Origin: Pantanalinema sp.
GTDB taxonomy: Bacteria > Cyanobacteriota > Sericytochromatia > S15B-MN24 > UBA4093
Direction of reading: 5' to 3'
NCBI GenBank assembly: GCA_036704125.1
Contig: DATNQI010000028.1
Location: forward strand, 1 to 64,000
DNA length: 64,000 nucleotides
The notes beneath the pieces are model-generated. The model saw only the letters and a list, made by a program, of their open reading frames with translations, was not told where the DNA came from and searched no databases. The translations under genes and the position numbers were made by a program. Below, piece by piece: positions 1 through 64,000 of this stretch (positions within the stretch are counted from its first letter, which is position 1; every line of letters begins with the position of its first letter).

Positions 1-1
1 C

Positions 2-961
2 ACCGTCGAGTTCATGGTCGGCGCCGACAAGAACTTCTACTTCCTCGAGATGAACACCCGCATCCAGGTCGAGCACACCGTCACCGAGATGGTCTACGGG
101 GTCGACCTGGTCAAGGAGCAGATCCGGATCGCCGCGGGCGAAGCCATCGCCGACTGGCTTCTCGGCGACCTCCAGCCCCGCGGCTGGTCGCTCGAGTGCC
201 GCGTCAACGCCGAGGACCCGAGCCAGAACTTCCGCCCGAGCCCCGGCCTCATCACCCGCTACCGCCGCCCCGGCGGCCTCGGGGTGCGCATCGACGATGC
301 CGTCTACTCGGGCTACCGCATCCCCGACCAGTACGACTCGATGATCGCGAAGGTCGTCACCTGGGGCAAGGATCGCCCCGAGGCGATCGCCCGCATGAAG
401 CGCGCCCTTAAGGAGATGATCGTGGAGGGCGTCCCCACCACCATCCCCCTGCACCTTTCGATCCTCGACCACCCCTCCTTCGTCTCGGGCGACCTCACGA
501 CCCACTTCATCGGCCAGGAGATGACGAAGGAGGACCTCGCGAAGCTCGCGCCCCCCGCTCTCGATCCGCTCGCGACGGTCGTCGCGGGCGACGAGCCCCG
601 CGAGCGCGGCACCGAGCGCCAGTTCGAGGTGGTCGTCAACCGCGAGCTGTTCGCCGTCACCGTCAGCGAGATCGGCGCCCAGGCGACGCTCACGGCCGTC
701 AAGCCCAAGCGCCCGGGTGCGGGCCGCTCTGCGGTTTTGGCCGCCGCCTCGGGCTCCCTTACCGCCCCCATGCACGCCACCGTCTCGCGGGTGCCGGTGG
801 AGCTCGGGCAGGTGGTCACCGCCGGCACCCCCCTCGTGGTGCTGGAGGCCATGAAGATGGAGACCGAGATCACGGCGCCCGTCGACGGCACCGTCGTGGA
901 GCTCAACGTCAAGCCGGGCCAAACCGTCGAGGGCGGTCAGGTGCTCGCGGTGGTGAAGTAA
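2..961 (+). CDS. Acyl-CoA (propionyl/acetyl-CoA) carboxylase biotin subunit, 3' part
   Basis: The reading frame is open from base 2, so the 5' end lies outside the window. What remains is the end of an ATP-grasp biotin carboxylase (signature [12 protein letters not shown]), a biotin carboxylase C-terminal domain, a linker, and a C-terminal biotinyl domain with the motif EAMKME; the biotinylated lysine codon is at 854-856. The fusion of carboxylase and carrier domains is the architecture of propionyl-CoA or acetyl-CoA carboxylase alpha subunits. ATP-driven carboxylation of biotin here would feed a separate carboxyltransferase. The next two genes, methylmalonyl-CoA mutase and epimerase, argue for propionyl-CoA as the physiological substrate. 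The only carboxyltransferase in the window is at 47818-49353, so the two halves of the enzyme are probably encoded apart. Confidence 0.9.
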
Positions 962-962
962 G

Positions 963-2648
<1,686 letters not shown>

Positions 2649-2652
2649 GGCC

Positions 2653-3075
2653 ATGCTCGAAGCCAGCCTGCTCGTCATCGGCAGGATCGACCACCTCGGC
2701 ATCGCCGTGCACTCGCTCGCGGACGCCATGCCCATGTACACCGAAGGGCTCGCCCTTCCCCTGCACGAGATCGAGGAGGTGCCCGACCAGAAGGTCCGCA
2801 CCGCCATCTTCGAGGTGGGCGAGAGCCGGCTGGAGCTGCTGGAGCCGACCGACCCCGACAGCCCCATCGCCAAGTTCCTGGAGAAGCGCGGCGAGGGCAT
2901 CCACCACGTGGCCCTCGGGGTCGCCGACGTGGCCGAGGCGCTGTCTCACCTCAAGGCCAGGGGCTACCGCCTCATCGACGAGGCGCCGCGAAAGGGGGCG
3001 GGCGGGGCGCTGATCGCCTTCGTCCACCCCAAGAGCACCCACGGGGTCCTGCTCGAGCTCTGCGAGCGCCCCTAG
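2653..3075 (+). CDS. mce: Methylmalonyl-CoA epimerase
   Basis: A 140-residue vicinal-oxygen-chelate protein with the two beta-alpha-beta-beta-beta modules typical of methylmalonyl-CoA epimerase. His14 (IDHLGIAV), the His pair in [10 protein letters not shown] and the Glu in GVLLELCE are the expected metal ligands. It interconverts the S and R epimers of methylmalonyl-CoA between the carboxylase and the mutase. It begins four bases after the mutase stop, without a strong ribosome-binding site, which fits translational coupling. The product is slightly long at the N-terminus (about eight residues before the usual start of the fold), so an internal start is possible. The operon ends here at a strong hairpin. 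Confidence 0.92.
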
Positions 3076-3080
3076 GCCGA

Positions 3081-3110
3081 CGCCCCCCGGTTCCAGCGAA
3101 CCGGGGGGCG
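3081..3110. terminator. Bidirectional hairpin between convergent genes
   Basis: Arms 3081-3093 and 3098-3110 pair perfectly over 13 bp around a four-base loop. It lies between the epimerase stop and the stop of the convergent membrane-protein gene. There is no T tract on either side. Confidence 0.75.
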
Positions 3111-3117
3111 TCTCGTC

Positions 3118-3564
3118 TCAATCGTAGACCTTGGGGTTGAAGTCCGTCTCCTCGGCCAGGAGGCGATGCTGCTCGGCGCTCTTGACGCTCATGGTGTAGG
3201 CGACCTTGTCGCCGCGCTCCTGCTGGAGGGCGGCGAGCTTGGCCTTGCTGTCGCTCAAGAAGCGCAAACGCGCGAAGCGATCCCCCTTGCCCAGGGCCTT
3301 CCACTCGGCCTCTTTCACCAGAACGCTCACCCTGGCGCCGTCGTAGAAGGCGACCTCGTGCCCCTCGCTCAGCATGAGCGCGGCGTACCGGGTCTCGATC
3401 GGCCCGGCAGGCATGCGCAGGCCGGAGGGCCGGGTCGTGGTCTCCCCCTTGAAGGCGATCACGGCCACCATGACGGCGAGCAGAAAACCGAGCGCGCCTC
3501 CCGCCGCCAGAAACACGGTCTTGGCGGCGCGGGAAGGAGCATGAAGCGGGGGTTGAGGGGTCAT
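3118..3564 (-). CDS. Hypothetical membrane-anchored protein
   Basis: I do not recognise a family. The 148-residue product has a short proline-rich N-terminus, one strong transmembrane segment (VFLAAGGALGFLLAVMVAVI) and a soluble C-terminal part of about 100 residues that is charged and probably faces the periplasm. The ATG at 3564 is preferred over an upstream TTG because a GAAAGG-like ribosome-binding site lies about nine bases before it. It is transcribed towards the propionyl-CoA operon and shares the hairpin terminator with it. No neighbour suggests a function. Confidence 0.65.
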   Translation of the reverse strand: MTPQPPLHAPSRAAKTVFLAAGGALGFLLAVMVAVIAFKGETTTRPSGLRMPAGPIETRYAALMLSEGHEVAFYDGARVSVLVKEAEWKALGKGDRFARLRFLSDSKAKLAALQQERGDKVAYTMSVKSAEQHRLLAEETDFNPKVYD

Positions 3565-3750
3565 CGCGGGGCCTTTCGCGGACGTCGGGGGCAAGGTAAC
3601 CCATTATAGCTCCCTTCGACGCGGCTTTCGGCGGGCTTGGGCAGCGGGACGAAGAACCTTGGCTAACGCTCGGTTGTCTCGCAGGTGCTGGTTGCATAAG
3701 GTGGGGACGGGGCGTCCCCGCCCAGCCGGGGCGCGATCGAGGAGGGCCCG

Positions 3751-6700
3751 ATGAAGCCTTGTCCCGCCTGCTCGCATTCGGTCGAGCCCGACGCCAACTT
3801 CTGCAGCCGCTGCGGCTCGCGGCTCCAGGCCGGCGCACGCGATGCCGCGGTGGGTGATCGCCGGGTGGTCACCGTCCTCTTCGCCGACGTCTCGGGCTTC
3901 ACCGCCATGAGCGAGCAGCTCGATCCCGAGGCCGTCACCGAGATCATCAACCAGTGCTTTGCGGCCTTGACCGCCCCGATCTACGCCTACGGCGGGGTGG
4001 TCGACAAGTACATCGGCGACGCCATCATGGCGATCTTCGGCGCGCCTCTGGCCCACGAGGACGACCCGGCGCGCGCCGTGAGCGCCGCCCTGGCCATGCA
4101 GGAGGCCGCCCAGGCCTTCGCGGCGGACCTCGAGGCCCGCATGGGCTTCGGGCTCAAGGTCCGGATCGGCCTCAACACCGGGCTGGTGGTGGCGGGCGAG
4201 GTGGGCGGCGCCCACAAGCGCGACTACACCGTCATGGGCGATGCGGTCAACCTGGCGCAACGCCTCGAGGCTGCGGCCGAGCCCGGGACGATCCTCGTCA
4301 GCCAGCAAACCCACCGGCTGACCCAGCACGCCTTCGACTACCGTGCGGTGCCCCCCCTCTCCCTCAAGGGCAAGCGCGAGCGGGTGGTCGCCTTCGAGCT
4401 GATCGCCCGCCATGCCGCGCTCGGCGTGCGGCGCCTCGGCCTGCAGACCGTCGGGCGCTCGCGCGAGCGCGCCGCCCTGCGCGATCACTGGGAGGCCGCC
4501 CGCGGCGGGGTGGCCCAGTGGGTCACCCTCATCGGGGACGCGGGGGTCGGCAAGACTCACCTGGTCGACGCGTTCCTGCAAGAGACCCGCCCCTCGGCGC
4601 AGATCCTCTCGGGGCGCGGCGTCTCCTATCACCAGGACCGCGCGTTCGAGCTGGCGCGCCAGCTCCTCGAGGCGTGGCTCGGCCTGGGGCCGGGGGCCCA
4701 CCCGGCGGAGCTCAGGGCCAAGCTCGACTCGCGCCTGGCGGCGCTCGGCAGCAGCGGCGACGAGGACGCGGCGCTGATCGCGCTCTTCTGGGGGATCGCA
4801 GCCACCGAGGAGCCGCTCAAGGGGGTCGCGGACCAGCTGCGGATCGCTGCGGCCGTCTCGGCCTCGATCCGGGCCCTGGTCGCTTCCTCCCGACAGGAGG
4901 CGATGATCCTGGTGGTCGAGGACGTCCAGTGGGTCGATGCGGCCTCGTGGGGGTGGCTCGAGACGCTCGCGAAGGCGCTTTCACAGGAGGCGGGGCCCGT
5001 CATGGTGCTCGCCCAGGCGCGCCCGGGCACCCGGCTGCCCGAGGAAACCTCCTCGAGCGGCCTCGACCGTAGCCTGCTCTCGGTCCGCCCCCTGGGCGAG
5101 AGCGAGGCCCTGGCCCTGGCCAAGAGCCTCTCCTCCGAGCGCGCGTTCCCCCCCGAGGATCTCCAGGCGGCCGTCCGGCGATCGGAGGGCAACCCCATGG
5201 TCCTCAAGGAGCTGGTGCGATCCATCATGGAGGGGGCGGACGTCGAGGCGGGGCTCTCCCCCTCCCTCAAGGGGCTGGTGGCCGCGCGTCTCGATCGCCT
5301 GCCCACGAGCGAGCGGGAGCTGCTCGAGGTCGCCGCGGTGATCGGGCGGGTGTTCGACCCGGCGGTGCTGCGCGCGGTCGCGCTCGACCCCCAGGCGGAG
5401 GCCGCCTTGCTGAGCCTCACCGAGCGCGAGTGGATCCGCCCCGCCGAGCCCGCCGGCTACGCCTTCAACCAGGCGATCGTTCACGAGGTCGTCTACTACG
5501 GCATGCTCCAGCGCAAGCGGCGCGACCTCCACCGCCGGGTCGCCCACCACCTCGAGCACCACCAGGGGACGCACGACGGCCAGGTCTCCACGCTCGCCCG
5601 CCACTTCCTCCAGGCCGACGAGGCCCCCAAGGCCTTCGCCTACCTGCAACGCGCCGCGAGCCTGGCGCGGCTGACCTACGCCAACGACGAGGCCCGGACC
5701 CTTTTGCGCGAGGCCGTCGCCCTCCTGGATCGCTTCGACTGCGACGACGCCCCGCAGCGCCTGGGGCGATTGCTGTTCGACCTGGCGGAGGTGGAGACCA
5801 CCCTCGGCGAGTACGGCTCGGCCCAGGAGCGGCTCCAGGCCGCCCTCGCCCTGGCCAGCGACCCGGTGACCAGGGCGCGCCTCTTGCAGTCGCTCGGAGG
5901 CCTCCACGAGCGACGCGGGGCCTTCTGCGCGGCCCTCGAGTGCTACGAGGAGGCGCTGGGGCTGGTCCTGCCCGGGGTCCCCGTGCGCGCCGCCCTGCTC
6001 GTCAACCGCGCCTGGCTCAAGCTGCGCGGCGGCGACCACGCAGCCTGCCTGGCCGATTGCGCAGAGGCCCTCGACGAGCTCTCGAACGGGTCCTTCGAGC
6101 TCGAGCGCGCCCGGGCCCTGAGCGTCGTGGGCATCGTCCACTACCGCCAGAACCGCTGGATCGAGGCGCGCCGGGCCCACACCCAGGCCCTCGCCTCGCG
6201 CGAGCGCGCGGGGGACCTGGCGGCGATCGCCTCCTCGCTCAACAACCTGGGAATGGTCGAGAGCGACTGCGGGGCCTGGGGCGAGGCCGAGGGCCACTAC
6301 CAGCGCAGCCTCGGAATCTACCAGCGCATCGGGGACCAGGGCCACGTCGCCACCGTCCTCAACAACCTGGGCGATCTCGCGGCGCGGCGCGGCGCGGCCA
6401 TCGACGCCGAGCGGCACCACCGCGAGGCCCTCGAGATCCGCAAGACACTCGGCGACCGGTTCGGGATCGGCGCCTCGCTCTGCGCCCTGGGGGAGGCCCT
6501 GCGCCTCAGGGGGGACCTGGATCAGGCGCGCGCGGTGCTGTTCGAGGGGCTCGGGCTGCTCGAGGCCATCAAGGAGACCGAGCTCATCGCCGAGGCCTGC
6601 GCGGCCCTGGGCGACATCGAGCTGGCCGCGCGCGACTACCCGGAGGCCGCCCGGTGGCACCAGCGGGCCCTGGGCCTCGCCGAGGCCCAGGGCGATCGGC

Positions 6701-6999
6701 TGCGGCGCGGGGCGATCGCCAGGTCCCAGGCACAGGCGGCCCTCGAGCTCGGGGACCTGGCCCAGGCGCGAAGGCACCTGGGGCTGTCCGAGACCTGCCT
6801 CGCCCAGGCCGAGACCCCGCTCGATCGCGCCCGGCACCTCCTGCTCTCGTCGCGCCTGCTGCGGGCCGAGGGAAGGCCCGAGGACGCCCTTCGGGCCGCG
6901 AGCGAGGCGGATCGTCTGCTCGCCTCGCTCAAGATGAGCGGCGTCCGGGAGAGCCTCGCCCGGCAAGGGGGCGAGCGCGGCCTTCCCCCACCTAGCTAA
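3751..6999 (+). CDS. Zinc-ribbon / class III nucleotidyl cyclase / AAA ATPase / TPR protein
   Basis: A 1082-residue multidomain signalling protein. Residues 1-25 form a zinc ribbon (C4, C7, C18, C21). Residues 38-215 form a class III cyclase domain with metal-binding Asp46 and Asp90, and Lys86 and Asp158 at the positions that select ATP. That predicts adenylate cyclase activity. Residues 262-269 are a Walker A motif (GDAGVGKT) of a large STAND-type ATPase. The C-terminal half is a long helical region of tetratricopeptide repeats with recurring LNNLG units. This architecture is widespread in myxobacteria, Chloroflexota and relatives, but the signals it senses are unknown. There is no transmembrane segment, so it is cytoplasmic. 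A GAGGAG-type site precedes the ATG. Confidence 0.85.
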   Translation: MKPCPACSHSVEPDANFCSRCGSRLQAGARDAAVGDRRVVTVLFADVSGFTAMSEQLDPEAVTEIINQCFAALTAPIYAYGGVVDKYIGDAIMAIFGAPLAHEDDPARAVSAALAMQEAAQAFAADLEARMGFGLKVRIGLNTGLVVAGEVGGAHKRDYTVMGDAVNLAQRLEAAAEPGTILVSQQTHRLTQHAFDYRAVPPLSLKGKRERVVAFELIARHAALGVRRLGLQTVGRSRERAALRDHWEAARGGVAQWVTLIGDAGVGKTHLVDAFLQETRPSAQILSGRGVSYHQDRAFELARQLLEAWLGLGPGAHPAELRAKLDSRLAALGSSGDEDAALIALFWGIAATEEPLKGVADQLRIAAAVSASIRALVASSRQEAMILVVEDVQWVDAASWGWLETLAKALSQEAGPVMVLAQARPGTRLPEETSSSGLDRSLLSVRPLGESEALALAKSLSSERAFPPEDLQAAVRRSEGNPMVLKELVRSIMEGADVEAGLSPSLKGLVAARLDRLPTSERELLEVAAVIGRVFDPAVLRAVALDPQAEAALLSLTEREWIRPAEPAGYAFNQAIVHEVVYYGMLQRKRRDLHRRVAHHLEHHQGTHDGQVSTLARHFLQADEAPKAFAYLQRAASLARLTYANDEARTLLREAVALLDRFDCDDAPQRLGRLLFDLAEVETTLGEYGSAQERLQAALALASDPVTRARLLQSLGGLHERRGAFCAALECYEEALGLVLPGVPVRAALLVNRAWLKLRGGDHAACLADCAEALDELSNGSFELERARALSVVGIVHYRQNRWIEARRAHTQALASRERAGDLAAIASSLNNLGMVESDCGAWGEAEGHYQRSLGIYQRIGDQGHVATVLNNLGDLAARRGAAIDAERHHREALEIRKTLGDRFGIGASLCALGEALRLRGDLDQARAVLFEGLGLLEAIKETELIAEACAALGDIELAARDYPEAARWHQRALGLAEAQGDRLRRGAIARSQAQAALELGDLAQARRHLGLSETCLAQAETPLDRARHLLLSSRLLRAEGRPEDALRAASEADRLLASLKMSGVRESLARQGGERGLPPPS

Positions 7000-7092
7000 C
7001 TTGTTTGGTCAACCCCCACGAGGCCGTCCCCCCTCCCCCTTCGCTATTATCGAGCAAGCGAATGTTCCCCCGTCGCACGGAAAGGCAGCCGC

Positions 7093-9324
7093 ATGCGCCA
7101 CAGCGCCCAGACGAGCTTCCGATGGACCCTCGCGGCGGCCTGCCTCACGGCGGCGCTGCTCGGGGGCTGCCCATGGCCGTGGGGCACTCAGGCCACCACG
7201 CCCTCGCCCTTGGGCGGGCGGATCCTGGACATGCAGGGGCGCCCGGTGGGCGGGGTGCTGGTGCGGGCGAGCTTCACCAACGCCATCCCCTTCACCAACG
7301 GCATCCCCTTCTCGACCCAGGGCATCAGCGAGACCACCTCCGAGGTCCGCACCGGCACGGACGGGCGCTTCTCCTTCTCCAGCCCTCCGGTGGGCGAGGT
7401 CAACGTCGAGGCGATCCAGTCCGACGAGCGAAAGGCCGTGCGCCAGTCGGTGGCGGTGAGATCCGGGGTGATGCTCGACCTGGGCGACATGCGCCTGGCG
7501 CCCGTGGGCGGCATCGCGGGCCGCATCACCACCCCCAACCTCGCAGGAATCAACCTGCTCGGCACCGACGTCTTCACCCCGGGCCTCGGCTACCTGGTCA
7601 AGACCGACGAGCAGGGCAACTTCAGGCTCAGCAACGTGCCGGCCGGCCGCTTCCGCCTGGTGGCGACCAACCAGGGCCTCGGCCGGGGCGAGCTCGCCGA
7701 CGTGGAGGTCAGGCCGGGCGAGGTCACCAGCCTCGACGCCATCCCGCTCTCGCTGACGCCGCCCGTCGTCGGCGAGCTGCGCCCCGCGATGGGAGGGCCC
7801 GGCTCGCAGCTCGAGATCATCGGCCAGAACTTCGGGAAGTCCGCGGGTCTCGGCAGCACCGTCGAGGTCTACCTCAGCGGGGTGCGCCTCAGCGACGTGA
7901 CCGTCGAGAACGACCAGCGCATCCGCGCCAGGGTGCCCAACGGCGCGCAGAGCGGCAGGGTCGTGGTCAAGGTCGGCCTGATCTCGGGGGTCAGCCCCGC
8001 CGACTTCAAGGTGATCGCGGACCTGAGGCTCTCGCCGGCGGGTCCCCTCATCCTCCCGCTCAACGGCTCGTTCCGCTTCACGGCGCTCGCGAGCGACAGC
8101 GCCGGGGAGGCCATCTCGGCGCCGTTCGTCACATGGGCGGCGACCCCCGACGCCGTGCTCGCCCCCGACCCGGCCACCCCGGGCCAGTACCAGGGCCACG
8201 CGATAGGAAGCGGGCTTGCGACCCTCTTCAACGGCACCATCTCGAGCGAGGCGCGGGTGTTCGTCTCGCCCACGGTGGGATCTCCCTTCTCGCACGGCAC
8301 CGGCGCGCCGGGCAGCAGGGTCTCGGTCGCGGTCGGCTCGGCAGGGGCGATCGCCCTCTGGAGCGGCTACGACGAGACGAACGGGACCTACCGCATCCAG
8401 GGCCAGCGCCTGAGCGGCACCTCGTGGGCCGCGAGCGACCTGACGTTTGCCGCGAGCTTTCCGGCCGACCCCATGCCGGTCCTCGCGTGGGGCAGCGGCA
8501 AGTTCTGGCTGGCCTACGCCGACGGCAGCGCCGGCAGCCGACAGATCAAGCTCCAGCGCCTCGACGCCAGCGGCGCTCCATCCGGGGGACCGCTCACCCT
8601 GGCGGACACACGGCCGGGCGTCCTCTCGCTGGCGGTGGCCCCGGGGGTCAACGACGCCCTGGTCGCGTGGCAGGAATCCCCGTCGTCGATCCAGTGCCGG
8701 CTCTACTCGAGCGGCCTCGGCGCCCCGACCACCCTGGTCGCGAGCAACGCCTCGCGTCCGAGCGCGGCCTGGGACGGATCGGCGTACGCGGTGTGCTGGG
8801 AGCAGGCCATCGGCGCCGACACCGACGTGATGGCGCGGGTCGTCAACGACTCGGGGGTGGCGGCGCTCAGCGCCTTCGGCGTGGCCGAAGGGCCGAACAG
8901 CCAGCGTCAGCCGTGGCTGACGGGAGGCCTCGGGCACATGATGGCCGTCTGGTCCGAGACCCGAGGCGGCCAGCGCGAGATCGGCGCGCGGCGCGTCGTG
9001 GGGGGGACGGCCCTGGGCACGAGCCCGACCTACCTGGGGGCCCTGCACCCGGGCCACGGCGAGGAGGCGTGGCCTGCGATCGCCTCGCTCGACGCCAACC
9101 GCTACCTTCTCGCGTGGATCGACGGCCGCCCGGACGCCCCCGGCGCCTTCGCCCAGGTCCTCGACAAGGACCTCTCGGCGCCCGGCACCCCGTTCGCCGT
9201 CAGCCTCGGAGGGGGGCTCTCGGGGCCCGCGATCGCCGGCAGCGGCCCCGACGCCTTCCTGGCCTGGCTCGGCGGCAACGTCTCGAGCGGGCCTTCAATC
9301 GGCGGCCAGCGCCTCGCTCCTTGA
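7093..9324 (+). CDS. Large lipoprotein with carboxypeptidase-regulatory-like and IPT/TIG domains
   Basis: A 743-residue exported protein. The N-terminus has a signal peptide ending in the lipobox LGGC, so Cys26 would be lipidated. Two carboxypeptidase-regulatory-like beta-sandwich segments (around residues 40-130 and 137-215) are followed by an IPT/TIG immunoglobulin-like domain near residues 225-315 (start VGELRPAMGGPGSQL). The C-terminal 400 residues contain repeated strands such as VAVGSAGAIALWSGY and ALVAWQ that look like beta-propeller blades. The composition suggests a cell-surface structural or binding protein rather than an enzyme. No partner gene is evident. I infer a surface role from the domains only. 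Confidence 0.7.
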   Translation: MRHSAQTSFRWTLAAACLTAALLGGCPWPWGTQATTPSPLGGRILDMQGRPVGGVLVRASFTNAIPFTNGIPFSTQGISETTSEVRTGTDGRFSFSSPPVGEVNVEAIQSDERKAVRQSVAVRSGVMLDLGDMRLAPVGGIAGRITTPNLAGINLLGTDVFTPGLGYLVKTDEQGNFRLSNVPAGRFRLVATNQGLGRGELADVEVRPGEVTSLDAIPLSLTPPVVGELRPAMGGPGSQLEIIGQNFGKSAGLGSTVEVYLSGVRLSDVTVENDQRIRARVPNGAQSGRVVVKVGLISGVSPADFKVIADLRLSPAGPLILPLNGSFRFTALASDSAGEAISAPFVTWAATPDAVLAPDPATPGQYQGHAIGSGLATLFNGTISSEARVFVSPTVGSPFSHGTGAPGSRVSVAVGSAGAIALWSGYDETNGTYRIQGQRLSGTSWAASDLTFAASFPADPMPVLAWGSGKFWLAYADGSAGSRQIKLQRLDASGAPSGGPLTLADTRPGVLSLAVAPGVNDALVAWQESPSSIQCRLYSSGLGAPTTLVASNASRPSAAWDGSAYAVCWEQAIGADTDVMARVVNDSGVAALSAFGVAEGPNSQRQPWLTGGLGHMMAVWSETRGGQREIGARRVVGGTALGTSPTYLGALHPGHGEEAWPAIASLDANRYLLAWIDGRPDAPGAFAQVLDKDLSAPGTPFAVSLGGGLSGPAIAGSGPDAFLAWLGGNVSSGPSIGGQRLAP

Positions 9325-9394
9325 GGCGCCGCCCGCACGAGTGCTGCGAGAATTGGCAAGCAGTAATCGAAGCAGGATTGGGTACAAGGGGCAT

Positions 9395-9583
9395 ATGTCG
9401 ACCGAGCAAGCCTTCATCTGCCCCTCGTGCCAGCGCGCGCTGCAGCGCGCGACGGTACGGCTGTACGCGTGCCAGGATTGCCGGATCGTCGCTGCGATCT
9501 ACGAGGACGAGGGCAACGCCCTGATCATCAGCTCGCCGGCGGGGGCCTCCACCACCCTGCCCCTGACCGCCCTCGAAGGCTGA
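9395..9583 (+). CDS. Small zinc-ribbon protein
   Basis: A 62-residue cytoplasmic protein with two CxxC pairs (C9/C12 and C26/C29) spaced as a treble-clef or rubredoxin-like zinc ribbon. The ATG at 9395 is chosen because an AAGGGG ribosome-binding site lies just upstream; an earlier in-frame ATG has none. It sits between the large lipoprotein and the RsbW-like kinase on the same strand. The function is unknown. Confidence 0.6.
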   Translation: MSTEQAFICPSCQRALQRATVRLYACQDCRIVAAIYEDEGNALIISSPAGASTTLPLTALEG

Positions 9584-9672
9584 CCCACACCTCTTCTCAA
9601 CCGGCGGGTAAAACCCGCGCAATGCAGGCGGGGCACAATCCTCCAAGTCACCAGACGAAAGGGGAGGTTGCC

Positions 9673-10104
9673 GTGTCGATACCCTTGAAGGCCGACGTCT
9701 ACGCCGAGATGCGCTTCTTGCCGGACACCCAGTCGCTATCGAGCGCCAGGCGCTTCGTGGCCAAGAGCCTGGAAGGCCTCCCCGAGGCGCCCCTGGCGGA
9801 TTTGACCCTCGCCATCGACGAGGCGCTCGCCAACGTCATCGCCCATGCCGGCTCCCCGCGGAATTCGAGCATCGCCCTCAAGCTGTACCGCGAGAACGAC
9901 CACGTGCGGGTGATCATGACCAACCCGGGGGTTCGCTTCGAAGGCGATCGCCTGCCTCCGGTCGACCTGGAGGCGCACGCGGCCGAGCGCCGCACCAGCG
10001 GCCTCGGCGTGTTCCTCATGAAGCAGCTCATGGACCTGGTGCTGTTCCGCTCGACCCGCGACGGCCTGCAAGAGCTCGTGATGGTGAAGAACCTCGCCGC
10101 CTGA
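9673..10104 (+). CDS. RsbW-like anti-sigma-factor serine kinase (HATPase)
   Basis: A 143-residue single-domain GHKL ATPase of the RsbW/SpoIIAB type. The N box is DEALANVIAHAG and the G2 box is SGLGVFLMKQLMD. These proteins bind a sigma factor or phosphorylate an STAS-domain antagonist. Neither partner is encoded nearby, so the target is unknown. The GTG at 9673 is the likely start because GGGGAGG lies five bases upstream and the residues before it are unlike the family. The gene ends directly against the convergent lipoprotein gene with no spacer. Confidence 0.8.
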   Translation: MSIPLKADVYAEMRFLPDTQSLSSARRFVAKSLEGLPEAPLADLTLAIDEALANVIAHAGSPRNSSIALKLYRENDHVRVIMTNPGVRFEGDRLPPVDLEAHAAERRTSGLGVFLMKQLMDLVLFRSTRDGLQELVMVKNLAA

Positions 10105-10659
10105 TCAGTGATCCTCGTCCTTCTTCTTGGCGCTCTCGTCCTCGGCCTTGAACAGGGGGGCCCAGGTCATCACGGCGACGCGATCGGATTCGCCGTCGTA
10201 GAAGAGGCCGACCTCCATCTCGTTGACCTCGAACTCCGCGTAGCGCATCCCGATCAGGTTGAGGGGCAGCGAGCCTCCCGCCGAGGGCTGGATGATGGTC
10301 TTGCGCTTGGGCTTGTCCCAGCGGCCGAGGGCATCCTCGTAGCTGCGAGGAGCCTTGGGCAGCGGCAGCCAGACGCGGATCGCGTTGTGGGAGGACCCCT
10401 CGTCGACGAAGAGCTTGCCCGAGGGGGCGGTGGTGATCCGGCTCGCATCCTCGGGGAGCAGCTTGAAGAGCAGGCGATGGTAGACCGGCAGCCCCATGAC
10501 GTAGAGGGGAGTGCGCTCGTCCTCGGGGCCGTACTTGGCCCGGAACTCGGCGATGGTCGCCCCTGCGAGGTCCAGGCCGTCCAGGTGGCGCTCGTCGAAG
10601 GAGGGGCCACAGCCCGCGACCATCAGCGCCGCGACACCAAGGGGAAACATGCGATTCAT
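10105..10659 (-). CDS. Hypothetical lipoprotein
   Basis: A 184-residue protein with a short lipoprotein signal peptide ending VAGC, so Cys17 would be lipidated. The mature part is mixed alpha/beta, ends in a run of charged residues, and has no motif I recognise. It may be attached to the outer membrane. Its stop codon abuts the stop of the convergent RsbW-like gene. The upstream region runs into the tRNA-Glu promoter region, and no clear promoter for this gene is visible. Confidence 0.65.
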   Translation of the reverse strand: MNRMFPLGVAALMVAGCGPSFDERHLDGLDLAGATIAEFRAKYGPEDERTPLYVMGLPVYHRLLFKLLPEDASRITTAPSGKLFVDEGSSHNAIRVWLPLPKAPRSYEDALGRWDKPKRKTIIQPSAGGSLPLNLIGMRYAEFEVNEMEVGLFYDGESDRVAVMTWAPLFKAEDESAKKKDEDH

Positions 10660-10865
10660 CGAGCAACGACCTCCGTCCCGGGAGGTATACCCTCGCTCTG
10701 TTACCCCTTAACCCGCAACGGAAGGGGGCGCTCCGGCCATTTCAGGCGATCGCGCAGGCTGAAGTGCAGCCAGAGAGCGAATTTCATCGGGACCAAAAGG
10801 CCCGTCCCCGCTGGATTTGAGGTTATGGGGGCACTAAGCGAGCGGAAATTTTTTTGGCAAGGGGC

Positions 10866-10893
10866 TTGCAAGCCAATCAAACTGTGCTATTAT
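10866..10893 (+). promoter_or_regulatory. Promoter of tRNA-Glu
   Basis: A -35-like TTGCAA at 10866-10871 and a -10 TATTAT at 10888-10893 are separated by 16 bp. The predicted start near 10900 is about 22 bases before the tRNA. The local AT-rich stretch stands out from the surrounding sequence. Confidence 0.6.
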
Positions 10894-10921
10894 GAATACA
10901 TCGAAGGCAATTCGACGACGC

Positions 10922-10994
10922 GCCCGATTCGTCTAGAGGCCTAGGACGCTGCCCTCTCACGGCGGTAACACGGGTTCGAATCCCGTATCGGGTA
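10922..10994 (+). tRNA. tRNA-Glu (anticodon CUC)
   Basis: The 73-base sequence folds as a cloverleaf. The acceptor stem pairs GCCCGAT (10922-10928) with ATCGGGT (10987-10993), including one G-U pair, followed by discriminator A10994. The anticodon stem CTGCC/GGCGG encloses the loop CTCTCAC, giving anticodon CTC, which reads GAG. The T arm is CGGGTTCGAATCCCG. The 3' CCA is not encoded. It is a single tRNA transcript with its own promoter and terminator. Confidence 0.95.
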
Positions 10995-10998
10995 CTAA

Positions 10999-11040
10999 AA
11001 AAATGGCGACATGCTTGATTGTTAGCATGTCGCCATTTTT
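10999..11040 (+). terminator. Rho-independent terminator of tRNA-Glu
   Basis: AATGGCGACATGC and GCATGTCGCCATT form a stem of about 16 bp with a ten-base loop, ending in TTTTT. This is the only classical U-tailed terminator that I see in the window. Confidence 0.9.
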
Positions 11041-11148
11041 CTGTCTTTTCGGCAGCGGCAGGAACCCTTTCCCCTTGCTTATTCGGGGGGTCACCTCGCC
11101 TGAAACGCGCCGCAGGCGCTTGGCCGTGCCAGAACATGAGGAGCAAGC

Positions 11149-13554
11149 GTGAACCCGACCCGCGTCCGCGTTCATTCGCACCCGTTCAAGGCCAGTTCCG
11201 TCGCGTTTTACGCCTTGCTCCTGCTCCTCGGGGGATATGCCCTCTCTAGCCTGATCCTCTCCTTCCAGACGATCGACCGCCCATTTCCCGGCTTCAAGGT
11301 CCTGAGCGATCGGGTCGTCGACGTCCAGCTTCCTTCGTCGTGGAGCGGCACCCAGGCCCACCTGATGCCCATGGATCGCGTCATGAGCGTCGACGACATG
11401 GCCTTCGCCTCGGGCAAGGAGTTCTATCAGTACGTTCGGACCAGGCCGGTGGGGTCACCCCTTCGCTACGAGATCGAGCGCGTGTCCTGGACCGGAGGCC
11501 GCGAACGATTGACCAAGGTCATCCCGACCCAGCGCTACGAACTCGACGATTGGATCGCCTACTCTCTGGGCTTCTGGTTGTCCGGCGTTTTCTACCTGCT
11601 GATCGGAGTGGTCGTCTCCATCCTCAAGCCCGGCGACCTGGTGGCCAGAGCCCACTTCGCGTTCTGTGTCGCGGGCGCCCTCAACTTCCTGTCCATCTTC
11701 GATTCCAACACCACCTTCTATCTGCCCCCGACCACGGTCGTCTTCGTGCGCGCTCTCCAGGGCCTGACGGCCTTGACGCTGGTCCTTCTCTTCCCCCGTC
11801 GCATCGCCCGGCGGCACTTCGCTGGGATGGTCATGCTCATCGCCCTGTTCAGCCTGGCGCTCAGCATGTTCTCGTTCGCCTTCTACTCGGAACCCTCGCT
11901 CAGGCCATTGACTCACCTGGGCACGGCGATCTACGCCGTCCTCGGCGGCCTCACCGTCGTCCTGGTTCCGATCTGGGCGGTCTTGAGCAAGAGCAGCTCG
12001 GCGCGAGAGAAGGTACAAGCGCAGATCATCCTGCTGGGGGCTTCCGTTTCCCTGCTCCCCCTGCTCATGCTCTTCATAGGACCGCTCATTCGATACGACG
12101 GCCCGATCCTGAACATCGGTTCGGTCTGCGGGATCATCTTGCCGCTGGCGATCGCCTACGCGATCGCGCGCCATCAGCTGTTCGACATCGACATCCTCCT
12201 CAGGCCCTCGCTGACCTATTCGCTGCTCAGCGTGTTCCTGGTGGCCCTGTACCTGGCGGTCCTGGGCCTGGTCTCGTTCAGCTTCGGATCCCATTCGGCG
12301 CTTGCCAATTTCGTGGCGACCGCCATCGTCGCTCTCTGCTTCTCGCCCGCGCGCGACCGGATCAAGGCCTGGCTGGACAGGCGCTTCTTTCGCACGACCT
12401 ACGACCCGGACGCGGTGCGCGCCGCCTTCACGAGCGAGGCGCAGCAGACCTCCGATCGCGCCTCGTTGCTCGCCGCGTTCCTGGACCTGCTCGACGACAC
12501 CCTTCATCCCAGGTTCAGCGCGGTCTTTCTGCGGACTCCCGATGCGTCGTGGGAGCTGAGGGACTCGCGGGGTGGTCACGACCTTCATGCCTTCCGGTTG
12601 CCCGACCCGGACGGGGACAGCCTGCACTTTCCGCTGGAAGTGAAGGGCCAGGCTATCGGACAGGTGGTCATCGGTCCCAAGCGCTCGGAAGTCCCCTATT
12701 CCGTGAGCGATCGCAACCTCATCACGAGCTTGATCGACAAGCTGGCCGTCTGGATGAGCCTCTACGACCGAATCGACCAGGAGCATGCTCACTCTCGCCA
12801 GATCGCAGCCATTCGCGAGGCCCAGACCCTCAAAGACCAGTTCCTCAACACGGTCAGCCATGAGCTCAGGACGCCCGTCGCGATCATCCTGGGCTCGATG
12901 AGCGTGCTCAAGCACACGGGGCATGCGGAGGATCACCCCCTGCTCGCCACGTACTTCGACCGGATCCAGCGCAATGCCGGGCAACTCTCCATTCTCCTCG
13001 ACGACCTGCTGAATGCCGGCCAGCTCCAGTCCGGACGCTTCGCCCTGACGATGCGATCGCTCGATCCCCACGCGACCATCAGGAACGCCGTCGTCGACTT
13101 GCAGGCCATGGCCGCCGAAAAGCGGAAGGTGATCAGCCACGAGCCCGGCGCGGGCTGTCCCGCCGTCGAAGGGGATACCCAGCGGATCGGCCAGGTGCTC
13201 AGAAACCTCCTGCTCAATGCCATCAAGTACACCCCCGAGGGCAGCACCATCGAGGTGCGCGCGCTCCCAGGCGAGGACGGTGTCCGCTTCGAAGTCAGGG
13301 ACGACGGCCTGGGGATTCCCCCCGAGGAATTTCCGAAGCTCTTCGAGCGATTCAGCCGCCTGGCGAACACGAAGGATGGAAGGGAAAGCGGCGTCGGCCT
13401 GGGGCTCTACATCGTCAAGGCCATCGTCGAGGCCCACGGGGGCAAGGTGGGGGTCGAGAGCACCCAGGGTCAGGGAAGCACCTTCTGGTTCGAGTTGCCC
13501 TTCATCGCCTCGAAGCTGCCAGAGGACGCCGAGCGCTCCCGGGTCATCCCCTGA
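11149..13554 (+). CDS. Membrane-bound sensor histidine kinase (orphan)
   Basis: An 801-residue hybrid-free histidine kinase. One N-terminal transmembrane helix is followed by an extracytoplasmic segment of about 100 residues with a PDZ-like look, then about seven membrane helices up to residue 410, a GAF-like region, a HisKA dimerisation domain with phospho-acceptor His571 (SHELRTPV), and an HATPase domain with the N box NLLLNAIKYTPEG and G boxes DDGLGIP and GVGLGLYIVK. The start is GTG at 11149 behind AGGAGC. No response regulator lies next to it, so its partner is encoded elsewhere. It converges with the Rieske oxygenase gene three bases from its stop. Confidence 0.88.
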   Translation: MNPTRVRVHSHPFKASSVAFYALLLLLGGYALSSLILSFQTIDRPFPGFKVLSDRVVDVQLPSSWSGTQAHLMPMDRVMSVDDMAFASGKEFYQYVRTRPVGSPLRYEIERVSWTGGRERLTKVIPTQRYELDDWIAYSLGFWLSGVFYLLIGVVVSILKPGDLVARAHFAFCVAGALNFLSIFDSNTTFYLPPTTVVFVRALQGLTALTLVLLFPRRIARRHFAGMVMLIALFSLALSMFSFAFYSEPSLRPLTHLGTAIYAVLGGLTVVLVPIWAVLSKSSSAREKVQAQIILLGASVSLLPLLMLFIGPLIRYDGPILNIGSVCGIILPLAIAYAIARHQLFDIDILLRPSLTYSLLSVFLVALYLAVLGLVSFSFGSHSALANFVATAIVALCFSPARDRIKAWLDRRFFRTTYDPDAVRAAFTSEAQQTSDRASLLAAFLDLLDDTLHPRFSAVFLRTPDASWELRDSRGGHDLHAFRLPDPDGDSLHFPLEVKGQAIGQVVIGPKRSEVPYSVSDRNLITSLIDKLAVWMSLYDRIDQEHAHSRQIAAIREAQTLKDQFLNTVSHELRTPVAIILGSMSVLKHTGHAEDHPLLATYFDRIQRNAGQLSILLDDLLNAGQLQSGRFALTMRSLDPHATIRNAVVDLQAMAAEKRKVISHEPGAGCPAVEGDTQRIGQVLRNLLLNAIKYTPEGSTIEVRALPGEDGVRFEVRDDGLGIPPEEFPKLFERFSRLANTKDGRESGVGLGLYIVKAIVEAHGGKVGVESTQGQGSTFWFELPFIASKLPEDAERSRVIP

Positions 13555-13557
13555 GGC

Positions 13558-14505
13558 TCAGGGCTCGATCGGTTCGTCGTGGGCCGGGCCTCCGTCCAGG
13601 ACCCGCTCCAGCAGGTGGCGATACGCCCGCGCCGCGCTGTCCGGCCTCATCAGCAGATCCCCGCCGGGCCCGAAGGTGACGTGTTTCGGCTCCTGGCTGG
13701 CGATGATCCGCCGGTCCTCCTCGAGGACCCTTCGATTGAAGCGGTTGAAGACGGGCGTCAGCAGCTTCGAACGGGCGAAGCGCCGCAGGCCGAGGATATA
13801 GACGCGGGTTTCCGTCGGGCCGACCGGCACGCCCCACATGTAGTTGACCATCCTCGGCGAGATCGAGAGGCGGTGAACGTTGGGCAGCCGGAACGTCAGC
13901 AAGCCGTCCTCGAGATCGAAGCCGTCGGGGCGAGGCGTCACCTTCGGCACGTGGGGGCCTCGCTGCTTGGCGAAGCGGCCGATGGTTCGTTCATGAACGA
14001 ACGGGAGGTGCCCCATGTCCAGCATGTTCTCCGCGAAGCGCGTGAAGTTGGTGGGCCACAGGTCCTCGATGATCCCCCAAGCCCAGCCGTGCTCGCGCAC
14101 CTCGGGCGGGACCGGGTCGCCTCCGGGAGCGGCGGCAGGATCCCGGCTCAAGAACACCCAGATGAGGCCCCCCGCCTCGATCGCGTGGTAGCGGGGAATG
14201 CGCAGGTTCGCGAGCCTGTGCGACGGCTCGCCGAGCGCCGGAATGGCCACGCAGCGGCCCTGCTCGTCGAACGTCCAGCCGTGGAAGGGACAGCTCAAGC
14301 AACCATCGTTCACGCGACCGAGCGAGAGCGAGGCCCCCAGGTGGGGACAGCGATCGCGCAGCGCCACGACCTCGCCGGCCCCGTCGCGGTAGAGGACCAG
14401 GCGCGTCTCCATGATCGTGACCGCCAGGGGCCTGCGGGGCTTGAGCTGGTGCGACCGGGCCGCGATGTACCAGAAGTCCCAGAGGTAGTAGGGCGCAGCC
14501 GGCAT
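13558..14505 (-). CDS. Rieske non-heme iron oxygenase
   Basis: A 315-residue aromatic ring-hydroxylating-type oxygenase. The N-terminal Rieske domain has C53-x-H55 and C72-x2-H75 (CPHLG and CPFHGW), binding a [2Fe-2S] cluster. The catalytic domain carries the mononuclear iron motif DMGHLPFVH (D-x2-H-x4-H). Overall it resembles the pheophorbide-a-oxygenase/VanA-like group rather than dioxygenases with a beta subunit, and no reductase is nearby. It lies ten bases downstream of the SDR gene and is probably transcribed with it from the promoter at 15505-15533, opposite a CarH-like regulator. The substrate is unknown; a light-related lipid, carotenoid or pigment substrate is only inference. Confidence 0.85.
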   Translation of the reverse strand: MPAAPYYLWDFWYIAARSHQLKPRRPLAVTIMETRLVLYRDGAGEVVALRDRCPHLGASLSLGRVNDGCLSCPFHGWTFDEQGRCVAIPALGEPSHRLANLRIPRYHAIEAGGLIWVFLSRDPAAAPGGDPVPPEVREHGWAWGIIEDLWPTNFTRFAENMLDMGHLPFVHERTIGRFAKQRGPHVPKVTPRPDGFDLEDGLLTFRLPNVHRLSISPRMVNYMWGVPVGPTETRVYILGLRRFARSKLLTPVFNRFNRRVLEEDRRIIASQEPKHVTFGPGGDLLMRPDSAARAYRHLLERVLDGGPAHDEPIEP

Positions 14506-14515
14506 GGGGGGCCTC

Positions 14516-15475
14516 CTAGCGACCGAGCTCGCTGCGAAGCGCCGCCTCGAGATCGGGTTGACGGAAGGTGAACCCGGTGGCCTGCAGCTTCGTCGGCAGG
14601 ACGCGCGCTCCCTGAAGCAGCAAGGCGTCGCCGAGCTCGCCGAACATCAGGCGAACGACCGGGGCCGGCAACGGGAAGAGCGTCGGCCGGCCGAGCACCT
14701 TTCCCAGGATCCGCGTGAACTCCGCGTTGGTCACCGGCTGCGGGGCGGTGGCGTTCACGGGCCCCCTCAGGGCCTCGGTGAAGAGGGCATGGTGGATCGC
14801 CCCGATGAGGTCGTCGAAGCCGATCCAGCTCATCCACTGCCGGCCGCCGCCGATCACCCCGCCGACCCCCATCGTGAAGGGCAGGATCATCTGCGCGAGC
14901 GCCCCCCCGCGCGCGGACAGCACGACGCCGGTTCGCAGGTGGACGACCCGGATTCCCGCCTGGCGAGCGGGCTCGGCGGCGGCTTCCCAGGCCTGACAAA
15001 CCTCGGAAAGAAAGCCAGTGCCCGGCGCGCTGTCCTCGGTGAGGACGGCGTCAGCGCGCGAGCCGTAGTAACCGATCGCCGAGGCGCAGACCAGGACGCT
15101 GGGCGCTCGGCGCAGCTTTGCAAGTCCCTCGGCGAGCAAGCGCGTCCCCTCCACGCGGCTCTCGAGAATCGCGGCCTTGCGAGCCGGCGTCCAGCGCCCG
15201 CCCGCGATGCTTTCGCCCGCCAGGTGCACCACCGCGTCGGCGCCCTCGAGCCCCTCCAGGTCCAGCTGACCCCGCGCCGGGTCCCACGAGATCTCATGCG
15301 CGCCCGCCTCGCGCCGCACAAGCGGCCAGACGGCGTGCCCGCCGGTCTCGAGGAAAGATCCGAGCCGCGTGCCGACGAACCCCGAGGCGCCCGTGATGGC
15401 GATCCGCTGGGTTCCAATTTGAGCGAAGGCCTGATGGCGCCGCTCGAGAGGGGTGCTCGCTTCGAAGACGTTCAT
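14516..15475 (-). CDS. TIGR01777-family NAD(P)-dependent epimerase/SDR
   Basis: A 319-residue extended short-chain dehydrogenase of the YfcH/SulA-like TIGR01777 family. The nucleotide-binding loop is GASGFVGTRL, and YYGSRAD carries the Tyr of the active site. The DUF1731-like C-terminus TGFTFRQPDLEAAL is typical of the family. Of three possible ATG codons, the one at 15475 has GGAGG six bases upstream. It is the first gene of a two-gene operon with the Rieske oxygenase and is transcribed divergently from the MerR/B12 regulator. The family is common in cyanobacteria and proteobacteria, and its substrate is not established. Confidence 0.85.
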   Translation of the reverse strand: MNVFEASTPLERRHQAFAQIGTQRIAITGASGFVGTRLGSFLETGGHAVWPLVRREAGAHEISWDPARGQLDLEGLEGADAVVHLAGESIAGGRWTPARKAAILESRVEGTRLLAEGLAKLRRAPSVLVCASAIGYYGSRADAVLTEDSAPGTGFLSEVCQAWEAAAEPARQAGIRVVHLRTGVVLSARGGALAQMILPFTMGVGGVIGGGRQWMSWIGFDDLIGAIHHALFTEALRGPVNATAPQPVTNAEFTRILGKVLGRPTLFPLPAPVVRLMFGELGDALLLQGARVLPTKLQATGFTFRQPDLEAALRSELGR

Positions 15476-15504
15476 GGACACCTCCATTTCCTCCACGTGC
15501 CTGG

Positions 15505-15533
15505 AGTGTAGGGAGGCACCTCGATCCTGTCAA
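15505..15533 (-). promoter_or_regulatory. Strong promoter for the SDR-Rieske operon
   Basis: On the minus strand TTGACA (15528-15533) and TACACT (15505-15510) are separated by exactly 17 bp. The -35 box is a perfect consensus. It faces the divergent TTGACA of the regulator gene, with 21 bp between the two boxes. Confidence 0.75.
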
Positions 15534-15554
15534 TGAGTTGTCCATTACAAATAA

Positions 15555-15584
15555 TTGACAAAACCACCCCCGCTCGGGTAGAAA
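15555..15584 (+). promoter_or_regulatory. Promoter of the CarH-like regulator, with overlapping inverted repeat
   Basis: TTGACA at 15555-15560 and TAGAAA at 15579-15584 are 18 bp apart, within the long spacing seen at MerR-family promoters. The two opposed TTGACA boxes (TGTCAA at 15528 and TTGACA at 15555) and TTGTC at 15539 form inverted repeats that could be the operator for both directions. Confidence 0.55.
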
Positions 15585-15602
15585 GTAGGCGGGAGGACCC
15601 TC

Positions 15603-16502
15603 ATGCCAGACTCCGGCAAGTATCAGATCAAGGCCGTTTGCCAGCTGACGGGCCTCAGCTCGGACGTCATTCGCGCCTGGGAGCGGCGGTACGGTGCGAT
15701 CTCGCCCGTTCGCGCCGAACGAAACCTGCGCCTCTACAGCGAACGCGATGTCGCGCGGCTCCTGTTGCTCAAGCAAGCGACAGGAGCCGGCCACGCCATC
15801 GGCCGGATCGCCACGCTCGCGGACGCCGATCTGGCCTCGCTCGTCACGCCCGTCGCGCCTGCTCGCGCGCATGACCAGGGCTTGCCTGCCCAGCGGATCA
15901 TCGCCGCGATCGAGCGGCTGGACTACACGGCGGCGGATGAAGCGCTCGGCCAGGCCGCTGTGGTGATTCCTGCCGCGCAGCTGATCCGCGAGGTCGTGCT
16001 GCCCGTGCTGGAGCACGTCGGCGCCCGGTGGTCGCAGTATCCGCTCGGAATCGCCGCAGAGCACCTGGCGACCTCGCTCTTGAGAAGCCTCCTGGGAGCG
16101 CTCCTGAGGACGCGACACATCGACAGGCTCCATGCACCGGTCTTGCTGGGAACCTTGCCAGGGGAGCCACACGAGATGGGGCTGCTCGTCGCAGCCCTGA
16201 CCATCGCCTCGTGCGGGGTTCCAGTCTGTTACCTGGGCCCGAACCTCCCCGCTTCCGGGCTGGCCCTCGCCGCCAAGCAGATCGGGGCATTCGCCGTGGG
16301 AATCAGCGTCGTCAACAGCCCCGACGAGGCGCAGCTCTCCGAGCTCGATCGGCTCGCGAGCGAGCTCGCGCCCGGGACCGCACTCTGGCTCGGCGGCCAG
16401 GGGGCGCTCTCGGCGCCCCCTGGCGCGCTGCCTGCCAGGTCTCTCGTGTTGGCGAGCCACGAGGCGATCGAAAGGCAGCTGCAGGATCCCGTGGTAAGGT
16501 GA
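15603..16502 (+). CDS. CarH/LitR-like MerR-family B12-dependent photoreceptor regulator
   Basis: A 299-residue protein with an N-terminal MerR helix-turn-helix (residues 7-75, YQIKAVCQLTGL), a helical cap domain (about 95-170) and a cobalamin-binding Rossmann domain (about 178-290). The cap carries the W-x9-EH signature of CarH/LitR proteins at W143...E153-H154. The cobalamin domain has ExHxxG (GEPHEMG) with His190 as the lower axial ligand. In the family, adenosylcobalamin-bound tetramers repress DNA in the dark and fall apart in light. Ser144 replaces the His that follows the Trp in Thermus CarH. It is divergent from the SDR-Rieske pair and is followed by an EamA exporter. Confidence 0.87.
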   Translation: MPDSGKYQIKAVCQLTGLSSDVIRAWERRYGAISPVRAERNLRLYSERDVARLLLLKQATGAGHAIGRIATLADADLASLVTPVAPARAHDQGLPAQRIIAAIERLDYTAADEALGQAAVVIPAAQLIREVVLPVLEHVGARWSQYPLGIAAEHLATSLLRSLLGALLRTRHIDRLHAPVLLGTLPGEPHEMGLLVAALTIASCGVPVCYLGPNLPASGLALAAKQIGAFAVGISVVNSPDEAQLSELDRLASELAPGTALWLGGQGALSAPPGALPARSLVLASHEAIERQLQDPVVR

Positions 16503-16551
16503 TGGTAGCCGGGCACCACGGGAACAGGAGACGCGCGCGTGGAAGAGACGA

Positions 16552-17427
16552 TTGAATAGCGCCAGGAACCTGCTGCCCGTCGCGGCGCTGATCGCAAGCA
16601 TCCTCTCCCTGACGCTCGGCACTTCGTTCGCCAAGCATCTCTTCCCGCTGATCGGGGCGCAGGGCACCACGAGCTTCCGCGTGACCTTCGCAGCCGTCAT
16701 CCTGCTTGCGATCTGGCGGCCCTGGCGCCTGCCGCTGTCCGCGCGCGAGGCACGAACGATCGCCCTTTACGGCGCCGCGCTCGGCCTGATGAACCTGACG
16801 TTCTACATGGCGCTGCGCACGATCCCGCTCGGGATCGCGATCGCCATCGAGATCACCGGACCGCTCTGCGTCGCGATGGCCGCCTCGCGCAGGCCCAGGG
16901 ACTTCGTCTGGATCGGCCTCGCGGTGCTGGGGTTGCTGCTGTTGCTGCCGCTCCACCAGAGCGCGAACCGGCTCGATCCGCTCGGCGTCGGCTACGCCCT
17001 CGCTTCTGCGGTGTGCTGGGCGCTCTACATCGTCTTCGGCCAGAGAGCGGGCAAGGCGCACGGCGGTCAGGCGACCTCGCTCGGCCTGACGGTCGCCGCT
17101 CTGGTCGTCCTCCCGTTCGGGCTCGCCCATGCCGGCGCCGCGCTCTTCAATCCGTCGCTGATGCTCGCGGGGCTCGGCGTCGGCATCATGTCGAGCGCGC
17201 TCCCCTATTCGCTGGAGATGATCGCGCTCAGGCGCCTCCCCAAAAAGACTTTCGGCGTCCTGCTCAGCCTGGAGCCCGCCGTGGGGGCGGTGATCGGGTT
17301 CATCGTCCTCGGCGAGACGCTGACGCCGAGGCAGTGGCTGGCGATCGGCAGCGTCATCGTCGCTTCGATCGGCAGCACACTCGGCGCGCGCAAGGCCGAG
17401 GGGGCCCGGGTCGAGAGCCGCCCTTAA
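16552..17427 (+). CDS. EamA/RhtA-type inner-membrane exporter
   Basis: A protein of about 291 residues with ten predicted membrane helices in two EamA repeats. It is closest in feel to RhtA threonine/homoserine exporters (blocks ALGLMNLTFYMALRTIPLGI and SSALPYSLEMIALRRLPKKTF). The only plausible start is TTG at 16552, with a weak GAAGAG upstream; the exact N-terminus is uncertain. It follows the photoreceptor regulator by 49 bp and is probably in the same transcript. The substrate (amino acid or other metabolite) cannot be told from sequence. Confidence 0.8.
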   Translation: MNSARNLLPVAALIASILSLTLGTSFAKHLFPLIGAQGTTSFRVTFAAVILLAIWRPWRLPLSAREARTIALYGAALGLMNLTFYMALRTIPLGIAIAIEITGPLCVAMAASRRPRDFVWIGLAVLGLLLLLPLHQSANRLDPLGVGYALASAVCWALYIVFGQRAGKAHGGQATSLGLTVAALVVLPFGLAHAGAALFNPSLMLAGLGVGIMSSALPYSLEMIALRRLPKKTFGVLLSLEPAVGAVIGFIVLGETLTPRQWLAIGSVIVASIGSTLGARKAEGARVESRP

Positions 17428-17580
17428 TCTGAAGATAATTTATCCGACCCTGTCCGCAGGGGAATGGAGCCTAAAATTCTCTTCTTTTCTCGATTTTAGC
17501 CGACCGAGGGGCTTCCCTTCATGAGTCGAGGTGTGTTAACCTTCTCTTAAATTCACGCATGAACCCGACCGGAGGAAGCC

Positions 17581-18408
17581 TTGAAACCATTCGTGATCGC
17601 CCTCGCGTCCGTCCTTCTCGCCTCGTCGCTCGCCGCCTGCGGGACCAGCCAGCACCTGCAGCCCGCGCCGTACGGCACGTCCAGGACCAAGGCCTTCGAC
17701 CAGGCCCCGGCCGACTACTACCGGGCGGCTGAAGGCCAGCAGGGCCAGTCCCTGCTGCGCTCGCTCGCCGGCATCGTCTCCAAGCACAAGGAGCTGGGCT
17801 ATGACCGCGCCCGCGACGTCATGTTCGCCGACGTGGACGACCTGGACGGCGACGACGTCGTCGAGTGCGATTACACCGACCGCCAGCTGGACAAGATCAC
17901 CGATCGCAACTCCGCTTATCGCAACGGCAAGGGCTTCAACGCCGAGCACACCTGGCCCCAGAGCAAGGGCGCGGTCGGAGTGGCGAAGTCGGACCTCCAT
18001 CACCTCTTCCCCACGGACTGCAACGCCAACTCCATGCGCAGCTCGTTTCCCTTCGGGGAGGTGGTGACGGTCACCTGGAGCGAGGGTGGCAGCAAGCTCG
18101 GGCTGGATGCGAGCGGCGAGACGGTGTTCGAGCCGCGCGACGAGCAGAAGGGCAACACGGCCCGGGCGCTCTTCTACTTCTACACCGTCTACGGCCAGCA
18201 GGCCGACCTCTCGAACTTCCGGCACGAGGAAGCGACCCTCAAGAAGTGGCACGCGAAGGACCCCGTCACGGCGCTGGATCGCGCGCGCAACGACGCGGTC
18301 TACCGCCTGCAGGGCAACCGCAATCCGTTCGTCGACGTGCCGGAGTTCGTCCAGGGCGTGGGCAGCTTCCTGCCCACCCTGAACACCCCCGCGTTCAAGC
18401 TGCGGTAG
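17581..18408 (+). CDS. Endonuclease I-family nuclease, predicted lipoprotein
   Basis: A 275-residue secreted nuclease of the EndA/Vvn beta-beta-alpha-metal type. The signal peptide ends in LAAC, so Cys20 would be lipidated. The active site is E122-H123 in NAEHTWPQS, followed by SDLHHLFPTDCNANSMR with metal-binding Asn150. These enzymes cut DNA and RNA nonspecifically in the periplasm or outside the cell, for nutrient use or defence. The start is TTG behind CGGAGGAAG. The lipid anchor is unusual, since most EndA proteins are soluble. The operon ends at a 40-bp perfect palindrome. Confidence 0.85.
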   Translation: MKPFVIALASVLLASSLAACGTSQHLQPAPYGTSRTKAFDQAPADYYRAAEGQQGQSLLRSLAGIVSKHKELGYDRARDVMFADVDDLDGDDVVECDYTDRQLDKITDRNSAYRNGKGFNAEHTWPQSKGAVGVAKSDLHHLFPTDCNANSMRSSFPFGEVVTVTWSEGGSKLGLDASGETVFEPRDEQKGNTARALFYFYTVYGQQADLSNFRHEEATLKKWHAKDPVTALDRARNDAVYRLQGNRNPFVDVPEFVQGVGSFLPTLNTPAFKLR

Positions 18409-18425
18409 CAGCTTCCCATTCAACG

Positions 18426-18465
18426 GCTCAGCGCCCGGATCCGACGTCGGATCCGGGCGCTGAGC
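18426..18465. terminator. 40-bp perfect palindrome, bidirectional terminator
   Basis: Arms 18426-18445 and 18446-18465 are perfectly complementary, 20 bp each, with no spacer. It lies between the stops of the nuclease gene and the convergent small hydrophobic protein. No T tract follows. Confidence 0.75.
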
Positions 18466-18489
18466 TTGTGTTGTGAGTCTCGGTAGGGA

Positions 18490-19032
18490 TTATGGAGCGA
18501 TCAGGGCGGAGGCAGCGGTCATCACGAAGCCGGCACCCGAAGCGACCAGACCAGGGGCGGTGCCGACGCCCGTGAGGACGGCGACGCTGCCGCCGGCGAT
18601 CAGGGCATTGCCGACGAAGCTCAGGCCGCTCGCCGCCACGGCGCGCTTGTCGATCGTCTCGGCGCCGAGCTGGTTCTTCAGGGCGATTCCCGAGGCGGCC
18701 ATCCCCCACGCCGAAAGGCCGATGCCCACCACCGGCAGGACCTTTCCGGCCGCCCGGGTGGGAAGGGCGGCGGCCCCCTGCAGGCCCTTGCGGATCATCA
18801 TGGTGCCGATCGCGGCGTTGGCGATCGCCCCGCCTATCGCCGCTCCCTCGGCAGCGCCTTGGGCAGCCGCCTCGGCGGGACTGGCGTAGGTCTCTTTGCG
18901 GGCCTTTGGCGAGAGCGCAAGCGCGTCCTGCTTGGCGAGGCCAGGCACCGGCGCCTCGGGCGAAGCGGGGCGCCGAGGCGCCCGGGGGGCGACGACAGAA
19001 GCCCCTTTTTGCTGGATGACAACACCGCTCAC
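18490..19032 (-). CDS. Hypothetical glycine/alanine-rich membrane-inserting protein
   Basis: I do not recognise a family. The 180-residue product starts at GTG 19032 behind AGGAGGG. A hydrophilic, Pro/Arg-rich N-terminal part of about 65 residues has no signal peptide. It is followed by three or four glycine-zipper-like hydrophobic stretches (for example GAAIGGAIANAAIGTMMI and VVGIGLSAWGMAASGIAL). It is 28 bp downstream of the next gene, which has the same plan, so the two are a probable operon and possibly distant paralogues. It could be a membrane-inserting or pore-forming protein; this is inference from composition. Confidence 0.6.
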   Translation of the reverse strand: MSGVVIQQKGASVVAPRAPRRPASPEAPVPGLAKQDALALSPKARKETYASPAEAAAQGAAEGAAIGGAIANAAIGTMMIRKGLQGAAALPTRAAGKVLPVVGIGLSAWGMAASGIALKNQLGAETIDKRAVAASGLSFVGNALIAGGSVAVLTGVGTAPGLVASGAGFVMTAASALIAP

Positions 19033-19060
19033 GAGACGCCCTCCTGCCGTGCCCAGAGAC

Positions 19061-19393
19061 CTAGCGGCCCTGGGCGTTCTGCTCTTCCTGCTGCTTGTGG
19101 TACTTGCGAAGGCCCAGGCCTGCGCCGATGGCGGCACCTACGGCAGCCCCCGCCGCGTAGACGCCGCCGCCGTAGCTGGTGCCGCCGTTGTTGCCGAAGT
19201 GGAAGAAAAGGTCGTAGGTCCAGGTCGCGGCGGCACCGGCCGCGGCACCACCTGCGGCCTTGCCGCTGAGCTTGAGCACGTCCTTGGTGGTGAGGCCCCG
19301 ATCCTCGCCGGCTTCCGCCTTGGGCGCCTGAGGCTTCTTCGGGGGCTGGGGAGCGGCAACGGCCCGGCGCGACTGAATCTGCAGGTTGCTCAT
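19061..19393 (-). CDS. Hypothetical small glycine-zipper protein
   Basis: A 110-residue protein of unknown family. The N-terminal 30 residues are Pro/Lys/Ala-rich and look disordered. Residues 38-100 contain two hydrophobic Gly/Ala-rich helices (AAGGAAAGAAATW and AAGAAVGAAIGAGLGL) separated by a Gly/Tyr segment, and the C-terminus is Gln/Glu-rich. No signal peptide is visible. A GAGGAGG ribosome-binding site precedes the ATG. It is the first gene of the two-gene minus-strand unit with 18490-19032 and is divergent from the sensory rhodopsin transducer operon. Confidence 0.6.
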   Translation of the reverse strand: MSNLQIQSRRAVAAPQPPKKPQAPKAEAGEDRGLTTKDVLKLSGKAAGGAAAGAAATWTYDLFFHFGNNGGTSYGGGVYAAGAAVGAAIGAGLGLRKYHKQQEEQNAQGR

Positions 19394-19548
19394 CGGAATC
19401 CTCCTCGACGTCTCACGCGACCTTCACTCACGAGGGTGTTATCGGGCCGTTAACAGGAATAGTTTCCCAAGTCCAGGTAAACCTTTGGGAGATTTTTCAT
19501 TAATCAGAGGAAAGGATGAAACGGCCTCCCGGAAGGGCCGAGTGGCAA

Positions 19549-19578
19549 TTGACTCGCCCAATGGCGGGGGATTAGGAT
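19549..19578 (+). promoter_or_regulatory. Promoter of the transducer/sugar-oxidation operon
   Basis: TTGACT at 19549-19554 and TAGGAT at 19573-19578 are separated by 18 bp. The predicted start lies about 35 bases before the first gene. No operator is obvious. Confidence 0.55.
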
Positions 19579-19619
19579 GCGCCCACGCCGCACCCGCAAC
19601 GGCCGCAAAGGGGGGGCAG

Positions 19620-19997
19620 ATGAGCGCTTCTTCAATTGGGCGGACCCGCTGGGCGATCGCTGAAGGCTACCTACCCGCCTGGAGCCACGGCCCGGCCCCC
19701 GAGATGGTCAGCCACGAGGCGATCTGCCTGCTCAACACCTCGGATCGCGTCGCCCACGTCGCCATCACCGTGTACTTCAGCAACCGGGATCCGGTCGGGC
19801 CGTACCGCATCCAGGTCTCCGCGCGCAGGACGCTCCACCTTCGCATGAACGACCTGAGCGATCCGGAGCCGATCCCGGTCGGGACCGACTACGCAAGCGT
19901 CATCGAGTCGGACGTCCCCATCGTGGTCCAGCACACCCGGCTCGACTCGCGGCAGGCCGAGAACGCCCTGCTGAGCACCATCGCCTTCGCCGAGTGA
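19620..19997 (+). CDS. Sensory rhodopsin transducer (ASRT-family) homologue
   Basis: A 125-residue soluble protein clearly of the Anabaena sensory rhodopsin transducer family. The conserved blocks IGRTRWAIAEGYLP, SHEAICLLN, DPVGPYR and VPIVVQHTRLDSRQAENALL run through it, and the length matches ASRT. In Anabaena the protein binds the rhodopsin and acts on gene expression; related proteins are often encoded with carbohydrate genes and have been proposed to bind sugars. No rhodopsin gene occurs in this window. It is the first gene of an operon with an enolase-superfamily enzyme six bases downstream, an FAD/Fe-S oxidoreductase and a glucose dehydrogenase, which favours the metabolic role. Confidence 0.92.
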   Translation: MSASSIGRTRWAIAEGYLPAWSHGPAPEMVSHEAICLLNTSDRVAHVAITVYFSNRDPVGPYRIQVSARRTLHLRMNDLSDPEPIPVGTDYASVIESDVPIVVQHTRLDSRQAENALLSTIAFAE

Positions 19998-20003
19998 TCC
20001 GAG

Positions 20004-21092
20004 ATGCACGCACCGATCGAGCGAATCGAGGTCTCGGCCTACCGCATCCCGACGGATGGGCCCGAGGCGGACGGCACCATCGCCTGGGACGCGACGACCC
20101 TGGTCCTGGTGACGGCGCATGCGGGCGCGACGACGGGGCTCGGCTACACCTACGCCCACGAGGCGGCGGGCCTCGTCGCCCACAAGACACTCGCTCCTTT
20201 GCTCATCGGCCGGGACGCCCTGGACATCCCGGCCGCCTGGGAGGCGATGATCCGAAGCGTCCGCAACCTGGGCCGGCCCGGCGTGGCCAGCATGGCGATC
20301 GCGGCCGTGGACGCGGCGCTGTGGGACCTCAAGGCGAGGACCCTCGGGGTCCCGGTCGTCGGCCTGCTGGGGGCCGCGCGCGAGCGCATCGCGCTCTACG
20401 GCAGCGGCGGCTTCACCTCCTACTCCCTCGAACACCTCGCACGGCAGCTCGGAGGCTGGATCGACCAGGGGCTCACGATGGTCAAGATGAAGGTCGGCAG
20501 CGATCCGGCCGCCGACCTCGAGCGGGTGCGAGCGGCGCGGCGCGCGATCGGGCAGCAGGCCTCGCTCTTCGTCGACGCCAACGGCGCCTACGCGCGCAAG
20601 GAGGCCCTCGCCTTCGCCGCGGCCTTCGAGGCCTGCCAGGTGAGCTGGTTCGAGGAGCCCGTCTCCTCGGACGATCTCGAGGGGCTGCGCCTGCTGCGCG
20701 ATCGCGCCCCCGCGGGCATGGCCATCGCCGCCGGCGAGTACGGCTTCGATCCCCCCTACTTCCGCCGCATGCTCGAGGCCGGGGCCGTGGACGTCCTGCA
20801 GGCGGACGCCACCCGCTGCTGCGGCATCACGGGCTTCCTCAAGGCCGCCGCCCTCGCCGAGGCGCACATGATCCCGCTCTCGGCGCACACCGCCCCCAGC
20901 CTGCATGCGCACGTCTGCTGCGCGGTCCCTGGCGTCCGGCACCTTGAGTATTTCCACGACCACGCGCGCATCGAGCACATGCTCTTCGAAGGGGTCCTCT
21001 CGCCCGTGGACGGCGCGCTCGAACCCGACCGCAAGCGCCCCGGGTTCGGGCTTTCCTTCAAGCGCGCCGACGCGGAGCGCTACGCGATCTAA
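20004..21092 (+). CDS. Enolase-superfamily (mandelate racemase group) sugar-acid dehydratase/racemase
   Basis: A 362-residue enzyme with an N-terminal capping domain and a modified TIM barrel. The KxK motif K161-M-K163, metal ligands D191, E217 and E245, and the Asp268/His295 dyad place it in the mandelate racemase subgroup, which abstracts a proton alpha to a carboxylate. Neighbours (glucose dehydrogenase, ASRT-like protein) point to a sugar acid such as gluconate or a related aldonate as substrate, probably dehydrated to a 2-keto-3-deoxy acid. The exact substrate cannot be read from sequence. It is the second gene of the operon. Confidence 0.85.
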   Translation: MHAPIERIEVSAYRIPTDGPEADGTIAWDATTLVLVTAHAGATTGLGYTYAHEAAGLVAHKTLAPLLIGRDALDIPAAWEAMIRSVRNLGRPGVASMAIAAVDAALWDLKARTLGVPVVGLLGAARERIALYGSGGFTSYSLEHLARQLGGWIDQGLTMVKMKVGSDPAADLERVRAARRAIGQQASLFVDANGAYARKEALAFAAAFEACQVSWFEEPVSSDDLEGLRLLRDRAPAGMAIAAGEYGFDPPYFRRMLEAGAVDVLQADATRCCGITGFLKAAALAEAHMIPLSAHTAPSLHAHVCCAVPGVRHLEYFHDHARIEHMLFEGVLSPVDGALEPDRKRPGFGLSFKRADAERYAI

Positions 21093-21103
21093 GGAGGTAG
21101 GGC

Positions 21104-24100
21104 ATGCGCCAGTCACGCACGAGCCGAAAGACGGATCCCCGGATCGCCTTCTTTCGAGAGGGCGGCCAGGCAGCAGCGCTCGAAGCGGCGCTCGCCCAGC
21201 GCATCAAGGGCGAGGTACGCTTCGACGACGGCAGCCGCGCCCTCTACGCCACCGACGCCTCCAACTACCGCCAGGTACCAATCGGCGTCGTCATCCCCCG
21301 CGACGCCGAGGACGTGGTGGCGACCCTCGAGACCTGCCGCCGCTTCGGGGCTCCAGTGCTCGGGCGCGGCGGCGGCACCAGCCTCGCGGGCCAGGGCTGC
21401 AACGTGGCCGTCGTGCTCGACTTCTCGAAGGTCATGCATCGGCTGCTCTGGCTGGACCCCGAGGCGCGCTTGGCGAGCGTCGAGCCGGGCATCGTCCTGG
21501 ACCGCCTGAGAGAGGCAGCCGAAGCGCACGGGCTCACCTTCGGGCCGGACCCTGCCACCCACACCCACTGCACCCTGGGCGGGATGATCGGCAACAACTC
21601 GTGCGGCGTCCACTCGGTCATGGCCGGCCGTACCTCCGACAACGTCGAGACGCTGGGGATCCTGACCTACGACGGCCACCGGATGCGCGTCGGAAGGACC
21701 GACGAGGCGGAGCTCGAGCGGATCCTCGAAGCGGGCGGCGCGCAGGCCGAGCGCTACCGAAAGCTCCTCTCCCTGCGCGATCGCTACGCCCCCTTGATCC
21801 GCGCGCGCTTCCCGAAGATCCCGCGCCGGGTCTCGGGGTACGCCCTCGACGAGCTCTTGCCGGAGAACGGCTTCAACGTGGCCCGGGCGCTGGTGGGCAG
21901 CGAGAGCACCTGCGTCATGGTGCTCGATGCGACCGTCCGGCTCGTCCCCAGCCCCCCGGCGCGCAGCCTCCTGGTGCTGGGCTACCCCAGCGTGTTCGAG
22001 GCGGGCGATCACGTCCTCGAGGTCCTTTCGGCCGACCCGATCGGCCTCGAGGGGATGGACGATCGGCTCGTCAACGACATGACGGTGAAGGGGCTGCACC
22101 CGAGGGACCTGAAGCTCTTGCCGGATGGGCGCGGCTGGTTGCTCGCCGAGTTCGGCGGTGAGACCAAGGCCGAGTCGGACGCGCGCGCCCGGGCCCTGAT
22201 GCGAAAGCTCGCCAAGCTCGCGCATCCCCCCACCATGAAGCTCTTCGACGATCCGACCCAGGAGGCGATCGTGTGGCGGGTGCGCGAATCCGGCCTCGGC
22301 GCGACCGCGTTCGTGCCCGGCAAGCCCCTCACCTGGGAGGGCTGGGAGGACTCGGCGGTCGCCCCCGAGAAGCTCGGGGCGTACCTGCGCGCTTTGCGCG
22401 AGCTGCTCGAGACCTACGACTACGGCTGCGACCTGTACGGTCACTTCGGGCAAGGCTGCGTCCACACGCGGATCGACTTCGATCTCGAGACGGCCGCAGG
22501 CATCGAGAAGTTCCGCTCCTTCGTCTCCGACGCGAGCGACCTGGTCGTGAGCTTCGGGGGATCCATCTCCGGCGAGCACGGCGACGGGCAGTCCAAGGCG
22601 GAGTTCCTGGGAAAGATGTACGGCCCCGAGCTGCTCGAGGCCTTCGAGGAGTTCAAGGCCATCTGGGACCCCGAGGGCAAGCTCAACCCCGGCAAGATCG
22701 TCGATCCCTACCGCGTGGACCAGAACCTGCGCCTGGGCACCGGCTACCGGCCGCCCCAGCCGAAGACCCACTTCAAGTTCCCCCAGGACCAGGGCAGCTT
22801 CTCGCGCGCGACCCTGCGCTGCGTGGGGGTCGGCGAGTGCCGAAAGGAAAAGATGGGCACCATGTGCCCGAGCTACATGGTCACTCGCGAGGAGAAGCAC
22901 GCGACCCGCGGGCGCGCACGCCTGCTCTTCGAGCTGTTCCAGCAAGACGTGCTCAAGGGCGGCTGGCGCGAGCCGAGCGTCAAGGAGGCCCTCGATCTCT
23001 GCCTGGCCTGCAAGGGGTGCAAGGGCGAGTGCCCCGTGAACGTGGACATGGCGACCTACAAGGCGGAGTTCCTCTCCCACTACTACGAGGGCCGCCTTCG
23101 CCCGCGCGCGGCCTACGCCTTCGGGCAGATCCAGCGCTGGGCCGAGCTGGCCTCTCGGGTGCCCTGGCTCGCGAACCTCGCCACCCAGACGCCCCTCCTC
23201 CGCGAGGTCGCCAAGGCGATCGCCGGGGTGGCCCCAGCCCGCGCGATCCCGGCCTTCGCCCCCACGACCTTCAAGCAGTGGTTTTCCGAACGCGAGGCCA
23301 AGCGCACAAACGCCCCGCCGGTCGTGCTCTGGGCCGACACCTTCAGCAACCACTTCCAGCCCGAAGTGGCCATGGCCGCCGTGGAGGTCCTGGAGGACGC
23401 CGGCTTCCGCGTCGTGCTGCCTGGCGGCAAGCTCTGTTGCGGCCGCCCCCTCTACGACTACGGCTTCCTCGACCAGGCCGAGACGCAGCTCGCGACGATC
23501 CTCCGGGCCCTGCGCCCGGCCTTGCGCCGGGGCACGCCGATCGTGGGACTCGAGCCAAGCTGCGTGGCGGTCTTCAGGGACGAGCTCGGCAATCTCTTCC
23601 CCGACGACGAGGACGCCAAGCGCCTCAAGGAGCAGGTCTTCCTGCTCGGCGAGTTCCTGGTGAGCCAGGGTTACTCGCCCCCCGCGCTTGGGGGCCGCGC
23701 CATCGTCCAGGGCCACTGCCACCAGAAGGCGATCATGGGGATGGACGGCGACGCGACGCTGCTCAAGCGGCTCGGCCTCGACTTCGAGATCCTCGACTCG
23801 GGCTGTTGCGGCATGGCAGGCGCCTTCGGCTTCGAAGAGCAGCATCACGAGGTGGCCATGCAAGTCGGCGAGCGCGTCCTGCTGCCTGCCGTGCGCGAGG
23901 CCGACGCCGAGACCCTCGTGATCGCGGACGGCTTCAGCTGCCGCGAGCAGATCAGGCAGAGCACGCCCCGCAAGGCGCTGCACCTGGCCCAGGTCCTGAG
24001 CCTGGCCATCAGGCAAGGCGCCCCTCGAGGAGCGCCCGAGCCCGCGCGTGACGCGCCCCGCCGGCGTGCGCTGCTTGGGGCTGCCGGAATCGTCCTGCTG

Positions 24101-24142
24101 GGAGGAGCGCTCGCGTTCGCCTGGCGCCGGCGCGGACGCTGA
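21104..24142 (+). CDS. FAD-linked oxidase with C-terminal Fe-S and CCG domains (D-2-hydroxyacid dehydrogenase type)
   Basis: A 1012-residue fusion. An FAD-binding type 4 domain (GRGGGTSLAGQG near residue 87; HTHCTLGGMIGNNSCG) and FAD-oxidase C-terminal domain are joined to two [4Fe-4S] motifs (near residue 580 and in CLACKGCKGECP) and two cysteine-rich CCG domains (CCGRPLYDYG and CCGMAGAFGF). This is the Dld-II/GlpC-like layout for membrane-linked oxidation of 2-hydroxyacids with transfer to quinone. The last 25 residues form a hydrophobic helix flanked by arginines (LLGAAGIVLLGGALAF), which would tie the protein directly to the membrane and is unusual for the family. The operon context suggests a sugar-derived hydroxyacid. 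Confidence 0.85.
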   Translation: MRQSRTSRKTDPRIAFFREGGQAAALEAALAQRIKGEVRFDDGSRALYATDASNYRQVPIGVVIPRDAEDVVATLETCRRFGAPVLGRGGGTSLAGQGCNVAVVLDFSKVMHRLLWLDPEARLASVEPGIVLDRLREAAEAHGLTFGPDPATHTHCTLGGMIGNNSCGVHSVMAGRTSDNVETLGILTYDGHRMRVGRTDEAELERILEAGGAQAERYRKLLSLRDRYAPLIRARFPKIPRRVSGYALDELLPENGFNVARALVGSESTCVMVLDATVRLVPSPPARSLLVLGYPSVFEAGDHVLEVLSADPIGLEGMDDRLVNDMTVKGLHPRDLKLLPDGRGWLLAEFGGETKAESDARARALMRKLAKLAHPPTMKLFDDPTQEAIVWRVRESGLGATAFVPGKPLTWEGWEDSAVAPEKLGAYLRALRELLETYDYGCDLYGHFGQGCVHTRIDFDLETAAGIEKFRSFVSDASDLVVSFGGSISGEHGDGQSKAEFLGKMYGPELLEAFEEFKAIWDPEGKLNPGKIVDPYRVDQNLRLGTGYRPPQPKTHFKFPQDQGSFSRATLRCVGVGECRKEKMGTMCPSYMVTREEKHATRGRARLLFELFQQDVLKGGWREPSVKEALDLCLACKGCKGECPVNVDMATYKAEFLSHYYEGRLRPRAAYAFGQIQRWAELASRVPWLANLATQTPLLREVAKAIAGVAPARAIPAFAPTTFKQWFSEREAKRTNAPPVVLWADTFSNHFQPEVAMAAVEVLEDAGFRVVLPGGKLCCGRPLYDYGFLDQAETQLATILRALRPALRRGTPIVGLEPSCVAVFRDELGNLFPDDEDAKRLKEQVFLLGEFLVSQGYSPPALGGRAIVQGHCHQKAIMGMDGDATLLKRLGLDFEILDSGCCGMAGAFGFEEQHHEVAMQVGERVLLPAVREADAETLVIADGFSCREQIRQSTPRKALHLAQVLSLAIRQGAPRGAPEPARDAPRRRALLGAAGIVLLGGALAFAWRRRGR

Positions 24143-24163
24143 AGGCGCCAGAGAGGAGGCCCC

Positions 24164-25252
24164 ATGAGAGCCGCCGCCGTCGAGACCAGCAAGCCCGAGA
24201 GCCTTCACCTGGAAACCCTCTGCGCTCCCGAGCCCGCCCCGGACGAAGTGCGGGTGGACGTGCTCGAGGTCGGGCTGTGCGGCACCGACCGGGACATCGT
24301 CCTGGGCAAGTACGGCGAGGCGCCGCCGGGGGAGTCCTTCCTGATCATCGGCCACGAGAACCTCGGGGTCGTCTCGCGTGCGGGCTCAGGCGTCACCTCG
24401 TTACGCCCCGGCGAGCTCGTGGTCGCGACCGTCCGGCGCCCCTGCCCCGAGCTGTGCCTTAACTGCCAGGCCGGCGAGATCGACATGTGCCGCACCGGGC
24501 ACTTTCGCGAGCGCGGGATCAAGGGCATGCACGGCTACGCGGCCGAATCCTACGTCGAGAAAGAAGCGTACCTGGTCAGGGTCCCCGAGAGCCTGACCAG
24601 GGTGGCGGTCTTGCTCGAGCCCCTGAGCGTCGTGGAGAAGGCGCTGCGCGAGGTCTCGTTCGTCCAGGAGCGCCTCGTCTGGAAAGCCGAGCGGGCGCTC
24701 GTCACCGGCGCGGGGCCCATCGGGCTGTTGGCGGCGCTGGTGCTGCGGCTCAGGGGGATCGAGACCCACCTGGTGGATCTCGTCGAGGCGGATCACCCCA
24801 AGGCGCACCTCGCCCGGGCGCTGGGGGCGAGCTTCCACTCGAGCGACGCCCACCACGGGCTAGGCGAGCTGGTCCAGGGCATCGGTCGCCCCGACGTGAT
24901 CGTCGAGGCGACCGGGGTGAGCGCGATCTCCTTTCCGGCCATCCTGACGCTCGCGCCCAACGGCGTCCTCGTGAGGCTGGGGCTCAGCCCCTCCAGGCAG
25001 GCGCTGGCGCTGCCCGGCGACGTCATCAACCAGGTGATGGTGCTCGAGAACATCGCGGTGCTCGGCAGCGTCAACGCCAACATCCGGGACTTCGCCCGGG
25101 GCGTCGACGACCTGCTCGAGAGCGAGCGGCGCTTTCCGGGCTGGCTCGAGGGCCTGATCAGCCGCAGGATCCCCCTCTCGGCGCTGGATGCCGCCTTCGA
25201 GAAGGAGCCCGACGACATCAAGGTCGTGCTTTCGATCAGCCCTCCTCCTTGA
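24164..25252 (+). CDS. Glucose 1-dehydrogenase-type zinc alcohol dehydrogenase
   Basis: A 362-residue medium-chain dehydrogenase. Catalytic zinc ligands are C39 and H64-E65; the structural zinc uses C94, C98, C101 and C109. The nucleotide loop is TGAGPIG. The overall pattern (NLGVV, VRRPCPELCLNC, GMHGYAAES) is that of archaeal-type glucose 1-dehydrogenase, which oxidises aldoses to lactones with NAD(P). It is last in the operon, and together with the enolase-superfamily enzyme it outlines a non-phosphorylative sugar-acid route. Its 3' end overlaps the convergent oxidase gene by 17 bp. Confidence 0.85.
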   Translation: MRAAAVETSKPESLHLETLCAPEPAPDEVRVDVLEVGLCGTDRDIVLGKYGEAPPGESFLIIGHENLGVVSRAGSGVTSLRPGELVVATVRRPCPELCLNCQAGEIDMCRTGHFRERGIKGMHGYAAESYVEKEAYLVRVPESLTRVAVLLEPLSVVEKALREVSFVQERLVWKAERALVTGAGPIGLLAALVLRLRGIETHLVDLVEADHPKAHLARALGASFHSSDAHHGLGELVQGIGRPDVIVEATGVSAISFPAILTLAPNGVLVRLGLSPSRQALALPGDVINQVMVLENIAVLGSVNANIRDFARGVDDLLESERRFPGWLEGLISRRIPLSALDAAFEKEPDDIKVVLSISPPP

Positions 25253-26975
25253 TCCCCTCGAACATCTCGCGCAGGAAGGCGATCCCGTAGCCGGTCGCCT
25301 GCCCCCGCTCGATCTTGGGGGGGAAGGGGATCTCGTTCGGCTGGACGACGGCATCCACGATGGCGGGCTTGCCGGAGGCGATGGCGGCGCGCACGGCGTC
25401 GCGGGCGTCCTTGGGGTCCTCGACCCGGACGCCGAAGCCGCCGCAGGCCTCGGCGAACTTGGCGAAGTCGGGGTTGTGGAAGCGGATCCCGAACTCGGGG
25501 ATGCCCGCGACCTCCTCCTCGTACTTGATGAGGCCCAGCTTGGAGTTGTTGAAGACCACGACCACGATGGGCAGCGCGTACTTCACCGCCGTCGTGAACT
25601 CGCCCATCCCCATGACGAAGTCCCCGTCGCCCACCCCCGCGAGCACCTGGCGATCGGGACAGGCGAACTTCGCGCCGATCGCGTACGGCAGGCCGCACTG
25701 CATCGTCCCCATCAGGCCCGAGCCGATGAAGCGCTGGCGCCCGTTGACGAGGAAGTTCCGCGCCATCCAGACGGTGTTGGCCCCCGAGTCGGTCGCGATG
25801 ATGGCATCGTCGGCAGCGCACTCCTGGAGGGCCCGGGCCATGACCTGCGGGCGCATGGGGGTGCGCGAACTGGCGGCCTGCTGATCCATGATCTTGTTCC
25901 ACGCGCTGCGCGAGCGCTGGCACCGCTCGAGCCACTCGCGCGCCTCGTGCCGCTGGCACCGCTCGGCGATCGCGGGCACGGCCAGGTGGACGTCGGCGCA
26001 CAGGCCGATCGTCACCGGGTAGCGCTTGCCGATCTGGTAGGGGTCCTGGTCGATCTGGATGGTCACGCAGTCGGTGTCGTGGGGCAGGAAGTCGGTGTAG
26101 GGAAAGGAGGTCCCGAGCATCAGGAGCAGGTCCGCGTCGGCGATGGCCTCGACCGAGGGCCGGGTCCCGATCAGGCCCAGGCCGCCGAGCACGTGGGGGT
26201 CGAAGTCGGAGACGGTCTCCTTGCCCCACAGCGCCTTGACGATCGGAGCGCCGAGCTTGTCCGCCAGCCGCAGGAGGGCCGTCTCCAGGCCCTGGCACCC
26301 GCGCCCGACGAAGAGCACCGGGCGCTTGGCCGCGTCCAGGGCCTCGACCACCTTGGCGATCGCCTCGGGGTCCGGCGCGTGGGTGGGCTTCGAGAACTGG
26401 TGGTCGGCCCTGGGGGCGTTGCCGGGCAGGACCGAAAGCCCGAGATCCACCGGCACGCTGAGGTGAGCAGGCCCGCTGCGGGCGTAGGCGGCGCGAATCG
26501 CGCTGGAGGTGACGATCCGGGCGTTGAGCGAGCCGCCGAGCACCCCGTTCCAGACGGTGCAGTCGCCGAAGGTCAGGTAAGGGTTGTACTCCTGGTTCTG
26601 CTCGGTGCCGAGGCTGAAGGAGTCGGTGTTGCCCGTGAGCGCCAGGAGCGGGATCTTGTCCCGGTGCGCCTCGAAGAGGCCGTTGGTGAGGTGGGCGGCG
26701 CCGGGCCCCGCGGTCGTCAGGCAGGCGGCGAGCTTGCCCGTCAGCTTGGCGTAGGCGGTGGCCATGAAGGCGGCGTTCTCCTCGTGCCTGACCAGCACGA
26801 ACTTGATCCGGTCCCGCTCCTTGATCAGGCCGTTGATCAGGCCGTCGACGTTGTCGCCGGGGATGCCGAACACGACCTCGACCCCCCAGTCGGCCAGCGT
26901 CTCGATGATCGCCTCGCCGGTCGTCTTCTGGAGGCCGCTTCGAACCTGATCGAGCGGCGAGCGAGAAATGGGCAT
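25236..26975 (-). CDS. Thiamine-diphosphate-dependent pyruvate oxidase/dehydrogenase (PoxB-like)
   Basis: A 579-residue three-domain ThDP enzyme. The catalytic Glu65 sits in RHEENAAFMA, and the cofactor motif runs from GDGDFVMG to VVFNNSKLG. The middle domain is of the FAD-binding type found in pyruvate oxidases. Length and the C-terminal helix (YGIAFLREMFEGIK) resemble E. coli PoxB, whose C-terminus binds the membrane and passes electrons to quinone, giving acetate and CO2. Acetolactate synthase-like or sulfoacetaldehyde-type activity cannot be fully excluded. The ATG at 26975 follows GGAGGT. It is a single gene, convergent with the sugar operon. Confidence 0.8.
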   Translation of the reverse strand: MPISRSPLDQVRSGLQKTTGEAIIETLADWGVEVVFGIPGDNVDGLINGLIKERDRIKFVLVRHEENAAFMATAYAKLTGKLAACLTTAGPGAAHLTNGLFEAHRDKIPLLALTGNTDSFSLGTEQNQEYNPYLTFGDCTVWNGVLGGSLNARIVTSSAIRAAYARSGPAHLSVPVDLGLSVLPGNAPRADHQFSKPTHAPDPEAIAKVVEALDAAKRPVLFVGRGCQGLETALLRLADKLGAPIVKALWGKETVSDFDPHVLGGLGLIGTRPSVEAIADADLLLMLGTSFPYTDFLPHDTDCVTIQIDQDPYQIGKRYPVTIGLCADVHLAVPAIAERCQRHEAREWLERCQRSRSAWNKIMDQQAASSRTPMRPQVMARALQECAADDAIIATDSGANTVWMARNFLVNGRQRFIGSGLMGTMQCGLPYAIGAKFACPDRQVLAGVGDGDFVMGMGEFTTAVKYALPIVVVVFNNSKLGLIKYEEEVAGIPEFGIRFHNPDFAKFAEACGGFGVRVEDPKDARDAVRAAIASGKPAIVDAVVQPNEIPFPPKIERGQATGYGIAFLREMFEGIKEEG

Positions 26976-27224
26976 GCGCACCTCCAAGGATAGGGCGGAT
27001 CGCCGGACGGCGGGTGGATTCACGCCTCTAGCCTAGAGAGTCCCCCGCCTCCTGGCGATGGCCCAATCGCTCAATCCGTTCGAGAAAGTGCAGGAACATT
27101 CGCCCAAGGCCGGGAAGCGATCGGCCCCCTTGCCGCCGCCTGGCCCCTCCGGTCAGGCAAAAACGCGGGCCCTCCCGGGCGCATGCCAGGAGCAAGTATT
27201 TGGCGCCAGAAGGAAGCTTCCCTC
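26976..27224. other. Intergenic region upstream of poxB-like gene and helicase operon
   Basis: The stretch before the divergent genes is GC-rich and holds no supported ORF. It must contain the promoter of the minus-strand oxidase, but I cannot pick a convincing one. Confidence 0.4.
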
Positions 27225-27253
27225 TTTCCCATGAGGCCAGGTCCTGCTATGAT
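27225..27253 (+). promoter_or_regulatory. Promoter of the zinc-ribbon/DEAD-box helicase operon
   Basis: A good -10 box TATGAT lies at 27248-27253, with a weak -35-like TTTCCC at 27225-27230, 17 bp upstream. The predicted start near 27260 gives a leader of about 145 bases. Confidence 0.45.
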
Positions 27254-27259
27254 GGATCA

Positions 27260-27405
27260 GGATATCGGCGATAGGCCCTCAGGCCGGTTGCCACCATACG
27301 ATTGTTAAAAGTGGAGAGTCTGCGTTTAACAGCGCGGGCTCTTTCTTTTGCGAGACGCCCGGGCCAACCGGTCCGGGCCGCTCGTAAGAAGGGGGAAAAC
27401 CTACC
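27260..27405 (+). other. Long structured 5' leader of the helicase operon
   Basis: The leader contains a GTTAAA/TTTAAC inverted repeat (27304-27330) and a 9-bp GC hairpin with loop AACC (27357-27378), then AAGGGGGAAAA before the ATG. Long leaders that fold are typical of cold-induced RNA-helicase genes. The presence of the leader is inferred from the promoter position. Confidence 0.4.
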
Positions 27406-27690
27406 ATGGGCAAGAATTCGACCAAGGCCGAGAAGGCCAAGCGCAACCTCGAGTACGCCAAGACCCACAAGAAGAAGGCCGCTCCCACGCGCCGCTTCTC
27501 GCGTCCGGCTCCTAGCCCCACGGCTGCGCCTTCGACCGGCGCCCCCGTCGGCGGCGGCATGGGCGCTCCGCGCACCCTCTACCCCGCGGTGTGCAGCACC
27601 TGCGGCATCGAGACCACCGTGCCCTTCGAGCCGACCGCCGGCAAGCCGGTGCAGTGCCGCAACTGCTTCCAGCCCAAGGCGCGCGTCTAA
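27406..27690 (+). CDS. Small basic zinc-ribbon protein, helicase operon
   Basis: A 94-residue protein. Residues 1-35 are strongly basic and helical (many Lys/Arg), residues 35-58 are a Pro/Ala/Gly linker, and residues 60-90 form a zinc ribbon with C63/C66 and C84/C87. The layout suggests a nucleic-acid-binding protein. It lies 24 bp upstream of the DEAD-box helicase with a shared leader, so the two probably act together on RNA. I do not know a named family for it. Confidence 0.75.
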   Translation: MGKNSTKAEKAKRNLEYAKTHKKKAAPTRRFSRPAPSPTAAPSTGAPVGGGMGAPRTLYPAVCSTCGIETTVPFEPTAGKPVQCRNCFQPKARV

Positions 27691-27714
27691 CCCGACGCGA
27701 GGAAAGGAACCATA

Positions 27715-28956
27715 TTGGCCTCTCACTTCGAGGAGTTCGACCTCCATCCCGCCGTGCAGCGGGGCCTTAAGGCGCTCGGTTTCGAGCACCCCACGCCCGT
27801 CCAGCAGCACGCCATCCCGCTTGTCCTGGCCGGGCGTGACGCCCTGGTCCAGGCCAAGACCGGCTCGGGCAAGACCCTTGCCTTCGGCTTGCCGCTGCTC
27901 ACGCTGCTCGCGCCCAAGGGGTATCCTCAGGCCCTGGTAATCGTTCCCACCCGGGAGCTTGCGATCCAGGTCTGCGAGGCGATCGCCTCGATCGGGAGCA
28001 CGGGCAGCATCAAGGCGCTCCCCATCTACGGAGGCGTCAGCCTCAACCGGCAGGAAGACGCCCTTCGCCGGGGGGTGGACCTGGTGGTCGGCACTCCGGG
28101 CCGCCTCAAGGACCTGCTCCAGCGCGGCAGCCTGAACCTCGGCCGGGTGCGCATCCTGGTGCTCGACGAGGCCGATCAGATGCTCGACATGGGCTTCAGG
28201 CGCGACATCGAGCACCTGATGGCGCAGCTGCCCCAGCGACAGCAGACCCTGATCTTCTCGGCGACCATGCCCAAGGAGATCGAGGCGATCGCCCACCGGC
28301 ACCTCAAGCAGCCCGCCGTGGTGAAGCTGGTGCAGCAGGCGGAGGTCTCTCCCATCGAGATCAGCCACTACTACCTGCGGCTCAAGCCCGAGCAGCGCCT
28401 CGACGCCCTCATCGCCATGCTCGAGGACGAGCGCCCGGACCGGGCGATCATCTTCACCCAGATGAAGCACGAGACCAAGCGCCTCGCCCTCAAGCTGGAG
28501 CAGAAGGCGAGCATCAAGGCGGGCTTCCTCAACGGCAACATGTCGCAGAACGCGCGCAACACCATGCTCGATCGCTTCCGTTCCGGCGACATCCGGACGC
28601 TGGTGGCGACCGACGTGGCGGCGCGCGGCCTCGACATCGAAGGGGTCAGCCACGTCTTCCACTACGCGGTGCCGACGACGGCCGAGACCTACATCCACCG
28701 CAGCGGCCGCACCGGCCGCAACGGCAATGAAGGCAAGACCGTCATCATGGTGACCGCCGACGGAGAGGCCACCTTCAAGGCCATCCAGAAGAAGATCGCC
28801 TGCGAGCCCTTCCCCCTCGATCTCTCGCGCCTTCCCGCCCCCGCCCTCGGCGTGCCGGGAGAGGACGAGGATCGCCCCAGGGCCCCGCGCATGGATGCGC
28901 GCGGCGCCAGGAACAGGCAGCCCCAGGCGCCTGGACAGCGCTCGCGCAGACGCTAA
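27715..28956 (+). CDS. DEAD-box ATP-dependent RNA helicase
   Basis: A 413-residue superfamily 2 helicase of the RhlE/DeaD group. It has the Q motif (TPVQQ), Walker A AKTGSGKT (residues 47-54), PTRELA, DEAD near residue 150, SAT, and the C-terminal motifs ARGLDI and HRSGRTGR. A basic Arg-rich tail follows residue 380. It unwinds or remodels RNA, probably in ribosome assembly or mRNA turnover in the cold. The start is TTG at 27715 behind AGGAAAGGA. It is co-transcribed with the zinc-ribbon gene and ends at a 15-bp hairpin. Confidence 0.92.
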   Translation: MASHFEEFDLHPAVQRGLKALGFEHPTPVQQHAIPLVLAGRDALVQAKTGSGKTLAFGLPLLTLLAPKGYPQALVIVPTRELAIQVCEAIASIGSTGSIKALPIYGGVSLNRQEDALRRGVDLVVGTPGRLKDLLQRGSLNLGRVRILVLDEADQMLDMGFRRDIEHLMAQLPQRQQTLIFSATMPKEIEAIAHRHLKQPAVVKLVQQAEVSPIEISHYYLRLKPEQRLDALIAMLEDERPDRAIIFTQMKHETKRLALKLEQKASIKAGFLNGNMSQNARNTMLDRFRSGDIRTLVATDVAARGLDIEGVSHVFHYAVPTTAETYIHRSGRTGRNGNEGKTVIMVTADGEATFKAIQKKIACEPFPLDLSRLPAPALGVPGEDEDRPRAPRMDARGARNRQPQAPGQRSRRR

Positions 28957-28966
28957 GCGAATCACC

Positions 28967-29000
28967 CACGCCGGCCGCGAGACATCTCGCGGCCGGCGTG
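28967..29000 (+). terminator. Hairpin terminator after the helicase gene
   Basis: Arms 28967-28981 and 28986-29000 pair perfectly over 15 bp with the loop ACAT. No T tract follows. Confidence 0.75.
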
Positions 29001-29096
29001 CCGTTCTGGGGACCGCGGTTAGGGCCGCATCCCTGTAGGCCTTTGATCCCGTGCGCGCTTAAGCTGCCGGCACTGACGCGCCGAAAGGAGAGTCGC

Positions 29097-29585
29097 ATGA
29101 GCATCGTCAAGGAGTTCAGGGAGTTCGTCGCGCGGGGCAACGTCCTCGATCTGGCGATCGCGGTGGTGATCGGGATGGCCTTCGGGCGGGTGATCACCTC
29201 CTTCGTCGACGACGTGCTGATGCCCCCCATCGGCATGCTGTTCGGCAAGACGGACTTCTCCAACCTCTTCGTCACCCTGAACGGCACGAGCTACCCGTCG
29301 CTCGAGGCAGCCCGGGCCGCCGGCGCCCCCGCCATCGCCTACGGGGCATTCATCAACACCCTGATCCAGTTCCTCATCGTCGCCGCCTCGATCTTCGCCG
29401 TCATCAGGACCTACAACCGCCTCGCGGGCCGCGGCGCCGCGACCCAGCACTGCCCCTTCTGCGACACCGACATCTCGACCAAGGCGAGCCGCTGCCCCAA
29501 CTGCACCTCGGCCCTCAAGCCGGGCGTCACCACGACATGGCTGCCCGAGGCCCGAGAGGCGCCCGAGAAGGCCCCGCGCGGCTAG
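29097..29585 (+). CDS. mscL: Large-conductance mechanosensitive channel MscL with zinc-ribbon tail
   Basis: A 162-residue protein. The MscL core is clear: N-terminal amphipathic helix, TM1 (NVLDLAIAVVIGMAFGRVI), a periplasmic loop, and TM2 (FINTLIQFLIVAASIFAVI). It releases solutes on hypo-osmotic shock. In place of the usual C-terminal helical bundle alone, residues 117-140 form a zinc ribbon with C119/C122 and C133/C136. Similar tails occur in some bacterial MscL proteins. The ATG at 29097 follows AAGGAG. It is a single gene. Confidence 0.93.
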   Translation: MSIVKEFREFVARGNVLDLAIAVVIGMAFGRVITSFVDDVLMPPIGMLFGKTDFSNLFVTLNGTSYPSLEAARAAGAPAIAYGAFINTLIQFLIVAASIFAVIRTYNRLAGRGAATQHCPFCDTDISTKASRCPNCTSALKPGVTTTWLPEAREAPEKAPRG

Positions 29586-29608
29586 GCGCCCCCTCGCGGC
29601 CCCGGTTG

Positions 29609-29640
29609 CCCTCAAGCGGCAAACAGGGCATGCTTGAGGG
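29609..29640 (+). terminator. Hairpin after mscL
   Basis: CCCTCAAGC (29609-29617) pairs with GCTTGAGGG (29632-29640), 9 bp with a 14-base loop. No T tract follows, so this is a weaker call than the other hairpins. Confidence 0.45.
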
Positions 29641-29672
29641 GGAATCCCCCTCGTACCCCGCAAGGATGGCCG

Positions 29673-31130
29673 ATGACGTCGCTTCGCACCCTGCTCGTTC
29701 CTCTCCTGACGGCGCTCTTGGCGCTCATGCTGCCGGCGAGCGCCTGGGCGAGCGCCCCACAGAGCGCCGCCCCGCTGGATCTGACGCTCACCTGGTTCGG
29801 CATCGCGAGCGTCGTCGTCTTCGCGGTGGCCTACGCCCTGGTCATGGGCGAGGAGGCCCTGCACCTTCGCAAGTCCAAGCCGGTCATGATCGCAGCCGGG
29901 CTCATCTGGGCGCTCATCGGCCTGGCCTACGCGCGCGTGGGCGACACCCACACCGCCGAGGCCGCCATCCGGCACAACCTGCTCGAGTTCGGCGAGCTCT
30001 TCCTCTTCCTGCTCGCCGCGATGACCTTCATCAACACCCTGGACGATCGCAGGGTGTTCGACGCGCTGCGCGCGTGGCTGGTGGGGCGCGGCTTCTCGCT
30101 GCGGGGCCTGTTCTGGGTGACGGGGGCTCTGGCCTTCTGCATCTCGCCCGTCGCAGACAACCTGACGACCGCGCTCTTGATGGGGGCGGTCGCGCTGGCG
30201 GTGGGGGCCGGAAAGCCCAAGTTCGTCGCGGTCGCCTGCATCAACGTGGTGGTGGCGGCCAACGCCGGGGGGGCGTTCAGCCCCTTCGGGGACATCACCA
30301 CCCTGATGGTCTGGCAGAAGGGCCTCGTCACCTTCGGCGAGTTCTTCGACCTGTTCGTGCCGGCGCTGGTCAACTGGCTGGTGCCCGCGACCCTGATGGC
30401 CTTCTCCATCGAGCAGGGCAAGCCCGAGCCGATCGCCGAGACCATCACCATGCGCCCCGGCGCCATGCCGGTGCTCGCCCTCTTCGTCGGGACCATCGCG
30501 CTCGCGGTGAGCTACCACAACTTCCTTCACCTGCCCCCGGTGCTCGGGATGATGACCGGCCTCGGCATCCTGAAGCTCTACGGCTACTTCTTGAGCCGCG
30601 CGCCCGAAAGGCAGGTGGCCATCGTCAACGAGCCGGACGACGTGTTCGCCGAGCCGCTCGCCATTCCCCACGCCCACGTCCACAAGGACCGCTTCGACGT
30701 GTTCAAGCAGCTCGAGCGCGCCGAGTGGGACACCCTGATGTTCTTCTACGGGGTCATCGTCTGCGTGGGCGGGCTCGGCACCCTGGGTTACCTGGGGCTG
30801 GCCTCCGGCTGGATGTACGGCGAGCTGGGCCCGACGACGGCCAACGTGCTCGTCGGGCTCATGTCGGCGGTGGTGGACAACATCCCGGTCATGTTCGCGG
30901 TGCTCTCCATGAACCCCGACATGTCCCACGGCCAGTGGCTGCTCGTGACGCTCACCGCGGGCGTCGGCGGGTCGCTGCTCTCGATCGGATCGGCGGCGGG
31001 GGTGGCCCTGATGGGCCAGGCCCGAGGGGTCTACACCTTCATGTCCCACCTGCGCTGGAGCTGGGCGATCGCCCTGGGCTACGCCGCGAGCATCGGCGCG
31101 CACCTGCTCATCAACCGTTCGCTGTTCTGA
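29673..31130 (+). CDS. nhaD: NhaD-type sodium/proton antiporter
   Basis: A 485-residue membrane protein with an N-terminal signal-like helix and about twelve further membrane segments. The conserved NhaD/IT-superfamily blocks are SPVADNLTTALLMGA, NAGGAFSPFGDITTLMVW and SAVVDNIPVMFAV. It exchanges sodium for protons across the inner membrane. The ATG at 29673 has AAGGA six bases upstream and puts the hydrophobic leader at the N-terminus. A charged cytoplasmic loop is present near residues 315-345. Its 3' end overlaps the convergent alkyltransferase gene by 20 bp. Confidence 0.9.
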   Translation: MTSLRTLLVPLLTALLALMLPASAWASAPQSAAPLDLTLTWFGIASVVVFAVAYALVMGEEALHLRKSKPVMIAAGLIWALIGLAYARVGDTHTAEAAIRHNLLEFGELFLFLLAAMTFINTLDDRRVFDALRAWLVGRGFSLRGLFWVTGALAFCISPVADNLTTALLMGAVALAVGAGKPKFVAVACINVVVAANAGGAFSPFGDITTLMVWQKGLVTFGEFFDLFVPALVNWLVPATLMAFSIEQGKPEPIAETITMRPGAMPVLALFVGTIALAVSYHNFLHLPPVLGMMTGLGILKLYGYFLSRAPERQVAIVNEPDDVFAEPLAIPHAHVHKDRFDVFKQLERAEWDTLMFFYGVIVCVGGLGTLGYLGLASGWMYGELGPTTANVLVGLMSAVVDNIPVMFAVLSMNPDMSHGQWLLVTLTAGVGGSLLSIGSAAGVALMGQARGVYTFMSHLRWSWAIALGYAASIGAHLLINRSLF

Positions 31131-31641
31131 TTTTCGCCTCTCGCGCGAGAAGCTCGCGCTTGCGCTCGACGCCCCAGCGATACCCCGATAGCCCGCCGTC
31201 GCTCCTCACGACGCGATGGCAGGGAATCGCCAGGGCCAGGGCATTCGCGGCGCACGCCCGGGCGACCGCCCGGAAAGCGCGCGGCGAGCCGATGCGGCTG
31301 GCGATGTCGGTGTAGCTCGCCGTCGAGCCGACGGGAATTTCTCGCAAGGCCTGCCAGACCCGCTCCTGGAAGGCGGTGCCGCGGATGTCGAGCGCCAGAT
31401 CGAGCCCCAGGGCCGGTTCCTCGATGAAGCCCGCCACCTTCGCGACGAGCGGCTCGAGGTCGGCATCGCCGCCGATGAGATCGGCCCCGGGGAAACGACC
31501 TTGCAGGTCGCGCAGCAGGGCGTCCGGGTCGTCGCCCATCAGGATGGCGCAGACGCCCCGCTCGCTGATGGCGACGAGAAGCGCGCCGAGCGAGCGCTCG
31601 CCGAAGGCGAAGCGGATCTCGGCATTTCCCTGAACCTTCAT
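31111..31641 (-). CDS. Methylated-DNA-protein cysteine methyltransferase (Ada C-terminal type)
   Basis: A 176-residue single-domain O6-alkylguanine-DNA alkyltransferase. The methyl acceptor is Cys141 in IPCHRVV, followed by the GLSGYRWG loop. The N-terminal region (SLGALLVAISERGVCAILMGDD) matches the C-terminal half of Ada rather than Ogt. The Ada N-terminal regulatory domain is absent, so this is repair only. ATG 31641 is preferred (GGAG five bases upstream) over an in-frame GTG at 31656. A TTCACGtCGTGAA palindrome lies at 31660-31672 upstream. It could be transcribed with the aconitase gene, 68 bp upstream. Confidence 0.9.
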   Translation of the reverse strand: MKVQGNAEIRFAFGERSLGALLVAISERGVCAILMGDDPDALLRDLQGRFPGADLIGGDADLEPLVAKVAGFIEEPALGLDLALDIRGTAFQERVWQALREIPVGSTASYTDIASRIGSPRAFRAVARACAANALALAIPCHRVVRSDGGLSGYRWGVERKRELLAREAKIRTANG

Positions 31642-31709
31642 GTGCGCTCCATCCACCCTTTCACGTCGTGAACACTATCTACCCCGAACGGCAGGGGCCC
31701 GATACCTCT

Positions 31710-34007
31710 TCAGCACGAGCTGCCCGGCTGACCCATCTTGTTCTCGATCTTCGTGAGGAGGTTCAGGGCGGATCCCGCATAGAACCAGCCGATCTGCTCC
31801 ATGGTCAGGGTGTGGTTGAGGGTGACGATGTCCGCGCTGCCGTCCGCGTGCTTCACGAGCATGTTGACGGTCCGCACGGGGTCCAGCTCCCGCAGGTACT
31901 CCATGGAGACGCGGTCGCCCTGCTTGATCTTGTCGTAGTCGGCGGGGTTGACGAAGGTCAGGGGCAAGATCCCCTGCTTCTTGAGGTTGGACTCGTGGAT
32001 GCGCGCGAAGCTGCGCGCGACGACCGCCGCGCACCCCAGGTAGCGCGGGCTCATGGCCGCGTGCTCGCGGCTCGACCCCTCGCCGTAGTTCTCGTCGCCG
32101 ACGATCACCCAGCGCTTGCCGCGCGCCTTGTAGTCGCGCGCGACCGCGGGCACGTCCAAGCCCCCTTGATCGGTGTAGACGTTGTTGGTCTTGCCCCGCT
32201 CGTCGGTCCAGGCGTTGATGGCCCCGGTCAGCATGTTGTCCGAGATCCTGTCCAGGTGACCGCGGAAGCGCAGCCAGGCCCCCGCCGGGGAGATGTGGTC
32301 GGTGGTCGTCTTTCCCTTGGTCTTGATCAGGACGGGCATCTCGTTGAACTCGGTATCGGCCATGGGCTCGAACGGATCCAGGACGTGCAGGCGCTCGCTG
32401 CTCTCGGGGATGAGGATGGCCACCTGGCTGCCGTCCGCGGGGGGCTCCACGTAGCCCACGCGCCGCCCCAAGAAGCCCTTCTCGGGCACCTCGGGCGCCT
32501 TCTTGGGCGGCGAGAGCCGCCAGACCCGGCCGTCGTGGGTCGTGAGGGAGTCCGTCAGGGGGTTGAAGCACAGGGTCCCGGCCAGGCCGTAGGCCATGGT
32601 GATCTCGGGACTCGCGATGAAGGCGAAGGTCTCGGGGTTGGCGTCGTTGCGGCCCGGGAAGTTGCGGTTGAAGGAGGTGATGATGGTGTTCTGCTCGCCC
32701 TTCTGCACCTCGTCGCGGCGCCACTGGCCGATGCAGGGGCCGCAGGCGTTGGCGAGCACCGTCGCCCCCACCGCCTCGAGGCTGTCGAGCAGGCCGTCGC
32801 GCTGGATGGTCTGGTGGATCAGCTCGGATCCGGGGCTGACCATGAAGGGGACCTTCATCTTGGCCCCCGCCGCACGCGCTTGCTCGGCGATATCGGCGGC
32901 GCGCGAGATGTCCTCGTAGCTCGAGTTGGTGCAGCTGCCGACGAGGGCCACCGAGATCCGGCTGGGGTACTGGTGGCTCTCGACGTCCTTGGCGAGCTGC
33001 GAGACCGGCCGCGCCAGATCGGGGGTGTGGGGGCCCACGACGTGGGGCTCCAGGGTGCTGAGGTCGATCGTGACGACCTGATCGAAGAACTGGTCGGGGA
33101 ACTCCTCGACCTCGGGATCGGCCGATAGCAGGTGGGCATGGCGGTTGGCGAGCGCGGCGAGCGCCGCGCGCTCGGTGGCCTCGAGGTACAGGGCGCTGTG
33201 CGGGTCGTAGGGGAAGATCGAGCTGGTCGCGCCGACCTCGGCCCCCATGTTGCAGATGGTCGCCTTGCCGGTGGCGCTGAGGGTCCGCGCGCCGGGCCCG
33301 AAGTACTCGATGATCCGGTTGGTGCCGCCCTTGACCGTGAGGATGCCCGCCACCTTGAGGATGACGTCCTTGGGGGCGGTCCAGCCCGAGAGCTCACCCA
33401 TCAGCTTGACGCCCACGAGCTTGGGCTGCAGGACCTCCCACGGGAAGCCCGCCATGACATCGACCGTGTCCGCCCCGCCGACGCCGATCGCCACCATCGA
33501 GAGGCCCCCCATGTTGGGGGTGTGCGAGTCGGACCCGATGATGAGACCGCCCGGAAAGGCGTAGTTCTCGAGCACCACCTGATGGATGATGCCCGAGCCC
33601 GGTCCCCAGAAGCCGATGCCGAACCTGGCGCAGGCGCTCTTCAGGAAGTCGTAGACCTCCTTGTTGCTCATCTCGGCGCGCCGGGTGTCGGCGAGCGCGC
33701 CCTCGTAGGCCTGGATCAGGTGATCGCAGTGGACCGTGGTGGGCACCTTGACCCTGGGCAGCTTGGCTTGCATGAACTGGAGGATGGCCATCTGGGCCGT
33801 GGCGTCCTGCATGATGACGCGATCGGGCCGCAGGCTGAGGTAGGCCGCGCCCGGCATCAGGACCTGGTCCGCGGGCCTGTCCAGGTGGCCGAACACGACC
33901 TTCTCGGAGAGGGTGAGGGGACGAGCGAGGCGCTTGCGAACCAGGGCGAGGCGCTCCTCCATCCGCTCGTAGAGGGATTGGACCATCTCGGGGGTGGTGT
34001 CGATCAT
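31710..34007 (-). CDS. Aconitate hydratase
   Basis: A 765-residue aconitase of the mitochondrial/AcnA-like architecture (three N-terminal domains, linker, swivelling domain 4). The [4Fe-4S] ligands are in GSCTNSSYED and ANACGPCIGQW; other blocks are GSDSHTPNMGG, GDENYGEGSSREHAA and SFARIHESNLKKQG. It isomerises citrate and isocitrate in the TCA cycle, and is long for bacterial AcnB-independent forms but normal for the ACO2 group. The ATG at 34007 is chosen because it follows GAGGTG and begins where family members do; upstream codons lack similarity. Confidence 0.94.
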   Translation of the reverse strand: MIDTTPEMVQSLYERMEERLALVRKRLARPLTLSEKVVFGHLDRPADQVLMPGAAYLSLRPDRVIMQDATAQMAILQFMQAKLPRVKVPTTVHCDHLIQAYEGALADTRRAEMSNKEVYDFLKSACARFGIGFWGPGSGIIHQVVLENYAFPGGLIIGSDSHTPNMGGLSMVAIGVGGADTVDVMAGFPWEVLQPKLVGVKLMGELSGWTAPKDVILKVAGILTVKGGTNRIIEYFGPGARTLSATGKATICNMGAEVGATSSIFPYDPHSALYLEATERAALAALANRHAHLLSADPEVEEFPDQFFDQVVTIDLSTLEPHVVGPHTPDLARPVSQLAKDVESHQYPSRISVALVGSCTNSSYEDISRAADIAEQARAAGAKMKVPFMVSPGSELIHQTIQRDGLLDSLEAVGATVLANACGPCIGQWRRDEVQKGEQNTIITSFNRNFPGRNDANPETFAFIASPEITMAYGLAGTLCFNPLTDSLTTHDGRVWRLSPPKKAPEVPEKGFLGRRVGYVEPPADGSQVAILIPESSERLHVLDPFEPMADTEFNEMPVLIKTKGKTTTDHISPAGAWLRFRGHLDRISDNMLTGAINAWTDERGKTNNVYTDQGGLDVPAVARDYKARGKRWVIVGDENYGEGSSREHAAMSPRYLGCAAVVARSFARIHESNLKKQGILPLTFVNPADYDKIKQGDRVSMEYLRELDPVRTVNMLVKHADGSADIVTLNHTLTMEQIGWFYAGSALNLLTKIENKMGQPGSSC

Positions 34008-34178
34008 GGGAAACACCTCTCTCCAAGGCCTGTTCAAGAGCCTGACCCGCCCTTTCTCCCATCCTAGAGCAAAAGCCACCCGCCTACAGCAACGAGGCGC
34101 ATGTCCCGGTCCCATCGGAGCGAACAGGTCCTCCAAGCGCCGAGGCCGGCGCGCCCTCTGGGTATTCCACGGATGTCG

Positions 34179-34211
34179 CTTACATCTCGGCGCATGGTAA
34201 CCTAATGTAAG
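34179..34211. promoter_or_regulatory. Inverted repeat upstream of nosZ
   Basis: CTTACAT (34179-34185) and ATGTAAG (34205-34211) are perfect 7-bp inverted repeats separated by 19 bp, in the 304-bp gap between the divergent aconitase and nosZ genes. A protein-binding role is inference; the rest of the gap holds no supported ORF. Confidence 0.35.
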
Positions 34212-34222
34212 GACTCCATGCC

Positions 34223-34236
34223 TTGAATCGAATCAA
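34223..34236. promoter_or_regulatory. FNR/DNR-type box upstream of nosZ
   Basis: TTGAATCGAATCAA matches the FNR/DNR consensus TTGAT-N4-ATCAA at nine of ten positions, inside a longer palindrome CCTTGA-N6-TCAAGG. It is 75 bases before nosZ. Oxygen- or NO-responsive control of nos genes by this regulator family is well known. Confidence 0.65.
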
Positions 34237-34311
34237 GGCCCCAGCATTCATGCCCAAGGTGGAGGCTCGCGACCGCGCCCTCCATCGCAAACAGCAGGGA
34301 GAGATGTATCT

Positions 34312-36177
34312 ATGAGGAAACAAGCGAGGTTCCTGGCCGCCCTCTCGGCAGCCACCAGCTTGATCGTTCTTGCGGGCTGCGGCCCGTCCGGTGGCGGCGA
34401 CAAGGGCGCCACCAAGGGCGGGGCCGCGGGCGGGGACGATCGAATCGCCCACGATGCGGCTCAGCGCACCTTCGTGCCGCCCGGCCAGCTCGACGATTAC
34501 TACCTGTTCTACTCGGGCGGTCACTCCGGCCAGGTCTACCTGGCGGGCATCCCCTCCATGCGCCACATCGCGACCATCCCGGTCTTCACGCCGTACCCCG
34601 GCACCGGCTACGGGTACGACGAAGAGTCCAAGAAGATGCTCGGCGGCTACACCTGGGGCGACGTGCACCACCCCTCGCTCTCGAAGACCAACGGCGACTA
34701 CGACGGCCGCTGGCTGTTCGTCAACGACAACGCCAACAACCGCGCGGCCCGCATCGACCTGCGCGACATGAAAACCCACCAGATCATCAAGATCCCGAAC
34801 GTCTCGGGCAACCACGGCTCGGCCTTCGTCACCAACAACACCGAGTACATCCTGTCGGCCTCGCGCTTCTCGGCGCCTCTGGCCGGCGGCTTCGCCCCGG
34901 TCAGCCAGTACAAGACCGCCTACCATGGCATCGTCGCGGGCGTGAAGATCGACCCCAAGACCGGCAACATGTCCAACGGCTTCCAGATCAAGATGCCGCC
35001 CCTGGACTTCGACCTGGGCAGCACCGGCAAGGGCCCCTCCGAGGGCTGGGCCTTCTGGACGAGCTACAACTCCGAGCGCGCCACCGGCCGCCTCGAGGTC
35101 ACCGCGAGCAAGAACCCCAAGGACTACGTCGTGGCCTGCAACTGGAAGGCGGCCGAGGCCGCGGTCAAGGCGGGCAAGGCCGACATGGTCGGCGGCGTCC
35201 CGGTCATCGACCCCGCCAAGGTGCCGGGCATCGTCTACCTCCTGCCCACCCCGTCGAGCCCGCACGGCGTCGACGTGACCCCCGACGGCAAGTACATGGC
35301 CGCCTCGGGCAAGCTCGCCCCGGTCGTGACCATCTTCGACTTCGCCAAGCTCCAGGCGGCGATCGACAAGAAGGACTTCACCGGCGACGAGGACGGCGTG
35401 CCGGTCGTGAAGTTCGAGTCGGTGAAGACCGCCGAGGTGCCCGTGGGCATGGGCCCGCTGCACACCGAGTACGACGACCAGGGCAACGCCTACACCTCGC
35501 TCTTCCTCGAGAGCGCGGTCGCCAAGTGGAAGGTCGGCACCTGGGAGGTCCTCGACAAGATCCCCGTCGCCTACAACGTCGGCCACATCGCCGCCGCAGG
35601 CGGCAACACCAGCCATCCGTACGGCAAGTACCTGGTCTCCCTGAACAAGCTCTCGAAGGGCCGTCACATCACCACCGGTCCCTCGCAGCCCGAGAGCTCG
35701 CAGCTCATCGACATCACCGGCAACAAGATGACGATGCTCTACGAGACCTTCACCGAGCCCGAGCCCCACTACGCCCAGATCATCAAGACGGATGCGATCA
35801 AGCCCATCGAGGTCTACCCGAAGGACGAGAACAAGAATCCCAACGCGATCTGGAACCCCAACGACGCGACGATCACCCGCAACGGCAAGGACGTGACCAT
35901 CAAGATGTTCACCATCCGCACCTTCTTCGCGCCGACCGAGATCGCGGTCAACAAGGGCGACCGGGTGACCATCCACGTCACCAACGCGGAGCAGACCCGC
36001 GACGAGATCCACGGCCTGGGCATCAGCGAGTACAACCTGAACGTGGTGATCGACCCGGGCGAGACCAAGACCGTGTCGTTCGTTGCGGACAAGCCGGGGG
36101 TCTTCCCCTTCTACTGCACGAACTTCTGTTCGGCGCTTCACCAGGAAATGCAGGGCTACTTGACTGTCAAGCCCTAG
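34312..36177 (+). CDS. nosZ: Nitrous-oxide reductase, clade II, predicted lipoprotein
   Basis: A 621-residue reductase of N2O to N2. The N-terminal seven-bladed propeller carries the CuZ motif DVHHP (H119, H120). The C-terminal cupredoxin domain has the CuA site C602-x3-C606-x3-H610-x2-M613 with His567. The signal peptide is Sec-type with no twin arginine and ends in LAGC, so Cys23 would be lipidated and the enzyme anchored at the membrane surface. This marks a clade II (atypical) NosZ. A Gly/Lys-rich spacer of about 20 residues follows the lipid anchor. It leads the nos operon, behind an FNR-type box. Confidence 0.97.
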   Translation: MRKQARFLAALSAATSLIVLAGCGPSGGGDKGATKGGAAGGDDRIAHDAAQRTFVPPGQLDDYYLFYSGGHSGQVYLAGIPSMRHIATIPVFTPYPGTGYGYDEESKKMLGGYTWGDVHHPSLSKTNGDYDGRWLFVNDNANNRAARIDLRDMKTHQIIKIPNVSGNHGSAFVTNNTEYILSASRFSAPLAGGFAPVSQYKTAYHGIVAGVKIDPKTGNMSNGFQIKMPPLDFDLGSTGKGPSEGWAFWTSYNSERATGRLEVTASKNPKDYVVACNWKAAEAAVKAGKADMVGGVPVIDPAKVPGIVYLLPTPSSPHGVDVTPDGKYMAASGKLAPVVTIFDFAKLQAAIDKKDFTGDEDGVPVVKFESVKTAEVPVGMGPLHTEYDDQGNAYTSLFLESAVAKWKVGTWEVLDKIPVAYNVGHIAAAGGNTSHPYGKYLVSLNKLSKGRHITTGPSQPESSQLIDITGNKMTMLYETFTEPEPHYAQIIKTDAIKPIEVYPKDENKNPNAIWNPNDATITRNGKDVTIKMFTIRTFFAPTEIAVNKGDRVTIHVTNAEQTRDEIHGLGISEYNLNVVIDPGETKTVSFVADKPGVFPFYCTNFCSALHQEMQGYLTVKP

Positions 36178-36240
36178 CAGGCAACCATCGAGGGGCCCGG
36201 GCAGCCGGGCCCCTCACCACAGGGCTCAAAGGAGCAAGCC

Positions 36241-36849
36241 ATGGCCATCCCCAGAACCGACCGCCGCATGACCAAGATCCCGCGCCTTCTGGCGCTCGTC
36301 GCCGCCGTGCTCGTCGGTCTTTCCTTCCTCTTCCCCCTCTGGACCCTCCACCTCCAGGCACCCCAGTACCCCGAGATGTTGAACCTCAACGTCTACGCCT
36401 ACAAGCTCGAAGGCAGCGCCAACCCCCTGATCAACGACCTCCAGGAGATCAACACCCTCAACCACTACATCGGCATGGCCGAGATCCACGCCCAGAACTT
36501 CCCCGAGCTGAAGCTGATGCCCATCGCCCTGGCCGCAACGGCAGTCCTGCTTGTCCTGGCCGCGGCCCTCGCCTGGTGGGAGCTGCTCGCCGCCGCGACG
36601 GCGACCCTGGCGCTCACCGGCGTGGCCGGCATCGCCTCGGCCTACTTCAAGCTCTACTCCTACGGTCACAACCTGTCCCTGGACGCTCCTCTCAAGATCA
36701 AGGGCTTCACCCCGCCGCTGCTCGGCAGCAACAAGCTCGTGAACTTCATGACCCACGGCATGTTCGGGCTGGGCGGCTTCATGCTCATGGTGACCGGTGG
36801 GCTGCTGCTTTACGCCCTCTATCTGCACCTGAGGCCGCGAAGAGCGTGA
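36241..36849 (+). CDS. NosB-like membrane protein of the nos cluster
   Basis: A 202-residue inner-membrane protein with four transmembrane helices. A large periplasmic loop after TM1 carries the block NLNVYAYKLEG and INTLNHYIGMAEI. Proteins with this layout and loop recur between nosZ and nosD in clade II clusters, where a membrane protein called NosB is described. Its biochemical role is not established; support of NosZ maturation or electron supply is inference. Its TGA overlaps the ATG of nosD by one base. Confidence 0.8.
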   Translation: MAIPRTDRRMTKIPRLLALVAAVLVGLSFLFPLWTLHLQAPQYPEMLNLNVYAYKLEGSANPLINDLQEINTLNHYIGMAEIHAQNFPELKLMPIALAATAVLLVLAAALAWWELLAAATATLALTGVAGIASAYFKLYSYGHNLSLDAPLKIKGFTPPLLGSNKLVNFMTHGMFGLGGFMLMVTGGLLLYALYLHLRPRRA

Positions 36850-38210
36850 TGCGGCCGGCAGCGCTCATCCTGGTTGCAACCCTCGCGCCCCTGGCCCTCC
36901 CGTTTGCGGTCCGGGCCGCCGAGTGGCGCGTGGGCCCGGGCGGCTTTCCCACCATCGCTGCGGCGATCGCCGCGGCGCATCCCGGCGACGTGATCCGCAT
37001 CCCGGCCGGCCGCTACCCGGAGCGGCTTTTCCTCGACAAGCCGCTGACCCTGGTGGGCGAGGGCATGCCCACCATCGACGGCCTCGGCAAGGGCGACGTC
37101 GTCGCCGTCAAGGCGCCCGGCTGCCGGATCGTCGGCCTGCACCTGACGGGCAGCAGCCGCGAGATCCTCTCGGACGCGGCCGCCATCAAGATCGACGCCG
37201 ACCGCACGGTGGTCGAGCGCTGCACGATCGACCAGAGCCTTTACGGCCTCTACATCAGCGACACCCAGCACGCCCGAATCATGAATAATGACATCACCGG
37301 GATCGCGACCATGGGCATCCACGAGCGCGGGGACGGGATCCGCCTTCACAACTCCGCGCACAACCTGATCAAGGGCAACCGGATCCAGGACACGCGCGAC
37401 GGGATCTACTTCAACGCCTCGCCCTTCAACGACATGCGGGACAACGCGATCCGCCGGGTGCGCTACGGCCTGCATTACATGTCCTCGGACGACAACACCT
37501 TCAGCCGCAACCGCTTCACCGAGACCGAGGCGGGCTCGGCCCTGATGTTCAGCCGGCGCATCCACCTGCGCGACAACCTCTTCGCGGGCAACCGGGGCTA
37601 CCGCGCCTACGGCCTCTTGATCAAGGACTGCGAGGACAGCACCGTCGAGGGCAACGCCGTGGTGGGCAACCGCGTGGGCATCTTCCTGGACGGGGCCATG
37701 CGCTCGACGATCACCCGCAACCGGGTCGTGGGCAACGACCTCGGCTTCGAGGTCCGCGGCAGCTCCGAGGGCAACACCCTCTCGGCCAACACCATCGCGG
37801 GCAACACCGAGACGATCGCGACCCCCACCGGCATCGGCGAGAACACCTGGCGCGGCAACTACTGGAGCGACTACCGCGGCTACGACCTGGACGGCGACGG
37901 CCTGGGGGACGTTCCCCACGAGGCCGGGAGCGTCTTCTCCTTCCTGGTCGAGAACTACCCGCCCGCGCGCCTCTTCCTGCTGAGCCCCGCCGTGCAGGCC
38001 CTGGAGTTCGCCGAGCGTACCTTCCCCATCGTCGACGCGCCGAGCATCCGGGATCCGGCCCCGGCCGTCCACCCCACCGTCGCCGCCGAGCCGGCAGCGG
38101 GTGAACGGCGAGAGGCGTCGCCCAGCGCGCCCTTCCTGGCCCTGGCCGCCGGCCTCCTGCTGCTCGGCCTGCTTCCCCTCCTTGCATCACGAAGAGCACT
38201 GCGCCCATGA
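36849..38210 (+). CDS. nosD: NosD copper-site maturation protein
   Basis: A 453-residue periplasmic protein with a Sec signal peptide and a right-handed parallel beta-helix built from repeated NxI/NxF turns (NNDITG, GNRIQD, DNAIRR, RNRFTE). NosD works with NosF and NosY in assembly of the CuZ sulfide cluster of NosZ. After the helix and a Pro/Ala linker there is a C-terminal hydrophobic segment (FLALAAGLLLLGLLPLLA) and a basic end, predicting a membrane tether that typical proteobacterial NosD lacks. The ATG overlaps the previous stop, and its own stop overlaps nosF. Confidence 0.93.
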   Translation: MRPAALILVATLAPLALPFAVRAAEWRVGPGGFPTIAAAIAAAHPGDVIRIPAGRYPERLFLDKPLTLVGEGMPTIDGLGKGDVVAVKAPGCRIVGLHLTGSSREILSDAAAIKIDADRTVVERCTIDQSLYGLYISDTQHARIMNNDITGIATMGIHERGDGIRLHNSAHNLIKGNRIQDTRDGIYFNASPFNDMRDNAIRRVRYGLHYMSSDDNTFSRNRFTETEAGSALMFSRRIHLRDNLFAGNRGYRAYGLLIKDCEDSTVEGNAVVGNRVGIFLDGAMRSTITRNRVVGNDLGFEVRGSSEGNTLSANTIAGNTETIATPTGIGENTWRGNYWSDYRGYDLDGDGLGDVPHEAGSVFSFLVENYPPARLFLLSPAVQALEFAERTFPIVDAPSIRDPAPAVHPTVAAEPAAGERREASPSAPFLALAAGLLLLGLLPLLASRRALRP

Positions 38211-39133
38211 TTCGAATCGAGAACCTGGCAAAGGAATACGGAGCGCTCAAGGCGCTCGACGGGCTGAGCCTCGAGACCCGCTCGGGCGAGGTCCTGGCGC
38301 TCCTGGGCCCCAACGGCGCCGGCAAGAGCACGACCATCAAGAGCATCGTCGGCCTCGTGACGCCCACGCGCGGCCGGGTCCTGATCGACGGGATCGACGT
38401 GGCGCGCGAGCCCCGGCGCGCCCGGGCCCTGATCGGCTACCTGCCGCAGCGGGTCCACTTCTACGACAACCTCACCCCGCGCGAGGTGCTGGCCTTCTAC
38501 GCGCAGCTGCGCAAGGCCCCCCGCACCCAGATCGCCCCTTTGATCGAGCACGTCGGCCTCGGCCATGCCGCCGATCGGCGCACCGCTGGCTTCTCGGGGG
38601 GCATGCTGCAGCGCCTGGGCCTGGCCGTCGCGCTGTTGGGCGAGCCACGCCTGTTGGTGCTCGACGAGCCGACCGCGGGGCTCGACCCCGAGGGCTCGCT
38701 CCTCTTCAAGGAGACGATCCAGGAGCGCCGGCGCTCGGGGACGACCGTGCTGCTGTGCTCCCACCTGCTCGCCGAGGTCGAGTCCGTCGCCGACCGCATC
38801 GCCATCTGCAACCAGGGGCGCATCGCCGCCATCGACTCGCTGGATGCCATGCGCGAGAGCCTGGCCCTTCCGACCCGGATGGTCCTGCGGGTGGCGGGCG
38901 GTACCGATCCCGCGGCCATCGCCCTGCGCTCGGGGGCCCGCGAGGCGGAGCTGCGCGGCGAGACGTTGCGCCTGACCATCGACTATCACCGCAAGGCTGC
39001 GGTGATCCTGGCGCTCGAGGAGCGCGGGGTCGCCGTCCAGGACCTGCGCACCGAGGACCCGAGCCTTGAGGACATCTTCATGGCCGTCGTCCACCGCTCG
39101 ACTTCGTCCCCCGAGGAGGTATCCATCCGATGA
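38207..39133 (+). CDS. nosF: NosF ABC transporter ATP-binding protein
   Basis: A 308-residue ATPase with Walker A GPNGAGKST (34-42), signature FSGGMLQRLG, and Walker B LLVLDEPTAGLDP. With NosY it forms the ABC exporter that supplies a sulfur species or energy for CuZ assembly with NosD. The reading frame overlaps nosD by four bases (ATGA) and nosL by four bases (ATGA), so translation is coupled. The C-terminal 80 residues are the usual extension of NosF-like ATPases. Confidence 0.94.
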   Translation: MIRIENLAKEYGALKALDGLSLETRSGEVLALLGPNGAGKSTTIKSIVGLVTPTRGRVLIDGIDVAREPRRARALIGYLPQRVHFYDNLTPREVLAFYAQLRKAPRTQIAPLIEHVGLGHAADRRTAGFSGGMLQRLGLAVALLGEPRLLVLDEPTAGLDPEGSLLFKETIQERRRSGTTVLLCSHLLAEVESVADRIAICNQGRIAAIDSLDAMRESLALPTRMVLRVAGGTDPAAIALRSGAREAELRGETLRLTIDYHRKAAVILALEERGVAVQDLRTEDPSLEDIFMAVVHRSTSSPEEVSIR

Positions 39134-39567
39134 AGCCCACGATCCCGTCCGTCGCCCTGTTCGCGAGCCTGGCCCTGGTGGGCTTCACCAGCCAGGGCAA
39201 GCCGGTCGACGTCATGCCCGAGGCCGACGAGTGCGCCACCTGCGCCATGGCCGTCACCGACGTGCCCCTCTCCGCCGAGATCACCCTCAAGAACGGCGAC
39301 GTCAAGAAGTTCGACGACATCGGCTGCATGGCCCAGTACGTCCGGCGCAAGAAGCTCCTTGAGGACAAGATCAAGGGCATGTTCGTGCACGACCTCAAGA
39401 GCGAGCGGTGGCTCCCGCTCGAGCGCGCGATCCTGGTCAAGAGCACGTACCCCACGCCCATGCGCTACGGCATCGTGGCCTTCTCGTCCCTTGCGGACGC
39501 CAAGGCGCTGCCTGCCAGGTACAAGGGCAAGACCGTCACCTGGTCTTCGGTGCTGAAGGGGTTTTAA
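39130..39567 (+). CDS. nosL: NosL copper chaperone
   Basis: A 145-residue NosL protein. The copper-binding motif is C35-x2-C38-x-M40 (CATCAM), and the DDIGCM block is also typical. NosL delivers Cu(I) to apo-NosZ. Most NosL proteins are lipoproteins, but here the hydrophobic leader (residues 7-19) has no lipobox cysteine, so it is either soluble periplasmic or held by an uncleaved anchor. It lies between nosF and nosY, a gene order different from the common D-F-Y-L. Confidence 0.92.
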   Translation: MKPTIPSVALFASLALVGFTSQGKPVDVMPEADECATCAMAVTDVPLSAEITLKNGDVKKFDDIGCMAQYVRRKKLLEDKIKGMFVHDLKSERWLPLERAILVKSTYPTPMRYGIVAFSSLADAKALPARYKGKTVTWSSVLKGF

Positions 39568-39568
39568 A

Positions 39569-40396
39569 ATGGAATGGCAACCCATCTGGACGATCGCCCA
39601 GCGCGAGCTCCTGGACGCCCTGCGCAGCCGCCTCGTCTGGATGTTCGCGGCGGTGTTCGCCGTCCTGGCGCTGGGCCTGTCGTACTTCGGCCTGGTCGGG
39701 GCGGGCTACGCCGAGGTGACCGGGTTCGCGAAGACCTCGGCCAGCCTGCTCAACCTGGTGCTGATCCTCTTTCCTCTGGTCGCGCTCTTCCTGGGCACCT
39801 CGAGCATGACCAGCGAGCGCGGAGCCCTCGAGCTGCTGCTCTCCCAGCCCGTGACCCGCTCCGAGGTGATGGTCGGCAAGTTCCTGGGCCTGGCCCTGAC
39901 GCTGGTCGCCTCGACCCTGGTGGGGTTCGGCGCGGCCGGTCTGGTCATCGGCGTCCGGGCGGGCGGCGCCGACGCCGGGCGCTTCCTGGCCCTGACGGGG
40001 CTTGCGATCGCCCTGGAGGTCGCCTTCCTGAGCGTTTCCCTGCTCATCTCGGCAGTGACGGCCGACCGGGTGCGCGCCCTGGGGGCCGCCGTCGCGGTCT
40101 GGTTCGGCAGCGTCATCCTCTACGACCTGTTGGTGGTCGGCGGGGCCGTGCTCATCGGCGCCAAGCAGCTCTCGGCCGCCCTGGTCCTCTTGCTGTTCCT
40201 GAACCCGGTGGACCTGGTCAGGGTGCTGGGCATCCTGAGCCTCGACTCGGCGACTGCCTTCGGGGCCACCGGGGCGAGCCTGATGCGCATGTTCGGCCCC
40301 GTCGGCGCCCTCGTCGCCCTGATCGTCGCCCTGGCGCTCTGGATGGTCGCCCCATTGGGGCTCGCCCTGCGCCTGTTCCGCCGCGCCGACCTCTAA
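39569..40396 (+). CDS. nosY: NosY ABC transporter permease
   Basis: A 275-residue ABC-2-type permease with six predicted membrane helices. The N-terminal block WTIAQRELLDALRSRL and LELLLSQPVTRSEVMVGKFL are characteristic of NosY. It pairs with NosF. It begins one base after the nosL stop and is the last gene of the cluster, which closes with a 20-bp hairpin. No nosR, nosX, nosG, nosH or cytochrome nosC genes follow. Confidence 0.93.
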   Translation: MEWQPIWTIAQRELLDALRSRLVWMFAAVFAVLALGLSYFGLVGAGYAEVTGFAKTSASLLNLVLILFPLVALFLGTSSMTSERGALELLLSQPVTRSEVMVGKFLGLALTLVASTLVGFGAAGLVIGVRAGGADAGRFLALTGLAIALEVAFLSVSLLISAVTADRVRALGAAVAVWFGSVILYDLLVVGGAVLIGAKQLSAALVLLLFLNPVDLVRVLGILSLDSATAFGATGASLMRMFGPVGALVALIVALALWMVAPLGLALRLFRRADL

Positions 40397-40405
40397 GCGC
40401 CGATG

Positions 40406-40452
40406 GCACGAGCATCCCCCGCCCCCCTGATTGGGGCGGGGGATGCTCGTGC
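40406..40452. terminator. Long hairpin ending the nos operon
   Basis: Arms 40406-40425 and 40433-40452 pair perfectly over 20 bp around a seven-base loop. It also lies downstream of the convergent lipoprotein gene, so it could act in both directions. Confidence 0.8.
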
Positions 40453-40461
40453 TTGGGGGTG

Positions 40462-40791
40462 TTAGCGGCGCGGTTTATTGATCGGGTTGACGTTGGGATC
40501 CTCGGAGGTGCTCGCGGACATCCCCGGGGAATAGTGTCCGCCTTTATCCCAGCCGGCGCCGCCACCGCCGCCACCGCCCTGGGTGGCGGGTGGACCGATC
40601 CCATCGAGGTCCACGCCGCCCATCCCGGGGCCGCCGTAGCTTCCAGGGCCGCCCGTGGCGCCGTGGGCGATCACCGACGGGCTGGGGCTGGGCCCGCCCC
40701 CGCCGCCCGCCTGCTGCGCGCCCCGCTCTCCCCCCTGGCAGCCGATCAGCGCCGTGACGAGCACCAGGGCAACTCCTGCAAATGCCTTCAC
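40462..40791 (-). CDS. Small glycine-rich lipoprotein
   Basis: A 109-residue protein with a signal peptide ending LIGC (Cys18). The mature part is low-complexity, rich in Gly, Pro and Ser, with a run of nine Gly residues, and is probably disordered. The start is GTG at 40791 with GAGGGG upstream. No family is recognisable. It converges with nosY, with the shared hairpin between them. It may be an outer-membrane-linked peptide with no enzymatic role. Confidence 0.6.
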   Translation of the reverse strand: MKAFAGVALVLVTALIGCQGGERGAQQAGGGGGPSPSPSVIAHGATGGPGSYGGPGMGGVDLDGIGPPATQGGGGGGGAGWDKGGHYSPGMSASTSEDPNVNPINKPRR

Positions 40792-41016
40792 CTCGTATCC
40801 CCCTCTCGATCGCCGTGGGAAGAGGCCAAGCCACCCTGCGGCCAGGCTGGGCCGAGCATAATACGACTTCCCCCGACATGAAAACGCCCGCCCGCCCGCA
40901 ACTGTACTGGTCGAAATGTCCCGAAACTGCTCCTGTTGGCGGATCCGCCCGGGTGATAGCGTGGAGGCATCGGGTGAGGGGGCGTTTCCTCACCGCGCCG
41001 AAGGGAAGGGGGGCAC

Positions 41017-41130
41017 ATGGGATTCGGAAAGTTCCTGCTGAGGTATTTCGAGATCATGGCACGCGGCGGCGGCATGGTGCCCTTGCTCGGCCAGGCGTTC
41101 GAGACGGGGGCACAAGACGCGGCGGACTGA
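41017..41130 (+). CDS. Candidate 37-residue small protein upstream of MocR regulator
   Basis: ATG at 41017 has a very good ribosome-binding site (AAGGGGGGC). The 37-residue product starts MGFGKFLLRYFEIM, an amphipathic or hydrophobic helix, then a Gly-rich turn and MVPLLGQAFETG. It ends 22 bp before the MocR regulator. No homologue is known to me. The good translation signal is the main support; it might instead be a leader ORF. Confidence 0.45.
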   Translation: MGFGKFLLRYFEIMARGGGMVPLLGQAFETGAQDAAD

Positions 41131-41152
41131 GCCCGCCGTTCAGGAGCCAGGG

Positions 41153-42592
41153 ATGAAGCCGGTTCAAGACCAGCAGAACCTCTACCGGTCCATCGCCGAT
41201 GACGTCGCACGGCTCATCGGAAACGGGACCCTGCGCCCAGGCGACAGGGTCCCGTCCATTCGCGCGCTCAGCCGCCAGCAGCGCGTGAGCCCCTCGACCA
41301 TCAACCAGGCCTATCTGCTGCTGGAGCGCAAGGGCCTCATCGAGGCGCGCGAGCGCTCGGGCTTCTACGTCAGCGCGAAAGGCCACGCCGAGGCCAAGCC
41401 GTTCAGCGTCCTGAGCCAGACCTACGCGGGCCCCGTCACGGTGCGCGACCTGATCACCCAGGTGCTGGTGGTCTCGCGCGACCCCGGGCTGCTGCCGCTC
41501 GGCGCGGGCACCCCCAGCCTCGACCTGCTCCCCCTCGACCGAATGGCCCGCATCACCGCAAGGGTCTGCCAGGATCGACCCGAGCTGGTGCTGGCGTACG
41601 ACTTCGCCCCGGGCTCGCTGGAGCTGAGGCGGCAGATCGCGCGCTACTCGGCCGAGTTCGGCTGCAGCGTCTCGCCCGATGACCTCGTCATCACGAGCGG
41701 CGGGATCGAGGCGCTCAACCTCTGCCTGCGGGCGGTGGCCCGGCCGGGAGATGCGATCGCCATCGAGTCCCCCACCTATTTCGGCGTCCTGGAGGCCATC
41801 GAGAGCCTGGGCATGCACGCCGTCGAGATCCCGACGCACCCCGAGACGGGGATCAGCCTGGAGGCCCTCGCGCAGGCCCTGGACGAGCACAAGGTCAAGG
41901 CCTGCCTCGTGATGCCCACCTTCAACAACCCGCTCGGCAGCGTGATGAGCGACCAGAAGAAGCGCGAGCTGGTGGAGCTATTGGGCGAGCGTGGCGTGCC
42001 GCTGATCGAGGACGACATCTACGGGGACCTGTCCTTCGACGGCACGCGGCCCAAGCCCTGCAAGGCCTATGACACCCGGGGCCTGGTGCTGTTGTGCAGC
42101 TCCTTCTCGAAGACCATCGGGCCGGGGCTGAGGATCGGCTGGTGCACGCCCGGGCGCTTCCTTCAGGAGGTGGTGCTGCTGAAGGGGGTCACGACCCTCG
42201 CCACGCCGGGCCTGCAGCAGGTCGCGCTCGCCCGCTTTCTCGAGCAGGGCGGCTACCAGCGCCACCTCAAGGGGCTGCGCGGAACGTTCCAGGCGAACAT
42301 GGCCCGGACTCACCGGGTCATCGCCGAGGCCTTCCCCGAGGGGACCAAGGTCACCCATCCCGGGGGCGGGTTCTTGCTGTGGGTCGAGTTGCCCGAGGGG
42401 GTCGATGCGGTCGCGCTCCACCAGGAGGCGCTCGCGGGGGGAATCAGCATCACGCCGGGTCCCATCTTCTCGGCGAGCGGCAACTTCCAGAACTGCATCC
42501 GGATCAGCTGCGCGAACTCCTGGTCCAAGCGCATCGAGGACGGGATCATGCGCCTGGGAGCGATCGCCCGGCGCCTCGAGACCTCGGCTTAG
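41153..42592 (+). CDS. MocR/GntR-family PLP-dependent transcriptional regulator
   Basis: A 479-residue fusion of an N-terminal GntR winged helix (residues 8-75, GDRVPSIRALSRQQRVSPSTI) to a class I aminotransferase-like domain. The PLP lysine is in SSFSKTIGPGLRIGW, and the pocket has NNPLG and the Asp in IEDDIYGD. MocR proteins use PLP and an amino-compound as effector to control amino acid, GABA, taurine or vitamin B6 genes. Its target is unknown; neither neighbour is an obvious metabolic gene. Its last codons lie inside the hairpin terminator. Confidence 0.9.
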   Translation: MKPVQDQQNLYRSIADDVARLIGNGTLRPGDRVPSIRALSRQQRVSPSTINQAYLLLERKGLIEARERSGFYVSAKGHAEAKPFSVLSQTYAGPVTVRDLITQVLVVSRDPGLLPLGAGTPSLDLLPLDRMARITARVCQDRPELVLAYDFAPGSLELRRQIARYSAEFGCSVSPDDLVITSGGIEALNLCLRAVARPGDAIAIESPTYFGVLEAIESLGMHAVEIPTHPETGISLEALAQALDEHKVKACLVMPTFNNPLGSVMSDQKKRELVELLGERGVPLIEDDIYGDLSFDGTRPKPCKAYDTRGLVLLCSSFSKTIGPGLRIGWCTPGRFLQEVVLLKGVTTLATPGLQQVALARFLEQGGYQRHLKGLRGTFQANMARTHRVIAEAFPEGTKVTHPGGGFLLWVELPEGVDAVALHQEALAGGISITPGPIFSASGNFQNCIRISCANSWSKRIEDGIMRLGAIARRLETSA

Positions 42593-42625
42593 AGGGCGGG
42601 GAATGGCCCCGCCCTCTAAGCCGAG
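42583..42625. terminator. Hairpin overlapping the 3' end of the MocR gene
   Basis: Arms 42583-42601 and 42607-42625 are perfectly complementary over 19 bp with the loop AATGG. The left arm includes the stop codon of the regulator. It also lies seven bases from the end of the convergent gene. Confidence 0.8.
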
Positions 42626-42631
42626 AAGCGA

Positions 42632-43285
42632 TCAGAAGTTCATGCCGATCCGCGCGCCGGGACCGGCGAGGATCCCGCCGTCGTCGCGGAAGGCCGCCAC
42701 GCTGAAACCGCCGAGCCTCAGGCTGAGCTCGTAATGCACGCGGCTGAAGTCCGACTTGCCGCCGAGGACGTCGTAGATCTGGCGGTGATAGGTCGCCTCG
42801 GCCGAGACGGAGCCGATGCCGATCGGCAGCGAATAGCGCAGGCCGAGCGGGACGAGGATCGGCACGCCCACGTCGGTATTGGCGCCCGGGGTGGACTCGG
42901 TCATGTACATGGCCCCCTCGATCCCCATCACGGGCATCAGGTTGAGGGGCAGGAAGAGCCCCGTCTGCCCGACGAACCGGGCGCCCGCCCCGGCCACGAA
43001 GTGGTTGATGAATCCCTGCGAGGCGACGAGCGAGACGTCCCCCTCGGCCATGGGGCCGACGGCCGAGAAGAGGGCGCTGCCCACCATCCCGTGCACGGGG
43101 TGCTGCTGGGCTCCCATCGAGAAGTGAAGCGGGCCTCGGGCCATCTGCTCGGGAGGCTGGGGGCCCCATGCGGGCAAGACGCCGAACAGGCCCTTGCCCC
43201 AGCCGGCGGCCGCCGAGGCGGGAGCGGCGAGCGCCGGGACCAGGGCCGCGGTCAGGGCGAGAAGGCTGAAAAATCGCTTGGTCAT
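42632..43285 (-). CDS. Outer-membrane-like beta-barrel protein A
   Basis: A 217-residue exported protein with a cleavable signal peptide (residues 1-26, ending ASAAA). The rest has alternating polar and hydrophobic strands and ends in Phe (ARIGMNF), the usual end of outer-membrane barrels. An eight-stranded porin-like barrel is plausible. No family can be named. It lies 18 bp downstream of the related-looking 43304-44152 gene, so the two form an operon. The GAGGAG site before its ATG supports the start. Confidence 0.65.
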   Translation of the reverse strand: MTKRFFSLLALTAALVPALAAPASAAAGWGKGLFGVLPAWGPQPPEQMARGPLHFSMGAQQHPVHGMVGSALFSAVGPMAEGDVSLVASQGFINHFVAGAGARFVGQTGLFLPLNLMPVMGIEGAMYMTESTPGANTDVGVPILVPLGLRYSLPIGIGSVSAEATYHRQIYDVLGGKSDFSRVHYELSLRLGGFSVAAFRDDGGILAGPGARIGMNF

Positions 43286-43303
43286 GGTGATCGTCTCCTC
43301 GCG

Positions 43304-44152
43304 CTAGAAGTACATCGTGGTGCCGAGCGTGGTCGTCGTGTAACCCAGCTCGGTCGTGGTCCCGGTGGTCACCCCCCGGCTGGAGACGGCATGACGGGCA
43401 TCGAGCTGAAGGTAGGGCGACAGCACGAGCGAGGCCGAGAGGCCGAAGTCGTTCGCCCCGAAGCCCTTCCGGCTCAGCGCGTCGGCCCAGTCGAGGTGAG
43501 CGAACGGACGCAGGACCAGGTTGTTGAGCACCGGCAGGTCCGGGACCCATCGCCAGCTCAGGCCGATAGGAGCGAGCATGACGGCCTTGGGGGCAACGAC
43601 GCTCCCGGTGGCCGAGGTGCTCGAGAAAGACCCCATCCCGGTGTCGAAGGCGACGACGCCCCCGAGCAGCGGAAACATGTCGAACCCGAGGTCCACCCGC
43701 ACGAGCGAGGCGTCGAGGGGGGCCGCGGCGCCGCCTGCGGCCGTCATCGCGTAGCCGCCCTGAGCGCTGAAGCCGGTGGTGAGGCTCAGCAGCATGTCGG
43801 GGTTAGGTGCGGCCTCGCGCACGGCGTAGCTGTAGCTCGTCTTTCGGCTGCGAATCGCTTCGCGCTCCGCGTTCATGCGGTTGGCCTCGGTCCCGAACAT
43901 CGAGGTGAGCGCAGCGAGGACGACGCCCGTCCTGTCGGTGACGGTGAAGGTGTGCATCCCCCCCGACATCAAAGGGGTGCTGGCTCCGGCGGTCGTGTTC
44001 TGCCAGGTCATGACGTCGTAGCCGTAGCGCATGTCCCCGGACGGAAGGGCGCTGTTCCCGAGGTACCTGTCTGCGGCCATTGCAGGCGCGGCGTAGGCCG
44101 AAAGGCAGGACGCGGCGAGAATGGCCAGGCGCGGCAGCGAAAATTGCTTCAT
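43304..44152 (-). CDS. Outer-membrane-like beta-barrel protein B
   Basis: A 282-residue exported protein with a signal peptide ending APAMAA near residue 26. The mature part has amphipathic strands, several Gly-rich turns and a C-terminal Phe (LGTTMYF), as in outer-membrane barrels. The Ser/Thr/Gly-rich segments suggest surface loops. It is the first gene of the pair with 42632-43285. The function is unknown; the two may be paralogous porin-like proteins, supporting a diderm envelope. Confidence 0.65.
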   Translation of the reverse strand: MKQFSLPRLAILAASCLSAYAAPAMAADRYLGNSALPSGDMRYGYDVMTWQNTTAGASTPLMSGGMHTFTVTDRTGVVLAALTSMFGTEANRMNAEREAIRSRKTSYSYAVREAAPNPDMLLSLTTGFSAQGGYAMTAAGGAAAPLDASLVRVDLGFDMFPLLGGVVAFDTGMGSFSSTSATGSVVAPKAVMLAPIGLSWRWVPDLPVLNNLVLRPFAHLDWADALSRKGFGANDFGLSASLVLSPYLQLDARHAVSSRGVTTGTTTELGYTTTTLGTTMYF

Positions 44153-44254
44153 CTGGTGCGTCTCCTGATGTATGGATGCCTATCGTGACATGTTAACCGT
44201 AAGATCACCTGCTTAGCTGGACGAAATCTTAGCATCACCCAGGGTCGGTTTCAA

Positions 44255-44296
44255 CGGAAAAGGCCCCGGATCGCGCGCGTTCCGGGGCCTTTTCCG
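44255..44296 (-). terminator. Hairpin after the PT-linker lipoprotein gene
   Basis: Arms 44255-44270 and 44281-44296 pair over 16 bp with a ten-base loop. It follows the stop of the minus-strand lipoprotein gene. Confidence 0.7.
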
Positions 44297-44310
44297 TCGA
44301 GGGGTGTTTC

Positions 44311-45162
44311 CTACTTCGCGGTGAAGCTCACCGAGGCCGAGGCGGCCTCGTCGTCCGAGACGATGGTGAAGTCCTGCATCGTCTTGGCGTTCACGACCAC
44401 CGGGACCACCTTGGTCTCGGTGACCCTGTACTCGCTGCTGAAGAGCTTCTTCTTCTTGAACTCGACCTTGACCTCGGCCACGCGGACCACGGTGTCGACG
44501 TTGTAGAGGCTGCCCTTGACCTCGAAGGCGCCCGAGCCGGTGACGCGGGTGGCGAGGTTGTACATGGCGATCGCGTTCACCGAAGGAGCCGGGCTGGGGG
44601 TGGCGCTCGGCGTGGGGGTCGGGGTGGCCGAGGGGGTGGCGGGCTCCTCGATGGGCTTCACCTTGAGGTCGCCGTCGAGGATCTCGAGGTCGAAGTACAG
44701 GTTGCCGTTGGGGTTGTCGAGCTCGGTATCCGCGAGCTTGAGGCTCAGCTTGAGGACGCTGGACTTGCCTGCGACCACGGTGGTGCTGCCCGTGACGGTG
44801 CCGATGACCTTGCCCGTCGCATCCTTGGCCGTCGACTTGACGGTGTAGGCGCCGGGGGCGAGCTCCTTGAAGCTCACGCGCTTGTCCGCAGGCAGGCTGG
44901 CCTTGGTGAAGACCTGGGTGCGGGGGGCCGACAGGACGCTGCTCGAAATCTCGAACGCGAAGGTCGCCACGTCGGCGGCCGTCGCCTGGGTGCTGTACCC
45001 GCCGTTCTCGGAGAGGTTGAAGGTGATGTCGCCGGTCAGCGCGTAGGGCGAGATGACCGCATCCTGCTTGGTGCTCGCGACCTGCGAGGGGGTCAGGCCG
45101 CAGCCGGCGGCGGCGAAGACGGCGGTAAGGGTCAGAAGGGGGAGGACACGAAGGGCTTTCAT
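44311..45162 (-). CDS. Hypothetical lipoprotein with Pro/Thr linker
   Basis: A 283-residue lipoprotein with the lipobox AAGC (Cys21). An N-terminal beta-sandwich of about 140 residues (FKELAPGAYTVKSTAKD, typical of Ig-like or carboxypeptidase-regulatory folds) is joined by a Pro/Thr/Ser/Ala-rich linker near residues 175-195 to a second beta domain of about 90 residues. This resembles surface adhesion or carbohydrate-facing lipoproteins but matches no family I know. It has its own extended -10 promoter and hairpin terminator. Confidence 0.65.
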   Translation of the reverse strand: MKALRVLPLLTLTAVFAAAGCGLTPSQVASTKQDAVISPYALTGDITFNLSENGGYSTQATAADVATFAFEISSSVLSAPRTQVFTKASLPADKRVSFKELAPGAYTVKSTAKDATGKVIGTVTGSTTVVAGKSSVLKLSLKLADTELDNPNGNLYFDLEILDGDLKVKPIEEPATPSATPTPTPSATPSPAPSVNAIAMYNLATRVTGSGAFEVKGSLYNVDTVVRVAEVKVEFKKKKLFSSEYRVTETKVVPVVVNAKTMQDFTIVSDDEAASASVSFTAK

Positions 45163-45218
45163 CGGGGGTTGGCCTCCTGTATTTAATAATCTCTTAAAGA
45201 AGCAAAATCTTTCTTTTA

Positions 45219-45227
45219 ATTATAGCA
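45219..45227 (-). promoter_or_regulatory. Extended -10 promoter of the lipoprotein gene
   Basis: On the minus strand TGC-TATAAT gives a perfect -10 box with the TGn extension. No good -35 box is present. The surrounding AT-rich 60 bp contrasts with the GC-rich window. Confidence 0.6.
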
Positions 45228-45427
45228 AATCTACCCTTAAACCTTGCTCGAAAATTTCACCGCGCGCCTCGATGGCGTTCGGGCTGCTCGAGAGCAGGCC
45301 GCCGTCCTTGATCCGAGAGTGATGGCGGGGTACGATCCACGGGGGCCGTCCGCCTCGAGCGACAGACCTCATGGCCGATAGCATCGCCATTCGATGAGCA
45401 GGCACGGTTACAACAACAGGAGGGCCC

Positions 45428-45709
45428 ATGGACGAGTCCAGAGATTTCTTGAAGTTCAAAAAAGGGGAGTTCAAGGCCAAGAGCCTCGAAGAGCTCCTCG
45501 GCAAGCCCCCCGAGAAGCAGACCAAGAATGAGTACGAGCTCATCGAGGAGGGGCTGAACCTGCGCCGCAAGATGGCCGAACTCTGCAAGGCCATTGCGCG
45601 CCGGCTCGAGAAACACGCCGAAGCCCGGGACTTACGTGCCTTGGAGGCCCAGATCGAAGAGCTGAACGAGATGTTTTCACAGCTCAAGGAAATGGAGATC
45701 CCGCTCTAA
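45428..45709 (+). CDS. Small charged coiled-coil protein
   Basis: A 93-residue cytoplasmic protein, rich in Lys and Glu and predicted to be almost entirely helical. Residues 30-90 have heptad-like Leu/Met/Ile spacing (LRRKMAELCKAIARRLEKH). It has no known motif. AGGAGGG precedes the ATG. It stands alone between the lipoprotein gene and the kce operon. A scaffold or regulator role is possible but unsupported. Confidence 0.65.
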   Translation: MDESRDFLKFKKGEFKAKSLEELLGKPPEKQTKNEYELIEEGLNLRRKMAELCKAIARRLEKHAEARDLRALEAQIEELNEMFSQLKEMEIPL

Positions 45710-45764
45710 GGACCGCTCATCCACTTCCCTTCGGCCGCAGCGGGCGCGATGCCCTCGCTTTCCC

Positions 45765-45793
45765 TTGCCGCGCCTGGTCGGATCGGGCAGAAT
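45765..45793 (+). promoter_or_regulatory. Candidate promoter of the kce-kdd operon
   Basis: TTGCCG (45765-45770) and CAGAAT (45788-45793) are separated by 17 bp, 23 bases before the kce start. Confidence 0.35.
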
Positions 45794-45816
45794 GGGAGGG
45801 ACACAAGGAGCAATGC

Positions 45817-46656
45817 ATGGCAAATCCACTGATCATCACCTGCTGCCCGGTTGGCGCCGAGATCACCCGCGCCCAGCACCCCGGCTTTCCCTACACCCCC
45901 CACGAGATCGCCCGCGAGGCGATCGGCGCGGTGAAGGCGGGTGCGGCCATCGTCCACCTGCACGTGCGCGAGGACGACGGCACCCCGAGCCAGGACCCGG
46001 CGCGCTTCGCCGAGACGATCCGCCTGATCAAGGCCGAGGTCGACTGCATCATCCAGATCTCGACCGGTGGCGCGGTGACGGCCACGGTTGACGATCGGCT
46101 CAAGCCGGTGCGCGAGCTGGACCCGACCCCCGAGATGGCCTCGCTCACCATGGGCACGGTCAACTTCGGCGACGAGGTGTTCTGGAACCCGCCCAGCCTG
46201 ATCGAGACCTTCGCCGGCGAGTTCACCAGGCGCGGCATCAAGCCCGAGCTCGAGATCTTCGAGCCGGGGATGATCGCGAGCGCCACCAAGCTGCTCAAGA
46301 AGGGGATCCTCCAGGGCCCCCTCCACTTCGACTTCGTGCTCGGGGTGCCCGGCGCCTCGCCCGGTACCCCCAGGGCCCTCATGCACATGATCGAGCAGAT
46401 CCCCGCCGATGCGACCTGGACCGTGGCCGGCGTCGGCGCCGCCCAGCTCACCCTCGGCATGATCGCGATCGCCATGGGCGGCCACGTGCGCGCCGGCTTC
46501 GAGGACAACCTCTACTACCGCAAGGGCGAGCTCGCCGAGTCCAACGCCCAGCTCGTGGCGCGCATGGCGCGCCTCGCCACCGAGGCCAACCGCCCCGTGG
46601 CGACCCCCGACCAGGCCCGTGAAATCCTCAAGATGCCCATCAGGAGCCTTGCCTAG
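45817..46656 (+). CDS. kce: 3-keto-5-aminohexanoate cleavage enzyme (BKACE family)
   Basis: A 279-residue TIM-barrel enzyme of the BKACE (formerly DUF849) family. Zinc-binding His47 and His49 lie in IVHLHVRE, with Glu14 in PVGAEITR and the VRAGFEDN block. In lysine fermentation it condenses 3-keto-5-aminohexanoate with acetyl-CoA to acetoacetate and 3-aminobutyryl-CoA. BKACE members vary in substrate, but the abutting kdd gene, which makes exactly this ketoacid, makes the Kce assignment firm. The kdd ATG follows its stop with no spacer. Confidence 0.9.
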   Translation: MANPLIITCCPVGAEITRAQHPGFPYTPHEIAREAIGAVKAGAAIVHLHVREDDGTPSQDPARFAETIRLIKAEVDCIIQISTGGAVTATVDDRLKPVRELDPTPEMASLTMGTVNFGDEVFWNPPSLIETFAGEFTRRGIKPELEIFEPGMIASATKLLKKGILQGPLHFDFVLGVPGASPGTPRALMHMIEQIPADATWTVAGVGAAQLTLGMIAIAMGGHVRAGFEDNLYYRKGELAESNAQLVARMARLATEANRPVATPDQAREILKMPIRSLA

Positions 46657-47697
46657 ATGACGACCGTGCTTAAGACCAACCCCTTCGGAACCCACCGCGT
46701 CCTCGCCCCCGCGAGCGCCTTGCCCTACTCGGCCCAGAAGCTGGACGTGAACGGCCCCACCCGCGAGACCGAGATCCGGATCGAGGTCGAGGCCCTGAAC
46801 GTGGACTCGGCGTCCTTCACCCAGCTGGCCGAGGAGACCGGCCGCGACGACGCGCGCATGCGTTCGCGCCTGATGGAGATCATCTCCGAGCGCGGCAAGA
46901 TGCACAACCCGGTCACCGGCTCGGGCGGCGTGCTCATCGGGCGCGTGGCCGAGGTGGGCAGCGCGCGCGGCGACCTTGCGGTCGGCGATCGCATCGTGAC
47001 CCTCGTCTCCTTGACCACCACCCCGCTTTTGCTCGACTCGATCGGTGCGATCGACTGGAGCGCCCACCAGGTCAAGGTCTCGGGCCATGCCTTCCTGTTC
47101 GAGAAGAGCCTCTTCGCCAAGATCCCGACCGACCTGCCCGAGAAGCTCGCCATGTCGGTGCTCGACGTGTGCGGCGCGCCCGCCCAGACCGCGCGCCTGG
47201 TCAAGCCCGGCATGAAGGTCGTGATCCTCGGCGCCGCGGGCAAGAGCGGCATGCTCTGCTCGTGGGTGGCCGCCGACCTCGCGGGCCCCGAGGGCCAGGT
47301 CATCGGGATCGTTCCCACCAAGGCCCAGGCCGACTTCCTCAAGAAGATGCCCAAGGCCGTCGAGGTGGTCGAGGGCAACGCGCTCGACCCGGTGGGCACC
47401 TACGAGCAGGTGGGCGCGCTGACCGGCGGGGCCTACGCGGACCTCGTGATCAACTGCGTCAACATCCCCAACACCGAGATGGCGAGCATCCTCGCGTGCC
47501 GCAACCACGGCCGGGTGTACTTCTTCAGCATGGCGACCTCGTTCCAGGGGGCCGCCCTCGGCGCCGAGAGCGTCGGGCAGGACGTGGAGCTGCTCATCGG
47601 CAACGGCTACGCCGAGGGCCACGCGGACTACGCCATCGACCTGGTGCGGAAGAATCCCGCGCTGCGGGCGATGATCGAGGAAGTGTCGAAGGGCTGA
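46657..47697 (+). CDS. kdd: L-erythro-3,5-diaminohexanoate dehydrogenase
   Basis: A 346-residue NAD(P)-dependent dehydrogenase that oxidatively deaminates 3,5-diaminohexanoate to 3-keto-5-aminohexanoate. The N-terminal blocks NPFGTHRVL, NVDSASFTQL and MHNPVTGSGGVLIG are characteristic of Kdd, and the Rossmann loop is LGAAGKSGM. It is the second gene of the kce-kdd operon. Earlier enzymes of the pathway (lysine 2,3-aminomutase and beta-lysine 5,6-aminomutase) are not in the window. Confidence 0.93.
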   Translation: MTTVLKTNPFGTHRVLAPASALPYSAQKLDVNGPTRETEIRIEVEALNVDSASFTQLAEETGRDDARMRSRLMEIISERGKMHNPVTGSGGVLIGRVAEVGSARGDLAVGDRIVTLVSLTTTPLLLDSIGAIDWSAHQVKVSGHAFLFEKSLFAKIPTDLPEKLAMSVLDVCGAPAQTARLVKPGMKVVILGAAGKSGMLCSWVAADLAGPEGQVIGIVPTKAQADFLKKMPKAVEVVEGNALDPVGTYEQVGALTGGAYADLVINCVNIPNTEMASILACRNHGRVYFFSMATSFQGAALGAESVGQDVELLIGNGYAEGHADYAIDLVRKNPALRAMIEEVSKG

Positions 47698-47705
47698 GGG
47701 TTCAC

Positions 47706-47764
47706 GGGGGGATCCGAACGATGCGATCCCCCCACCCCTGACCCCGCCCCACCGGGGGGCGGGG
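47706..47764 (+). terminator. Tandem hairpins after kdd
   Basis: GGGGGGATC/GATCCCCCC (47706-47733) and CCCCGCCCC/GGGGCGGGG (47742-47764) form two 9-bp GC hairpins in the 75-bp gap before the carboxyltransferase gene. Confidence 0.55.
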
Positions 47765-47817
47765 AATCATAGATGAGGCGAACCGTGAAGGAATTGACCA
47801 AGCCGAAGGAAACGACG

Positions 47818-49353
47818 ATGGCCGACAAGCTGGCCGACCTCAAGCGCCGCCAGGAGGCGACCCAGCAGGGTGGCGGGGCGGCTGCGATCGCCAAGCAGCA
47901 CGAGCGCGGCAAGCTGACCGCCCGCGAGCGGCTGGAGCTCTTGCTCGACCCGGGCACCTTCGTCGAGACGGACCGCTTCCGCACCCACCGCTGCAACAAC
48001 TTCGGCATGGACCAGAAGAAGGTCCCGGGCGACGGCGTCGTCACCGGCTACGGCAGGATCGACGGGCGCCTGGTCTACGTCTTCAGCCAGGACTTCACGG
48101 TCTGGGGCGGCAGCCTCGGCGAGGTCTACGCCGAGAAGATCTGCAAGATCATGGACCTCGCGGTCAAGACCGGGGCGCCGGTCATCGGCCTCAACGACTC
48201 GGGCGGCGCCCGCATCCAGGAGGGCGTCGAGAGCCTCGCGGGCTACGCCGAGATCTTCTGGCGCAACGTGCAGGCCTCGGGCGTGGTGCCCCAGATCTCG
48301 GCCATCATGGGCCCCTGCGCGGGCGGCGCGGTGTACTCGCCGGCCATGACCGACATCATCGCCATGGTCCAGGACACCAGCTACATGTTCATCACCGGCC
48401 CGGACATCGTGAAGACGGTGACCGGCGAGGAGGTGACCCAGGAGGAGCTGGGCGGCGCCGGGGTTCACAACCGCACCAGCGGCGTGGCGCACCTCATGTA
48501 CCCCTCGGAGGAGGAGTGCCTCCAGAATCTGCGCTACCTGCTCTCGTTCCTGCCCTCCAACAACCTCGAAGAGCCCCCGGTGGTGCCCACCGCGGACCCC
48601 GCGAACCGTACCGAGCAGGCCCTTCGCGACATCATCCCCGATCTGCCCAGCAAGCCCTACGACATGAAGGAGCTCTTGAGCCTGGTGGTGGACGACGGCG
48701 AGCTGTTCGAGCTCCAGCCCCACTTCGCGCCGAACATCATCACCACCTTCGCCCGGCTGGGCGGCCAGACGGTGGGCATCGTCGCCAACCAGCCCAGCCA
48801 CATGGCGGGCACCCTGGACATCAACGCCTCGGTCAAGGGTGCGCGCTTCGTGCGCTTCTGCGACTCGTTCAACATCCCCATCGTCACCTTCGAGGACGTT
48901 CCCGGCTACTTCCCCGGCAAGACCCAGGAGTACGGCGGCATCATCCGCCACGGCGCGAAGCTGCTCTACGCCTACTGCGAGGCGACGGTCCCCATGATCA
49001 CCGTCATCACCCGCAAGGCCTACGGCGGCGCCTACGACGTGCTCGGCTCCAAGCACATCCGCACCGACGTGAACCTCGCCTGGCCCTCGGCCGAGATCGC
49101 CGTCATGGGCGCGGAGGGCGCGGTCAACCTCCTGTACCGGCGCGAGCTTTCGGCCAACCCCGAGGAGCGCGACGAGCTGATCGCCGAGTACCGCGATCGC
49201 TTCGCCAACCCCTACGTGGCGGCCGAGCGCGGCTTCCTCGACGACGTGATCGACCCGGCCGAGACCCGGCCGCGCCTGATCGACGCCCTGCAGATGCTGC
49301 GCAACAAGCGCGTCGAGCGCCCGCGCCGCAAGCACGGCAACATCCCCCTCTAG
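47818..49353 (+). CDS. Acyl-CoA carboxylase carboxyltransferase (beta) subunit, PccB/MmdA-like
   Basis: A 511-residue carboxyltransferase with two crotonase-like domains. The oxyanion loops are in SGGARIQEG and [12 protein letters not shown] (N-terminal half) and in [12 protein letters not shown] (C-terminal half). It transfers CO2 from carboxybiotin to propionyl-CoA, giving (S)-methylmalonyl-CoA; the same family includes methylmalonyl-CoA decarboxylase alpha subunits. The ATG at 47818 has AAGGA upstream, whereas ATG 47773 has no good site. It is followed two bases later by a 58-residue protein. The matching biotin subunit may be the gene at 2-961. Confidence 0.9.
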
Positions 49354-49355
49354 CC

Positions 49356-49532
49356 ATGGCCACAGAGCAGCAGATGGCGGCGATCGCCGCCGCGCTTTCG
49401 GTTTACCTGGAGGCCGAGGTCAAGGTCGAGCTCGCGAAGCCCGTGAACCCCTGGGGCCTCGCGGCGCGCCTGGAGCAGGTCGGCGCCGTGACGGGGATCA
49501 ACGCCCGGGACCAGTTCCCGAGCCGCGTGTAA
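49356..49532 (+). CDS. 58-residue companion of the carboxyltransferase
   Basis: The ATG lies two bases after the carboxyltransferase stop. The product begins with a helix (EQQMAAIAAALSVYLEAE) and ends in a short beta-like segment. Small helical subunits (epsilon of actinobacterial acyl-CoA carboxylases, gamma/delta of decarboxylases) are encoded at this position in other genomes and begin with a similar IAAAL-type helix, so a structural subunit is plausible. The sequence is too short for a firm assignment. Confidence 0.65.
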   Translation: MATEQQMAAIAAALSVYLEAEVKVELAKPVNPWGLAARLEQVGAVTGINARDQFPSRV

Positions 49533-49534
49533 GC

Positions 49535-49588
49535 GCCCTTCACGAAGAATCCCCCTTCCGCTCGGAAGGGGGATTCTTCGTGAAGGGC
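49535..49588. terminator. 25-bp perfect hairpin after the carboxyltransferase operon
   Basis: Arms 49535-49559 and 49564-49588 are perfectly complementary with the loop GCTC. It starts two bases after the stop of the 58-residue gene, and its last base is the first base of the stop triplet of the convergent gene. Confidence 0.85.
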
Positions 49589-50784
49589 TAAGGCTTTGCC
49601 GGCAACGGCTCGAAAGGATGGGCGTTGGTGAGGCGGGCCTTGATCTCGCTCAAGGGGAGGCTCTCCTCGATCCCCCAGGGATTGTCGAAGTACAGCCGCC
49701 CGTCCTGGATACCGGTCGCCAGGACCATGTGGCCCCCGTGGATCTCGCCGTCGGCGTCGCGCTCTCCCCACTTGAGGCCGATGGGCACGGGACTTCCCGC
49801 CTTGGTCTGCGCGTCGATCCGGTCGATGATGTCGTCGATCTTCTGGCCGTAGATCGTGAGCTTCTCGACCTTTCGGCCGCTCAGGGCGTTGAGGACCTCG
49901 CCGATCTGGATCGGGTCGAGCCCGTCGAACCCCCTGGAATTCTGGTCCTTGGCGTTGTCGTAGGTGGCGCTGGGGCCGTTGCCGAGCTCGATGAGTGCCG
50001 CCTGCCAGAGGCGGCTGGAGGCGGTGCGGTTGCTGCCGTCGGGGCGCTCGGTGCCGCTCACACGAGCGATCTCGGTGCCGCTCGCGAGCCTCACGCGCCC
50101 CTCGGGGGTGGCGAGGCCCGCGACCACGCGGACCAGCTCGGCCGGCTCCTCGGTCGCGTACAGGATCTGGAGGGTCGCCGGGGCGCAGGTGTTCTTGTTC
50201 TTCTGGTTGATGGCCGAGGGGATCGCAAGCTCCTGGAGCAGATCGCTGACCAGCTCCGAGCGCTTGAGGCCGCTCGCGAGCGGCTGCTGGGCGAGCCTGT
50301 CGAGGGCCCCGAGCAGGTCGTCTCCTGCCTGGTTCTTTCGCTCGCCGGGTAACTTGCCGTCCAGCAGCAGGGCCTGGAGGGCGAGACGGGCCTGCGGATC
50401 CTGGGCGCTCAGCGCCTTGAGGCGGTCGTACTGCTGCCTGCGGGTGTCGTCCAGCGCGGCGATCGCGCCCTTCTCCTCGGGGGCGTTGGCCGCGAGAAGC
50501 TTGTTCGCCTTGGCGACGCTCGCCTGTGTGCCGTTGACGTCGTAGGGGTCCTGGAGGATGCGGCGGAATCCCTTTTCCTCGGTCCTGGGATTCACCCAGA
50601 CGCGACGGGCCTCGCGCAGGGCGCCGTCGGCCGACGGCCTTGCTCCGCTCGAAGTCGGCACGAAGCGATCGCTGGCGATCGCGGCCTTCGGCGGCGTCTC
50701 GGGCAGAGGAGCAGCGGTGCCCATCGGCTCGAGGCGAGAAGGCTTGGCCGGGGGCGTGGCGGCATTGGATCGATCAACGTTCAT
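49588..50784 (-). CDS. Cysteine-peptidase-like protein with disordered N-terminus
   Basis: A 398-residue protein. The first 55 residues are Pro/Ala-rich without a signal peptide. Residues 60-190 are helical. A papain/C39-like C-terminal domain has Cys200 in NKNTCAPATLQ, His352 in HGGHMVLATG and Asp367/Asn368 in YFDNPWG, matching the Cys-His-Asn/Asp order of this fold. The signals are motif-level only, so protease, amidase or deamidase activity cannot be separated. A secreted effector is one possibility. The ATG follows GAGGAAT. It is a single gene. Confidence 0.65.
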   Translation of the reverse strand: MNVDRSNAATPPAKPSRLEPMGTAAPLPETPPKAAIASDRFVPTSSGARPSADGALREARRVWVNPRTEEKGFRRILQDPYDVNGTQASVAKANKLLAANAPEEKGAIAALDDTRRQQYDRLKALSAQDPQARLALQALLLDGKLPGERKNQAGDDLLGALDRLAQQPLASGLKRSELVSDLLQELAIPSAINQKNKNTCAPATLQILYATEEPAELVRVVAGLATPEGRVRLASGTEIARVSGTERPDGSNRTASSRLWQAALIELGNGPSATYDNAKDQNSRGFDGLDPIQIGEVLNALSGRKVEKLTIYGQKIDDIIDRIDAQTKAGSPVPIGLKWGERDADGEIHGGHMVLATGIQDGRLYFDNPWGIEESLPLSEIKARLTNAHPFEPLPAKP

Positions 50785-50872
50785 GGGATTCCTCGCAAGG
50801 TCGGTACATGAGAAGGTTATACCCCTCGCACGCAGGCGACTTGCGAAGCGACGCCAGGAGGGTACCCCGGCG

Positions 50873-51361
50873 TCAGTGGCTGTTGAGCTTCGGCCTCAGA
50901 CCGACCGTCACGTAAAGCGTCCCCAGGCTCAGCTTGAGCGGCATGACCATGGCCCGGATGCCGTACCATGCGGCCATGACCGAGCTTCCCATGACGACCG
51001 AAGGCGGGGTGATGTCCGAGACCGCGCCCGACTGGCTCAGGATCACGGTGGCGTTGCCCGAGATCATGTTGGAGAGCTCGCTCAGCGCCGAGATGCCCAT
51101 CTCGTCCAGGGCCGTGACCTCTTCCATCATCATGGCCCCGGCGACGGCCAGCGCGGTCTGCTTGTCCATCCCGTAGGCGATCTGGCCCTTCACCCCACCC
51201 GTCAGGCCAACGATCGCGTTGACCTGCTGCAACTGCAGGGTGGCCCCGAGCTGGAAGCTGGGAGTGCCGCGCACGGGCTTCTCCCCGAGCAACTGCTCCA
51301 GGACCTTCTCAGCCGCCTGGCTGAAGGCGCGGACGTAGTCCAGGGAGGAAAGGGTACTCAT
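50873..51361 (-). CDS. CheX-like chemotaxis phosphatase
   Basis: A 162-residue protein of the CheC/CheX phosphatase family. The active-site pair is Glu95 and Asn98 in ALSELSNMISGNA, and the beta-rich C-terminus LSLGTLYVTVGLRP is typical. CheX dephosphorylates CheY-P. No other chemotaxis gene is in the window. The ATG at 51361 follows GAGG and matches the usual N-terminus MSTLSSLDYVRAF. It lies downstream of the kdp genes on the same strand, 82 bp away, and may be read through from them. Confidence 0.85.
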   Translation of the reverse strand: MSTLSSLDYVRAFSQAAEKVLEQLLGEKPVRGTPSFQLGATLQLQQVNAIVGLTGGVKGQIAYGMDKQTALAVAGAMMMEEVTALDEMGISALSELSNMISGNATVILSQSGAVSDITPPSVVMGSSVMAAWYGIRAMVMPLKLSLGTLYVTVGLRPKLNSH

Positions 51362-51443
51362 GCTAGGACCTCGTAGCGACGGACACCGTACCAATATAAC
51401 CCTCGCCGGCCCTACCAAAACCGAAGATATCGTGAAGACAGGG

Positions 51444-52979
51444 CTATTCCTGGCTCGCGACGGTGACCACGTCGATGTCGCTCGTCGCATGCAGGATGGC
51501 ATCGAGGATCGGCGACCGGAAGAGGGCCGTGACCCGCGAACGCCGCGACTCCCCGAGCAGGATGAGGGTGATCTGGTGCTCGGCGGCGTACCGGGCGATC
51601 GCCTGACCGACGTCCAGGCCCCGGATTCGCGCCGTCTCGGCCTCCAGGGTTTCGGCGAGGCTGAAGTTCTGGGCCAGGATCTTCTCTTCCTCTTGCGTCG
51701 GACGATGGTCCTCGACGAAGAGCACGCTCAGCTCCGCGTTGAGGCGATCGGCCAGGCGCGCGCCGCGTCGGACGAGACGCTGGGCTTGGACGGTCGGGGT
51801 CAGGCAGATGAGGACGCGCTCCTGGATCCCGATGGGCTCCTCGGCCTTGCCGATATCCGCGCGCACGGCCTCCAGGCGCACGTCCACCTTGTCGGCCACC
51901 TCGCGCAGCACCATCTCGCGCAGGGCCGTCAGGTTGTGGGTGGTGAAGAAGTTGCCCAGCGACTGGGTCACCTTGTCCTGGGCATAGATTTGACCCGCTT
52001 GCAGGCGCTCTTGCAGGGCCTCGGGCGAGATATCCACCAAGACCAGCTCATCGGCGTCCTCGAGGACCGAATCGGGCACCGTCTCGCGGACCTTGATGCC
52101 CGTGATCCGCTCGACGATGTCGTTGAGGCTCTCGATGTGCTGGATGTTCAGGGTCGAGATGACGGGCAGTCCCGCCAGCCTGATCACCTGGACGTCCTCG
52201 TAGCGCTTGGCGTTCAGCGAGCCGGGCACGTTGGTGTGCGCGAGCTCGTCCACCAGCACCAGCCCGGGCCGTCTCGCCAGGATGCCGTCCAGGTCCATCT
52301 CCGTCAGGGTCGTGCCCTTGTAGCTCAGGTGCAGGCGCGGCACCATCTCGAGGCCCTCGACGAGCTGGGCCGTCTCATGGCGGCCATGAGTCTCGACGAG
52401 CCCGATGACGACGTCCTCACCGCGCCCCTTGCGATCGTGGGCCTCGCGCAGCATGGCGTAGGTCTTGCCCACGCCCGGGGCCGCCCCGACGTAGATCTTG
52501 TGGCGGCCCCGGCGGCGCGTCGCGCGCTGCAGGAGGGCGGCCATCGGGGTCGAGGCGATCGAGGCGTCCTTCGCCGCCTCCTCGTCCGCGAAGCGCGCCT
52601 GCCGCAGGAGGCGTAGCAGGATCCGGGTGGCCTTGGCCGGGGTGAGCGGGGTCTGCTCGACGAGGTTCGCGCCTGCTGCCGAGTAGGTCTCGGCCTGGGC
52701 GGCCGCCTCGAGCGGCAGCAGCACGACCAGCAGGACGTCGCGCGACTCGGGGCGCTCGCGGATCGCGCGCAGGTCGGCGAGCAACTGCTCGCGGGGCACG
52801 ACCGTCGCGTCGTAGACCATCACGAGGGTGTCGGCCCTGGCAGCCATCGAGACCGCCCAGGGGATCTGGGCGGCCCGGTAAGCCTCGATCCCGAGGTTCA
52901 AGAGGGCACCGGACACGGCGTCCGCGTCCGGCCCCTCGTTCATGGCAAGAACCGCGCGGGGTTCCTTGAACGATTTCAT
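51444..52979 (-). CDS. KdpD sensor module without kinase domain, with N-terminal receiver-like domain
   Basis: A 511-residue protein. Residues 1-130 look like a response-regulator receiver fold (VMVYDATV with Asp57). Residues 155-365 are the KdpD N-terminal sensor domain (Walker A VGAAPGVGKTYAML, LVDELAHTNVPGS, TLNIQHIESLND). Residues 365-511 are a UspA-like nucleotide-binding domain (LILLGESRRSRV). The membrane segment and histidine kinase of canonical KdpD are missing. A similar short KdpD is known from cyanobacteria. The kinase half is encoded separately at 57763-59340. Its start abuts the kdpC stop. Confidence 0.9.
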   Translation of the reverse strand: MKSFKEPRAVLAMNEGPDADAVSGALLNLGIEAYRAAQIPWAVSMAARADTLVMVYDATVVPREQLLADLRAIRERPESRDVLLVVLLPLEAAAQAETYSAAGANLVEQTPLTPAKATRILLRLLRQARFADEEAAKDASIASTPMAALLQRATRRRGRHKIYVGAAPGVGKTYAMLREAHDRKGRGEDVVIGLVETHGRHETAQLVEGLEMVPRLHLSYKGTTLTEMDLDGILARRPGLVLVDELAHTNVPGSLNAKRYEDVQVIRLAGLPVISTLNIQHIESLNDIVERITGIKVRETVPDSVLEDADELVLVDISPEALQERLQAGQIYAQDKVTQSLGNFFTTHNLTALREMVLREVADKVDVRLEAVRADIGKAEEPIGIQERVLICLTPTVQAQRLVRRGARLADRLNAELSVLFVEDHRPTQEEEKILAQNFSLAETLEAETARIRGLDVGQAIARYAAEHQITLILLGESRRSRVTALFRSPILDAILHATSDIDVVTVASQE

Positions 52980-53549
52980 CTATCCCCTCTCGGCCAGGGC
53001 GAGATTGAGCTTCAGGACGTTGACGCGCGGCTCGCCGAACAGGCCGAGCGTGCGAGACTCGGTCGATTTTGCGATGAGCTCCTCCACCTCGCCGAGCGTC
53101 ATCCTCCGGGCGGCCGCGATCCGGCCGGCCTGGAAGCGGGCCGCTGCCGGGGTGATGTGGGGATCGAGCCCCGAGCCGGACTGGGTCAGGAGATCCACCG
53201 GCAGCGCCTGATTTGCCGCCTGGGGGTTCTGCCGCCTTTCGCCCGCGACGTCCGCGCTGACCCGCTCGGCCAGCGCCTTGCTGGTGGGGCCGAGGTTGCT
53301 CGCGCCCGAGGCCTCGGCCTTGTAGCCGATGCTCGAGACGCGACCGTGGAACCACTGGGGCCCTTCGAAGCTTTGCCCCACCAGCTCCGAGCCGACGACC
53401 ATGCCTCCTTTCGTGATCAGGCTCCCGTTGGCCTGGCGCGGGAACGCCACCTGGGCGATCCCGGTGGTGATGAGCGGGTAGGCAAGGCCGCACAGCACGA
53501 AGATGACGAGCGTCAGCCTGAGCGAGGGGCCGAATTCCTGGCGCAACAT
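52980..53549 (-). CDS. kdpC: KdpC subunit of potassium-transporting ATPase
   Basis: A 189-residue KdpC with one N-terminal transmembrane helix (LRLTLVIFVLCGLAYPLITTGIAQV) and a periplasmic domain (NGSLI, GSELVGQSF, SGSGLDPHI, RVNVLKLNLAL). KdpC stabilises the KdpAB complex. It is the last of the transport genes, ten bases after kdpB and directly abutting the sensor-module gene. The length is normal. Confidence 0.96.
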   Translation of the reverse strand: MLRQEFGPSLRLTLVIFVLCGLAYPLITTGIAQVAFPRQANGSLITKGGMVVGSELVGQSFEGPQWFHGRVSSIGYKAEASGASNLGPTSKALAERVSADVAGERRQNPQAANQALPVDLLTQSGSGLDPHITPAAARFQAGRIAAARRMTLGEVEELIAKSTESRTLGLFGEPRVNVLKLNLALAERG

Positions 53550-53559
53550 CTCGGACCTC

Positions 53560-55647
53560 CTAGACGAAGAGCGCGACCGCGAGGTCGATCAGCTTGATGC
53601 CGATGAAGGGGACGACGAGGCCCCCGAGGCCGTAGATCGTCACGTTGCGAAACAGCATCTGGTCGGCCGTGAGCGCCCGGAACTTGACGCCCTTGAGCGC
53701 CAGCGGGATCAGCGCCGGGATGATGAGGGCGTTGAAGATGAGGGCCGACAGGACCGCGCTCTGGGGGCTGTGCAAACGCATGACGTTGAGGGCCATGAGC
53801 TCGGGCACGCCGACAACGAAGATCGCCGGGATGATGGCGAAGTACTTGGCCACGTCGTTCGAGATCGAGAAGGTGGTGAGTGCCCCGCGGGTGATGAGCA
53901 GCTGCTTACCGATGGCCACCACGTCGATCAGCGAGGTGGGGTCCGAGTCCAGGTCCACCATGTTGGCGGCCTCCTTGGCAGCGGGGGTCCCCGAGTTCAT
54001 GGCGAGGCCCACGTCGGCCTGGGCGAGGGCGGGAGCGTCGTTGGTCCCGTCGCCCGTCATGGCGACCAGCTTGCCCTTGGCCTGCTCGTCGCGGATGAGC
54101 CTGATCTTGTCCTCGGGCTTGGCCTCGGCGAGGAAGTCGTCCACGCCCGCCTCCTGGGCGATGACCCGGGCGGTGATCGGGTTGTCGCCCGTGCACATGA
54201 CGGTCTTGATGCCCATCTGCCGCATCTGCTCGAAGCGCTCGCGCATCCCGGGCTTGATGGTGTCCTTGAGGTAGATCACCCCGAAGACCTCGTTGCCGGC
54301 GACCACCGCGAGCGGCGTACCGCCCAGCTCGGCCACCTGGCGGGCCGCGAGGTCGAGCTCGGCCGGCACCTTGCCGCCACGCTCCTGGACGTAGCGCTTG
54401 ATGGCGTCGGTCGCGCCCTTGCGCACGCCGAGCCCCGGCAGGTCGAGGCCGCTCATGCGGGTCTCGGCCGAGAACGCGATGCCCTCGCCCTGGCTCCACT
54501 CGGGGCGGTCCTTGACTCCGAGTCGCGCGGCGAGCGCCACGATCGAGCGGCCCTCGGGGGTCGTGTCATGCCAGGAGCTTGCCATCGCCATCTCGGCGAG
54601 CGATTCGAGGGGGTGGCTGCCCACCGGCAAGAACTCGGCCGCCATGCGGTTGCCGAAGGTGATGGTGCCGGTCTTGTCGAGGATGACGGTGTTGATGTCG
54701 CCCGCGGCCTCGACGGCCTTGCCCGACATGGCGATGACGTTGAACTGGGCCACCCGGTCCATGCCGGCGATGCCGATGGCCGAGAGCAGACCGCCGATGG
54801 TCGTGGGGATGAGGCAGACCAGAAGCGCGATCAAGGTGGCGACGTCCACCGGGCTCCTGGAGTAGAGGCCGAAGGGCGCGAGGGTGACGGTGACCATCAG
54901 GAAGATGAGGGTCAAGACCGCCAGAAGGACCGTGAGGGCGATCTCGTTGGGGGTCTTCTGGCGCGCGGCGCCCTCGACCAGGGCGATCATCTTGTCGAGG
55001 AAGCTCTCGCCGGGGTTGGCCGAGATGCGGATCACGAGCCAGTCCGAGACGACCTTGGTGCCTCCGATGACCGAGCTGGCGATGTCGGTGCCGGGCTCCT
55101 TGAGCACGGGGGCCGACTCGCCGGTGATGGCCGACTCGTCAACGGTGGCGACGCCCTCGATGACTTCGCCGTCGCCGGGCATCATCTCGCCGCGCTCGAC
55201 GCGGACCACGTCGCCCTTCCCGAGCTGGGTGGAGCTGACGTCGCGGTAGGTGCCGTCCGGCTCGCGCCGGTGGGCGACGGTGTCGCCCTTGGTCTTCTTG
55301 AGGCTGTCGGCCTGGGCCTTGCCGCGGCCCTCGGCGACGGCCTCGGCGAAGTTCGCGAACAGGAGGGTCAGGAAAAGGATGAAGGCGATGGCGCCGTTGT
55401 AGCCGGCACCCACCCGGCTCGATCCGAAGAGGTCCGGCTCGAGGGTCAAGAGAAACGTCAGGGCGGTGCCGATCTCGACCACGAACATGACGGGGTTGCG
55501 TACCATGACGCGCGGGTCGAGCTTCTTGAAGGCGTCGGCGATCGCACGCCGGTAGAGGCCTGCGGTCTGGACCTTGGGGGTGTGGCGTCGCTCGCCGCGC
55601 GGGGTGTGAGCCTGCGTGGGACGCTCGGAGGTGAGCGGGGTTGTCAT
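53560..55647 (-). CDS. kdpB: KdpB catalytic P-type ATPase subunit
   Basis: A 695-residue P-type ATPase with seven membrane helices. The phosphorylated Asp324 is in [11 protein letters not shown], the actuator motif TGES is present near 175, and the hinge motif [17 protein letters not shown] is complete. It hydrolyses ATP to power K+ transport through KdpA. The N-terminal 30 residues are Pro/Thr/Arg-rich. It lies 18 bases downstream of kdpA. Confidence 0.97.
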
Positions 55648-55665
55648 GCGTGAGTCTCCTGTGCC

Positions 55666-57387
55666 CTAGAAGGTCTTGCCCGCGAGCATGGCAAGGTGCT
55701 CGGCGACGGGGCCGAGCGCCACGACGGGGAAGAAGGTGAGGGCGCCGACGATGAGAATGACCGCGAGCCAGATGCCGCCGAAGAGGGGCGTGTCGGTCCT
55801 GAGCGTGCCGGGGCCCTCGGGGATGCGGCGCTTGCGCGCCAGGGATCCCGCGATCGCCAGGAGCGCGATGATGCTGAGATAGCGCCCGAAGAGCATCACC
55901 AGGCCGATCGACAGGTTGAACCAGGGGGTGTTGGCGTCGAGACCGGCGAAGGCCGAGCCGTTGTTGGCTGCCCCCGAGGTGTAGGCGTAGAGGACCTCGC
56001 TCAGGCCGTGGTAGCCGGTGTTGGTCAAGGACGAGAGGCCGTAGCCGTGAACCACCGCCCAGGCGGTGGGCCCAAGGATGATCAGCGGGTGGATCAAGAG
56101 CGCGATGGAGGCGAGCACGACCTCCTTCTGCTCGATCTTCTTGCCCAGGAACTCGGGGGTGCGCCCGACCATCAAGCCGGTGAGGAAGACGGCGATGATG
56201 CCGTACAGCACGAAGTTCATGAAGCCCACGCCCTTGCCGCCGAAGACGTTGTTGAGCATCATCTGGGCGAGCGGCACGAAGCCGCCCATGGGGGTGAGGC
56301 TGTCGTGCATGGTGTTGACGGATCCGGTGGTGAAGGCGGTCGTGACCGCCACGAACACGATGCTCATCGCCTGGCCGAAGCGAACCTCCTTGCCCTCCAT
56401 GTTGCCGCCCGCCTGCATCGGGCTGGACGCCTGGTCGAGCCCCAGGTGCGAGAGGATGGGATTACCCGCCGTCTCCGCCCACGCGACGATCGCGAGGAAG
56501 GTGAGGAACATCGCCCCCATGGCCCCGAAGACAACCAGCGCCTGCTTGCGGTTGCCGAGCAGCTGGCCGAAGGTGACGACCAGCGCCATGGGCAGGGCCA
56601 TCATGAAGAGGAGCTGCAGCACGTTGCTCGCGGGCGTCGGGTTCTCGAGCGGATGCGCCGAGTTCTGGCCGTAGAACCCGCCGCCGTTGGTGCCCAGGTG
56701 CTTGATGGAGTCGAGCGAGGCGACCGGCCCGCGCGGGATCGTCTGCGCGATGCCCTGGGGGCCGAAGGCCCTGGCCGAGGTTTCGAGCGTCTGGGGCACG
56801 CCCTGGAAGACCAGGAACAGGGCGCCGATCAGCGAGATGGGAAGGAGGATGCGGATGGTGATGAGGACCACGTCCTCGTAGAAGTTGCCCTGGTCCTTTC
56901 GCCCGACGATGCCGCGGATGAAGGCGATCGCCGCCGCGAAGCCCGTGGCCGCGCTGGTGAACATGGGGAAGGTGATGGCCATCATCTGGCTGAAGTACGA
57001 GAGGGTGGACTCGCCGCCGTAGCTCTGCCAGTTGGTGTTGGTGATGAAGCTCGCGGCCGTGTTGAAGGCCTGCATGGGCTCCATGCCGGCGAGCTTGAGG
57101 GGATTGAGGGGCAGGACGCCCTGCGAGAGCAGGATCGCGAGGATCACGAGCACCATCAGGAGGTTGCTCACGATGAGGGCGACGGCATACTGTTTCCAGT
57201 CCATGCCGGGAGCCTCGCCCCGGATGCCCACCAGGCGCAGCAGCATATGCTCGAGGGGGGCAAAGACCGGGTCGAGCCGGGTCGGCTTGCGATCGAAGAC
57301 GTCGGCCATGTAAAGGCCGAGGGGGTAAGCGATGACCACGGCCGCGATCAGGACCAAGGCCACCTGCACGATGAAGGCTGATGTCAC
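55666..57387 (-). CDS. kdpA: KdpA potassium-channel subunit
   Basis: A 573-residue protein with ten membrane helices and selectivity-filter-like loops, including [19 protein letters not shown]. KdpA binds and conducts K+. The start is GTG at 57387 with GAGG seven bases upstream. It is 21 bp downstream of kdpF. The length agrees with other KdpA proteins. Confidence 0.97.
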
Positions 57388-57408
57388 GGTGAAACCTCTT
57401 TGTCGCGA

Positions 57409-57495
57409 CTAGAAGCGTTCGGGACAGATCATGACGTAGGTCAGGTAGCCTCCTACGGCCGCGGCGAGCACCAGGAGCACGAACGTACCGAGCAT
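57409..57495 (-). CDS. kdpF: KdpF small membrane subunit
   Basis: A 28-residue peptide, MLGTFVLLVLAAAVGGYLTY plus eight residues, forming one transmembrane helix. Position before kdpA and pattern match KdpF, the lipid-like stabilising subunit of the complex. GGAGGG lies eight bases before the ATG. Its ATG overlaps the stop of the next small gene by one base. Confidence 0.88.
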   Translation of the reverse strand: MLGTFVLLVLAAAVGGYLTYVMICPERF

Positions 57496-57611
57496 CAGTA
57501 GTGGCCCTCCATCTCCTTGCGCTTGGTCGCGACCCGGTCGCACCACGCGACGAATCCATAACACAGCGCGTAGAACGCGAAGAGTAGGGCGAAGATCCCC
57601 AGGATCTGCAT
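57495..57611 (-). CDS. 38-residue membrane protein at the head of the kdp operon
   Basis: The ATG at 57611 follows AAAGGGAG. The product has one transmembrane helix (residues 3-23, ILGIFALLFAFYALCYGFV) and a charged cytoplasmic-type tail with Lys/Arg/Glu. Its TGA shares a base with the kdpF ATG (TGATG), so the two are translationally coupled. I know no named subunit of this kind. It could be a second small subunit or regulator of KdpFABC, comparable in position with the small Kdp proteins of cyanobacteria. Confidence 0.7.
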   Translation of the reverse strand: MQILGIFALLFAFYALCYGFVAWCDRVATKRKEMEGHY

Positions 57612-57665
57612 GGTTTTTCTCCCTTTCCTTTAGCCGGTCGGGATCGACGCGCCTGAGCAATCGCC

Positions 57666-57732
57666 ATCCTAGGCAGGGGGAGGTCAAGAGCGGGTCAAGA
57701 ATCCTAGGCGGCGCATCAAGAAAACCTCAAGA
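57666..57732. promoter_or_regulatory. Divergent kdp control region with repeated TCAAGA boxes
   Basis: TCAAGA occurs at 57684, 57695, 57716 and 57727: two pairs with an 11-bp period, 32 bp apart. Each pair is preceded by ATCCTAGGC (57666-57674 and 57701-57709). An 11-bp direct-repeat spacing is typical of OmpR/PhoB-family sites, and KdpE is encoded next to it. TAGGAT at 57666-57671 on the minus strand is a possible -10 box of the kdp operon. Confidence 0.6.
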
Positions 57733-57762
57733 AGCAAGTCTCATTGGCAGCGCGGTGTTAGC

Positions 57763-59340
57763 ATGGTGGCCATGATGGCCGCCTCCGAATCGATTGCCTT
57801 CCAGGAGCGCTGGCTCGGTGCCGATGCGCCGGCCGCGATCGGCGCCTCCTTCCCTTGGCGCGCCTACGGCTGGGGCCTGGGATCGGTGGTCGCGGCCACG
57901 ATCCTCGGTCAGCTCTTGATCGGGCGGCTCGACAAGGCCAACCTGATCATGGTGTTCCTGCTGGGCAACCTCGCGGTGGCCCTGCGTGGCGACCGCGGCG
58001 CGGCGATCGCCGCCGCCGTGCTATCGGTGGCGGCCTTCGACTTCTTCTTCGTGCCGCCCCACCTTTCCTTGGCCGTCTCGGACACCCAGTACCTCTTCAC
58101 CTTCTTCGTCATGGGCCTGGTAGGGAGCGTCATCAGCACCCTGACTGCCCGCCTGGTCGCCATGATCGCGGAGAGCCGCGAGCGCGAGCGCCGCGCCCGC
58201 GCCCTCTACGAGCTGAGTCGCTCATTGCTCGCCGCCCGAGCGCCCCAAGAGGCGATCGCTGAAGCCGCGCGCCTCATCAGCCAGGAGCTCGGTCGGCCCG
58301 TGGGTGCCTGGTTGCGGGGCGCAGCGGGCCATGCGCTGCAGGCGGCCCAGGCGGCATCGCCCCTGACGAGCAGCGAACAGGAGATCCTCCACTGGGTCCT
58401 GGGCGAGGGCGAGCCCGCCGGCCCCGGCACCGAGACGTTCCCGGGGGCGACCGCCCTGTTCATCCCAGTGAGGAGCCCAAGCCGGATCCACGGCGCGTTC
58501 GTCCTGCGCTGGGCGGATCACGAGCCGCCCCCCGGTTCCGGGACCCGGGCGGCTATCGAAACAGGTGCCAACCAGCTCGCGATCGCCCTCGAGCAGGCGC
58601 GCGCGCGCGAGGAGGCCGACGCGGCCCACTCCCAGGCCGAGGTCGAGCGGATGCGGACCTCGCTTTTGAGCTCGGTCTCTCACGACCTGCGCACGCCGCT
58701 CGCCGGCATGGTCGGGGCGGCAAGCGCCCTGCTCGATGCCGAGGGGGCCTTTCCTGCGGACGTGCGTCGCGAGCTGCTCCAGGGGATCGTCGACGAGGGA
58801 GCCCGCCTGGGGCGCCTCGTGACGAACCTCCTTCATGCGACTCGACTCGAGGCGGCCCACGTGCAGCTCGCCAAGGAATGGTTTCCTCTGGAAGAGGCGA
58901 TCGCCCCGGCCCTGAGCCGGCTCCAGGCCCCCCTTTCCCAGCACCCTGTCGCGGTGGATCTGGCCCCGGACCTGCCCATGGTCCAAGGGGATCCCGCCCT
59001 CGTCGAGCAGGTCTTCATCAACCTCCTGGAGAACGCCGCCAAGTACACCCCGCCGGGCTCGCCCATCAAGGTGCGCGCCTGGCTCGAGGCCGCGCGGATC
59101 TGGTCCGAAGTCGCCGACCAGGGGCCGGGCCTGCCTGCCGGCGAGGAAGAACGGGTCTTCGAGAAGTTTCACCACGTGCCGGGGCAATCGGGCGCGAAGG
59201 GAGCGGGGCTCGGCCTCGCCATCTGCCGCGGCATCGTCCTCGCCCACGGAGGCGCCATCCGTGCCGAGAACCTTCCGACCGGGGGGGCTGCGTTCCGCTT
59301 CTGGCTGCCCCTGACTCCGCCGCCCCCCATGACGCCCTGA
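57763..59340 (+). CDS. KdpD C-terminal-type sensor histidine kinase
   Basis: A 525-residue kinase that equals the second half of canonical KdpD. A DUF4118-like membrane region with about four helices (residues 35-130, including [15 protein letters not shown]) is followed by a GAF domain (150-285), HisKA with His307 ([10 protein letters not shown]) and HATPase ([22 protein letters not shown]). The cytoplasmic N-terminal sensor of E. coli KdpD is absent and is encoded at 51444-52979. It is divergent from the kdp transport operon and is followed by kdpE. Confidence 0.9.
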
Positions 59341-59358
59341 CCCGAGGGTGGAGGACCC

Positions 59359-60063
59359 ATGTCCGAGACCAAGCCGCTCATCTTGATCATCGAGGACGAG
59401 GCGCCCATCCGACGCTTCTTGCGCGCCTCGCTGCCCCTGCACGACTACAAGATCCAGGAGGCCACCACCGCGCTCGACGGACTCCGCCTCGCAGCCGCCC
59501 AACGACCGGCTCTCGTGATCCTCGACCTGGGGCTGCCCGACATGGACGGCCTCGACGTGGTGAGGCAGCTGCGCGAGTGGAGCCAGGTGCCCGTGGTGGT
59601 CCTTTCGGCCCGCGAGCAGGAGAGCGACAAGATCACCGCCCTGGACGCGGGCGCGGATGACTACCTCACCAAGCCCTTCGGAGTCGGCGAGCTGCTCGCG
59701 CGCATGCGCGTCGCCATGCGCCACGGGGCGCGGCGCGCGGCCCCCGAGGCCACCGACTTCGCCTGCGGCGACTGGCACGTTGACCTGGCCGCGCGCCGGG
59801 TCTTCGTCGCCGGGCAGGAGGTCCACCTCACCCCCACCGAGTACCGCCTGCTCACGACCCTCATCCGACACGCGGGCAAGGTCGTCACCCACCGCCACCT
59901 CTTGCGCGAGCTGTGGGGCGACGAGCACGAGGACGCCCAGCACACGCTGCGGGTCCACATCAGCCAGCTGCGCCGCAAGCTCGAGGCCGACCCCGCGCGC
60001 CCGCGCCACCTCATGACCGAGCCGGGCGTCGGCTACCGCCTGCGCGAGGAAGCGGCCTCATAA
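59359..60063 (+). CDS. kdpE: KdpE response regulator
   Basis: A 234-residue OmpR-family regulator. The receiver has Glu12-Asp13 and phospho-acceptor Asp56 (VILDLGLPD); the C-terminal winged helix contains LTPTEYRLLTTLIRHAGKVVT. It lies 18 bp after the kinase gene. The predicted targets are the TCAAGA repeats at 57684-57732. The length and sequence pattern are those of KdpE. Confidence 0.93.
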   Translation: MSETKPLILIIEDEAPIRRFLRASLPLHDYKIQEATTALDGLRLAAAQRPALVILDLGLPDMDGLDVVRQLREWSQVPVVVLSAREQESDKITALDAGADDYLTKPFGVGELLARMRVAMRHGARRAAPEATDFACGDWHVDLAARRVFVAGQEVHLTPTEYRLLTTLIRHAGKVVTHRHLLRELWGDEHEDAQHTLRVHISQLRRKLEADPARPRHLMTEPGVGYRLREEAAS

Positions 60064-60295
60064 GCCGGACTCGGGCCTGCCGCCGGCTCTTGCCATCCCA
60101 TGGCGGGTCCTGAACGACTATGGTAGGATGGCGCTGCCCCATCCCCCTTGCATTTCATAGGCCACCGAGCCTCGCAGAGGGGCAGTCGGGGCACGGGAAC
60201 TTTTGCCCGTTTTCCCTGTCCAAGCATTCTTGCCGTCTCACGGAGGCGGCGAGCATGCACCACCGATCACGCACCGATGGAGGAACACCTTCGAC

Positions 60296-61267
60296 ATGAT
60301 TGTCGTCGAGAACTTAACCAAGCGGTACGCCGATCGCCCCGTGGTCCAGGACGTCTCGTTCCACGTCAAGAAGGGCGAGATCCTGGGTTTCCTGGGGCCG
60401 AACGGCGCCGGCAAGTCGACCACCATGAAGATGCTCACCGGGTACCTGACGCCGTCCGGCGGCAAGGTCACCATCGGCGGGTTCGACATGGCCACCGATT
60501 CCCTCAAGGCCAAGGCCCTCATGGGCTACATGCCTGAGAACCCGCCGGTCTACCCCGAGATGAGCGTCCGGGACTACCTGGCCTTCGTCGCCCGCCTGCG
60601 CGGCGTCGAGCGCGCCAAGGTCAAGGCCGCCGTCGAGGTCGCCCTTGCCAAGTGCTGGCTGACCGAGGTGCCCAACAAGCAGATCGGCCACCTCTCCAAG
60701 GGCTTCCAGCAGCGGGTGGGCCTCGCCCAGGCGCTGATCCACGACCCCGAGGTCGTCATCCTCGACGAGCCGACCAACGGCCTCGACCCCAAGCAGATCA
60801 TCCAGATCCGCGAGCTGATCAAGGGCTTCGCCCCCGACCACACGGTCATCCTGAGCACCCACATCCTGCCCGAGGTCCAGAACACCTGCCACCGGGTGCT
60901 CATCATCAACGGCGGCAAGGTCGTGGCCGAGGGCGCCCCCGAGGCGCTCGAGTCCCAGCTCAAGGGCGGCAGCCGGATCCACGCCGAGGTGCGCGGCCCG
61001 AGAGCCGAGGTGCTCGATCGCCTGAGCACCCTGCACGGGGTCACCAGCGCCAACGCCAAGCTCCACGGCGAGCACCTGGTCTCGATCACCCTCGACACCG
61101 CGAGCGATGCCGACCTGCGCGAGCGGGTCGCCGCCGAGATCGTGGGCGCGGGCTGGGGCCTCCTCGAGCTGCGCGCGGTCGGCCTCTCGCTCGAGGAGAT
61201 CTTCCTCAAGCTGACGACCACCGACGCCGCCGCCAATCACAAGGAGGAAGTGACAACCCATGGGTAA
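60296..61267 (+). CDS. ABC transporter ATP-binding protein (GldA-like)
   Basis: A 323-residue ATPase with Walker A GPNGAGKST, signature LSKGFQQRVGLAQAL and Walker B VVILDEPTNGLDP. The ATG at 60296 has GGAGG twelve bases upstream, which is distant, but this start matches the family N-terminus (MIVVENLTKRY). It overlaps the permease gene by eight bases. With the next three genes it makes the ABC/GldF/GldG/DUF4340 cluster seen in cyanobacteria, planctomycetes and myxobacteria. Gliding was the first role described, but most such clusters are of unknown function. Confidence 0.88.
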   Translation: MIVVENLTKRYADRPVVQDVSFHVKKGEILGFLGPNGAGKSTTMKMLTGYLTPSGGKVTIGGFDMATDSLKAKALMGYMPENPPVYPEMSVRDYLAFVARLRGVERAKVKAAVEVALAKCWLTEVPNKQIGHLSKGFQQRVGLAQALIHDPEVVILDEPTNGLDPKQIIQIRELIKGFAPDHTVILSTHILPEVQNTCHRVLIINGGKVVAEGAPEALESQLKGGSRIHAEVRGPRAEVLDRLSTLHGVTSANAKLHGEHLVSITLDTASDADLRERVAAEIVGAGWGLLELRAVGLSLEEIFLKLTTTDAAANHKEEVTTHG

Positions 61268-61970
61268 GATCTGGGCGATCGCCGGGCGCGAGATGCGCTC
61301 GTACTTCGTATCTCCCCTGGCCTACGTGGTCGGGGCGCTCTTCCTGCTCGTCTCGGGCTACCTCTTCTCCTTGATCCTCTTCGGGTCCCGCGAGGCGAGC
61401 ATGCGTGGCCTGTTCGAGAACCTGAGCGTCGTGTTCCTGCTCATCACCCCCGCGCTCACCATGCGGCTGCTCGCCGAGGAGCGCGCCAGGGGCACGGTGG
61501 AGCTGCTGTTGACCGCGCCGGTGCGCGATCGCGACATCGTGATCGGCAAGTACCTGGCCGTCTGCCTCTACCTGCTCTTCCTGCTGGCCTTGACCCTCAT
61601 CTACCCCGCGATCCTCGCGTGGGTCGGCAAGCCCGACTGGATGCCCATCCTCTCGGGGTACCTCGGGATCTTCCTCCTGGGGGCCTCGTTCATGGCGGTC
61701 GGCCTCATGGCCTCGTCGTGGACCAGCAACCAGGTCATCGCGGCCATCTCGACCTTCGCCATCAGCCTGATCATCTGGCTCTTGCCCGCCTCTTCGAGCG
61801 TGGTCGGCCAGCAGTTCGGCTCGGTGCTCGAGTACCTCTCGGTCCTCAGCCACCAGCAGAACCTCGGCCGCGGCATCATCGACACCACCGACCTGGTCTT
61901 TTACGGGTCCTTCATCGTGATCTGCCTCTTCCTGAGCATCCGCTCGGTAGAGGTCTATCGCTGGAGGTAG
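61260..61970 (+). CDS. ABC-2 type permease (GldF-like)
   Basis: A 236-residue permease with six membrane helices. The opening WAIAGREMRSYFVSPLAYVVG and the block EERARGTVELLLTAPVRD are typical of the GldF/NosY-type ABC-2 group. It pairs with the upstream ATPase, whose end overlaps its start. It is one base from the GldG-like gene. Confidence 0.9.
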   Translation: MGKIWAIAGREMRSYFVSPLAYVVGALFLLVSGYLFSLILFGSREASMRGLFENLSVVFLLITPALTMRLLAEERARGTVELLLTAPVRDRDIVIGKYLAVCLYLLFLLALTLIYPAILAWVGKPDWMPILSGYLGIFLLGASFMAVGLMASSWTSNQVIAAISTFAISLIIWLLPASSSVVGQQFGSVLEYLSVLSHQQNLGRGIIDTTDLVFYGSFIVICLFLSIRSVEVYRWR

Positions 61971-61971
61971 C

Positions 61972-63564
61972 ATGAGCACCGATAACAAAGACAACATGAA
62001 CGACAACACCAACAAGGCGCTCGATCGCGCCATCACCGTCATCGGCGTCCTGGCGATCGTGCTTTTGGCCGGCGCGCTGGGGGCCTCCTACGTGCCGAGC
62101 GTGCCCTTCGTCGCCATCCAGGCCGCGCGCTACGCGGGCTTCGCCTGTATCGCCTTCTTCGTGATCGGCTCGGCCGTCCAGAACAAGGACTTCCTCGCGG
62201 ATCTCGCCAAGAACCGCACCACCCAGAACGGCACCAAGTCGCTGATCACCACCCTTGCGATCCTGGTGATCATCGGCGTGCTCAACTGGTTCGGCACCCG
62301 CGTCCACCAGCGGGTGGACCTGACGGCCAACCAGCAGTTCTCGTTGTCCGAGCAGTCCAAGAAGATCGCCAAGGGCCTCAAGCAGGAGCTCAAGCTCACG
62401 GCCTTCATCCGCGGGGGAGACCCCCAGGGCCGCCAGCTCAAGGACCTGATGGCCGAGTACGGCTACCAGACCGACAAGCTCAAGCTCGAGCTGATCGATC
62501 CCGATCGCGAGCCGGGCAAGGTCAAGCTGTTCTTCCAGTCGCACCCGAGCGCCTCGCAGCGCTTCAACGTGCTGATCATCGACAACGGCACCAAGCTCAC
62601 CGAGGCCCAGGGCGTCGGGGAGCAGGACGTGACCGCGGCCATCCTCAAGGCCACCCAGACCCAGGAGATGAACGTCTACTTCCTCCAGGGCCACGGCGAG
62701 GCCGACATGGAAGGCTTCCAGCAGGACGGCCTGGGCCAGGCCAAGCAGGCGCTTGAGAAGCAGAACTACAAGGTCCAGAAGCTCAGCCTCTTCGAGACCA
62801 AGAACCAGGTGCCCGAGGACGCCAGCGTGCTGATCGTCGCGGGCCCCCAGAAGCCCCTGATGCCCCAGGAGCTTTCCGCCCTCGACGCCTACGTCAAGCG
62901 CGGCGGCAAGCTGTACGCCATGCTCGCCGCGGGCACCGACTCGGGCCTCGAAGGGTTGCTCTCCAAGTACGGCATCACCGCCCAGAAGGACCTGGTGGTC
63001 GATCCGCGCGCCAACCTCTTCGGCGACGCGGCCGCCCCGGTCATCCAGACCTACCCCAACCACGCCATCACCCAGGGCCTGCGCCCGACCATCTACCCGG
63101 CGGCGCGCTCGCTCGAGCTGGCCGAGAAGGCGCCCACCGGCGTCACGCTCACGAGCCTGGTCGAGTCCAGCGACGTGAGCTTCGGCAAGCGGAACCTCAA
63201 GGACCGCAGCGCCGAGTTCAACCCCTCGGTGGACAAGAAGGGCCCGCTCAAGCTCGCGGTGGCGGCCATCCTCGACGCCTCGGCATCGAGCAAGCCCACC
63301 CGCCTCTTGGCGGTCGGCAACGCCCAGTTCGCGGGCAACGGCTTCTACTCGGGAGCTGGCAACGGTGACTTCTTCCTGAACGGCGTCAACTGGCTCGCCG
63401 AGCAGGACAACCTGGTCTCGATCCCCCCCAAGACCAACGAGCCCAAGACCCTGTTCCTCACCGGCCAGCAGCAGAGCACCATCTTCCTGGCGACGGTGGC
63501 GGGTGCGCCCGCGGCGATGCTCCTTGCGGGTGGCTTCGTCTGGTGGCGCCGGAGGCGGTCGTGA
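61972..63564 (+). CDS. GldG-family ABC auxiliary protein
   Basis: A 530-residue protein with two N-terminal membrane helices, a large periplasmic or extracytoplasmic domain of the ABC_transp_aux type (VDLTANQQFSLSEQSKKI, VYFLQGHGEADM) and a C-terminal membrane helix before RRRR. This family accompanies ABC-2 permeases in gliding and other clusters. It probably binds the exported or extracted substrate, which is not known. Its stop overlaps the ATG of the next gene by one base. Confidence 0.88.
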   Translation: MSTDNKDNMNDNTNKALDRAITVIGVLAIVLLAGALGASYVPSVPFVAIQAARYAGFACIAFFVIGSAVQNKDFLADLAKNRTTQNGTKSLITTLAILVIIGVLNWFGTRVHQRVDLTANQQFSLSEQSKKIAKGLKQELKLTAFIRGGDPQGRQLKDLMAEYGYQTDKLKLELIDPDREPGKVKLFFQSHPSASQRFNVLIIDNGTKLTEAQGVGEQDVTAAILKATQTQEMNVYFLQGHGEADMEGFQQDGLGQAKQALEKQNYKVQKLSLFETKNQVPEDASVLIVAGPQKPLMPQELSALDAYVKRGGKLYAMLAAGTDSGLEGLLSKYGITAQKDLVVDPRANLFGDAAAPVIQTYPNHAITQGLRPTIYPAARSLELAEKAPTGVTLTSLVESSDVSFGKRNLKDRSAEFNPSVDKKGPLKLAVAAILDASASSKPTRLLAVGNAQFAGNGFYSGAGNGDFFLNGVNWLAEQDNLVSIPPKTNEPKTLFLTGQQQSTIFLATVAGAPAAMLLAGGFVWWRRRRS

Positions 63565-64000
63565 TGAACTGGAAGAGCACGCTCGCCCTCGCGGCGGTCG
63601 CCGGCGGCCTTCTGGGCTACGCCTACTTCGTCGAGGCCAAGAAGGACGCCCCGCCTGCCCAGGACGCCACCGAGGTCAAGCTCTGGGACGCCAAGAAGGA
63701 CGCGAGCCTGAACCGGCTCGTCCTGACGGACGCCTCGGGATCGAAGGCCGAGTACCTGCGCAAGTCGGAGGCCGAGGGGTGGCGCTACGCCCCCCAGGCC
63801 ACCCACTCGCTCGAGACGTTCAGCTGGGACAATCCCTACGAGAACCTGGCGGCCTTCACCGCCGACCGCAAGGTCGAGGACGCCGCCACGGACCTGTCGG
63901 TCTACGGCCTCGACAAGCCGACCCTCACGATGGCCCTGGGCGACGCCAAGAAGCCCGAGCGCTACAAGGTGCTGATCGGGGCCAAGAGCCCGATGGACGG
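63564..64000 (+). CDS. DUF4340-domain protein, 5' part
   Basis: The gene runs off the window; 145 residues are visible. One N-terminal membrane helix (STLALAAVAGGLLGYAYF) is followed by DUF4340 strands, including LVLTDASGSKAEYLRK and the family block YGLDKPTLTM. It begins at a TGATG overlap with the GldG-like gene and completes the four-gene cluster. It is probably a periplasmic component of unknown role. Confidence 0.82.
   Translation, partial: MNWKSTLALAAVAGGLLGYAYFVEAKKDAPPAQDATEVKLWDAKKDASLNRLVLTDASGSKAEYLRKSEAEGWRYAPQATHSLETFSWDNPYENLAAFTADRKVEDAATDLSVYGLDKPTLTMALGDAKKPERYKVLIGAKSPMD

What the first reader, a model, noticed from the sequence alone, without database searches (positions are those of the whole stretch)
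15505..16502. CarH/LitR-like B12 photoreceptor facing an SDR-Rieske operon in a genome with no visible photosynthesis genes
The regulator has the W-x9-EH and ExHxxG motifs of adenosylcobalamin photoreceptors. It is divergent from a strong TTGACA-17-TACACT promoter driving an epimerase and a Rieske oxygenase. The two opposed TTGACA boxes form an inverted repeat between the promoters. This makes a self-contained candidate light-controlled module whose oxygenase substrate is unknown.
Basis: partly seen in the sequence, partly recalled or inferred. Interest (0 to 1): 0.65.

Follow-up and report, generated by a model that had tools for sequence, protein, structure and literature searches.

The report
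Vitamin-B12 light switch controlling an oxygenase
A bacterium that is probably a non-photosynthetic cousin of the cyanobacteria carries a vitamin-B12 light-sensing repressor that appears to control just one small enzyme operon (a reductase and an iron-sulfur oxygenase), with none of the pigment or DNA-repair genes such switches usually run, which makes it a compact and testable light response of a new type.

Summary
ORF 15603-16502 (+) is a class I CarH/LitR-type regulator: MerR helix-turn-helix, four-helix bundle with W-x9-EH, and an intact cobalamin motif. It carries the full published light signature (GxxW, EH, GxxH, GxxxP). Its best sequence and fold match is Thermus CarH. It faces a tightly coupled TIGR01777-Rieske operon (15475-13558). 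The 33 bp between the two -35 boxes form a CarH-type operator: TnnACA repeats at exact 11-bp spacing, running into each -35 box. This repeat pair occurs once in the 64-kb window. A longer form of it occurs once in the 3.5-Mb genome. The operator recurs at the carH cluster of a same-order genome (26/34 identical), and the repeat pair lies upstream of 41 of 80 named carH relatives (about 2 expected). The genome has no photosystem, photolyase, DPRP, rhodopsin or phytoene-synthase-like gene, but has the enzyme that makes adenosylcobalamin. TIGR01777 recurs in carH clusters elsewhere; the Rieske partner was found only here. The His that caps cobalt in lit Thermus CarH is Ser here, as in most relatives; one natural relative lacking it still falls apart in light. 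Light response itself is untested.

The parts
15603..16502 (+). carH-like gene: MerR HTH + four-helix bundle (W143, E153, H154) + cobalamin Rossmann domain (H190)
14516..15475 (-). TIGR01777-family NAD(P)-dependent oxidoreductase (ORF open back to GTG 15496; ATG 15475 has the better ribosome-binding site)
   Evidence: TIGR01777 329 bits, ThyD model 278 bits; 60% identical to the C-terminal part of the G003 carH-cluster protein
13558..14505 (-). Rieske non-haem iron oxygenase, VanA_C type; 10-bp gap to the gene before it, whose stop codon overlaps the ribosome-binding site
   Evidence: catalytic residues C53 H55 C72 H75 D163 H166 H171 D289 invariant in 11 homologues; fold match SxtT/GxtA, NdmA, DdmC monooxygenases
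15528..15560 (.). Proposed CarH operator spanning both -35 boxes
15539..15544 (-). Operator repeat TGGACA, 11 bp upstream of the operon -35 box
15528..15533 (-). Operator repeat TTGACA = -35 box of the TIGR01777-Rieske operon
15505..15510 (-). -10 box TACACT of the TIGR01777-Rieske operon
15544..15549 (+). Imperfect operator repeat ATTACA, 11 bp upstream of the carH -35 box
   Evidence: sequence; rule in PMC9304148
15555..15560 (+). Operator repeat TTGACA = probable -35 box of carH; weak -10 TAGAAA at 15579-15584 (18-bp spacer)
   Evidence: sequence; inference
16552..17427 (+). EamA/RhtA-like exporter 49 bp after carH, possibly co-transcribed with it
   Evidence: RhtA model 332.7 bits, cut-off 354
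963..2648 (+). Methylmalonyl-CoA mutase large-domain protein, an AdoCbl enzyme: evidence that the cell uses the chromophore (context, not part of the module)

Best explanation
A CarH-type, adenosylcobalamin-dependent light-responsive repressor controls its own gene and one divergent two-gene operon. In the dark, AdoCbl-bound oligomers sit on the 33-bp operator, cover both -35 boxes and block both promoters. Green, blue or near-UV light breaks the Co-C bond, the oligomer falls apart or lets go, and the operon is transcribed. Shown here by sequence: domain architecture, cofactor and light signature, operator and its position, conservation of operator and TIGR01777 partner in other genomes, AdoCbl supply. 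Inferred: repression, oligomerisation, light release. Because Ser144 replaces the light-state axial His, release probably resembles CtMerR (Arg at that place, no bis-His state, yet tetramer to monomer in light) rather than Thermus CarH. Output: a TIGR01777 reductase, a recurrent member of light/photolyase clusters whose cyanobacterial homologue ThyD acts in high-light acclimation, plus a Rieske monooxygenase acting on an unknown, probably endogenous, small molecule as part of a photoprotective response.
For: Protein: Pfam/NCBIfam/PDB matches; fold matches are all TtCarH structures, CBD TM about 0.8; W-x9-EH, full B12 motif and full GxxW/EH/GxxH/GxxxP signature, the signature validated in PMC11796333. 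Operator: TnnACA-N5-TnnACA pair, the published CarH rule (PMC9304148), occurs once in the 64-kb window, between these two genes; a 24-base form occurs once in the 3.5-Mb genome, and in G003 all three hits lie in its carH cluster; 26/34 identity to the G003 carH-folE spacer, 0 of 300 shuffles reach it; 41 of 80 named carH relatives have such a pair upstream, 2 expected; the rule recovers the three-repeat operator of T. thermophilus as positive control. Partner: TIGR01777 lies with photolyase, FolE, SDR and amine oxidase around G003 carH, is divergent from carH in L136 and L188 and near carH in 8 of 80 loci, and in G004 has its own 11-bp repeat pair though unlinked to carH. Chromophore: adenosyltransferase 9.4e-62 and methylmalonyl-CoA mutase. 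Precedent without the axial His: CtMerR; only 22 of 66 W-x9-EH relatives have that His.
Against: No experiment. TtCarH H132A is reported in PMC10442372 to stay mostly tetrameric in light, so a Ser at this place could mean a weak or absent light response. The protein scores 130 bits against the NCBIfam CarH model whose cut-off is 400. Carotenoid and photolyase genes, the usual targets, were not found. The Rieske gene is linked to carH and TIGR01777 only here. Only two perfect repeats lie on one strand and one perfect plus one imperfect on the other, fewer than in Thermus.
Confidence: 0.76

Rival explanations
1. The regulator is an AdoCbl (cofactor-status) sensor rather than a light sensor: AdoCbl loading represses the operon, loss of AdoCbl derepresses it, and without the light-state His the photoproduct does not release DNA efficiently.
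For: Ser144 in place of the light-state His; TtCarH H132A mostly fails to disassemble (PMC10442372); an AdoCbl-dependent enzyme is encoded 13 kb away.
Against: A natural relative with Arg at this place (CtMerR) still goes from tetramer to monomer in light (PMC11796333). AdoCbl is photolabile in any case. Partner genes in carH clusters of relatives are photolyases and other light genes.
Confidence: 0.13
2. The protein is a CarA-like, B12-independent repressor, or responds to another signal such as a partner photoreceptor or anti-repressor, with the cobalamin fold kept as scaffold.
For: CarA of Myxococcus and class II LitR of Pseudomonas are B12-independent members of the wider family (PMC9304148, PMC9758184). 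Several same-class proteins (f6 genomes) have lost W-x9-EH.
Against: W-x9-EH, the lower-ligand His motif and the full light signature are all intact in this protein. No LOV or CarS-like gene was noticed next to it.
Confidence: 0.07
3. CarH regulates only itself and the TIGR01777 gene; the Rieske gene merely sits downstream and its function has nothing to do with light.
For: Among 80 named carH loci only two have any Rieske ORF with a readable motif context, in other arrangements. The CarH-TIGR01777 pairing, in contrast, recurs.
Against: A 10-bp gap with the stop codon overlapping the ribosome-binding site makes co-transcription almost certain. Co-regulation therefore follows even if the biochemical link is unclear.
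Confidence: 0.2

Closest known systems
Thermus thermophilus CarH/LitR and its crtB-phr operon (PDB 5c8d/5c8e/5c8f)
   Same: Same domain order, W-x9-EH, lower-ligand His, divergent carH-operon arrangement, 11-bp-spaced TnnACA operator overlapping a -35 box.
   Different: About 33-37% identity; Ser144 instead of His132; operator built head-to-head over two -35 boxes instead of three repeats in one direction; targets are TIGR01777 + Rieske, not crtB and photolyase.
CtMerR (PDB 8jbs/8jbt, PMC11796333)
   Same: CarH-like light-responsive tetramer without the axial light-state His.
   Different: Arg there, Ser here; its DNA-binding domain is very unlike CarH's (25% identity to Thermus CarH), while the window protein keeps RxWERRY.
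Light-regulated phr-cfa-folE clusters under LitR (Pseudomonas PplR/PmlR; in this class G003, G010, G004)
   Same: A LitR/CarH-family repressor with redox enzymes of light response; TIGR01777 lies in the G003 cluster with photolyase-type protein and FolE.
   Different: The window genome has no photolyase or DPRP; its cluster is cut down to TIGR01777 plus a Rieske oxygenase not seen in the others.
ThyD of Anabaena (TIGR01777 family)
   Same: Same family (278 bits to the ThyD model); ThyD acts in high-light acclimation (PMC12288457).
   Different: Below the ThyD cut-off of 400; no thylakoids expected here; ThyD is not known to be under CarH.
Rieske monooxygenases SxtT/GxtA, NdmA, dicamba monooxygenase, HpxD
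   Same: Rieske and mononuclear-iron ligands, overall fold (TM about 0.8).
   Different: Only 21-29% identical to the nearest solved ones and about 30% to HpxD; substrate cannot be inferred.

Membership tests
CarH / class I LitR (AdoCbl photoreceptor repressors) | MerR-type HTH with RxWERRY recognition helix | tested here: met
   R24-A-W-E-R-R-Y30
CarH / class I LitR (AdoCbl photoreceptor repressors) | Intact W-x9-EH in the four-helix bundle | tested here: met
   W143, E153, H154
CarH / class I LitR (AdoCbl photoreceptor repressors) | Classic D/ExHx2G-x41-SxT/V-x22-27-GG cobalamin motif | tested here: met
   exact match, x41 and x26
CarH / class I LitR (AdoCbl photoreceptor repressors) | Light signature GxxW, EH, GxxH, GxxxP (PMC11796333) | tested here: met
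CarH / class I LitR (AdoCbl photoreceptor repressors) | His after the Trp (His132 of Thermus, upper ligand in lit state); frequent but not universal in the family | tested here: not met
   Ser144; His in only 22 of 66 relatives with W-x9-EH; PMC9304148 says 'many' homologues have it, so it is not treated as defining
CarH / class I LitR (AdoCbl photoreceptor repressors) | Operator of 11-bp-spaced TnnACA repeats over a promoter | tested here: met
CarH / class I LitR (AdoCbl photoreceptor repressors) | AdoCbl-dependent DNA binding released by light | not testable with these tools
   needs purified protein
NCBIfam NF052513 (CarH equivalog model) | Score of at least 400 bits | tested here: not met
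   130 bits, so not filed as that equivalog; same-class W-x9-EH relatives score 126-144
Carotenogenesis-type CarH regulon | Linked crt genes or a phytoene synthase in the genome | tested here: not met
   only SQS_PSY protein is closest to squalene synthase, though below that model's cut-off
Photolyase-type LitR/CarH regulon | Photolyase or DPRP gene | tested here: not met
   no PF00875 and no PF04244 in G000, 96% complete
TIGR01777 oxidoreductases | Score above 207.35 bits | tested here: met
   329 bits
ThyD | Score above 400 bits to NF050030 | tested here: not met
   278 bits
Rieske non-haem iron oxygenases (VanA_C type) | CxH..CxxH cluster ligands, DxxHx4H and a downstream Asp iron ligand | tested here: met
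   invariant in 11 homologues; fold

The most novel reading that the evidence does not exclude
A minimal CarH regulon in a non-photosynthetic class of the cyanobacterial phylum, with a single operator in the genome, uses a CarH lacking the light-state axial His to drive a TIGR01777 reductase and a Rieske oxygenase. These would carry out a light-triggered small-molecule modification (for example of a photosensitising or membrane compound) not known as a CarH output, and the His-free switching would be the common mode in a large uncharacterised CarH clade.
Probability: 0.35. Interest if true: 0.7.

Novelty: new variant of a known kind. Interest (0 to 1): 0.52.

Why it matters
CarH is known mainly as a switch for carotenoids and, in its wider family, photolyase clusters. 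Here the switch and its operator are kept while both usual outputs appear to be gone, leaving one two-gene operon: a clean system for asking what else a bacterium needs to do when light arrives. It would place B12-based light sensing in a non-photosynthetic class of the cyanobacterial phylum (0 of 368 sampled genomes of the phylum outside that class have a match). It also adds to evidence that most CarH-like proteins do not have the bis-His light state seen in Thermus. The 11-bp-repeat rule, found upstream of 41 of 80 relatives, gives a simple way to predict CarH targets in genomes.

Tried and rejected
(1) A single-protein scan of genome contigs found no relatives; the alignment-based scan did. 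(3) Carotenoid regulation: rejected because the only SQS_PSY protein is squalene-synthase-like. (4) Counting all same-class MerR-B12 proteins as CarH: rejected, the five from family f6 lack W-x9-EH. (5) Rieske substrate by homology: nearest solved folds are 21-29% identical, nearest plasmid homologue 36% and unannotated, so none assigned. (6) A CarH-TIGR01777-Rieske trio elsewhere: not found in 80 loci; L148 and L129 have Rieske ORFs in other arrangements. (7) T. thermophilus SDR genes near carH as TIGR01777: not that family. (9) The careful protein tree did not finish; only the quick tree is used. (10) Sumi 2020 and the ThyD primary paper are not in the library.

Full report
WHAT IS THERE. 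The window is contig C28 of a 3.51-Mb, 102-contig genome (96% complete, 2% contaminated). ORF 15603-16502 (+) encodes 299 aa with MerR_1, B12-binding_2 and B12-binding domains. By sequence its closest solved proteins are T. thermophilus CarH chains (E 1.6e-30). An AlphaFold model from 29 homologues (mean pLDDT 91.9) matches TtCarH structures first; the cobalamin-binding half superposes with TM about 0.8 on the target, while full-length TM is about 0.55, presumably because the HTH is hinged. W143-x9-E153-H154, the strict cobalamin motif (ExHx2G-x41-SxV-x26-GG) and the experimentally validated light signature GxxW/EH/GxxH/GxxxP are all present (PMC9304148; PMC11796333). One pocket residue differs: the residue after Trp, His132 in Thermus, is Ser144.

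THE DIVERGENT OPERON. On the minus strand lie a TIGR01777 oxidoreductase (329 bits) and a Rieske/VanA_C oxygenase, 10 bp apart, with the stop codon of the first overlapping the AGGAGG of the second, so they are almost certainly one transcript. All cluster and iron ligands of the Rieske enzyme are intact and invariant in 11 homologues; its model (pLDDT 80) is closest to monooxygenases of the SxtT/GxtA, NdmA and dicamba type at 21-29% identity, which does not reveal a substrate.

THE OPERATOR. CarH binds tandem 11-bp repeats nnnnTnnACAn, usually over a -35 box (PMC9304148). On the minus strand the window has TGGACA (15544-15539) and, exactly 11 bp on, TTGACA (15533-15528), which is also the -35 box of TTGACA-17-TACACT. 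On the plus strand ATTACA (15544-15549, imperfect) and, 11 bp on, TTGACA (15555-15560) form the probable -35 box of carH. The two half-operators meet head to head, so one bound oligomer could shut both promoters. A pair TnnACA-N5-TnnACA occurs once in the whole 64-kb window, here. The longer pattern TTTGTNNTGGACAANNNNTTGACA (up to 3 mismatches) occurs once in G000, here, and three times in G003, all in its carH cluster; the reversed control pattern hits neither (the pattern was derived from these sites, so the informative part is the absence of others). The window spacer and the G003 carH-folE spacer share 26 of 34 positions without a gap; none of 300 dinucleotide shuffles reached this. In 80 named carH relatives from many phyla, 41 have such a pair within about 300 bp upstream, against about 2 expected from the loci's own background. 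The same rule returns the three-repeat operator of T. thermophilus carH as positive control.

NEIGHBOURHOOD ELSEWHERE. In G003 (same order) carH lies between a DPRP photolyase-type gene plus FAD amine oxidase and a folE plus SRPBCC-TIGR01777 fusion; that TIGR01777 part is 60% identical to the window protein. G010 has amine oxidase, SDR, a DUF1365-type gene and a CMAS/CFA methyltransferase; G004 has ferrochelatase, a DUF1295-type gene, SDR, amine oxidase and photolyase. These resemble light-regulated LitR clusters of Pseudomonas (PMC9758184). TIGR01777 matches occur near carH in 8 of 80 named loci, directly divergent in Bacteriovoracaceae L136 and Halobacteriovoraceae L188; one of the eight, L200, is weak and broken. 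In G004 the TIGR01777 gene is not linked to carH but has its own 11-bp repeat pair about 53 bp before its start; TIGR01777 genes of genomes without a W-x9-EH protein had none (small numbers). A Rieske gene next to carH was seen only in loosely similar form in L148 and L129. So the CarH-TIGR01777 link is recurrent, and the Rieske link is so far particular to this genome.

GENOME CONTEXT. No photosystem reaction centre, photolyase, DPRP or microbial rhodopsin was found in G000. Its one SQS_PSY protein is nearest to squalene synthase (135.8 bits against 56.8 for the best phytoene synthase model), below that model's cut-off. AdoCbl supply is likely: a PduO-type adenosyltransferase and methylmalonyl-CoA mutase (window 963-2648). 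CarH-like matches were found in 9 of 18 genomes of the class and in none of 368 sampled genomes of the phylum outside it. Of the nine, five (family f6) lack W-x9-EH and form a separate branch. In a quick tree the window protein pairs with G003 (support 84), outside the Thermus side, which speaks for a resident rather than a contaminant gene.

HOW IT MOST LIKELY WORKS. Dark: AdoCbl-loaded oligomer on 15528-15560 blocks both promoters. Light: Co-C photolysis, release, transcription. The missing axial His is the main doubt. TtCarH H132A was found mostly unable to fall apart in one study, which notes an earlier report to the contrary (PMC10442372). Against that, CtMerR, with Arg there, forms tetramers that become monomers in light (PMC11796333), and only 22 of 66 W-x9-EH relatives have the His; it is commoner on the Thermus side of the tree (12 of 22 proteins) than on the window side (10 of 57). 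I therefore keep light sensing as the most likely reading (about 0.75) and an AdoCbl-status sensor as the main rival. For the output, the recurrence of TIGR01777 in photolyase clusters, the high-light role of its homologue ThyD (PMC12288457) and ferrochelatase beside carH in G004 suggest photoprotection; which molecule the Rieske enzyme oxidises is unknown, and a photosensitiser or membrane lipid is a guess.

VERDICT. It is a known kind of switch with an unusual and minimal output: a new variant of a known kind.

Noticed in passing
L068:2861-5098, L069:2534-4755, L070:8283-10427: In three same-class genomes a MerR-B12 protein lacking W-x9-EH (has SHLAS instead of EHLAS) is divergent from a glyceraldehyde-3-phosphate dehydrogenase gene; two more (L065, L066) sit beside a hydantoinase-like gene. 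A possible separate, non-photosensory regulator branch.
   Followed up: partly
L121, L126, L127, L148, L152, L158, L166, L173, L181: A fasciclin-domain protein gene lies directly upstream of carH, often divergent, in Acidobacteria, Gemmatimonadetes, Bacteroidetes, Gammaproteobacteria and others: a recurrent candidate CarH target (recognised by eye from the sequence).
   Followed up: no
L130, L141, L144, L154, L160, L163: A sigma-70-like factor gene faces carH, mostly in Verrucomicrobia genomes, several with 11-bp TnnACA pairs between: possible light-controlled sigma factor.
   Followed up: no
L143, L156, L167, L174, L183, L196: Nitrospira-group carH genes face formylglycine-generating-enzyme-like (SUMF1-type) genes, with photolyase and TIGR01777 a few kb away in several.
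   Followed up: no
L067:9590-11625: In G004 a ferrochelatase (PF00762, 7.5e-87) follows carH on the same strand: lowering protoporphyrin IX, a photosensitiser, would fit a light response.
   Followed up: no
window 16552-17427: RhtA-like amino-acid exporter starts (TTG) 49 bp after carH and may be co-transcribed and thus light-regulated too.
   Followed up: no
window 34312-40396: Genes that read by eye as a nitrous-oxide reductase cluster (NosZ/NosD/NosF/NosL/NosY-like) in this genome.
   Followed up: no
L124 and L125: Near-identical carH and ABC-F ATPase genes in MAG contigs labelled Janthinobacterium and Planktophila; at least one of the two contigs is probably mis-binned.
   Followed up: no
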